Source of the DNA: Zetaproteobacteria bacterium
GTDB taxonomy: Bacteria; Bdellovibrionota_B; Oligoflexia; Oligoflexales; Bog-1112
Length of the DNA stretch: 38,828 bases
Assembly (NCBI GenBank): GCA_028817975.1
Contig: JAPPOJ010000262.1
Coordinates: 1 to 38,828, forward strand
Direction of reading: 5' to 3'
This document shows positions 1 through 38,828 of this stretch, in pieces. The position numbers were made by a program, and so were the translations under genes. The notes beneath the pieces are model-generated. The model worked only from the letters and a program-made list of their open reading frames with translations. It did not search any database and was not told the DNA's origin. How positions within the stretch are numbered: position 1 is the first letter of the stretch; each line of letters starts with the position of its first letter.

Positions 1-38
1 TCTTTTTTCTGAGCATACAATGAAATACCCAGATTTGA

Positions 39-1898
39 GTGCAGCTTAAACGTTATTGTCGGAGTTATCGATTGCAAAATATTATAGAAGATAAATCGGT
101 TCCAAGCCCTTTTCCTGTGGGGGCTTGGGGCGAAGAGCTAGGCAAGTATTCAGAGTCAGATCGTAAGTGGTTGCTTCATGCTGCAAGTGTTGAGAAAATG
201 GAAGTCAATTTCTTGGCTGCAGATGATAATGAACAAAAGTTGTTACGTAAGTTTTTGCGTCAGGAAAAAAAGATACCTTCTTTGGCCGAGCTGCTAGCTT
301 TGAATAGTAACTCTTTGCTAGAGCGGCGAGGCTGGGGGAAAACCGCAGCCAAGAGATTGGCAGCGTTTCAGCTGCGCTTGTCGGCAAGCTTGCTGGAGAA
401 CCGAGACAATCTGTTGTCTTTGGTGCAGGATAATTCAAAGCCAGCGCCTATCGTATTTCGTAAGGTGGCCAACTTCGATTTGGGTTGGATTGATGAGGCT
501 TTGGTCGCGGATATGGATTATGGCTTAGCCTGTCTTTCTGAAGAGATGAGGACTATTGCCCGTGGTCGTTGGGCTTACCAGTCCGAGGCGATGTCTCTAG
601 AAGAAATTGGGATGAAGTTTGATAAAACACGTGAGCGTGTGCGGCAGCTGCAAGAAGATTTCAATCGCACGATTTGTATTAGTCTGCGGGTTGGGGGGCA
701 GTTTCTCCGCCATAATCTTAAGCGTTTTCCTGAGTCTTCTGCCAGCCAGTTGCTACCAAAGTTTTTTGCGCGTTTCACCAACCAAAAGCGTTTTTATCAG
801 TTTTTAGATATGTGCTGTGGACTCACTGGGAAGGAAAGCTTTCTAGAATCTCAGTGGATTGACTTTCAACAGATATCTTTGGGGGAGTTAGAAGCTTTTT
901 ATGCCAGTGTTGCCGGCCCTTATAACCGAGTGGACCTGCTTTTGGCGATTCAGAATATTTATAAGTTTAGCCCTTTGCAAGCTGGTGAGTGGCTTGACCA
1001 CTTGATTTGTATAGGGCGTTTGGTTCCTTCAGGAGGGGGGCTGTATCCCCATGGGTTGCATAAAAATATTGCGGTAGCTCATGCGTTGCTGAGCTATCCT
1101 GAGGGGTTACACTGGACTCAAGTTTATCGTGAAATTCAGCGTAAAAACTTGCTGCGTGTTCAGCTGAATGACCAGCGCTTGGATGCCTCATTTACGGAAA
1201 ATCAGTTTATTTATCTTGTGAACCAAGGGACTTACTGTCATCGCCGCTTTATGAAAGTTTCGTCGGCGCAGGCTGAAAAGTTGATTAGTTGGACCCGCTC
1301 GCGCTTAAGCCTTTCTCCTGGCGAGAAGTTTCACCTTTTGGGTCTGTGGCAGGAGCTATGTTCTCAGCAGGGTGAGGTGTGTGATTATTTTCACTACCGC
1401 CATGTCATTTCTGTCTATGGTGAAAAATTTGGTGTCTATTTTAGTGGTGCGTCTCGGAATGACACTGTTTCTATGGAAGAGAATGCGGTAAAGAAGACGA
1501 GTCGTTCGGATGTTTTGAACGTGTTGATTCAAGCTGGATGTGTGCTCCATTACGACGAGATTATGTCACGTTTAGGGCGTCGTGGATCAAGTTTGGTCTT
1601 AAATGCTTTGTACGCTTTGCGTGAAGAGCGTCAGGTTGTTTTTCTTGGCAGACAACGCTACGCCACCTTGGATGTTGCTTTTGCAAAACTGAATATTGCC
1701 AAAGCCTCCGACCTTGTCATCGCGACCTGTAAAAGTAGAGATGGTATTGCTCGTATGGAAACGTTAGTGCAGGTGTTGAATCAGAAATTCGGTCTCCAAG
1801 AGTCTCGATCCTTTTATTCTGCCTTTTTGCGTATGTTTGGCTCCTTAAATGGTTGGACTGTAGAGTCTGGGCGCGTAAAATTACGCAGTCGAGCTTAA
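39..1898 (+). CDS. Orphan DNA-binding protein with alpha-CTD-like HhH segment and sigma-70 region 4-like HTH; remainder unknown, possibly winged-helix
   Basis: 619 aa ORF. 'SLAELLALNSNSLLERRGWGKTAAKRLAAFQ' resembles RNAP alpha-CTD; 'LSEEMRTIARGRWAYQSEAMSLEEIGMKFDKTRERVRQLQEDFNRTI' closely matches sigma region 4 (TRERVRQ). The called GTG immediately follows an in-frame TGA, so the true start may be downstream. Confidence 0.75.
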   Translation: MQLKRYCRSYRLQNIIEDKSVPSPFPVGAWGEELGKYSESDRKWLLHAASVEKMEVNFLAADDNEQKLLRKFLRQEKKIPSLAELLALNSNSLLERRGWGKTAAKRLAAFQLRLSASLLENRDNLLSLVQDNSKPAPIVFRKVANFDLGWIDEALVADMDYGLACLSEEMRTIARGRWAYQSEAMSLEEIGMKFDKTRERVRQLQEDFNRTICISLRVGGQFLRHNLKRFPESSASQLLPKFFARFTNQKRFYQFLDMCCGLTGKESFLESQWIDFQQISLGELEAFYASVAGPYNRVDLLLAIQNIYKFSPLQAGEWLDHLICIGRLVPSGGGLYPHGLHKNIAVAHALLSYPEGLHWTQVYREIQRKNLLRVQLNDQRLDASFTENQFIYLVNQGTYCHRRFMKVSSAQAEKLISWTRSRLSLSPGEKFHLLGLWQELCSQQGEVCDYFHYRHVISVYGEKFGVYFSGASRNDTVSMEENAVKKTSRSDVLNVLIQAGCVLHYDEIMSRLGRRGSSLVLNALYALREERQVVFLGRQRYATLDVAFAKLNIAKASDLVIATCKSRDGIARMETLVQVLNQKFGLQESRSFYSAFLRMFGSLNGWTVESGRVKLRSRA

Positions 1899-1900
1899 GA

Positions 1901-1917
1901 GCAAAGACTTACTTTGC
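1901..1917. other. Small inverted repeat GCAAAG-actta-CTTTGC between convergent genes
   Basis: 6-bp stem, 5-nt loop read directly; no clear T-tract, so terminator role is uncertain. Confidence 0.3.
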
Positions 1918-1929
1918 CCTGCTATGAGG

Positions 1930-3828
1930 CTAGTCTGTATCGAATGTGCTGTCGTTATTTTCAATGCCCTTTGCCTCATGGTTGGGTGAGAGGTGTCTTT
2001 CGATGCTTTCTTTCAGCCTTTGTGCGGTTGCTAAAGACATTCCCCTTACTTTTTGTGCAATTTCAACAGCACTCAACGTTCCAATCATTTCTAAGTCGGT
2101 AAAATGTTCTAATACCCTTTTGCGTAGAACAGGCCCTATTCCGGGAATCTTCAGTAGACTGGGGGTTTGGCGGATCTTTTGCCGCCGCTTTCTGTGATGA
2201 GAGATCGCAAAACGGTGTGCTTCATCGCGTATTTTAGTGACCAGTCCGCATACGGGGCTTGCAGGATCGAGTTCAATCGTTTGGGGGGGCGCGCGTAGGA
2301 TAAGGCGCTCGGCCGTATGAATGGGGCTGTGCTGGGAGCCCGCAGTCTTGGTACGAGCTTTTGCTAGTCCTATAACAGTAATATGTTGCTTGGATTTTTC
2401 TTCGAGAGCGCCCCAGGCGGCTTCGAGCTGTCCTTTCCCCCCGTCGATAATGAGTAAGTGAGGGTCGGGACGTTGGCTATTTTGCTTGAAACGCCTGCGC
2501 AGCACCTGTGCAATGGAGTGATAGTCGTCAGGGGTTTGAGTTTCATCACACACGTTGTAAAGGCGGTATTCGTTTTTATCCGGTTTTCCTTGTGTGAAGC
2601 AGACGATTGCAGCAACTGTGGCGGTACCTTGAAAGTGAGAGATATCGATGCACTCTATTCTTTCGGGGCTTGTGCTCATGACACAAAGATTTTGTAAAGT
2701 TGCGAGTGCGATTTCGTTGGGTTGTGCAAAGATCTTTTGATGCTCTGCATGTAAGTGAGCATTTTTTTTAGCGGTGTTGGAGAGAGTGCGTACTTCTCCC
2801 TTTTGAAGAGGTTTTATTTGAGGCTGTGCGCCCTGTTCTGTCAAAACTCTTTCTAAGAGGGAGCAACTTTCTTCGGTAAGTGGGCTGAAGATATTCTCTG
2901 GAGCTGTATGTTGACTGTAGTAGTTGGTCAAGAAGGAGAGAATGGTTTCTTCCTGTGTTTGTAAGACGAGGCCCATCACCTGATTGAAATGCCCGAGTAG
3001 CTTATTATTTCTAACCATGCAAATAGAAACGCTGATATTTTCTTGGTCGGATTCCACCCAATCAATCACGTCGGCGTTTGACAGGAATTTGTATTGTACA
3101 TTTTGATTGCTTTGAAATTTTTTCAGTGCAGAGAGTTGGTCTCGAATTTTAGCTGCAAGCTCGTAGCTTTCTTGGTGACTTGCTTGCCACATTTTTTCAT
3201 TGAGCTGGTTCAAAAGTTGCTTCTTTCGACCTTTTAACCATTGAGTGGCTTCTTGGAGCACTGCGATATATTGGGTTCGGTCCACGTGGCGGGTGCACTG
3301 ACCTAAGCACTTATGCATATGAAAATATAAACATGGTCGTTTGGCGTGATTAAACTCATGTTCCCCACAACGTATGAGAGGGAAAATTTCGTATATACAG
3401 TCAAGAACTAGGCTAAGTTCGGCTGTCTGTGCAAAGGGGCCAATGTACTCGGCTTTGTCACCTTCCTTTTTTTTGCGTACGACCTGTAGTCGTGGCCATG
3501 TCGCGTCCCAGTCAATGCGTACCATTGGGTATTGTTTGTCATCTCTTAGAAGAACGTTGTACTTGGGCTGATGGTGCTGAATGAGGTTGCGCTCTAATAA
3601 GAGAGCTTCAACTTCAGTCGTGACGGTGATGTATTGAAGGTCGTGGATTTGGGCTAATAACGCACGAGTTTTGAGTGAGTGGCTCTCCAGATTGCGAAAG
3701 TAGGATTGAACCCGCGAATAGAGATTTTTGGCCTTGCCGATATAGATGACTTTTTGAAGGCGATCATACATGAGGTAGACGCCGCAGACTTTAGGGAGTG
3801 AGCGGACTTTCTGACGAAGTATAGTCAC
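1930..3828 (-). CDS. uvrC: Excinuclease ABC subunit C
   Basis: 632 aa; N-terminal GIY-YIG 'CGVYLMYDRLQKVIYIGKAKNLYSRV', UvrC core 'ECIDISHFQG', C-terminal HhH 'LLKIPGIGPVLRKRVLEHF'. Confidence 0.97.
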   Translation of the reverse strand: MTILRQKVRSLPKVCGVYLMYDRLQKVIYIGKAKNLYSRVQSYFRNLESHSLKTRALLAQIHDLQYITVTTEVEALLLERNLIQHHQPKYNVLLRDDKQYPMVRIDWDATWPRLQVVRKKKEGDKAEYIGPFAQTAELSLVLDCIYEIFPLIRCGEHEFNHAKRPCLYFHMHKCLGQCTRHVDRTQYIAVLQEATQWLKGRKKQLLNQLNEKMWQASHQESYELAAKIRDQLSALKKFQSNQNVQYKFLSNADVIDWVESDQENISVSICMVRNNKLLGHFNQVMGLVLQTQEETILSFLTNYYSQHTAPENIFSPLTEESCSLLERVLTEQGAQPQIKPLQKGEVRTLSNTAKKNAHLHAEHQKIFAQPNEIALATLQNLCVMSTSPERIECIDISHFQGTATVAAIVCFTQGKPDKNEYRLYNVCDETQTPDDYHSIAQVLRRRFKQNSQRPDPHLLIIDGGKGQLEAAWGALEEKSKQHITVIGLAKARTKTAGSQHSPIHTAERLILRAPPQTIELDPASPVCGLVTKIRDEAHRFAISHHRKRRQKIRQTPSLLKIPGIGPVLRKRVLEHFTDLEMIGTLSAVEIAQKVRGMSLATAQRLKESIERHLSPNHEAKGIENNDSTFDTD

Positions 3829-3837
3829 GGTGAGTCC

Positions 3838-5871
3838 TTAGTTGGTTTGGTCGATCCACAATGCGAGGGCCGACTTCATCTCGGTAATTTCATCTCTCAG
3901 GGTGGCAGCATTTTCAAACTCTAGTTGTGCAGCTGCTTTTTGCATTTTTTTCTGCTGGGTGCGAATTCTTTTTTCAAGTTCAGCAGGTGTTTTTACTCCC
4001 CACAGTTCGATTTGCTGTTGCATCGAGTCTGTGTTGGACATTGCTTCTGCACCTTCGTGCAGTGGCTTGAGGAGTCCATAAATGACCCGAAGATCCTGTT
4101 GTACAGGTTTGAGAACAGTTTTAGGCTGAATATCATTTTTTTGGTTGTAGGCCAATTGTTTTTGTCGCCTTCTTTCGGTCTCTTCGATCGCAAGTTTCAT
4201 GGAGTCCGTGATGTGATCGGCGTAGAGAATGGCTTTGCCACAGTCATTGCGTGCTGCACGCCCGATAATTTGGATGAGAGATGCTCTAGAGCGTAAGAAG
4301 CCTTCTTTATCGGCATCCATAACAGCTACGAGGGCGACCTCGGGGACATCGATCCCTTCTCGTAGTAGATTGATTCCTATCAATACATCGAACTTTCCCA
4401 GACGTAATTGGCGCAGTAAGTCCGCACGGGTTAATGCATCAATATCTGAGTGTAAATACTCGACGCGAAACCCCTGTTCACGATAGTGTTTGCATAAGTC
4501 TTCGGCCATACGCTTGGTGAGTGTGGTAATCATGACGCGAAAGCCGGCTGCGATTGTTTTAGTCATTTGTGTTTGAAGATGATCGACCTGGAGGTGTGCA
4601 CTCACGACCTCTACTTGGGGGTCCAACAACCCTGTGGGGCGTATAATTTGCTCGGTTAGATTCTTGGAGGAGAGTTGTAGCTCGCGTGGACTTGGTGTAG
4701 CAGACACATAAAGAATGCGGTTATTGCGTGAGAGAAACTCTTCAAAATTTAGAGGGCGGTTGTCCAGTGCTGCGGGCAGACGGAAACCGTACTCCACGAG
4801 GTTGCTTTTACGTGACCTATCCCCGTTAAACATCCCGCCTATTTGCGAGACGGTAATATGACTCTCGTCGATGATGGTGAGAAAGTCTTTGGGGAAGTAA
4901 TCGAGCAAACATGGCGGGGGTTCGCCGGGGAGTAAGCCGGTGAGATATCGGGAGTAGTTTTCAATGCCTGGACAAAAGCCTAGTTGCTCGAAAGATTCAA
5001 TGTCTGCCATGGTTCTTTCTTCTAACCTGGCTGCCTCGGCATGTCTTTGTAAGCTTTTGAGTTGCCTGAGTCGCACACCTAGATCGCTGAGAATGTTTTG
5101 TACGATGCTATGAATGGCTTTTTGGCTTGCGATATAGTGGCTGCCTGGGTAGATGGAAACTTTATCGACGGCCTTTAACGGTCGCCCTGAAAGAGCATCG
5201 ATGAGCATGATTTCTTCAATACTATCCCCAAAAAAGCAGATCCGTACAGCTTCGTCACGTTGGTGTGCAGGAAGAATGTCAACTTGCTCTCCTCGGACGC
5301 GAAACTTGCCACGACTCAGGTCGAGGTCGTTACGGCTGTATTGGAGCTCGATGAGAGAGCGGAGCAAGCTATCACGCGTAAGTGTGTCGTTGGTGGCTAA
5401 ATGAATGACCTGTTCTGCATAGGTTTCGGGTGATCCTAGGCCATAAATGCAGCTTACACTGGCGACAATAATGGTGTTAGGCTTTTCGAAAAGAAACCGG
5501 GTCGCTTCGTGACGCATCTTATCAATATCTTCATTGATGGCGCTGTCTTTCTCGATATAGGTGTCCGAAGCTGGGATATAGGCTTCGGGCTGATAATAGT
5601 CGTAGTAGCTGATAAAGTAGCCGACATTTTCTTTGGGGAAATATTCTTTGAACTCAAGGTACAGCTGAGCAGCGAGTGTCTTGTTGGGAGCAATAATCAG
5701 AGTCGGGAGCTGTAGCTTAGAGATAACATTGGCCATGGTAAAGGTTTTTCCCGACCCAGTCACTCCCATCAACACGTGGTGTTGCTGGCCTGAAGTAAAT
5801 GCGTTTACAATAGATGCTATAGCTTGGGGCTGATCTCCTTGGGGGGTGTATTTCGAATGTACTTTGAACAC
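3838..5871 (-). CDS. uvrB: Excinuclease ABC subunit B
   Basis: 677 aa; 'GVTGSGKTFTMANVI', 'SYYDYYQPEAYIP', 'IGINLLREGIDVPEVALVAVMDADKEGFLRS', C-terminal UVR motif. Confidence 0.98.
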   Translation of the reverse strand: MFKVHSKYTPQGDQPQAIASIVNAFTSGQQHHVLMGVTGSGKTFTMANVISKLQLPTLIIAPNKTLAAQLYLEFKEYFPKENVGYFISYYDYYQPEAYIPASDTYIEKDSAINEDIDKMRHEATRFLFEKPNTIIVASVSCIYGLGSPETYAEQVIHLATNDTLTRDSLLRSLIELQYSRNDLDLSRGKFRVRGEQVDILPAHQRDEAVRICFFGDSIEEIMLIDALSGRPLKAVDKVSIYPGSHYIASQKAIHSIVQNILSDLGVRLRQLKSLQRHAEAARLEERTMADIESFEQLGFCPGIENYSRYLTGLLPGEPPPCLLDYFPKDFLTIIDESHITVSQIGGMFNGDRSRKSNLVEYGFRLPAALDNRPLNFEEFLSRNNRILYVSATPSPRELQLSSKNLTEQIIRPTGLLDPQVEVVSAHLQVDHLQTQMTKTIAAGFRVMITTLTKRMAEDLCKHYREQGFRVEYLHSDIDALTRADLLRQLRLGKFDVLIGINLLREGIDVPEVALVAVMDADKEGFLRSRASLIQIIGRAARNDCGKAILYADHITDSMKLAIEETERRRQKQLAYNQKNDIQPKTVLKPVQQDLRVIYGLLKPLHEGAEAMSNTDSMQQQIELWGVKTPAELEKRIRTQQKKMQKAAAQLEFENAATLRDEITEMKSALALWIDQTN

Positions 5872-6137
5872 GATATATCCTGACTGATGAAGGGTGATGT
5901 GTTGAATGTGCTAGCTCAGGCAAGTGGCAGTGTGTTTTTGCCTTGGGTGTTGCCTGTGGGAGCTTCGAAAAAAGGTACGTGTGCTTTAATCTTACACAAG
6001 AGCTTTGAAGTGCCATCGTTTTCATACTACACTAGTCTAGGCTGTTGAAAGGGTGGCTGGTTTGTTGCGTGGAAGATTATAGAGTTTGTAGGATATTTTT
6101 GAAACAGATTCATTTTCGTCGTTTGCAGTTGAACTAC

Positions 6138-6168
6138 CTTCCGCGTTAAGCTAACTTAGCTACGGAAG
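6138..6168 (+). promoter_or_regulatory. Leader inverted repeat/hairpin upstream of the act operon
   Basis: CTTCCG (6138-6143) pairs with CGGAAG (6163-6168); inner AGCTA (6149-6153) pairs with TAGCT (6157-6161); ends about 27 nt before the actA ATG. No T-tract. Confidence 0.4.
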
Positions 6169-6195
6169 AAAACGAGGATAAATAAGGAACCTGGC

Positions 6196-6819
6196 ATGGT
6201 CTTGCGATTTTGTTGGATTGCGTTGACAGCAACTTGTTTGTTGATGAGTGGCAGCAGTTACGCTTGGTGGATGTGGACACCTGGTGACCATGTCGATGAC
6301 TCGACACAGAATATGTTTGACTATGGCTATCACCCCAAGCAGCCTATCGATTTTAGCCACGAGCTGCACGCGGGTAAGCGAGAAATACCTTGTCAGTATT
6401 GCCATTCTGCAGCAAGGCGGTCCATCTCTGCTGGGATTCCAAGTATGCATACCTGTATGGGGTGCCATCAGTACGTGCGTACGGATAAAGAACCCATTCA
6501 ATTTTTGACCCAGAAGTATCAGGAACAAGACCCTATTCGTTGGACTAAAGTAAACGACCTCCCCGACTATGTCAGGTTTAGTCATCAAGCTCATCTTGGT
6601 GCTAAGGATCATGAAGGGAAGCTGCTACTCGGTGAGGACGAAGATCAGGTTTGTATCGCGTGTCATGGTCCAGTAAAGGAGATGACGACCTATGCGCAAT
6701 GGACGCCGTTGCAAATGGGGTGGTGTATTAGCTGTCATAATCAAAAACGTGAACCGGAATCCCCAGGAGCAGAGCCAAAGAATTTCGCTGCTGTGTCATG
6801 TAATACTTGTCATTATTAG
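6196..6819 (+). CDS. actA: Alternative complex III pentaheme cytochrome c subunit ActA
   Basis: 207 aa; signal-like N-terminus; five CxxCH motifs (CQYCH, CMGCH, CIACH, CISCH, CNTCH); first gene of act operon; SD AAGGAA. Confidence 0.93.
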   Translation: MVLRFCWIALTATCLLMSGSSYAWWMWTPGDHVDDSTQNMFDYGYHPKQPIDFSHELHAGKREIPCQYCHSAARRSISAGIPSMHTCMGCHQYVRTDKEPIQFLTQKYQEQDPIRWTKVNDLPDYVRFSHQAHLGAKDHEGKLLLGEDEDQVCIACHGPVKEMTTYAQWTPLQMGWCISCHNQKREPESPGAEPKNFAAVSCNTCHY

Positions 6820-6872
6820 AGTTAGGTGAATTGGGTTTAGAATAGTAACGATTGATTAAATAGGTTTTATCG

Positions 6873-6906
6873 ATGCTTGCTTGTGGAAACAGATGTCCAC
6901 TAGCAT
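6873..6906 (+). other. Intercistronic hairpin between actA and actB
   Basis: ATGCT (6873-6877)/AGCAT (6902-6906) and GTGGA (6883-6887)/TCCAC (6896-6900) with an internal loop. Confidence 0.35.
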
Positions 6907-6937
6907 GACAACCTTCCTGTAGATGCGGAGAGTTGCT

Positions 6938-9900
6938 TTGAGTAAACAAGAAGTGGACGAATTGGCAAAGCTTGCAGAAAAACCGGAAGTCTTTGCTCCG
7001 AGTGGATCTTTTGAGGCTCCTGTCCGTGATGTGAAGCCTGGTGAGTACTATGCTTATGCTGAAGAGCGTCTCCCTGGCATTACGGAGGTTGAGGGCTCTG
7101 TGGAGGCCGACCTACCTGTAAGCCCTCAGGAGAAACTGGCCACGCAGGGCTTCTCTCTGGATCGTCGAGACGTGTTGCGGCTTTTCGGTGCGAGCGCGGT
7201 AGCTTCTTCTGCAGGCTGTATTCAAAGGCCGGAAGAGCATATCGTTTCTTATATACGTAAGCCGCGTGATCAAGTTCCGGGAGTTGCGACTCACTATGCT
7301 TCCACATGTGACGGCTGCGCCTCGAGTTGTGGCATTGTCGTTAAGACCAAGGGTGGCCGTCCGGTAAAAATTGAAGGTCATGATGAGCATCCCGTGAGTC
7401 AAGGGGCTTTGTGTGGCGTCGGTCAGGCAGGCCTGCAGGCTTTATATCATCCTGAGCGACTCAAAGGTCCTCGGGTGCGTGTTGGAGAACGTTTAGACGA
7501 AACGACTTGGGATGATGTTTTTGAGCGCATTGCGAAGACGCTTGGAAGTAAGGCCAAGATAGGTATTCTTACGGGCGCACCGTCTGGACATGCTCTCGAA
7601 TTTTATAAGGAAGTCCTGTCTAACATGGGCCAAGGTGAGGATCAACTCTACACCTGGGAGCCAAATGGCTTGTTTACTTCGATTGCGAAGGCCCACGAGT
7701 TCGCCTTTGGTGAGCTAGATCTGCCTCGGGTAGAGCTAAGCTCTGCTCAGTTAGTTGTTGGCATTTCTTCTGATTTTCTGGATGTTGGGACCGCTCCTGT
7801 TTTTCATGGGAAGGGCTTTTCGCGTGGACATGCCTATGCTTTGGGTAAACGTGGTAGGTTTGTGGCTTTTGAAAGCAACTATACGCTTACAGGAGCGAAG
7901 GCCGATGAGCGTCATGTTATTAACCCTGGGGCAGAGGTTCTCGTAACTTTGCTGTTGGTACGCTCCCTGATGGAGGAGCCTGGCTCGCGTGGTTCTGTAG
8001 CCCAAAGAAAACAAATAGCCGATATTTTGGAGTTGCAAAAGTCTGTTTTAGACGAAGCTTATGCAAAAGTTGGTATTGAGAAGACTGTATTTGATGAGCT
8101 CGCGCACAGCCTACTACAAATGCCAAGTGTCATCCTAGCGGGTGGTAGCTCGGTGTTTGATCACAATGCGACCCAGCTCCAGCTTGCAGCGATATTTGCG
8201 AACATCTTAATAGGCTCCTATGGTGCGACTCTGATGTTTGAGGATGGCTGGATGCCGTGTCCTGTCGTGCCGGGGGACCTGAAACGTCTTTTAAGTAATG
8301 CAGAAGATCTCGACGCGCTGATTGTGGTGGACACCAATCCTATTTTCTCGGCTCCGCCTAGTTGGGAAGTTAGGAAAGTGCTTGAGAGGATTCCATTTGT
8401 AGTTTCTATCCAGAACTTTCCAAATGAAATGGACGATGTTGCTGAGTTTGTGTTACCGAATAATCACTACTTAGAATCTTGGGGAGATGCCCAGCCTGTA
8501 GCCGGATTCTGGTCTATGCGTCAGCCAGTTGTGCGCTCCACTACCAATAGCCGTCAAGCGGAAGATATCTTGTTATGGGTCTTGGCCTACATGGAGAAAA
8601 GTCTTCCTTATAAAGATTATCGGGCGTATCTCAGAAAACGTTGGCAGAAAATCTACGATATGTCCGGTACGAAGGTTTCTTATGACCACTTTTTGCAGGC
8701 CGTTACTCGGCGTGGCTTCGTGGGTCGCTTGCAGACACGTACTGTGGCAGAGCTGTCTAATGTGAGAGATCACTTTCGTGGCCTTCCTGAGCCTTTGACA
8801 GAGCTTAGTCTTATTTCTCCTTTAGACTCGCGACTACATGACGGGCGTTATGCTCACTTGCCAGTGCTCCAGGAGGCAGGAGATCCGATCACGACGATCA
8901 CTTGGGACACTTGGGCGGGATTTAACCCACATACAATGGAGGCCCGTGGGATACGTCAAGGGCAAGTTGTGAAAGTTAAATCCAGTGTTGGCGAAATAGA
9001 AGTGACGGCTTTCGCAGTTCCTGGAGTGCATAAGAATCTTGTGGTTGTTCCCCGAGGGAATGGACATCAAGATCACCGCTCGACGATCTCTTATAAAAAT
9101 GGTGTGAATCCACTTCCGTTGTTTTTGAGGGCTGAAGATCGATATAGTGGGCAGCCGGTGACGTCGAATCAAAAGATCGAAGTTGTGGTGACAGAGAAAA
9201 GATACCGTTTAGCCGCTTTACAAAAGACGTCTGACATTGGTGAGCGTTCCGATATTATTAAGAAACACTCGTTGGCTACTTTAAAGCGTAACTTTAATAA
9301 GAAGCGTGACTTAGATCATGTTCCAGACCTCTTTCCTAAGCTGGAGGAGGGAGAGTACAAGTGGGGTATGTCGATCGACTTAGATCGTTGTACGGGTTGT
9401 GGTGCCTGTATGATTGCATGCTCCGTTGAGAATAATGTTCCCCAGGTTGGGCGTGAGCAAATTCTTCTTGGGCGTACGATGCATTGGATTCGTTTGGATC
9501 GCTACTTTCATGGGGATTTGAATAATCCTAAAGCAACTTTCCAGCCGGTCATGTGTCAGCATTGCAATCATGCTCCATGTGAGGCGGTGTGTCCTGTCTA
9601 TGCAACGACACATGATGAAGAAGGCATGAATGCGATGACCTACAACCGCTGTGTAGGAACACGCTACTGTGCAAACGCCTGTCCTTATAAAGTGCGTCGC
9701 TTTAACTGGTGGACGCATAAGTGGGGAGAAATGGGGAAACGACAAATGGATCGGAATCCCAGAGCCGTGAATCCAGATGTGACGGTTCGTACGCGTGGAG
9801 TGATGGAGAAGTGCTCCTTATGTGTTGGGCGTATCCGGGATGCAAAGCATGTTGCCAAAGCTGAAGGGCGTAAAGTGAAGGATCGCGACGTTCGGACGGC

Positions 9901-10123
9901 TTGCCAGCAAACGTGTCCTGCGGATGCTATTGAGTTTGGCAACGTCAAGGACCCGACAAGTCGTATTTCGAGTTTGCGGACACATTACCGTGCGTATACC
10001 ATGTTGAATGGAGATCCAGATCACCATCATTATGGTTTAAAGACGCTTCCTAGTGTAAACTACTTGGCGGAAGTGACGCTTAAAGAAGCCCCTGGTAAAA
10101 AGGAGACTGGCAGTGGGCACTAG
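6938..10123 (+). CDS. actB: Alternative complex III ActB (molybdopterin oxidoreductase-like/iron-sulfur protein)
   Basis: ORF given as 6923..10123; TTG at 6938 has a better SD (GGAG at 6927-6930). Twin-Arg segment 'LDRRDVLRLFGASAVASSAGC'; ferredoxin Cys clusters 'CTGCGACMIAC', 'CQHCNHAPCEAVCP', 'CVGTRYCANACPY', 'CSLCVGRI...CQQTCPADAI'. Confidence 0.93.
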   Translation: MSKQEVDELAKLAEKPEVFAPSGSFEAPVRDVKPGEYYAYAEERLPGITEVEGSVEADLPVSPQEKLATQGFSLDRRDVLRLFGASAVASSAGCIQRPEEHIVSYIRKPRDQVPGVATHYASTCDGCASSCGIVVKTKGGRPVKIEGHDEHPVSQGALCGVGQAGLQALYHPERLKGPRVRVGERLDETTWDDVFERIAKTLGSKAKIGILTGAPSGHALEFYKEVLSNMGQGEDQLYTWEPNGLFTSIAKAHEFAFGELDLPRVELSSAQLVVGISSDFLDVGTAPVFHGKGFSRGHAYALGKRGRFVAFESNYTLTGAKADERHVINPGAEVLVTLLLVRSLMEEPGSRGSVAQRKQIADILELQKSVLDEAYAKVGIEKTVFDELAHSLLQMPSVILAGGSSVFDHNATQLQLAAIFANILIGSYGATLMFEDGWMPCPVVPGDLKRLLSNAEDLDALIVVDTNPIFSAPPSWEVRKVLERIPFVVSIQNFPNEMDDVAEFVLPNNHYLESWGDAQPVAGFWSMRQPVVRSTTNSRQAEDILLWVLAYMEKSLPYKDYRAYLRKRWQKIYDMSGTKVSYDHFLQAVTRRGFVGRLQTRTVAELSNVRDHFRGLPEPLTELSLISPLDSRLHDGRYAHLPVLQEAGDPITTITWDTWAGFNPHTMEARGIRQGQVVKVKSSVGEIEVTAFAVPGVHKNLVVVPRGNGHQDHRSTISYKNGVNPLPLFLRAEDRYSGQPVTSNQKIEVVVTEKRYRLAALQKTSDIGERSDIIKKHSLATLKRNFNKKRDLDHVPDLFPKLEEGEYKWGMSIDLDRCTGCGACMIACSVENNVPQVGREQILLGRTMHWIRLDRYFHGDLNNPKATFQPVMCQHCNHAPCEAVCPVYATTHDEEGMNAMTYNRCVGTRYCANACPYKVRRFNWWTHKWGEMGKRQMDRNPRAVNPDVTVRTRGVMEKCSLCVGRIRDAKHVAKAEGRKVKDRDVRTACQQTCPADAIEFGNVKDPTSRISSLRTHYRAYTMLNGDPDHHHYGLKTLPSVNYLAEVTLKEAPGKKETGSGH

Positions 10124-10213
10124 TAGAGCTTTATCTCCAGCGTAGAATAGTAGTTAGGTTTCTTGGTATCTATTTGGCAGGGCAGCTACAGAGAAATAGT
10201 TTGGGGTGCTTTC

Positions 10214-11563
10214 ATGAGTGACGCGGTTGATTGGGATAAGTCGGTTTCGGACGTAAATAACGGTGTGCTGGCGGCCACTGGAAAGCCTCACCCTACATTT
10301 TATGTTGCTTTAGGGCTTTCACTAGTGTGTTTAGTGATTGGTATTGTCGCTTGGGCTTTGCAGATCACTTATGGTACAGGTATGGCTGGCTTGAATAGCC
10401 CTGTGTATTGGGGAGTGTATATCACCGACTTTGTTTTTTGGGTCGGGATCGGACATGCTGGTACGCTTATCTCAGCGATTCTGTTTTTGTTTCGAGCCAA
10501 GTGGCGCAACAGTATTAATCGCTCTGCAGAAGCGATGACTGTTTTTGCGGTTATCACGGCTGGCCTCTTCCCTTTGATTCATGTTGGGAGGGTATGGTTG
10601 GCAGCGTATTGGATGGTACCTCTCCCCAATACGAATAACCTTTGGGTGAATTTTCGTTCGCCATTGATGTGGGATGTCTTCGCGATTTCGACCTACCTGA
10701 CGGTTTCTTTAACGTTTTGGTATATGGGCCTTGTTCCTGATTTGGCTTCGATGCGGGATCGTACGCGCGGGTATAAGCGTTTAATATACGGCTTTCTTTC
10801 CTTTGGATGGACCGGCACACTGCGCCAGTGGCACCATTACGAAGCCGGTTATGGGTTTTTAGCAGCCCTCGCCACACCTCTGGTCCTTAGTGTACACTCC
10901 ATCGTTTCTTGGGATTTTGCGATGTCTGTGCAACCTGGTTGGCATACGACGATTTTCCCACCTTATTTCGTCGCAGGTGCGATCTTGTCGGGCTGCGCCA
11001 TGGTTTATACTTTGGTACTTCCCTTCCGTAAAATGTTTAATTTGGAAGGCTTCATTCGCCATGAGCACTTGGAGGCTTTGATTAAACTGACTTTGCTGAC
11101 GTCGACAATCGTTGCTTATGCTTATGGGATTGAGTTTTTCATTGCCTGGTACTCTGGAAACCCTTACGAGTGGATTATCTTTCAGAAACGGGCATACGGA
11201 CCATATGCTTTTTACTTCTGGGTCATGACGTTTTGTAACTGCGTCTTTCCGCTTGCCTTCTGGTCGAAAAAGGTGCGTAACAATACGACGGCCTGCTTTA
11301 TCATTTGTGTCTTGGTGAATGTGGGGATGTGGTTCGAAAGGTACAACATTATTATTTCTAGTTTGGTGGAGGATTTCATCCCTGGGTCTTGGGGGCATTA
11401 TGAGCCTTCTCTAACAGAAATAGCCATCACCATTGGTAGCTTTGGCTGGTTCTTTACCTGGTTATTGATCTTCTGCCGATTCTTTCCGTTTGTATCTATG
11501 TCGGAGTTGAAGCTCATTATGCCTAAACCAATGCGGCCTAAAGACAAGTCGTTAGCAGCATGA
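10214..11563 (+). CDS. actC: Alternative complex III NrfD-like quinone-interacting membrane subunit ActC
   Basis: Polytopic membrane protein in act order; ATG at 10214 (MSDAVDWDKSVSD) more plausible than the ORF-track start 10163. Confidence 0.93.
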   Translation: MSDAVDWDKSVSDVNNGVLAATGKPHPTFYVALGLSLVCLVIGIVAWALQITYGTGMAGLNSPVYWGVYITDFVFWVGIGHAGTLISAILFLFRAKWRNSINRSAEAMTVFAVITAGLFPLIHVGRVWLAAYWMVPLPNTNNLWVNFRSPLMWDVFAISTYLTVSLTFWYMGLVPDLASMRDRTRGYKRLIYGFLSFGWTGTLRQWHHYEAGYGFLAALATPLVLSVHSIVSWDFAMSVQPGWHTTIFPPYFVAGAILSGCAMVYTLVLPFRKMFNLEGFIRHEHLEALIKLTLLTSTIVAYAYGIEFFIAWYSGNPYEWIIFQKRAYGPYAFYFWVMTFCNCVFPLAFWSKKVRNNTTACFIICVLVNVGMWFERYNIIISSLVEDFIPGSWGHYEPSLTEIAITIGSFGWFFTWLLIFCRFFPFVSMSELKLIMPKPMRPKDKSLAA

Positions 11564-11583
11564 TCTACTGAGAGGAGTAGGAA

Positions 11584-12114
11584 ATGGCCCGGGAAAAGGT
11601 ACCTGGAATTGTGGCTATCTTTAGCTATTTGGATGATATCTGCAAGACGGTGGAGACAATTGATAAGCGCCGCGATTTTGATGGTCATGAAGTGTATAGT
11701 CATACCTCTTACCATGAGTTGATCCACCTGGCTGAGGATAAATATGGTTCTAGTGAAGTCAAATGGTTTACCCTAGTGGGGGCCTTGACAGGAGTTTGCT
11801 CAGGCTTTGCGATGTGCCTGTGGATGGATTACGATTGGCCTATTGTCGTCGGCGGAAAAACAGCTGGGATTTATTCACTGCCAGCATATGTGGTCTTTGG
11901 CTTCGAGTTGATGATTTTGCTAGGGGCTTTAGCCACGATTCTTGGCATGTTTGTCATGGGACGTTTTCCCAACCCCAAAGATACTGTTTTGGACCCCAGA
12001 CTTTCGGATGATAAGTTTGCGGTTTACTTACCGGGGGTGAGTCCTGACAGCGAGCAGGCAAAGCTCTTAAAGGATTTGGGTGCGGAAGAAGTGTACTCGA
12101 CAACAGGTCGGTAG
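11584..12114 (+). CDS. actD: Alternative complex III subunit ActD (DUF3341)
   Basis: 176 aa with two hydrophobic helices; sequence pattern and position between actC and actE. Confidence 0.92.
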   Translation: MAREKVPGIVAIFSYLDDICKTVETIDKRRDFDGHEVYSHTSYHELIHLAEDKYGSSEVKWFTLVGALTGVCSGFAMCLWMDYDWPIVVGGKTAGIYSLPAYVVFGFELMILLGALATILGMFVMGRFPNPKDTVLDPRLSDDKFAVYLPGVSPDSEQAKLLKDLGAEEVYSTTGR

Positions 12115-12170
12115 GAGAATTAGGTGATACGACGCTTTGAAAGTGGACTGAAAAAATTAGGGGCAAAGTC

Positions 12171-12713
12171 ATGATCTTGGAACGGATGCGTTGTGGTGCT
12201 GCTGTCAGCTTACTTTCAGTGCTTGTCGTTGTGGGCTGCAAGAATAATGCAACAGAGACGAAGTGGCAGTATATGCCCGATATGGCCGATGCGCCTGCAG
12301 TGAAATCCCAGCTAAATTACTTACTGCCTCCAGAGCATTCTGTAGCGTATCAGGGAGTGCTGTATCCTCCAGATGAAGAGTTGGAAATGTGGGAGAAAAG
12401 GTTTCATAATCCTTATGTGGGGCACCCTAAGGAAGATATTTATCGTGCGGAAGGAGCAAAGCTATTTGCTTTTAACTGTGTGCCTTGTCATGGTGCAGAT
12501 GGCAAGGGCGAGGGGACGGTCACCGATGAGTTTCCAAAGCCACCTAGTATTGTGAATGAACTCAACTTGCAACGTCCGGACGGCTTTTTCTTTCATAAGA
12601 TCACTGTTGGAGGTCCACTCATGCCGAGTCGCGCGGAAGATACGTACCCTCACGAGCGTTGGAAGATTATTTTGCATTTGCGTCGTTTGCAGGAAAAATA
12701 TGCGAGCGAATAA
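12171..12713 (+). CDS. actE: Alternative complex III monoheme cytochrome c lipoprotein ActE
   Basis: 180 aa; lipobox-like 'VLVVVGC'; single CxxCH 'CVPCHGADGKGEG'. Confidence 0.92.
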   Translation: MILERMRCGAAVSLLSVLVVVGCKNNATETKWQYMPDMADAPAVKSQLNYLLPPEHSVAYQGVLYPPDEELEMWEKRFHNPYVGHPKEDIYRAEGAKLFAFNCVPCHGADGKGEGTVTDEFPKPPSIVNELNLQRPDGFFFHKITVGGPLMPSRAEDTYPHERWKIILHLRRLQEKYASE

Positions 12714-12767
12714 GCCAGGAATGGACCCTGATAAGCAGATTTATATCACCAGCCAGAGGTTTAGTTT

Positions 12768-14018
12768 ATGAAGTATGAAGAGCTTTTTGCAAATCGGCAA
12801 AGGTTACTTTTAACTCAGGCACCTACCACAAAGGCTATCTTTATTGCGATGGTAGCTGTGGGGGTTGTCGGTTTTCTTTTTGGTGTTTTATCGCCAGGGT
12901 CGGGAAAAAGAGCTTGGGCCAGTTTGTTGCTCAATGCAATGTTTTTTTACTCCTTGGCTTTGGGTGGTGTCGCTTTTGGCAATATGCAAGATGTTGTGGG
13001 TGCTTTATGGGGAAGGCCGATTAAAAGGATTCATGAGTCCTTTGGCTGCTTCTTGCCATGGATGAGCTTAGTTCTGGCGGCTTTTATTTTGGCGGTTCGC
13101 TTTGATCTTGCGGATGCTGGTAAGGTCTACTCTTGGGTTGCAGACCCTCATATTTTAGACCATTTTCACGGAAAAGATGTGTGGTTGCAGGTAGACTTTA
13201 TGCTGGTTCGTGACTTGCTTTGTTTAGCGGTTACTTATGGCTTGGTACGTTGGCACCTGGGGATGACACACACGCGTGATCAGCTATTTATGGAGGGTAA
13301 ACAAGAGCAGGCTCAGAAGTATGGGGAAGAAGTCCGGCAGAAATTGAGGCATTGGTCAGCCCCAGTGATGGTCGTATACTCTCTGTGTTTTTCTGTTATT
13401 TGTTTTGATTTAACCATGTCACTTGCACCAACCTGGTTTTCCACACTATGGGCGGGTTGGAGCTTTGCGATTATGATGCATATTTTAATGGCATCGACGC
13501 TTTTATTTCTCTTTTTCTTTAAAAACCGTGACATGGGTCAGTATATTAAGCGTCAGCAATTTCATGACATTGGTAAGTTGCTATTTGGTTTTACGGTATT
13601 TTTTGCGTATCTGACCTATGCACACGTCCTGACATATTGGTACGGGAACGTACCTGAGGAGACGTCCTATTTCCACTTGCGCCTTGAGCAGCCTTGGAAG
13701 ACGATGATTATGTTTTCTCCGTTGTGGTGGTTCTTTGTACCTTTCATTTCTTTAATTTGGAAGTCCAGCAAGTGGACGACCTGGGTTGCGATTCCGGTGA
13801 GCGTGGTGGTGCTATGTGCACAATGGTTCAACTATGTTCTTGTGGTCATCCCAGAGGTTGTTCCTGGTACGGAGTGGAATGGCCCGTGGGTCGAATTACC
13901 TATCTTTGTGGGCTGTCTCGGAGGCTTTTTGTGGAGTTTGAGTAGCATTTGGGGTAAAGTTCCTTTGCTAAGTGTGGCAGACCCTTTACTGTTGCAATAC
14001 TATGATGAGGCGCACTAG
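12768..14018 (+). CDS. actF: Alternative complex III membrane subunit ActF
   Basis: 416 aa polytopic protein, last gene of act operon; characteristic 'FFKNRDMGQYIKRQQFHDIGKLLFGFTVFFAYLTYAHVLTYWYGNVPEET'. Confidence 0.93.
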   Translation: MKYEELFANRQRLLLTQAPTTKAIFIAMVAVGVVGFLFGVLSPGSGKRAWASLLLNAMFFYSLALGGVAFGNMQDVVGALWGRPIKRIHESFGCFLPWMSLVLAAFILAVRFDLADAGKVYSWVADPHILDHFHGKDVWLQVDFMLVRDLLCLAVTYGLVRWHLGMTHTRDQLFMEGKQEQAQKYGEEVRQKLRHWSAPVMVVYSLCFSVICFDLTMSLAPTWFSTLWAGWSFAIMMHILMASTLLFLFFFKNRDMGQYIKRQQFHDIGKLLFGFTVFFAYLTYAHVLTYWYGNVPEETSYFHLRLEQPWKTMIMFSPLWWFFVPFISLIWKSSKWTTWVAIPVSVVVLCAQWFNYVLVVIPEVVPGTEWNGPWVELPIFVGCLGGFLWSLSSIWGKVPLLSVADPLLLQYYDEAH

Positions 14019-14046
14019 CCTCTTGGCTTGGGTGAACCTCTGTAGT

Positions 14047-15303
14047 TTAAGAATTTTCGGCGGTGTCCTTGTATTCTGCTCGTGCACTTTTGACTTTCTC
14101 CACTAAAGAGGTGTCTGGAGTGTTGCCTTCGCTTTTGATGTCACGTGCTACCCTTGCAAGTGCTGCGTACGCCTTTTCAAACTTGGGTTCGGAGATGTAA
14201 CTTTCGCAGAGCAATTCGAAGCTTTTGGGTAAATCCCCTTTGCGCTTCCAAGCTAGGCCAAGGTTGTAGACAAGTAGGTGTGTTTTGGCTTTGTCGGCTA
14301 AGAGTGAAATGGCATTTTCATAAGTTTGAATGGCTTCATCAAAGCTTGCTGTAGCTGCTTTTGCGATAGCAATATTATTAAAATGTGAGGCGAGTACGTC
14401 TCCATTTTGGGTTTGTGCTAGAAACTCTGCTGCAAGAGAAAGGTTGCCCTCCTTAAAGGCTAACTTACCTTGTTCTTCTTTTGCTTGTTCATTGTCCTCG
14501 TCAAGCTCTTCGACACGTTTAAAAACGTCCTTAGCCTTGTCGTGCTCATCTGCTTCTACGTATGCAGAACCTAGGGATACGAGAGAGGTGAGGTTTTGTG
14601 GTGAGTTTTCCACCATCTTTTCCAAAAGAGCAATAGCCTCTTCGTGTGCTCCTTTCATAGAACATAGTCGTGCTTTAAGCCGTAGAATATTGGTGTCGTC
14701 AGGTTTTTCTTCAATGAGTATGGCAATCGTGTGTTCAGCTTTTTCCAGGTTTTTAATTCCTAACCATATTTCAGCTAGATGTACCTGTGCCCTGAAGCGA
14801 ACAGGGCTGTTTTTTTTCGTTAAAGGTCCATCAAACCATTTAAGAGCCTCATTAAACTTACCTTCGGTCACTAACTGTTCAATTTTGCGTATTTTCTTTT
14901 CTTCGGCGGTGATGCTTTCTTCTCTGCGGATCAGTTCTTGGAGCTGGTTAAAAGCTTTTTCTTTATCAAAAGGCATGCCGAGAATGTCGTCAAAACCCAG
15001 CTCTTGGGTGAGACGAATATCTTCTTCGGACATACGTTTGGAAAAAATAAGACATGGAAGATGCGGTTTTTTGAGACGCAATTTTTGAATAATGATGGTT
15101 CCTGGAGTTGTTTCCATCTCCCATGCGCAGATGATTAGGTGGGGGTTTTCTGCTTTGGCGAGCGAGTCTGCATGTGCTCCTGTGGTGGCTGTATTTACTT
15201 GAATCGCTTTGCCAAGGTCTTGGATCAGCATCTCCCAGAAAAGTAGATTGCTTTCAACTTCATCGACAATCAGGATTTTGGATATTTTGGCCATATGAAT
15301 CAC
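14047..15303 (-). CDS. Degenerate receiver (pseudo-receiver) domain protein with TPR repeats
   Basis: 418 aa; 'KILIVDEVESNLLFWEML' and 'LIICAWEMETTPG' align to a receiver; remainder is repeated TPR-like helices ('NLTSLVSLGSAYVEADEHDKAKDVFKRVEELDEDN'). Confidence 0.85.
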   Translation of the reverse strand: MIHMAKISKILIVDEVESNLLFWEMLIQDLGKAIQVNTATTGAHADSLAKAENPHLIICAWEMETTPGTIIIQKLRLKKPHLPCLIFSKRMSEEDIRLTQELGFDDILGMPFDKEKAFNQLQELIRREESITAEEKKIRKIEQLVTEGKFNEALKWFDGPLTKKNSPVRFRAQVHLAEIWLGIKNLEKAEHTIAILIEEKPDDTNILRLKARLCSMKGAHEEAIALLEKMVENSPQNLTSLVSLGSAYVEADEHDKAKDVFKRVEELDEDNEQAKEEQGKLAFKEGNLSLAAEFLAQTQNGDVLASHFNNIAIAKAATASFDEAIQTYENAISLLADKAKTHLLVYNLGLAWKRKGDLPKSFELLCESYISEPKFEKAYAALARVARDIKSEGNTPDTSLVEKVKSARAEYKDTAENS

Positions 15304-15374
15304 TCCGCAGCTTAACTATGTTAGATTTTCTGAAAGTAGTTTTGATTTTTTCCACTTATCATTTTAATGCGTAT

Positions 15375-15388
15375 GAGATGGGCATCTC
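15375..15388. promoter_or_regulatory. Inverted repeat GAGATG-GG-CATCTC upstream of pckG
   Basis: 6+2+6 perfect dyad in the intergenic region. Confidence 0.3.
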
Positions 15389-15537
15389 TTATTATGGGTT
15401 GAATAGCTTGACTGCTTGGACCGTCACAGAATATCTTGAAAGTATCCTACGATGGTGAATCTTTCACTGGACTCGAAGAATAATGGGGGAGTCTTCCTTA
15501 ATAAAAATGCTCATATTGTTGCGCTGAAGGGAGTTTT

Positions 15538-17292
15538 ATGAACGTGAATGTGGATCATCATGAGTTAGTAAAATGGGTTCAAGAAGTCGAAAAGCTCACA
15601 CAGCCGGAAAAAGTGGTTTGGTGTAATGGGAGTGAAGAGGAGTATCAGACCTTTACCCAGCAGATGCTGCAGTCGGGAGACTTCCTTGCTTTGAACCAGC
15701 AGACTCATCCAGGATGCTACTTACATCGTTCTAGCCCTGATGATGTTGCTCGTACGGAACACCTCACCTTTGTCTGTACTCACGAACGAGAAGATGCAGG
15801 GCCTAACAATAATTGGATGTCTCCTGAAGATGGGCACAATAAAGTCGACGCCTTGTTTGCTGGGTGTATGCGCGGCCGTACGATGTACGTTGTGCCTTAT
15901 TGCATGGGACCTTTGGATTCTCCATTTTCCCGTTGTGGAGTAGAAATTACTGATAGTTTGTATGTTGTCGTGAACATGAAGATTATGACGAGGATGGGAG
16001 AGGTAGCCCTTAAAAAAATCTTACAAGAGAAGGCTTTTGTACGTGGTTTGCATTCTACGGGTGACCTTAAGATTGAGAATCGCCTTATTATGCACTTTCC
16101 AGAAGAGCTGATGATTAAGAGTATTGGCTCGGGATATGGGGGGAACGCTTTACTCGGTAAGAAGTGTCACGCCTTACGTATTGGCAGCTATCAAGCGCGG
16201 TCGGAAGGTTGGCTTGCGGAGCATATGCTCATTCTTGGTTTGGAAAGCCCTGAGGGAGAAAAGACATATATTGCAGCGGCTTTCCCATCCCAGTGTGGCA
16301 AAACCAACTTGGCGATGCTTATTCCTCCCGAATCCTATCAAGGCTGGAAAATATGGACTGTTGGAGATGATATTGCATGGATACACCCTGGTGAGGACGG
16401 ACGTTTGTATGCGATTAATCCTGAAGCAGGTTTCTTTGGAGTTGCTCCGGGAACTTCTGAAAAGACCAATCCGAATGCGATGGCTATGTTGAATCGCGAT
16501 GCTATTTTCACGAATGTTGGGGTTACAGAAGACCAGCAGCCGTGGTGGGAAGGCTTGAAGTCGGGAGACCCTGTTTTAAACTGGAGAGGAGAGTCTCTCT
16601 CGGAAGCCCCAGGGCAGCCCGTAGCTCACCCCAACAGTCGTTTTACAGTTTCGGCTAAGCAGTGTCCTAGCTACACTGAGGAGATGGAGAGCCCTCATGG
16701 CGTGCCCCTCTCGGCGATTATTTTTGGTGGTCGCCGGCCTTCTCTTATTCCTCTCGTCTTTGAGGCCAAGTCATGGGCTCACGGAGTATGGGTGGGTGCG
16801 AGCGTAGGGTCGGAAACCACAGCTGCGGCCACAGGGCAGGTCGGGGTGTTGCGTCGAGATCCCATGGCTATGAAGCCGTTCTGTGGATATAATTTCGCCG
16901 ATTATTGGGGGCACTGGCTCGAATTTGCAGATAAGCCTTCACAGTTACCCAAAATTTTTCACGTAAACTGGTTTCGGCAGACAGATGCAGGCGAGTTTAT
17001 TTGGCCTGGGTTTGGGGAAAATATTCGCGTTTTGGAGTGGATTGTTGCACGCTGCCGTGGAAAAGTTGAGGCAAAATCAACTCCGATTGGTTATGTCCCT
17101 CATATTGAAGATATTTCGCGGGTTGGGCTCAAGCTGAGTCAAGCGTCTTTGGAAGGCTTGTTAACAGTGGATCGCGCCGGATGGCAAAAGGAACTCGAGT
17201 CGACCTGTCGTTATATGCAGACGTATGGAGATCGTCTGCCTTCTGTGTTCTCCGAGATTCAAGAGGAAATTCTTGCGGATTTAAAAGCCTAA
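15538..17292 (+). CDS. pckG: Phosphoenolpyruvate carboxykinase (GTP)
   Basis: 584 aa; 'AAFPSQCGKTNLAML' active-site P-loop, 'PWWEGL', 'FGGRRPSLIPLVFEAKSWAHGVWVGASVGSETTAA'; SD AAGGGAG. Confidence 0.97.
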   Translation: MNVNVDHHELVKWVQEVEKLTQPEKVVWCNGSEEEYQTFTQQMLQSGDFLALNQQTHPGCYLHRSSPDDVARTEHLTFVCTHEREDAGPNNNWMSPEDGHNKVDALFAGCMRGRTMYVVPYCMGPLDSPFSRCGVEITDSLYVVVNMKIMTRMGEVALKKILQEKAFVRGLHSTGDLKIENRLIMHFPEELMIKSIGSGYGGNALLGKKCHALRIGSYQARSEGWLAEHMLILGLESPEGEKTYIAAAFPSQCGKTNLAMLIPPESYQGWKIWTVGDDIAWIHPGEDGRLYAINPEAGFFGVAPGTSEKTNPNAMAMLNRDAIFTNVGVTEDQQPWWEGLKSGDPVLNWRGESLSEAPGQPVAHPNSRFTVSAKQCPSYTEEMESPHGVPLSAIIFGGRRPSLIPLVFEAKSWAHGVWVGASVGSETTAAATGQVGVLRRDPMAMKPFCGYNFADYWGHWLEFADKPSQLPKIFHVNWFRQTDAGEFIWPGFGENIRVLEWIVARCRGKVEAKSTPIGYVPHIEDISRVGLKLSQASLEGLLTVDRAGWQKELESTCRYMQTYGDRLPSVFSEIQEEILADLKA

Positions 17293-17379
17293 CCTTGTTG
17301 GCTCCAAAGGAAATTTATATCGATTGAACGAGTGGCCAAGTGTGTCGTGGGCATGCTGCGCTCCACTTTTAAATAAATG

Positions 17380-17407
17380 TTGACTTTTTTCAAAACATTG
17401 CTATCCT
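17380..17407 (+). promoter_or_regulatory. Candidate sigma70-type promoter for brnQ
   Basis: TTGACT (17380-17385), 16-nt spacer, TATCCT (17402-17407); about 40 nt before the TTG start. Confidence 0.4.
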
Positions 17408-17448
17408 TGCCTCACCTTTTGGAATAACCGTTTTAGGAGTGCCGTAGT

Positions 17449-18636
17449 TTGAGTGGAAGTCCACAGACTGCAGTGTGGAAAAATATTGGCAAGTATACGA
17501 CTTTTGGCATGGCCTTATTTGCAATGTTTTTTGGCTCTGGAAATATTGTCTTTCCCATCTTCGTGGGCGTAAATGCTGGGAGTCAATTTTGGGCTGCTTA
17601 TGCGGGGCTTGTATTGACCGCAGTCTGCTTGCCCTTATTTGGTCTTGTCAGCTTATCTTTGTATGATGGCAAACTCAAAGCCTTCTTTGGTCGGGTAGGG
17701 GCTTTGCCTAGTTGGTTTCTGATTGCAGTGATTTTCTTATTAGCTGGCCCTATAGGGGTCATGCCAAGGTGCATTCTCATTTCCTTTGGCTCCTTGCAAC
17801 GAGTGTTTCCTGGCTTAGAGCTTTTTTGGTTTGCGTTGGGGAGCGTGGTGGTGATTTATGTCCTTTGTTTGCGTCCCTCGCGCGTTATTGAAGTTGTGGG
17901 GCGTGTTTTGACACCTGTCTTGCTCATGACCTTATTGATGATGGTTTTTTCTTCCTTTTGGGGGGAAGTGCAGCCGGTGCAGGTCATCCCTTCCAAGTCG
18001 TGGTTAGACGCAGTGGGGTTTGGTTTTGCACAAGGTTACAATACGATGGACCTTTTTGGAGCCTTTGTCTTTGCTGATATTGCGATGTCGGGAGCTAGGC
18101 AGATTTTTCCTACAGCTACTGCAAATATGCAGGTTTTAATTCGTACCTATATGCGTGCGAGTATACTTGGTTTGGGCTTATTGGCTCTTGTCTATCTTGG
18201 AGTAGGCATGGTCGGTGTTCGTTATGCACATTTGTTGACAGAAGAACGTTTGGATCAGCTGCTTAGTTTAACCGCTTTATATACTATGGGGCGTTATGGG
18301 GAAGTTTTGGTCTCTGTGTTGGTGGGCTTAGCTTGTCTAACTACCGTGATTTCTTTGACGGTGTCTTTCTCTCGCTTTGTCTGTGAAGAAGTTTTAGCTG
18401 CCAAGCTTGGTTACCCTTGGGTTCTTTTGGGGGCATTGTGTGTGACGTTTGTAGCATGCCAATTTGACTTTGCCCCGGTTCAGAGGTTTATTTCTCAAGT
18501 CCTTGAGCTACTTATGCCTGCTTTAATTGTGATTACGGTCTGTAATTTTTTGCATAAGCGCTTCCATTTTTCTATGGTAAAAACGCCTTTTTGGCTGACT
18601 TTATTCCTAACTTTGCTCTGCAAAGGTTATTTATAG
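17449..18636 (+). CDS. brnQ: Branched-chain amino acid transport protein, BrnQ family
   Basis: 395 aa; 'TFGMALFAMFFGSGNIVFPIFVGVNAG', polytopic; TTG start with AGGAG SD. Confidence 0.92.
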   Translation: MSGSPQTAVWKNIGKYTTFGMALFAMFFGSGNIVFPIFVGVNAGSQFWAAYAGLVLTAVCLPLFGLVSLSLYDGKLKAFFGRVGALPSWFLIAVIFLLAGPIGVMPRCILISFGSLQRVFPGLELFWFALGSVVVIYVLCLRPSRVIEVVGRVLTPVLLMTLLMMVFSSFWGEVQPVQVIPSKSWLDAVGFGFAQGYNTMDLFGAFVFADIAMSGARQIFPTATANMQVLIRTYMRASILGLGLLALVYLGVGMVGVRYAHLLTEERLDQLLSLTALYTMGRYGEVLVSVLVGLACLTTVISLTVSFSRFVCEEVLAAKLGYPWVLLGALCVTFVACQFDFAPVQRFISQVLELLMPALIVITVCNFLHKRFHFSMVKTPFWLTLFLTLLCKGYL

Positions 18637-18963
18637 CTATTTTGTCTTTTCTTTGTCCGGAGTACACTGGATCGACTCTAGTGTTTCTTTGGGGTATTCT
18701 GATTTATTTTGAGTGCATATTGTCTTAATGAGGCGGTGAGTTGCATTGCATGGATTGGTACCATGTTCTTTGTGTTTTCCTAGTTGGCACTGGGTTGGTC
18801 GATACTCCGTGTTACAAATCATCGACTCTGCCATTGTTTTGCAGATGGTTTGCCAAGACATTTGTGGTGGAGAACTGGGAGGTGAGCTGGGCATTTGGGC
18901 TGGTAGCGTGGAACGATAGTCCCAGAGGTAAATAAAGACAATTATTTTCATAAGCGACTTCAT
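18637..18963 (-). CDS. Small secreted Cys-rich hypothetical protein (108 aa)
   Basis: Within ORF 18637..18990; internal ATG at 18963 has an AAGGAG SD; hydrophobic N-terminus 'MKSLMKIIVFIYLW', Pro/Ser segment 'PSSPPSSPPQ', six Cys. Confidence 0.55.
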   Translation of the reverse strand: MKSLMKIIVFIYLWDYRSTLPAQMPSSPPSSPPQMSWQTICKTMAESMICNTEYRPTQCQLGKHKEHGTNPCNATHRLIKTICTQNKSEYPKETLESIQCTPDKEKTK

Positions 18964-19005
18964 GTTGTTCTCCTTGTCGAATAAGCCCACTGCTTGCCTT
19001 TCATT

Positions 19006-19380
19006 TTAACTTAGGAGCCCGTACAGCCAGGTGAAGACACCCATAAGTATGAGTAGGATCGAGATGAGCTTTCTTTTATTCCATAACTTAGAACGGATTG
19101 GTTGTTGCTGGAAGGATGGCTGTTGTGTGTCTTGGAGTCCGAAGATTTGTTGCAGCTCAGCACTATCGCTACATGGATAGTGGGTGTTTAAGTACTCTTC
19201 CAAAGTGCGCGGTGCGTGATTTTCGTAGAGTAAGAGATCATTTTGAGAGAGTGCGAGAGGCCCAATCAATTTTTCAATTTCTCTTTCATAAAAGGGACCA
19301 AGTAGGACTCCTCCGATTGTTTTGATGAGAACGCATGCTTTGTGTGGATGCTTGGGCTGTACTTTGTGAGGAGGGTTCAT
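19006..19380 (-). CDS. GYF_2-like protein with C-terminal transmembrane anchor
   Basis: 124 aa; 'IGGVLLGPFYEREIEKLIGPLALSQNDLLLY' resembles GYF_2; C-terminal 'KLISILLILMGVFTWLYGLLS' helix; start overlaps the PP2C stop (ATGA). Confidence 0.65.
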   Translation of the reverse strand: MNPPHKVQPKHPHKACVLIKTIGGVLLGPFYEREIEKLIGPLALSQNDLLLYENHAPRTLEEYLNTHYPCSDSAELQQIFGLQDTQQPSFQQQPIRSKLWNKRKLISILLILMGVFTWLYGLLS

Positions 19381-20135
19381 GAGATGCTTTCAGAGGAAAA
19401 GTAACTTGCAAGGATGGTGACGTTGTCTCTGCCTCCGGCATGGATCGCCTTCTGAGCTAGTTGTCCTGGAAGGTCGCGGCGGTTTTCTCCATTTTGGAGA
19501 ATCGTTGTTTTGATTTCTTGGTAGGACAGTAAGTCGAAGAGTCCATCGGTTGCTGTAATATAAAGGTCTTTGGGGTCTTTTTTACGAATCAATACCTCGG
19601 GCTTAAGCACCATAGACAGGCCGAGGGCGCTTACAATGGCCTTGTCAGATGTTTGTGGATAGTCTTGTGGGATTTGACCTTGTGCGACCATATGGCCAAC
19701 ATTTTGGTCCTGGGTGACTTGCCATAGTCGCTCATTACGATATAAGTAAGTGCGTGAGTCACCGACATTCGCAATAAAGACATCTTCCACACCTATCCAA
19801 ATAAGGTTGAGGGTGGTCCCCATCCCTGATGTTTTGGGAAAGCTTTTGCTATATCTAAGGATATGTTGGTGGGCATCTTCGATGCCAGACAGAATGATGT
19901 GGGTACGTTTGGTCCGGTCGTTTGTTGGATCAAAAAAAGCTGACTTTAAACTCGCTACGGCGAGTGAAGATGCTATTTCCCCTGAGCTGTGTCCACCTAT
20001 ACCGTCGCAGACAATCCCAAGGCCCTGATGACTGTCGTAGTAGATGCTATCTTGGTTGTTGGCACGTACTTTGCCGACGTGGGTCACCCCATACATGCGT
20101 GTGCGTACTTTTGGTTGTGAGGTTTGCTGTTTCAT
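19377..20135 (-). CDS. PP2C-family serine/threonine protein phosphatase
   Basis: 252 aa; 'NNQDSIYY', 'VCDGIGGHSSGE', 'TDGLFDLLS', 'GGRDNVTIL' metal-binding motifs intact. Confidence 0.95.
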   Translation of the reverse strand: MKQQTSQPKVRTRMYGVTHVGKVRANNQDSIYYDSHQGLGIVCDGIGGHSSGEIASSLAVASLKSAFFDPTNDRTKRTHIILSGIEDAHQHILRYSKSFPKTSGMGTTLNLIWIGVEDVFIANVGDSRTYLYRNERLWQVTQDQNVGHMVAQGQIPQDYPQTSDKAIVSALGLSMVLKPEVLIRKKDPKDLYITATDGLFDLLSYQEIKTTILQNGENRRDLPGQLAQKAIHAGGRDNVTILASYFSSESIS

Positions 20136-20468
20136 ATTCCCATTCGTGCTTCAACCCGAGATTCCCTCGGAAGCTTTGCGGGTTGGGTACACGGACTTAT
20201 TTGCCTTGTCGGTCTCTATTTGCTTGGGATACAGATGGATATACATAGGTATGGGAATAAGTAGTTCCCCTCGTTTCATGAATCGGCGATAGGGAATAAA
20301 ATGCTGTTTTTTAGCTTATATCTATAGCCCTTGAGACTCTTCTTCGCCTCTTAAAATCGTTTTCTCTTCACCATTGTAGTCGTTCGTTCTCTGTGATAGT
20401 CTTTTTAAGATCATTTGGTTTACAATGCGTTTTGGTATGAAATGCATGCACAGTAAGAGGTAGCTCAG

Positions 20469-21440
20469 ATGCCCCAGCCTGTCCTAGAAGTGAAAAATTT
20501 GGTCACATCTTTTCGTGTAGGCGCTTCTTGGTTGAGGGCTGTGGAAAATGTTTCCTTTTCCATTGCGGAAGGAGAAATATTAGGACTTGTGGGTGAGTCT
20601 GGAAGTGGCAAGAGTGTCATGAGCCTGTCGGTCATGCGTCTGATCCGCACGCCACCGGGGCGGATTGAGCAAGGTGAGATTTTATTTAAGGGCACTAACC
20701 TTTTGACGCTACCGGAGTCCGAGTTACGCCGCATCCGGGGAAACCGGATCAGCATGATTTTTCAAGAGCCCATGTCAAGCTTGAATCCAGTGTTTTCGAT
20801 TGGGAGTCAAATCGCGGAAGTCTTTCGTATTCACAAAGGACTTTCACGTAAAGAAGCCCGCAATCAAGCCATTGAAATGTTGCAGTTGGTACAGATTCCT
20901 GCAGCTGAAAAGCGTGTGGATGATTATCCTCATCAGCTTTCTGGGGGAATGCGTCAGCGTGTCATGATAGCCATGGCACTTGCATGTCGGCCAGAACTAC
21001 TCATTGCAGATGAGCCTACAACAGCTTTGGATGTGACGATTCAGGCACAGATACTACGTCTTATCTTAGAACTCAGAGAAAAATTTGGTATGGCCGTGCT
21101 GTTGATCACCCATGATATGGGAGTTGTTGCAGAACTCTGTGACCGGGTCGAAGTGATGTATGGTGGCCATATTGCTGAGCGTGGCTCGGTACAAGATATC
21201 TTTGATCGCGCAAGTCATCCCTACACGCGTGGCTTGCTTGAGTCCATACCACGTTTACAGCATAAGTGTGAAGAGCTTCCCAGTATTCCTGGGTTTGTCC
21301 CTAGTTTGGATAAAATGCCGGTAGGGTGTCGTTTTCGCAATAGGTGTGGCTTAGCTCAGGAAAAGTGCGCTCAATTGCCCCCACCTATTGCTCTCGGGCT
21401 AGGGCACGAAGCAAATTGCTGGAATTTAAGTTCGCCTTAA
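20469..21440 (+). CDS. oppD: Oligopeptide/dipeptide ABC transporter ATP-binding protein
   Basis: 323 aa; 'GLVGESGSGKS', 'LSGGMRQRVMIAMAL', C-terminal Cys motif 'CRFRNRCGLAQEKC'. Confidence 0.93.
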   Translation: MPQPVLEVKNLVTSFRVGASWLRAVENVSFSIAEGEILGLVGESGSGKSVMSLSVMRLIRTPPGRIEQGEILFKGTNLLTLPESELRRIRGNRISMIFQEPMSSLNPVFSIGSQIAEVFRIHKGLSRKEARNQAIEMLQLVQIPAAEKRVDDYPHQLSGGMRQRVMIAMALACRPELLIADEPTTALDVTIQAQILRLILELREKFGMAVLLITHDMGVVAELCDRVEVMYGGHIAERGSVQDIFDRASHPYTRGLLESIPRLQHKCEELPSIPGFVPSLDKMPVGCRFRNRCGLAQEKCAQLPPPIALGLGHEANCWNLSSP

Positions 21441-21458
21441 GCGAAAAGAAGGTCACCT

Positions 21459-22445
21459 ATGGAATCTGCACCTTTGGTTGAAGTGAATGCGGTCTCTAAA
21501 TACTTCCCGACCAAGAAAAACTTGTTTGGAAAAGTGATCGAACGTGTAAATGCTGTCCAGTCGGTGGATTTGCGTATTCATCCGGGAGAGACGGTTGGCT
21601 TAGTTGGGGAGTCTGGCTGTGGAAAATCGACCCTAGGTCGTACAGTGATTCGCTTGTATCAGCCTGATGGAGGGCGTATTCGTTTTCAAGGGCAGGATGT
21701 CACTCATATGAAGCATGCGCATTTGCGTGCTCTAAGGCGGCAGATGCAGATTGTGTTTCAAGATCCTTTTTCTTCGCTCAATCCACGTATGAGTATCGAG
21801 TCCATATTACTTGAGCCCTTTGTGATTCATGGTGTTGGAACCCATGTAGAACGTAAAAAGCGTGTGTGTGAGTTGTTGGAGCTGGTTGGTTTAGATTCTG
21901 ATTGTCGTGGTAAGTACCCGCACGAGTTTTCTGGAGGTCAGCGTCAGCGTATTGGAATTGCGCGTGCGATAGCACTGAACCCTTCGTTTGTGGTTGCCGA
22001 TGAGCCTGTTTCGGCTTTGGATGTTTCCATCCAGTCTCAAATACTGAACTTGTTGATCCAGTTGAAAAAAGAAATGGGCTTGGCTTACCTCTTTATTGCT
22101 CACGATTTGGCAGTTGTCTACCATATTTCGGACCGCATAGGTGTGATGTACCTTGGTAAAATTGTGGAGCTTGCAGATGCTGAGGATCTGTATACTCGGC
22201 GACTGCATCCTTACACGCAGGCTTTGATCGCAGCGATTCCTGTTGCCGAGTATCGTGAAGCTCGGCGTGACCGTAAAATCCCGACCCTCTCTGGGGATAT
22301 CCCTAATCCCATTTTTCCTCCTTCGGGGTGTTCCTTTCACACCCGTTGTCCGCATGCTCAAGAAAAGTGTCGTACGGTGGTACCTGAGTATCGAAATGTG
22401 GGTTCCGAGAAAAAGCCACATATGGTAGCTTGTCACTATGTTTAA
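21459..22445 (+). CDS. oppF: Oligopeptide/dipeptide ABC transporter ATP-binding protein
   Basis: 328 aa; 'GLVGESGCGKSTLGRTVIRL', 'FSGGQRQRIGIARAIALNP', 'CSFHTRCPHAQEKC'. Confidence 0.93.
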   Translation: MESAPLVEVNAVSKYFPTKKNLFGKVIERVNAVQSVDLRIHPGETVGLVGESGCGKSTLGRTVIRLYQPDGGRIRFQGQDVTHMKHAHLRALRRQMQIVFQDPFSSLNPRMSIESILLEPFVIHGVGTHVERKKRVCELLELVGLDSDCRGKYPHEFSGGQRQRIGIARAIALNPSFVVADEPVSALDVSIQSQILNLLIQLKKEMGLAYLFIAHDLAVVYHISDRIGVMYLGKIVELADAEDLYTRRLHPYTQALIAAIPVAEYREARRDRKIPTLSGDIPNPIFPPSGCSFHTRCPHAQEKCRTVVPEYRNVGSEKKPHMVACHYV

Positions 22446-22468
22446 GATACATGTGATAGGAACTTTGA

Positions 22469-23557
22469 ATGACAAAAAAACCCCTTGCTAAGGTCGTACT
22501 CACAGGTGGAGGGACCGCTGGCCATGTGATGCCTCATATAGCGCTCTTAGAAGAGATGCGTGCGCGAGATTGGGATCTCCACTACATTGGCTCACGGAGT
22601 GGTATTGAACGTCAACTGATGCACGACGTGGGAGTGAAGTACACCCCGATTCAAACGGGTAAGTTGCGCAGATACTGGTCTTTTGAGAACTTGTTGGATC
22701 TTTTTCGTGTCGTAGTAGGCGTTTGTCAGTCTTTGCTCACACTGATGTTTTTACGCCCTGATGTGGTGTTTTCCAAGGGGGGCTTTGTGAGTGTACCTGT
22801 TGCCTTGGGGGCTAGGTTATTGAGGATTCCTGTGGTCACCCATGAGTCAGATCGCTCTCCTGGTTTAGCAAACCGCATTATTCTTAAGTTTGCGCATTCC
22901 ATCGCTTACACTTTTCCCGATACACAGAGGTTTTTACCCCCAGGTCGGGGTGTTCGTTGTGCGTCTCCAGTGCGCCAGCAGCTATTGAATGGAGATATGC
23001 GCCGCGGCTTAGAGTTTTGTGGCTTTGATCCAGAGTCTTCTGTGCCTGTGGTTTTAGTCATGGGAGGGAGCCTGGGTGCTCAAAGGCTGAATGAGCTGAT
23101 TGCGACGAGCTATGCGCATCTCTGTGAGCAAGTGCGAGTGGTGCATATCACGGGTAAGCATAAGCCTTTGCTGCCGCAGGTTGATCCCCAACGGTATGTG
23201 GCGTTTGAATACGTGGACCGGCAGTTGGCAGACTTATATGCCTGTGCTTCTTTTGTGATTGCAAGGGCGGGGGCAAATAGTCTCTTTGAGTATCGTGCTT
23301 TACGCCTGCCCATGATACTTGTACCTCTAGAAATAGGTAGCCGTGGAGATCAGCTGGAGAATGCGAGTTACTTTGAATCTTTGGGAGTGGCGAAGGTTTT
23401 TAGAGAGACGGCGTTAGACCCTACGGTGTTTACAGAGACACTGGGTAGACTCATACAGCAAGATTTTGCCGCGATGCGGCAAGCATATTCGCAGCTGGAG
23501 CAACAAGAACTCCCAAGTGTTCTGAGCCTGGTGGCGCAAGCGATACAAGACCGTTAG
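22469..23557 (+). CDS. murG: UDP-N-acetylglucosamine--MurNAc-(pentapeptide) pyrophosphoryl-undecaprenol GlcNAc transferase
   Basis: 362 aa; 'GGGTAGHVMPHIALLEEM', 'VVLVMGGSLGAQRLNELI', 'VIARAGANSLFEY'. Confidence 0.95.
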   Translation: MTKKPLAKVVLTGGGTAGHVMPHIALLEEMRARDWDLHYIGSRSGIERQLMHDVGVKYTPIQTGKLRRYWSFENLLDLFRVVVGVCQSLLTLMFLRPDVVFSKGGFVSVPVALGARLLRIPVVTHESDRSPGLANRIILKFAHSIAYTFPDTQRFLPPGRGVRCASPVRQQLLNGDMRRGLEFCGFDPESSVPVVLVMGGSLGAQRLNELIATSYAHLCEQVRVVHITGKHKPLLPQVDPQRYVAFEYVDRQLADLYACASFVIARAGANSLFEYRALRLPMILVPLEIGSRGDQLENASYFESLGVAKVFRETALDPTVFTETLGRLIQQDFAAMRQAYSQLEQQELPSVLSLVAQAIQDR

Positions 23558-25083
23558 GTGTGTGGTGTTTGGTGTGGATGAATGAGAGCCTGTGGATAAG
23601 AAAGATAAAATGTGAGCATAGAGCCTAAGAATCGGTGGTGTCCGAAAGGGCTTCTGCCTGCAAGTGGGAAGCTGATGTCTTGCCCATGCATTGGCTGATT
23701 AATGGTTACATTGGGTGCAAGAATACGGTATCTGCGATCTTCGAGGATATTTGTGTCTCCATAAAAGGAAACAACGTGGGTAGAAGCTGCGGTGTTGATA
23801 AGTTCAATCGCTTCGTTTAACACGTCATAGACATATATTGCGAGATCCGGAGCCATCAGAATGGTTTTTTGATAGGCGCTGGAGGCGTTCAACTCTCCCA
23901 TTAAATGGATTCCTGGAAGCACAAAAAAGCCCTCCGGATGACCTTCTAGAGCTGTGAGTTTTCCGCGCTGGATAGACCTTTCTGCTTCCCTTCCTGCCAT
24001 GGTTTGAAATCGTAGAAACCTTTCTACGGATTTAGCGCTATACAGTGGACCCATGATCAAGCGGTTCTCGGTAGATTCATCGGTATCTGTGCGAATAATT
24101 TCCAGACGGTTGTGCTCCTGCTGTAGCATTTCTATAAAAGGTTCTAATTGAGAACGAAAGACAAATGCTCGATTGGTGGACGTGCACAGTTGGCCTGAGT
24201 AGCGTATGCAGCCGGCAAAGACTCCTTTTGCGGCGCTTTGCGTATCGGCAGAAGAGTGCACTAGTGCGGTATTTTTGCCGCCGGATTGTAAAATAAGTTG
24301 ACGACCGACGTAACCTTTGGAGTTTGTTTTAAGCTCCGCACAATGCTCTGCGGAACCGGTATAAATAATGGCACGAATGCGGGAGTCGGCAAGGCTTTTT
24401 AAAAACCCCGTAAACGGTGCATAGACAACGTTGATCCCCCCGCTTGGATAATCCATTTTCTGGAGGCACTGAGCAAAGATATGAGTGGTCAGGCATGCCT
24501 GTGTGGAAGAGCAAATGATGAGTGGACAGCGCGCTAAGATGCTCGCAACGACTGTATGCATCATCTGTGCGAGAGGTGTTGAAAAAGAGGTGTAGGAGAT
24601 GGCCGTACCTACTGGAAGCAGTTTGAGATCAAATGGACTTGTGCTATGGATCTGTTTCGTAAAGAGCAAGGATTCTAGGATAGACTCAGCATTTTTTGCC
24701 GTCCACTCGCAATATTGTACAGCAGCCTGGACTTCGTCGCAGGCTTCTGAGTGTGTTTTGCCTATTTCGACCTGGAGGCTTTTTATCAAATCACCTTGGT
24801 GTGCTTGCACAGCTTGGCAGAGGGCGTTTAAGCACTCGACTCCTTTCATGAGGCTGTATTCATCGCGGAGTGTCGATTCGATGTGCTCAGCACAGTCGAT
24901 AGCTTGAATAAGGGCATGTTCAGAAAAAGCAAAGTAGGCCAGTTTCTTTCCTGTATTTGGGTTAAAGGAAATGTAGGGCGTCGTTTTGGAGGGGAGTGTG
25001 GTGAGCTTACCTCCAATCCAGTGATGCTGAATTTCAAATAAATGATCCCCAGAGATTAACGAACCCCAATCCAGGTCTGTCAT
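23554..25083 (-). CDS. Aldehyde dehydrogenase superfamily protein, AstD-like, probably catalytically degenerate
   Basis: 509 aa; ALDH fold segments 'IIYTGSAEHCAEL', 'LILQSGGKNTALV', 'GCIRYSGQLCTSTNRAFV', AstD-like C-terminus; several canonical catalytic residues substituted. Confidence 0.8.
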   Translation of the reverse strand: MTDLDWGSLISGDHLFEIQHHWIGGKLTTLPSKTTPYISFNPNTGKKLAYFAFSEHALIQAIDCAEHIESTLRDEYSLMKGVECLNALCQAVQAHQGDLIKSLQVEIGKTHSEACDEVQAAVQYCEWTAKNAESILESLLFTKQIHSTSPFDLKLLPVGTAISYTSFSTPLAQMMHTVVASILARCPLIICSSTQACLTTHIFAQCLQKMDYPSGGINVVYAPFTGFLKSLADSRIRAIIYTGSAEHCAELKTNSKGYVGRQLILQSGGKNTALVHSSADTQSAAKGVFAGCIRYSGQLCTSTNRAFVFRSQLEPFIEMLQQEHNRLEIIRTDTDESTENRLIMGPLYSAKSVERFLRFQTMAGREAERSIQRGKLTALEGHPEGFFVLPGIHLMGELNASSAYQKTILMAPDLAIYVYDVLNEAIELINTAASTHVVSFYGDTNILEDRRYRILAPNVTINQPMHGQDISFPLAGRSPFGHHRFLGSMLTFYLSYPQALIHPHQTPHT

Positions 25084-25168
25084 ATTTGATCCTTAAAGAT
25101 GTGCGTAGCGTGTGATCATCGGGCCATGTGTTTAAGTATAGATTGCCTTGACAGCAGGTCGAATGTAA

Positions 25169-25216
25169 AGGTCATCTTTGTGTGACCTCGTTTTTTAGGG
25201 GGAAAGTGCCGAGGTC
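25169..25216. promoter_or_regulatory. Clustered inverted repeats AGGTCA / TGACCTCG / CGAGGTC
   Basis: AGGTCA (25169-25174), TGACCT (25183-25188), GACCTCG (25184-25190), CGAGGTC (25210-25216) in the divergent intergenic region. Confidence 0.4.
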
Positions 25217-25248
25217 GTAATTTTCCTGCTGAGGAAAGACACCCCTGT

Positions 25249-26103
25249 ATGCTCAGGTATTATAATGGTGGCAAAGATCAATATATTGTGAAAATTACAA
25301 TAGCCTCCCTGACTTCTGTGGGGGGAACTTCCGTGGAGCTTGAATTGCCCGATAATGACCTGTTGGAAGTCGCTGCGTTTGAGGAGGGACAATTACGTGC
25401 TTGGGGTTGGTACTTATATGTAAGCGGAGAGGTGAAAGGCCCCTACGGCTTGGCACAGCTGGTCTCGTACTTGGAATACAATCACCTTATTTCGCCGGAG
25501 TGTTGGGTAGCACGGAAGGGGTTTTCACAGTGGTACCCAGCTGCTCAGTTGATACAAGCATACTCTCTAAAGGCGTTTGAGCGTGGGACGAACTCAGCTG
25601 TAGTGGCACCGTCAGCTGTATGTGATCATCGCTTAAGTGAGGCGAGTTCTGTGGCGTCCAAAGAAGATACGCAGCATCCTTCTCAGATGGATACAGCTTT
25701 TCATTTTGAAGTGCGCGCCCGTTTGCGTCTTGGCCGTTTGTATGCGCCATGGCGTGCTTTTCTGAAAACCCTTTGTATACCTGTGTGGGGCTGGTGGAGC
25801 TGGCTAGAGGAGTCTTTTTTAGAAGGGATATATCATTTGGGTGAGGCAAAGAGAACTTACCCGCGCAATTTCTTTTTTTGCTGGCTGCCTGGAGTGCACT
25901 TGTGGTACGTCTACAAATTTATTCGCCTGATTTCAGCCCTTGAAACGCAGAACAAAGATTATTTTCTCCGCCCCCATGTGGCAATGTGTCTGGCCCTTTT
26001 TCCCCCTCTATTTGCTTGCTATGCCCAAGCAGCGTTGACACGACACTGGAAATTGCACATGAAAAGTTTATTGGTTAGGTATGAGAAGTTTGCGAAAGCT
26101 TAG
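25249..26103 (+). CDS. GYF_2 (DUF4339) domain membrane protein
   Basis: 284 aa; 'WGWYLYVSGEVKGPYGLAQLVSYLEYNHLISPECWVARKGFSQWYPAAQL' is a clear GYF_2 pattern; hydrophobic C-terminal half. Start uncertain (GTG at 25288 possible; TATAAT at 25261-25266). Confidence 0.8.
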   Translation: MLRYYNGGKDQYIVKITIASLTSVGGTSVELELPDNDLLEVAAFEEGQLRAWGWYLYVSGEVKGPYGLAQLVSYLEYNHLISPECWVARKGFSQWYPAAQLIQAYSLKAFERGTNSAVVAPSAVCDHRLSEASSVASKEDTQHPSQMDTAFHFEVRARLRLGRLYAPWRAFLKTLCIPVWGWWSWLEESFLEGIYHLGEAKRTYPRNFFFCWLPGVHLWYVYKFIRLISALETQNKDYFLRPHVAMCLALFPPLFACYAQAALTRHWKLHMKSLLVRYEKFAKA

Positions 26104-26894
26104 GCATGTGTTGTTGTGCGTTTAACCTTGGTCCGCCGTGCAAGTATGATGGTGATAAAAATAGTGAAGAGTGCGCTGCCTTGTCCGAGACTGACTTGGT
26201 TGGGTACGAACCAGCCTCGGGGGTCTCCACGGAGAAACTCAGTGAAAAAGCGTATGGATGCATAGCCTAGCACTGCGAGTACGCCATTGCGTTTATGAAT
26301 GGGTTTGTTCCAGCCACCCCGTGCGTAGATCCAACAAGCCAATAGGCCGACAGATGCGGACTCTATGAGCTGTACAGGCACGCGATAAATTTCAGGGCCA
26401 GGGTGGTTTGGAAAGGCAACAGCCCACCATGGAATGTTTGTGTCCGTGGAACTTATAACGGGGATGCCGTAGTCATCGCCATTGAGAAAACAACCGATTC
26501 GGCCAATGGCGATAGCACACAGTCCGGCAGGCGCCCCAAGGTGGAAGGCTTCTGTGCGTAGTTGGGGATGCCGACGACAAAAGAGCCACCCGGCAAGGCA
26601 TACTCCAAGAATTCCTCCCACCGAACTCATGGGACCACTGTGGAGAAGGAGTGAGAAAAAGCGTTCGCTCTGAATGTATTCCCCAGACTCTAAAATACCA
26701 CCGATCCGCGCCCCCATTATCATACTCAAGTAACAGCTGGCAAAGAAAGCAAAGAGCTGTGAATGGAGTTTAAGGTGGGGAAGTTTGCTGGTTTGTTGCC
26801 AGAGTAAGAGGAAACAGACACTTGCGCCGATGCAGAAGAACAACTGCCAGCTGGTAATCGTAAAAAGTGGACTGTGATACAAAATGGGTAGCAT
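26100..26894 (-). CDS. Prolipoprotein diacylglyceryl transferase (Lgt) family protein, divergent
   Basis: 264 aa polytopic; 'GPMSSVGGILGVCLAGW', 'GRIGCFLNGDDYG', 'IRFFTEFLRGDPRGW'. Confidence 0.82.
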   Translation of the reverse strand: MLPILYHSPLFTITSWQLFFCIGASVCFLLLWQQTSKLPHLKLHSQLFAFFASCYLSMIMGARIGGILESGEYIQSERFFSLLLHSGPMSSVGGILGVCLAGWLFCRRHPQLRTEAFHLGAPAGLCAIAIGRIGCFLNGDDYGIPVISSTDTNIPWWAVAFPNHPGPEIYRVPVQLIESASVGLLACWIYARGGWNKPIHKRNGVLAVLGYASIRFFTEFLRGDPRGWFVPNQVSLGQGSALFTIFITIILARRTKVKRTTTHA

Positions 26895-26968
26895 GTTGGT
26901 CTCCTACGTCTTGAGAAATCTCGTGTGCGCTTGTATTTAAGAAGGGTGGTAACGAAGGCTGTGGTGGT

Positions 26969-27817
26969 TTAGTCCGCTATGGCTTGTTGTCGTACCTTGG
27001 TGCTTAGCGTCATGGCTATTGTGACCAGAAATAGTATGGTGAAAAAGCCCCCTAGTTTGATGTGTTGGGCGGTAAGATATACGAAGACCCACAACAGCAT
27101 GATATAGGGCTGCGACTGGAGCATGTAGCGGTATACTTTGGACGAAGAATGGAGCAGAGTGCTTGTGGGGATATAGACAAGTCGAGGAAAAGTACGTTGC
27201 ACGTACCATATATGGAGCCCCCATAGGCCTGTGAGTACAGCGGTGCTGGGTAAGAAAATAATGCGGATTTGGTCCTGATAGAAGAAGGACCCGCAGCTGA
27301 TGATCGCCCAATACTGCAAGCCTAGAAGCCCGTACGGTCTTGTTTCCGTTAGGGTAAGTGCAGCCATGAGGAATAAAAATAAGCTGAGCAAAAGTATAGA
27401 CAGGCTGTAGGGCAACACATGCACGAGCCCTGCAGAAGTCATGACCAGGGCGTGAGCTGTGACACTGAGTCGGGCTAGGCAAATGAGATGTTCGAAAGTC
27501 GACTGAGTTGAAAAGGTCACCCAATATTTTAAGCTGGAAAGGTGAAAAGGGGGCAAGCCGCAGCCATAGAATATGCCGAGGAGCCATAGCCACGGACGGT
27601 CGGTGCGGTCCAAGAAATATGAGCTTCCAGCTATGCTGGTATGGAGCAGTGCAACCCATAAGAGGCTTAGAGTTGTGGACCGAGGTCGACAAGACCCGAG
27701 TTGCATGCGTAAAAGGTGGCCACTTGTGGTGAGGGCCATGAGTATGTGGTGACGTGCACACCAAATCGCTGTGCCGAGTGCAATACTCATCCAGAAGAAG
27801 TCATTCAGAAAAGACAA
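26969..27817 (-). CDS. Polytopic membrane protein of unknown function
   Basis: 282 aa, many hydrophobic helices; contains 'GCGLPPFHLSSLKYW', reminiscent of NuoN/MrpD-type antiporter subunits. Confidence 0.65.
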   Translation of the reverse strand: MSFLNDFFWMSIALGTAIWCARHHILMALTTSGHLLRMQLGSCRPRSTTLSLLWVALLHTSIAGSSYFLDRTDRPWLWLLGIFYGCGLPPFHLSSLKYWVTFSTQSTFEHLICLARLSVTAHALVMTSAGLVHVLPYSLSILLLSLFLFLMAALTLTETRPYGLLGLQYWAIISCGSFFYQDQIRIIFLPSTAVLTGLWGLHIWYVQRTFPRLVYIPTSTLLHSSSKVYRYMLQSQPYIMLLWVFVYLTAQHIKLGGFFTILFLVTIAMTLSTKVRQQAIAD

Positions 27818-27975
27818 CAGATATCTCGTTTGTGGGTTGTGAGTTTGTGGATCATCAGGCGCGTGCTTTTTGTATGGCTCTTGCCTTGGTTATGTGAACT
27901 CGTCTATTCTACTAAACTTAAAGGGCTGTTGCATGTGGAAATCTCCTTAGCATCATGGCCTTACCTTTGTCTAAG

Positions 27976-28335
27976 CTAGTCGGCGAGCTCTTGCTTGATG
28001 AGTTCTTCGAGGTTGACCGTCGTTCCTTCTTGTAAGGCGAGTCCGATTTTGAAGATCGCAGGATCTTTCGGGTTGGACTTACACCATTTGACTTCGAGTT
28101 GAACATCTCCCTTGTCTAGCTCTAAAATCATTTTAGCTTCCACGGGAAGGATGTGATTCAACATGATACTGAGCCCGTCCACGGAGACGTTATTGGGGAA
28201 GTAATCCACTTCTCTTTTTTGGGCACCCTCTACCCAGTAGAGCCTTGCAGCAAGCTCTTCTAAGTGTCGGCGTGCGTGTTTCCTACGTTCCACGGACAAA
28301 ATATTCTCTCCATACGCGATGACCTTCAACACCAT
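27976..28335 (-). CDS. PilZ domain protein
   Basis: 119 aa; 'ERRKHARRH' (RxxxR) and 'NNVSVDGLSI' (N/DxSxxG) pattern. Confidence 0.82.
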   Translation of the reverse strand: MVLKVIAYGENILSVERRKHARRHLEELAARLYWVEGAQKREVDYFPNNVSVDGLSIMLNHILPVEAKMILELDKGDVQLEVKWCKSNPKDPAIFKIGLALQEGTTVNLEELIKQELAD

Positions 28336-28407
28336 ACCCTACTCATCGGAAAATACACTGTAGGAATTAGCTTTTTATTTGTGAGGTAGGGTTTGATATA
28401 TGTTTTT

Positions 28408-28420
28408 GATATTAAATATC
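28408..28420. promoter_or_regulatory. Inverted repeat GATATT-A-AATATC upstream of the PilZ gene
   Basis: 6+1+6 perfect dyad. Confidence 0.3.
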
Positions 28421-28701
28421 TTTTTGCGTGGCTGCTTTGTCCGTACATAAGATTTCGTGAGATGTATATTGTCGCCTGCAGCCGCTAGAGTCGAGAATCC
28501 TAGAGGGTGTCTTGTAAATGCCTAACTTTGCGATATTCTCACAGTGTCTTCTGTATTTTATAAATAGCATCCGGAAAAACGAAAATAGCTAGCACTAAAG
28601 CGGGTGATTTGGAAGGTGTCTGGAGTGAAAGGTTCTTCGGGAAAAAAGCAAGTACATGTTCTTGTGAGCGAAGAAGTTGACCTAAACCCTCGGGGGGCAT
28701 G

Positions 28702-28715
28702 GTCATCTAGATGAC
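28702..28715. other. Perfect 14-bp palindrome GTCATCTAGATGAC
   Basis: Read directly; 24-37 nt downstream of the sthA stop. Confidence 0.45.
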
Positions 28716-28738
28716 ACATTTGAAAAGCTGGATATCTC

Positions 28739-30280
28739 TCAAACTTTTTTTTCGGGTGTGGTCGCTACCGGGTTTTTAAAAACCCCATCTGGAAAAATTT
28801 TGTTGAGTGCATTAAATGCGGCAATGCGGTAGCCCTCTGCGAGGGTTGGATAGTTAAAGATCAGCTTAATTAAATCTTGTACCGTACCCTTCTGCAGCAT
28901 GAATGCGAGCCCTATGTGGACTAAGTTGCATGCATCGTCGCCGACGATATGAATGCCCAAGATTTTTTGAGTGTGACGGCAGACAAGAATTTTGAGGAGG
29001 CCGTGAGCGTCTCCGCGAATATAGCCCCGCGCAATTTCGGAATAGTTGGCCCGGCCGACGACATAGTCCACTCCAGTCTTCGTGAGTTGCTCTTCGGTTT
29101 CCCCGACCATGGAAAGTTCAGGAATCGTGTATACCCCGATAGGAAACAGAGTAGGGAAGGGGCCAATGTCCAGTCCAAAGGCGTGACAGACCACATGTCT
29201 CCCTTGTTGGGAGGAAGTCGCCGCAAGTGCAGGAGGGCCAATGGCATCTCCAGCAGCGTAGATATTTGCAATGGAAGTTTGGAAATTTTCGTTGACTTGA
29301 ATCGCTCCGCGTTCATTTGGCTCGATACCGACTCGGTCAAGGCCGATATGCTGTGTGGTGGATACTCGGCCTGCGGCGTAGAAGAGTACATCGACGTGAA
29401 ACTGACTATCTTGGGTTTGTAGGGTCACCTTAGGTCCTGAGACTTCCACCTTTTTAAGTTCTTGTCCGAGAACAAATTTGACACCTAGAGTTTCCATAAA
29501 GCGTTGCAGTTCGGTACCTACTTCGGAGTCTAAATACTGTAAGATGCGTGTTCTGGAGTCCATCACCGTCACGTCGACACCCATTGCGGAGAAGATACAT
29601 GCATACTCGCAGCCGACGACACCAGCTCCGTATACAAAGAGTTTTTTGGGCATGGTGTCTATTTTGAGGACTTCGTCGGAATCGACCACTCTCCAGCCAT
29701 CAAAGGGAATGTCTTCCGGGCGTCGAGGGCGTGACCCTGTGCCGATGAGGATAAATCTAGCATTTAGAGTAAAAGGTTGATCTCCTTGTGGAGGTATGAC
29801 CCTGACAGAATATCGATTTTCGATAGACCCATAGCCTTCAATGACATCAATATTATTTTTGGAAAGGTGCCTGCGAATGAGGGCCTCTTCTTGCTGTGAT
29901 ACCTTGCGCGCGCGGCTTAACAAGGTGTCGGTATGGAGGTCGTGTACCAGCCTATCTACCCAATTTTGTCCTACATGATTTTTGATAGAGTGGATACTTG
30001 CTAAGCTTTCTCTCAAGGTTTTAGAAGGTAATGTACCTGTGTGTATCCAAGCCCCTCCAATCTGTGTGGGCATTTTTTCAATGACACAGACCCGTTTGTT
30101 GAGTTTTGAGGCTTGCACTGCGGCATGTATCCCTGCGGGGCCACTGCCGATGACCACCAAGTCATAAGGTGTTTCGGTAAATTGTATTTGCTTCGACCGT
30201 TTCTTTGCTGTCTTCTTGCTTTGTGTCGTATCTTCCGATTCAGCCTCTACCCCGGGTTGTTCGGTTTTTTTTGCCGCCAT
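28739..30280 (-). CDS. sthA: Soluble pyridine nucleotide transhydrogenase (Si-specific NAD(P)+ transhydrogenase)
   Basis: 513 aa; 'DLVVIGSGPAGIHAAVQASKLNKRVCVIEK', 'WIHTGTLPSKTLRESL' (no redox CxxxxC), 'NIYAAGDAIGPPALAATSSQQGRH'; Lys-rich N-terminal extension. Confidence 0.92.
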   Translation of the reverse strand: MAAKKTEQPGVEAESEDTTQSKKTAKKRSKQIQFTETPYDLVVIGSGPAGIHAAVQASKLNKRVCVIEKMPTQIGGAWIHTGTLPSKTLRESLASIHSIKNHVGQNWVDRLVHDLHTDTLLSRARKVSQQEEALIRRHLSKNNIDVIEGYGSIENRYSVRVIPPQGDQPFTLNARFILIGTGSRPRRPEDIPFDGWRVVDSDEVLKIDTMPKKLFVYGAGVVGCEYACIFSAMGVDVTVMDSRTRILQYLDSEVGTELQRFMETLGVKFVLGQELKKVEVSGPKVTLQTQDSQFHVDVLFYAAGRVSTTQHIGLDRVGIEPNERGAIQVNENFQTSIANIYAAGDAIGPPALAATSSQQGRHVVCHAFGLDIGPFPTLFPIGVYTIPELSMVGETEEQLTKTGVDYVVGRANYSEIARGYIRGDAHGLLKILVCRHTQKILGIHIVGDDACNLVHIGLAFMLQKGTVQDLIKLIFNYPTLAEGYRIAAFNALNKIFPDGVFKNPVATTPEKKV

Positions 30281-30532
30281 ATTGGGACCGCCATTGCCTT
30301 AGAGAGTCATGGATATCGTTGATGTAACTGCTACGCATGGGGTATCGGGGGCTATGTGTGGAAGTTTAGTTTTTTGCGGCATTGCTCGTGTCATGGGCAA
30401 TGTCGTCCTAGTCATGGAGCTGTCTATCTGCTGTTAGACTGGGTAGAGGATATATGGGGGCGGAATTTGAAATTTTGTAATTGAGATGGGGAGAGGGTTG
30501 CTTCCTGCCTCAGATGCTTCTTTCGAAACTTT

Positions 30533-31681
30533 ATGAAGAGGGCAAGTTTGCAGAACTACACAGACAAGTTTCGTGGGAGTCCAGGACGAGATGGGGCTAG
30601 CTCTTATAAGGTGCCGCAGGAAAATCACCGACCTGCAAAAACACTTCCTCCTTTTGTGGATCGGGGGTGGCGTGCTGGGTTGCCGGCATGCGCAAACGTG
30701 GACCTTGCGCAACGTGTTCCGGCTATTGTTGCGGTGGGTGGAGGTAAAGGTGGGGCTGGTAAGAGTTTGTTAAGTGCAAATCTCGGCGCACAGTTAGCCA
30801 ATGCAGGACGCAAAGTTTTGTTGATTGATCTTGATTTGGGCGCGGCGAACCTCCACACGTATTTTGGAATTGGTATCCCCAATAAAAATCTTGCCCAGTT
30901 TTTGGTTTATCAAAATATTCCCTTTCGTTCGATTCAGCTTCCCAGTGGAATAGATGGTCTACAGATTATCTGTGGAGGTAGAGATGAGTCTTGGGCGGAT
31001 ATGGGAGAGTTTGGTTTTGGCTCTTTTTCTCTCCTGTGGGATGCCCTTCTGGGCGCAGAATGTGGTGAGTTTGATGTTGTTTTGCTGGACTTAGGTGCCG
31101 GAATTCAAAAGTATACCATTGATTTTTTTACCTCTGCCCACTTAGGCATTGTTACCGTTTTGCCTGAAGCTACCTCGATTGAAAACTCTTATTCTTTCTT
31201 GAAGGCCACTCTCATTCGCTTGATTGAAAACTCTGGTTTACGTTCGAGTAGCTGTGCAGCAGCAGATGAGGTGCGTCAGCAGCTTTTCCACTCAGGGAGT
31301 AGCTTGGGAAAAGGTGGTTATTTGCGCAAATTAGAGAGCTTACGTGCCACCTACCCTGAGCTGGTAGACCATCTTCTTTCAGCTTTGAAGGGGCGAAACC
31401 TGGGGCTGGTGGTGAATCAAGTCCGTTCTCAAAGGGATATTGATGTGGGACAGTCGATGGTGAGTGTGACGCGCAGTTATTTTGGCTTTGATGCGCTTTA
31501 TTTAGGGCATTTAAACTATGATGACGCTGCGTGGAAATCTTTGCGCAATAATCGCCTTCTTACTGTGGACTTTCCTTACAGTCTGCTGGCACGCCGTATT
31601 TATGAGATCAGTCGTACTGTAGATACTACGGTGGGGTTGGCTCCCACAAATTCTTCGAAAGTGCGGCGGAAAGTGTTGTAG
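30533..31681 (+). CDS. MinD/FlhG-like P-loop ATPase
   Basis: 382 aa; deviant Walker A 'AVGGGKGGAGKSLLSANLG', 'DVVLLDLGAGIQKYTIDFFTSAHLGIVTVLPEATSIENSYSFLKA'; about 65-residue N-terminal extension. Confidence 0.9.
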   Translation: MKRASLQNYTDKFRGSPGRDGASSYKVPQENHRPAKTLPPFVDRGWRAGLPACANVDLAQRVPAIVAVGGGKGGAGKSLLSANLGAQLANAGRKVLLIDLDLGAANLHTYFGIGIPNKNLAQFLVYQNIPFRSIQLPSGIDGLQIICGGRDESWADMGEFGFGSFSLLWDALLGAECGEFDVVLLDLGAGIQKYTIDFFTSAHLGIVTVLPEATSIENSYSFLKATLIRLIENSGLRSSSCAAADEVRQQLFHSGSSLGKGGYLRKLESLRATYPELVDHLLSALKGRNLGLVVNQVRSQRDIDVGQSMVSVTRSYFGFDALYLGHLNYDDAAWKSLRNNRLLTVDFPYSLLARRIYEISRTVDTTVGLAPTNSSKVRRKVL

Positions 31682-31745
31682 AGGTTGTCAAGGGTGAGAG
31701 GGTGATAAGATTGGGCATGTTAATTCAGCATAGAGGTCGAAAACA

Positions 31746-32510
31746 TTGGATACTCACAAACATGAGGTAAAAGAAAACTCGGAGCAGTCTTATTTAGAGC
31801 ACTGTTCCACTTTGGATGTTTCACCTGGCGCAAGTGAGCAAGAAATCTCGGACTCTTATTTTCGGCTGAAGAAAGCATATGGTGGCTCTTCTGGGGCGAT
31901 GTACTCGTTAATTCCTCCAGAAGAGGCTGAGAATTGTTTGCAGGAGATTGAAGAAGCCTATCATTGTTTAATGGCAAGGTCGCGTGTCGATGGGCTCCAA
32001 CAACAGCAGTCTGGAGTGGCAAGGGCGGCAGCCACTGCGCTCTCTGGGGAAGGAGTTCGGGAGTCTGCTGGAGATCCTGATCTCGCGGAGCAGGACGGGC
32101 ATTATCGCATGTTAGGTGCGGAGCTTCCCGTCGAGCCAGGAGGAGAAAGAGCGGTAACCACGACAAAGGCGGCGCGTAGCCTCTTTGCTGCATCTGCCTT
32201 AGATACTGCATTAAGAAAGCAAGCGGAAGAGATCATTCTCGGCTATAAACAAGAAATAGACGGGTCGTTATTCCGTAAGATCCGTCAACTCCTGCATGTA
32301 AGTGAAACAGAGCTGCAAGACCATGTGAAGGTTTCTATTGGCCATATTCGGGCTATTGAAGAAAATCAGTTTGATATCTTGCCACCTTTAGTCTATACTA
32401 AGGGGTTCCTTAGTAGTTATCTGAGATACTTAGCGGTACCAAATCCAGAGCGTATTATTAACCCCTATTTGAATAAAATGAAGTTGTGGCAGGAGCGTTC
32501 GGAAAAATAA
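31746..32510 (+). CDS. J-domain-like (no HPD) plus RodZ-type HTH protein
   Basis: 254 aa; 'LDVSPGASEQEISDSYFRLKKAYGGSSG...CLQEIEEAYHCL' J-like; C-terminal 'KIRQLLHVSETELQDHVKVSIGHIRAIEENQFDILPPLVYTKGFLSSYLRYLAVP' HTH_25/RodZ-like. TTG start. Confidence 0.8.
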   Translation: MDTHKHEVKENSEQSYLEHCSTLDVSPGASEQEISDSYFRLKKAYGGSSGAMYSLIPPEEAENCLQEIEEAYHCLMARSRVDGLQQQQSGVARAAATALSGEGVRESAGDPDLAEQDGHYRMLGAELPVEPGGERAVTTTKAARSLFAASALDTALRKQAEEIILGYKQEIDGSLFRKIRQLLHVSETELQDHVKVSIGHIRAIEENQFDILPPLVYTKGFLSSYLRYLAVPNPERIINPYLNKMKLWQERSEK

Positions 32511-32512
32511 CT

Positions 32513-33535
32513 TTGAAAGTCGGTTTGGATGTACGTGCATCCACCCGTGTCGATAAGTGGCTCGCAGAAAATGTGTCTGGATATAGCCGATCTCAGATTC
32601 AAAAGATGTTTGCTTCTAAAAATGTCACTATTAATGGCCTAGCCTCTAAGCAAAGAGACCTTGTGTCTGCGGGGGATGTGGTGGAACTCTCTGTCCCCAG
32701 CCGAGAGCGGACCTTTACCCCACTTACTGCTGAGTCTTTAGGTATCCCTATCCTATATGAAGATCGCGACATTCTGGTGATTGCCAAGCCTCCTGGTTTA
32801 CTGGCGCATCCTCCCGAGCAAGATGCCACACTTCCGTCGGTGGCACATTTGGTGTGTGACAAGGCCCTTGAACCTGCAGCTTTGTCTGGGTACGACTTAT
32901 ATCGACCTGGTATTGTCCATCGTCTGGATCAATATACCAGTGGGGTCATGGTGTGTGCGTTGAGTCTACGTGCAAGCGAAAATCTGGCGTTGCAGTTTCG
33001 CCACAAAGTGGCGCAGCGTGTTTACCTCGCTTTGGTATGCGGTAACCCTCAGTGGAACAGATCTGTTTTAAGACATTATCTTTGTCGCAATCCTCACAAT
33101 CGTCGTGGCTTTCAAGCGTTGCCGTTGCACGACCTGTCGCAGCTTGGAGTCCAAGAGCTTGGGGAGGTGGATGGGATTCGCTACCGTATGGCTCTTGGAG
33201 AATATGTCGCGCTATCCAGGTTTGCGCGCAAGTATACACTGGTGCGTGCAAAACTCTACTCAGGCCGTACGCACCAGATTCGTGTGCAGCTCGCTGCAGA
33301 AGGACTTCCCCTCTTCGGTGACCCTCTTTATGGGGTGCGTCAGCAGCCGGCACAACTCTTTGGAACCGAGTTCGTTGCTTTGTGGCGTCATTGCCAGAGG
33401 CAGTTATTGCACGCAGAGCAACTGAAGTTTTTTCACCCGGTGACGGGTAAGAGAATGGAGTTTGAGTATCCCGTCTGGGAGGATATGGCGACGATCTTAA
33501 ACCACTTGCGTCCGTATGGGCTAGGTTTGAGTTGA
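32513..33535 (+). CDS. RluA/RluD-family pseudouridine synthase with S4 domain
   Basis: ORF 32486..33535; 'ASTRVDKWLAENVSGYSRSQIQKMFASKNVTINGL' S4; catalytic 'GIVHRLDQYTSGVMVCA'; 'GRTHQIRVQLAAEGLPLFGDPLYG'. TTG at 32513 gives no overlap with upstream gene. Confidence 0.92.
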   Translation: MKVGLDVRASTRVDKWLAENVSGYSRSQIQKMFASKNVTINGLASKQRDLVSAGDVVELSVPSRERTFTPLTAESLGIPILYEDRDILVIAKPPGLLAHPPEQDATLPSVAHLVCDKALEPAALSGYDLYRPGIVHRLDQYTSGVMVCALSLRASENLALQFRHKVAQRVYLALVCGNPQWNRSVLRHYLCRNPHNRRGFQALPLHDLSQLGVQELGEVDGIRYRMALGEYVALSRFARKYTLVRAKLYSGRTHQIRVQLAAEGLPLFGDPLYGVRQQPAQLFGTEFVALWRHCQRQLLHAEQLKFFHPVTGKRMEFEYPVWEDMATILNHLRPYGLGLS

Positions 33536-33625
33536 GGAAACTTTGGGTATCTTAAAACCCCCTTTATCTTGTGTATTATGGAAGTCGGAGGTTGAACCTA
33601 AATGTTGTCCTCTTGGAGTGAATAA

Positions 33626-34639
33626 ATGAAAGCACACGGTACCTTTCCTATACGTACTCATTTAATTTGCCTGGCATGGTGGGCCTTCGCACAGCCCTAT
33701 GCTGTGGTGTATGGGGTAGAAGCTGTAAAGGCCGCCGCTAACAGGGGGATTGTGCACTTAAAAATTGATAAAGTAAAGCTTCAAGCCAAGCTTGAGTTTT
33801 TGCCGAGTTTAGAGCATCCCTTTCAGGTTGTGAAAGAGTACCCTGTTGCCATTGGACGAGGGGTTGGGGATAAGACCCGTGAAGGTGATTTGAAAACTCC
33901 CGAAGGGATTTATTTTACCGATGTGCAACTTTCGACCAAACACATGAACCCTAAGAAGTATGGACCTTTGGCCATTCCACTTAATTTTCCCAACCCTCTG
34001 GACCGAGCTTATGGCAAGACGGGCTCAGGGATCTGGTTGCATGGGGCGGGGGATGACGCGCGGATGGAGAAAAAGCAAGTCACGGAAGGCTGTGTTGCCT
34101 TTTACAACTCCGATATTGTGGAGGTGGCTCCTTTTGTGGTGCCAGGTTCAACCGTGGTCTCGATTACCACTCGCCCAGAGCTGGTGAATGTGGCCGTGGA
34201 TCGAGCAGCTGTGGCTCAGGCTACGATGGATTGGCTGCTGCATTGGCAAGACAGAGATATCTCTGCATACATAGGTCACTACTCGGAGCACTTTAGGTTT
34301 CGTGGTCAAGGTAAGCTCGCTTACAAGGCTTATAAGAACTCGGTCTTTCGGCGCTATAAGGTCATGCATGTGCGTATGGAAGACATACGTATTATTACGC
34401 ATCCGAAGTATGCGATTTCTATTATGAATCAAGATTTTTCGGGAGACCGCAAATATTTTTCGAAGGGCCGTAAGGTGCTGTACTGGGTGCGTGAACGCGG
34501 AGAATGGAAGATTTTACAAGAAGACTTTAGCCGCCGTAAGTACCAGCTGCTGTCGCGTATGGACGTCTTGCGTCTGTCTCATAAGGAGATCGCATCGAGC
34601 GCTCACTCCTGTACCCGTGGAGACGACTCTTGTGGTTAA
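33626..34639 (+). CDS. L,D-transpeptidase/carboxypeptidase (YkuD) with NTF2-like C-terminal domain, Csd6/Pgp2-like
   Basis: 337 aa; signal-like N-terminus; 'SGIWLHGAGDDARMEKKQVTEGCVAF' catalytic motif; 'DWLLHWQDRDISAYIGHYSEHFRF...VLYWVRERGEWKILQEDFS' NTF2-like. Confidence 0.87.
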   Translation: MKAHGTFPIRTHLICLAWWAFAQPYAVVYGVEAVKAAANRGIVHLKIDKVKLQAKLEFLPSLEHPFQVVKEYPVAIGRGVGDKTREGDLKTPEGIYFTDVQLSTKHMNPKKYGPLAIPLNFPNPLDRAYGKTGSGIWLHGAGDDARMEKKQVTEGCVAFYNSDIVEVAPFVVPGSTVVSITTRPELVNVAVDRAAVAQATMDWLLHWQDRDISAYIGHYSEHFRFRGQGKLAYKAYKNSVFRRYKVMHVRMEDIRIITHPKYAISIMNQDFSGDRKYFSKGRKVLYWVRERGEWKILQEDFSRRKYQLLSRMDVLRLSHKEIASSAHSCTRGDDSCG

Positions 34640-34665
34640 GGTTAAAGGATGTTGGGCAGGCAGGT

Positions 34666-35652
34666 TTATGGAGTTGCAAGAGCTTCATCCAGAGCTTTAC
34701 GTAGCTGTGCCTTGCCATATCCGTCGACGACAGGTGCGCCATTGATAAATATTGCCGGTGTTCCGCGCACGCCGATACGAATGCCCTCTTCCCGTGATTG
34801 GTTGACCATCTCGGCTGTTTCTTTGGCCTTGAGGCAGGAAGCAAATTTTTTCCGGTTAAGTTTGAGCTTCTGAGCTATTTCTGTCGGGGAATTGAGATTA
34901 AGCTTGGGTTGTTGTTCAAAGGCTTCATAGTGAAACTCCCAAAACTTATCCTGTTTCCAAGCGCAGAGAGCCCCTTTTGCCACCTCTGCAGAGACCCCAG
35001 CGGCACTGAGGGTATAGTCCATAAAAGTGAACTTAACTCGATCCTTGTACTCGGCGGCTATTTCTTTCAGTACCCCGGCAGCTTGCTTGCAATACTGGCA
35101 CCTGTAATCGGCAAATTCTACCAGCTCTACTTTGGCGCTCGGATTCCCCTTAAACGGGCGATTTTGAGTGTTGATATCTAGAGTCAGTGCTGTTGGCTTT
35201 TGGATAAAGAGGGAAAACTTATGTTTGGTTTTTAACTCTTCGATAAATTGGTCGCGGCTTTCCTCGAACTTGCTTTGCTGGAGGAATTGAGTAATATCTT
35301 TCTTGATGGAAGCATAATCGCGTCCACCTAGCTTTTGTCTATTTTCTTCATACCAAGCCTTGGCTTCTTTTTCGGACACCTTAATCTGGAATAGAGAAAT
35401 GGCCACCTCTTCACGCTCTTTGCCTGTTTTTTTTGCTTCTTCGTTAAGGTAGGATTCGAGGATTTCGCTGTTGACGATGCGGTTAATTTGATCGTAATAG
35501 TCTTTTTGAGCTTTAAATAGATCTTGCTTGGATGCGGGAGACAGCTCTTCATAGCGGACGTTTTTTCCCCCGAAAGAGTAGAGATTTTCTTCCCCGAAAC
35601 AGGTGTAGGAGGTGATGCCGACCATAATGGCGGTGAGTATTTTGAGGTTCAA
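34666..35652 (-). CDS. DsbA-family thiol-disulfide protein with SurA-N-like N-terminal region
   Basis: 328 aa; signal peptide; 'KVELVEFADYRCQYCKQAAGVLKEI' CxxC; 'GIRIGVRGTPAIFINGAPVVDGY' cis-Pro; helical N-terminal half. Confidence 0.88.
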   Translation of the reverse strand: MNLKILTAIMVGITSYTCFGEENLYSFGGKNVRYEELSPASKQDLFKAQKDYYDQINRIVNSEILESYLNEEAKKTGKEREEVAISLFQIKVSEKEAKAWYEENRQKLGGRDYASIKKDITQFLQQSKFEESRDQFIEELKTKHKFSLFIQKPTALTLDINTQNRPFKGNPSAKVELVEFADYRCQYCKQAAGVLKEIAAEYKDRVKFTFMDYTLSAAGVSAEVAKGALCAWKQDKFWEFHYEAFEQQPKLNLNSPTEIAQKLKLNRKKFASCLKAKETAEMVNQSREEGIRIGVRGTPAIFINGAPVVDGYGKAQLRKALDEALATP

Positions 35653-35671
35653 GGTTTCTCCTTTCAGGTGA

Positions 35672-36898
35672 TTAGTGCATTGCTGTGGTCTTGAACATGC
35701 GCCGACGTATTTCCTTACCTAAGCTTAGCCTTTCCAGGTAAGCGTGTTTGCTGGCAGAGCTGTTCTCTTCCGCGCGGCGCAACAGGTAGGGGATCGCATG
35801 TTGTACAGGGCCGTATGGGACAAACTTAACCACGTTGGCTCCTCGTTTAGATAGATTGTAGCTTATCTCGTCACACATGCCGAAGAGTTGAGAGAAACAA
35901 ACCCGGTCGAGCAGGTGTTTCTCTTTTCCTTGCAAGTAAGCTTGCTCGATGGACTGCTCGTTGTGTGTCCCTAAAAAAAGGTGCACGGGTGTGGGGAACT
36001 CTAGGCAAGTTGAGATTGCTTGATCAAAAGCGTCGTCGGTTTGTTGCTTGGTAGGAAAGATCGGGGATGGTATGCCCCTTTGTACTGCATGTAAGTTTTC
36101 TTCTTCCATGTAGGCACCGCGTACAAGTTTGATGCCGATGTGCACATTTTTTTGGCTTAGTTGTTCTAGAAAGCTTTTGAGATATGCGGGGCGATCATGG
36201 CGATACATTTGTATGGTCTGGTAGACCGTAGGATAGTTGATATTGTACTGTGTCATCAACTGCTCCACGAAATGGTCAATCGCGGGTTGTACCCATGAGT
36301 GTTCGGCATCGATTAAGACGGAGACTGATTTTGCGAGTGCGTATTCTAAAATGTTGTGCAATGCCTGCTGAGAAAGGTGAAGGTGCTCTTGTTCTGTGGG
36401 GGTAAGGCTTTGATGTGTAGAGAGTTGTTGCAGAGTTTTGGGGGGAATCACTGCAGAAAGCTTAACCACCACAAACTTTTTGTACTGTGCGTGAGCTGCA
36501 TCGATTGCTTTGAGTAGCTCATGGGAAAATTCTTCAAGGCCAGTAAGTGCATGGACTCCCTCAATGGCATAGTCAAATGCGGCACACATGCCACGGGGAA
36601 GGTCGGTGTGAAATCGTTGGATGGCTGTTTCAATCGTCTCTCCGCCGCAAAAGTGATAATGCATGGACCCTGAGACGGGAGCGTGCATAAAGTGGGGGAG
36701 GTGGAGTGCGCGTTTCATCATGGAGATTCCTGCTTTGGCTAAAACAGGGTGGGAAAGAGCCCATAAGAGGACGTATTTTTGGATGAGCTGTGTCCATGAG
36801 TGTTGCTGGTAAACCTCTGGATAAGAAAGTTTAGGGGCTAAGTGGTGGGGTCGACGAGGTGGCATGAGGTCAGATCTATGTCTTTGAGAGCACTGCAT
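35672..36898 (-). CDS. Proline dehydrogenase (stand-alone)
   Basis: 408 aa; 'VVVKLSAV', 'VSVLIDAEHSWVQPAID', 'IGIKLVRGAYMEEEN', 'VVKFVPYGPVQHAIPYLLRRAEENSS'. Confidence 0.93.
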   Translation of the reverse strand: MQCSQRHRSDLMPPRRPHHLAPKLSYPEVYQQHSWTQLIQKYVLLWALSHPVLAKAGISMMKRALHLPHFMHAPVSGSMHYHFCGGETIETAIQRFHTDLPRGMCAAFDYAIEGVHALTGLEEFSHELLKAIDAAHAQYKKFVVVKLSAVIPPKTLQQLSTHQSLTPTEQEHLHLSQQALHNILEYALAKSVSVLIDAEHSWVQPAIDHFVEQLMTQYNINYPTVYQTIQMYRHDRPAYLKSFLEQLSQKNVHIGIKLVRGAYMEEENLHAVQRGIPSPIFPTKQQTDDAFDQAISTCLEFPTPVHLFLGTHNEQSIEQAYLQGKEKHLLDRVCFSQLFGMCDEISYNLSKRGANVVKFVPYGPVQHAIPYLLRRAEENSSASKHAYLERLSLGKEIRRRMFKTTAMH

Positions 36899-36946
36899 GT
36901 GTATATCTCCAAAAGGTCGATGATTACCCGTTTGTTGACTTTACAC

Positions 36947-37600
36947 TTAGAGCCGGCTCTCTGTCCATGGTCGATAGAGTTCGTGGGAAATTTTGAGAGA
37001 CTCTAGGATTCTGCCCACGCAGAAATCGACGGTATCTAAGATCGTTTGGGGATGATGATAAAATCCGGGCATCATAGGAATGAGATGTGCACCGGCTTGG
37101 GAGAGTTCGAGCATGTTGCGTAGGTGAATGGTGTTAAAAGGTGATTCGCGTGGGCAGACAAGGAGCGGTCTTTTTTGTTTGAGCATCACGTCTGCAGCTC
37201 TTTCAATTAAGTTGGCAGAGACTCCATGCGCAATACGGCCAATCGTGCCCATGGAGCTTGGGACGATCACCATATGTGTGGCTGCAGCTGTTCCGCTGGC
37301 CACAGGGGTAAATAGGTCGTCATTACGAAACAGGCGGATATTGGTTGTTTTTTCAGTTTCGGCAGGATTTCTAAGTGCATCCAATAAAATCCGGCTGGGG
37401 ACTTTACAGCACCTTTTAGGGTTGAGTTCAAACTGAGCCACAGCCTTGCCTGCATCCGTGAAGCATAAGTATATACGTGAGACTTTGGGAATAAGCTGTG
37501 CGATCAGCCTCTCTGCAATTAAAGTTCCTGAAGCTCCGGTGATTCCAACAAGCACCCTGGATGTGTTTTGCTCGGAAAGTTGGTTCAATCTATACTCCAA
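36947..37600 (-). CDS. ubiX: Flavin prenyltransferase UbiX
   Basis: 217 aa; 'VLVGITGASGTLIAERLI', 'MVIVPSSMGTIGRIAHGVSANLIERAADVMLKQKRPLLVCPRESPFNTIHLRNM'. Confidence 0.95.
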   Translation of the reverse strand: MEYRLNQLSEQNTSRVLVGITGASGTLIAERLIAQLIPKVSRIYLCFTDAGKAVAQFELNPKRCCKVPSRILLDALRNPAETEKTTNIRLFRNDDLFTPVASGTAAATHMVIVPSSMGTIGRIAHGVSANLIERAADVMLKQKRPLLVCPRESPFNTIHLRNMLELSQAGAHLIPMMPGFYHHPQTILDTVDFCVGRILESLKISHELYRPWTESRL

Positions 37601-37662
37601 ATAAGTTATCTTTAGTCCTATTGACAGTTGCTGTAACCTTAACGGAATGGATTAAATCTGCA

Positions 37663-38598
37663 ATGAGTAAATTACAGGCGCTTCAAGTTTCAAATTTGAA
37701 GAAAACATATACGGGAGGGTTTGAAGCCCTGAAAGGATTGAATTTTAGTATTGATCAGGGAGACTTTTTTGCGTTATTAGGCCCAAATGGTGCGGGTAAG
37801 TCGACGACGATAGGCATTTTGTCTAGCTTGGTCAACAAAACCTCGGGCACAGTGAAGGTTTTTGGACATGACTTGGATGAAGATCCTATTGCTGTCAAAC
37901 GTTGTATTGGCCTTGTCCCTCAGGAATTTAATTTTAGTATCTTTGAACGGGTTCAAGATATTTTGAAACAACAGGCGGGTTACTACGGCCTCTCACGCCA
38001 TGCCGCAGAGCAAGGTGCGGAAAAATATTTGAAGTTGTTAGAGTTATACGATAAGAGGCATGAGCAATCTAAAAACCTTTCTGGAGGCATGAAAAGGCGG
38101 TTGATGATTGCACGGGCGATGATTCATGAGCCTAAACTATTGATCTTGGATGAACCTACAGCCGGGGTTGATGTCGAAATTCGCCATTCCATGTGGAAGT
38201 TTATCCGTTCGATTAATCGCCAGGGAACAACGGTCATTTTGACCACGCACTATTTAGAAGAAGTTGAGCAGTTATGCAAAAATGTTGCCATTATTGATAA
38301 AGGAGACTTGTTGTTTAACTCTTCTTTGAAGGATTTGTTAAGCCACACAGATCGACAGACATTTGTGCTGGATATTGCGGGGGGAGATATGAGTGCTTTG
38401 GATGCGCTTGATCATGTCCAGTGGCGTCAGGTGGAAGGGGGCTTTATCGAAGTTGAAATTGAGAAAGGTACCTCTTTGAATACCTTGTTTGCTTTTTTAA
38501 CGCAACATCATATTGAAGTACGGTCCATGCGTACCAAAAATAATCGTGTGGAGTCCTTATTTATGGACTTGATTCGACAGGGAGGAAATAAAGAGTGA
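37663..38598 (+). CDS. yadG: ABC-2 type exporter ATP-binding protein, YadG-like
   Basis: ORF 37561..38598 with ATG at 37663; 'LLGPNGAGKSTTIGILSSL', 'NLSGGMKRRLMIARAM', 'LLILDEPTAGVDVEIRHSMW'. Confidence 0.92.
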   Translation: MSKLQALQVSNLKKTYTGGFEALKGLNFSIDQGDFFALLGPNGAGKSTTIGILSSLVNKTSGTVKVFGHDLDEDPIAVKRCIGLVPQEFNFSIFERVQDILKQQAGYYGLSRHAAEQGAEKYLKLLELYDKRHEQSKNLSGGMKRRLMIARAMIHEPKLLILDEPTAGVDVEIRHSMWKFIRSINRQGTTVILTTHYLEEVEQLCKNVAIIDKGDLLFNSSLKDLLSHTDRQTFVLDIAGGDMSALDALDHVQWRQVEGGFIEVEIEKGTSLNTLFAFLTQHHIEVRSMRTKNNRVESLFMDLIRQGGNKE

Positions 38599-38828
38599 GT
38601 TTTGTCGAACAGTTTGCGGCTTTAGAGACCATTGTACGCAAAGAAATTCGTCGCTTTTTGCGGATATGGGTTCAAACCATTGTTCCGCCAGCGATTACGA
38701 TTACCTTATATTTTGTTATTTTTGGTAAGTTGATTGGACGTCAAATAGCAGACATTGATGGGTTTACTTACATGCAGTTCATTGTCCCTGGTTTGACCAT
38801 GATGAGTGTGATTACTAACTCTTATATG
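38595..38828 (+). CDS. yadH: ABC-2 type exporter permease, YadH-like (partial, runs off window)
   Basis: GTG at 38595 overlaps the yadG stop (GTGA), SD GGAGG; translation 'VSFVEQFAALETIVRKEIRRFLRIWVQTIVPPAITITLYFVIFGKLIG'. Confidence 0.88.
   Translation, partial: MSFVEQFAALETIVRKEIRRFLRIWVQTIVPPAITITLYFVIFGKLIGRQIADIDGFTYMQFIVPGLTMMSVITNSYM

Follow-up and report, generated by a model that had tools for sequence, protein, structure and literature searches.

A rare bacterial protein family with a sigma-70 region 4, a putative alpha-CTD-like helix-hairpin-helix and a conserved C-terminal tail

The open reading frame (ORF) at positions 39–1898 (+ strand) of the window, as we call the whole 38 828-nucleotide stretch of DNA analyzed here, encodes a 619-aa member of a rare, uncharacterized bacterial family that combines sigma-70 region 4 with an alpha-CTD-like helix-hairpin-helix (HhH) and a conserved tail. 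The protein is probably a DNA-binding regulator or targeting subunit, and it cannot start transcription in the manner of a sigma factor. A preliminary description had called it an orphan; three full-length relatives were found, and the window protein is a further member of a family already named by RefSeq. What that description observed is otherwise partly confirmed, and its interpretation partly supported.

Family membership and gene start

The three full-length relatives share 20–27% identity with the window protein. The relative from Escherichia coli and Salmonella (816 aa) is annotated in RefSeq as a “sigma factor-like helix-turn-helix DNA-binding protein” (WP_000410983.1 / WP_088376241.1). 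It was recovered by tblastn against plasmids with 82% of the query covered (24% identity, E = 3e-35), and pairwise comparison showed collinear similarity over window residues 49–606 (24% identity, E = 2e-43), including both the sigma region 4 helix-turn-helix (HTH) and the C-terminal module. Profile searches of whole genomes yielded the other two relatives, of 750 aa (genome G242; 27% over 416 aligned columns) and 692 aa (genome G519; 23% over 402 columns). Across the four full-length members, 41 of the 619 window positions are invariant.

The family looks rare. Profile searches returned one relative besides the window protein among 383 genomes, none besides that of G242 among 85 genomes of its phylum, and one among 195 genomes of another phylum. 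No close paralogue was found in the window's own genome, no relatives were found in scans of viral contigs or in phage searches, and all that a scan of genome contigs recovered was an ordinary sigma factor (L005). Matches in 98 genomes of the phylum of G061 were rejected as relatives, as they lay only over or near that part of the profile which covers region 4; RpoD with an insertion accounted for the best two of the 98. At L035:169–2007 and L036:1465–3303 (genomes G903 and G904), RpoD-like sigma factors carry ∼330 inserted residues downstream of their N-terminal helix. Literature searches turned up no paper on fusions of the alpha-CTD/region 4 kind.

The ORF is open for 619 codons from GTG39, as previously described. 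The annotated start is doubtful, because GTG39 comes directly after an in-frame TGA (in-frame stops lie at 21–23 and 36–38), the contig begins at base 1, that is, at the sigma-like gene itself, the full-length relatives are 73–197 residues longer, and third-position GC is 0.34 in the first 53 codons vs 0.51 in the next 147. The true N-terminus is therefore uncertain, and no contig lying upstream could be identified from overlapping ends. The longer relatives, the contig edge and the two in-frame stops would also suit a decaying or 5′-truncated copy without function; we judge this clearly unlikely, given that 619 codons are open, that codon-position composition is normal past the first ∼53 codons and that the family motifs are kept.

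Domain architecture

The window protein has a true sigma-70 region 4 at residues 161–210 (519–668; this and all features below are on the + strand), an assignment that is solid. PF04545 (Sigma70_r4) was its sole Pfam match (residues 163–205, 28.3 bits vs a cut-off of 24.1) and scored 32.5 bits for the ORF in the genome search, where three other Sigma70_r4 loci were found. Family profiles matched region 4 of SigA/RpoD structures in the PDB at 2.6e-10 and 4e-13, the latter with a profile built from the four full-length members, and NCBIfam matches were mainly partial, to the region 4 end of sigma factors. Neither the window protein nor any full-length relative that was scanned gave a match to region 2 (core binding and −10 melting) or region 3. 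With no region 2, the protein is therefore not a sigma factor, and both the region 4 assignment and the missing region 2 of the preliminary description, from which it had concluded that this is unlikely to be a complete sigma factor, are upheld.

Invariant positions are enriched in the recognition-helix motif TRERVRQ (residues 197–203; 627–647), where four of seven positions (E199, R200, R202, and Q203) are invariant compared with 41/619 overall (hypergeometric P = 0.0005). These four residues, identical in all four full-length members, align with the E. coli sigma70 residues E585, R586, R588, and Q589, all located in the −35-reading helix. The equivalent of sigma70 R584 is R in three full-length members and H in the G519 protein.

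Residues 67–115 (237–383) are suggestive of an alpha-CTD-like HhH. A 44-residue stretch within them aligns gap-free to the CTD of the genome's own RpoA (shuffle P = 0.013), and the segment aligns strongly to the second HhH of the E. coli relative (0/1000 shuffles). With a 3-row profile (window, E. coli, and G519), RNA polymerase (RNAP) alpha CTDs ranked top among PDB matches (11 of 21, best E = 0.024), the remainder being mostly other HhH proteins, while aligned segments of the first E. coli HhH and of the G242 and G519 proteins gave mixed HhH, alpha and unrelated matches. PF03118 had no match in the whole protein, in the isolated segment, or at the window ORF in a genome-wide search. The alpha-CTD-like segment proposed earlier is upheld as probable, with support from alignments and profiles that stay below threshold and none from Pfam. 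A shorter Aurantiacibacter relative carries PF03118 (1.3e-10) followed by PF04545 (3.8e-11), and the alpha-CTD/region 4 pairing is therefore real elsewhere.

The C-terminal module is conserved yet corresponds to no named domain (conserved core at residues 244–550; 768–1688). Pfam found no family in this part of the protein, and residues 244–619 hold 31 of the 41 invariant positions. Three motifs are present in most members: YPEGLxW and GxYxHRRF, which fall within a second candidate winged helix (residues 343–405; 1065–1253) whose fold we infer from the alignment, and DYxxxRH...GE...YFxGxSRxD, which corresponds to DYFxxRHxxSVxGE..YFxGxSRxDxVxxE at residues 449–480 (1383–1478). The first candidate winged helix (residues 281–337; 879–1049) was placed by a weak Hop2 winged-helix match and the alignment, and the third (residues 487–547; 1497–1679) by weak matches to Fur, LexA, and CooA. 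In total, the C-terminal profile gave five PDB matches, among them the DNA-binding domains of Fur, CooA, Hop2, and LexA; none scored better than E = 0.17, and they give no more than a hint of winged helices. Single-sequence AlphaFold2 models, one spanning the full length and one covering residues 60–218, had mean pLDDT values of 36 and 42, too low to be usable. The winged-helix/HARE-HTH-like repeats of the preliminary description are thus retained as a conserved module with possible winged helices; Pfam did not detect HARE-HTH in it.

Possible roles and gene neighborhoods

Our preferred reading, to which we give a little less than an even chance, is a sequence-specific DNA-binding regulator at −35-like sites, built from promoter-reading parts. 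The region 4 HTH, which keeps the −35-reading residues of primary sigma factors, would be joined by one or two alpha-CTD-like HhH units contacting the adjacent minor groove or RNAP, and by the conserved C-terminal module, probably comprising about three winged helices. Binding would most likely occur at −35-like promoter sites; as regions 2 and 3 are missing, such a protein could not open promoters and would most likely act as a repressor or an RNAP-docking regulator. Of a sigma factor, the family retains the part that reads the −35 site, without the melting part; if its members bind promoters, it would be a stand-alone promoter reader.

The region 4 matches, the invariant recognition-helix residues, the predominance of RNAP alpha among the HhH profile matches, the alpha-CTD/region 4 pairing in the shorter relative and the C-terminal profile matches, mostly to winged-helix (wHTH) or other HTH DNA-binding domains, count in favor of such a regulator. 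The stand-alone chromosomal position of the gene in the two distant relatives fits as well: the G242 and G519 neighborhoods contain no nuclease or helicase, and the neighboring ORFs read as metabolic and respiratory genes. Against a regulator, no conserved target or neighbor was found, conservation of the recognition-helix residues may reflect folding needs or non-specific binding, the alpha-CTD and winged-helix assignments in the window protein are sub-threshold, and the position of the E. coli gene behind a nuclease-helicase suggests a role other than transcription control.

The main rival is a restriction-type defense in which the family supplies the subunit for DNA recognition or sensing, directing or regulating an Mrr-nuclease/SF2-helicase at particular DNA; we regard this as possible, if somewhat unlikely. 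In E. coli (L016), a gene with Mrr_cat, ResIII, and Helicase_C domains (11771–13999) is followed after a 1-bp gap by the sigma-like gene (from 14001). At least 80% of the pair is present in 72 genomes, whereas the sigma-like gene reaches the same 80% threshold in 73, and the gene is patchy in the species (83/5426 genomes). The shorter relative with alpha-CTD and region 4 lies inside a PbeA/PbeC (Dnd-like) defense locus, and similar parts occur in published defense proteins, namely a DndH variant that carries a sigma-HTH (PMC10853773), PglW with an alpha-CTD-like domain and three wHTH (PMC12839542), and MzaA, described as a sigma factor (PMC9523054). However, the G242 and G519 genes have no nuclease or helicase neighbors, uvrC and uvrB occupy the downstream side in the window, and no close homologue of the E. 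coli Mrr-helicase was found in the window's genome (assembly ∼93% complete, with the contig starting at the sigma-like gene). The E. coli copies are near-identical and were therefore counted as about one event. A related proposal, which we consider improbable, casts the family as an immune or targeting factor guided by promoters, in which RNAP-derived −35/UP-element readers would bring a nuclease-helicase to DNA carrying active promoters (e.g. incoming phage or plasmid) or block its transcription.

Considered in its own right, the two-gene Mrr-helicase and sigma-like unit (L016:11771–16451; 72/5426 E. coli genomes) is a defense candidate. In PADLOC it scored best against generic models for type IV restriction and for helicases, with only a weak MzaA match for the sigma-like partner. 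The pairing makes a defense role directly testable in laboratory strains. In E. coli WG5, the unit is broken by IS3-type elements (L065:5001–9002), leaving a 636-bp sigma-like remnant. The Aurantiacibacter locus lies on a plasmid (L017:559–6591) and comprises PbeA, PbeC (DndD-like) and the 437-aa alpha-CTD/region 4 protein, a defense-associated fusion that may regulate the PbeA/PbeC system.

Downstream of the ORF, the convergent uvrC and uvrB genes raise a third reading, a DNA-repair or nucleoid-associated protein with general DNA-binding modules. Adjacency to uvrC and uvrB favors it, whereas their orientation is convergent and the neighborhood is not seen in relatives; a repair role drawn from this adjacency was rejected on the latter ground, and we hold the reading as a whole to be very improbable. 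Further along the window (6196–14018) is an operon resembling alternative complex III, with a multiheme cytochrome (QrcA-like), a MoCo/Fe-S fusion (QrcB/QrcC-like), a DsrP-like membrane protein, and three unassigned genes.

Comparison with known systems

Primary sigma factors (SigA/RpoD) have region 4 and its recognition helix in common with the window protein, which differs from them in giving no region 2 or 3 match and in its large unrelated C-terminal module. HARE-HTH proteins differ in that PF05066 has no match in the window protein; as a lead only, the 2012 work of Aravind and Iyer on HARE-HTH reportedly mentions bacterial proteins joining alpha-subunit and sigma features. The MzaA protein of the MZA anti-phage system shares a region 4 match, but over only ∼41 residues and with a score of 21 bits where the equivalog cut-off is 800, and a weak MzaA match was the only one in the PADLOC scan. 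In the C-terminal half of PglW (BREX type 2), an alpha-CTD-like domain is described ahead of the three wHTH modules (PMC12839542), whereas the kinase of PglW has no counterpart in the window protein. The E. coli relative has the same domain order as the window protein, and differs in its length of 816 aa, in a longer N-terminus with a further HhH, and in the position of its gene behind an Mrr-helicase gene.
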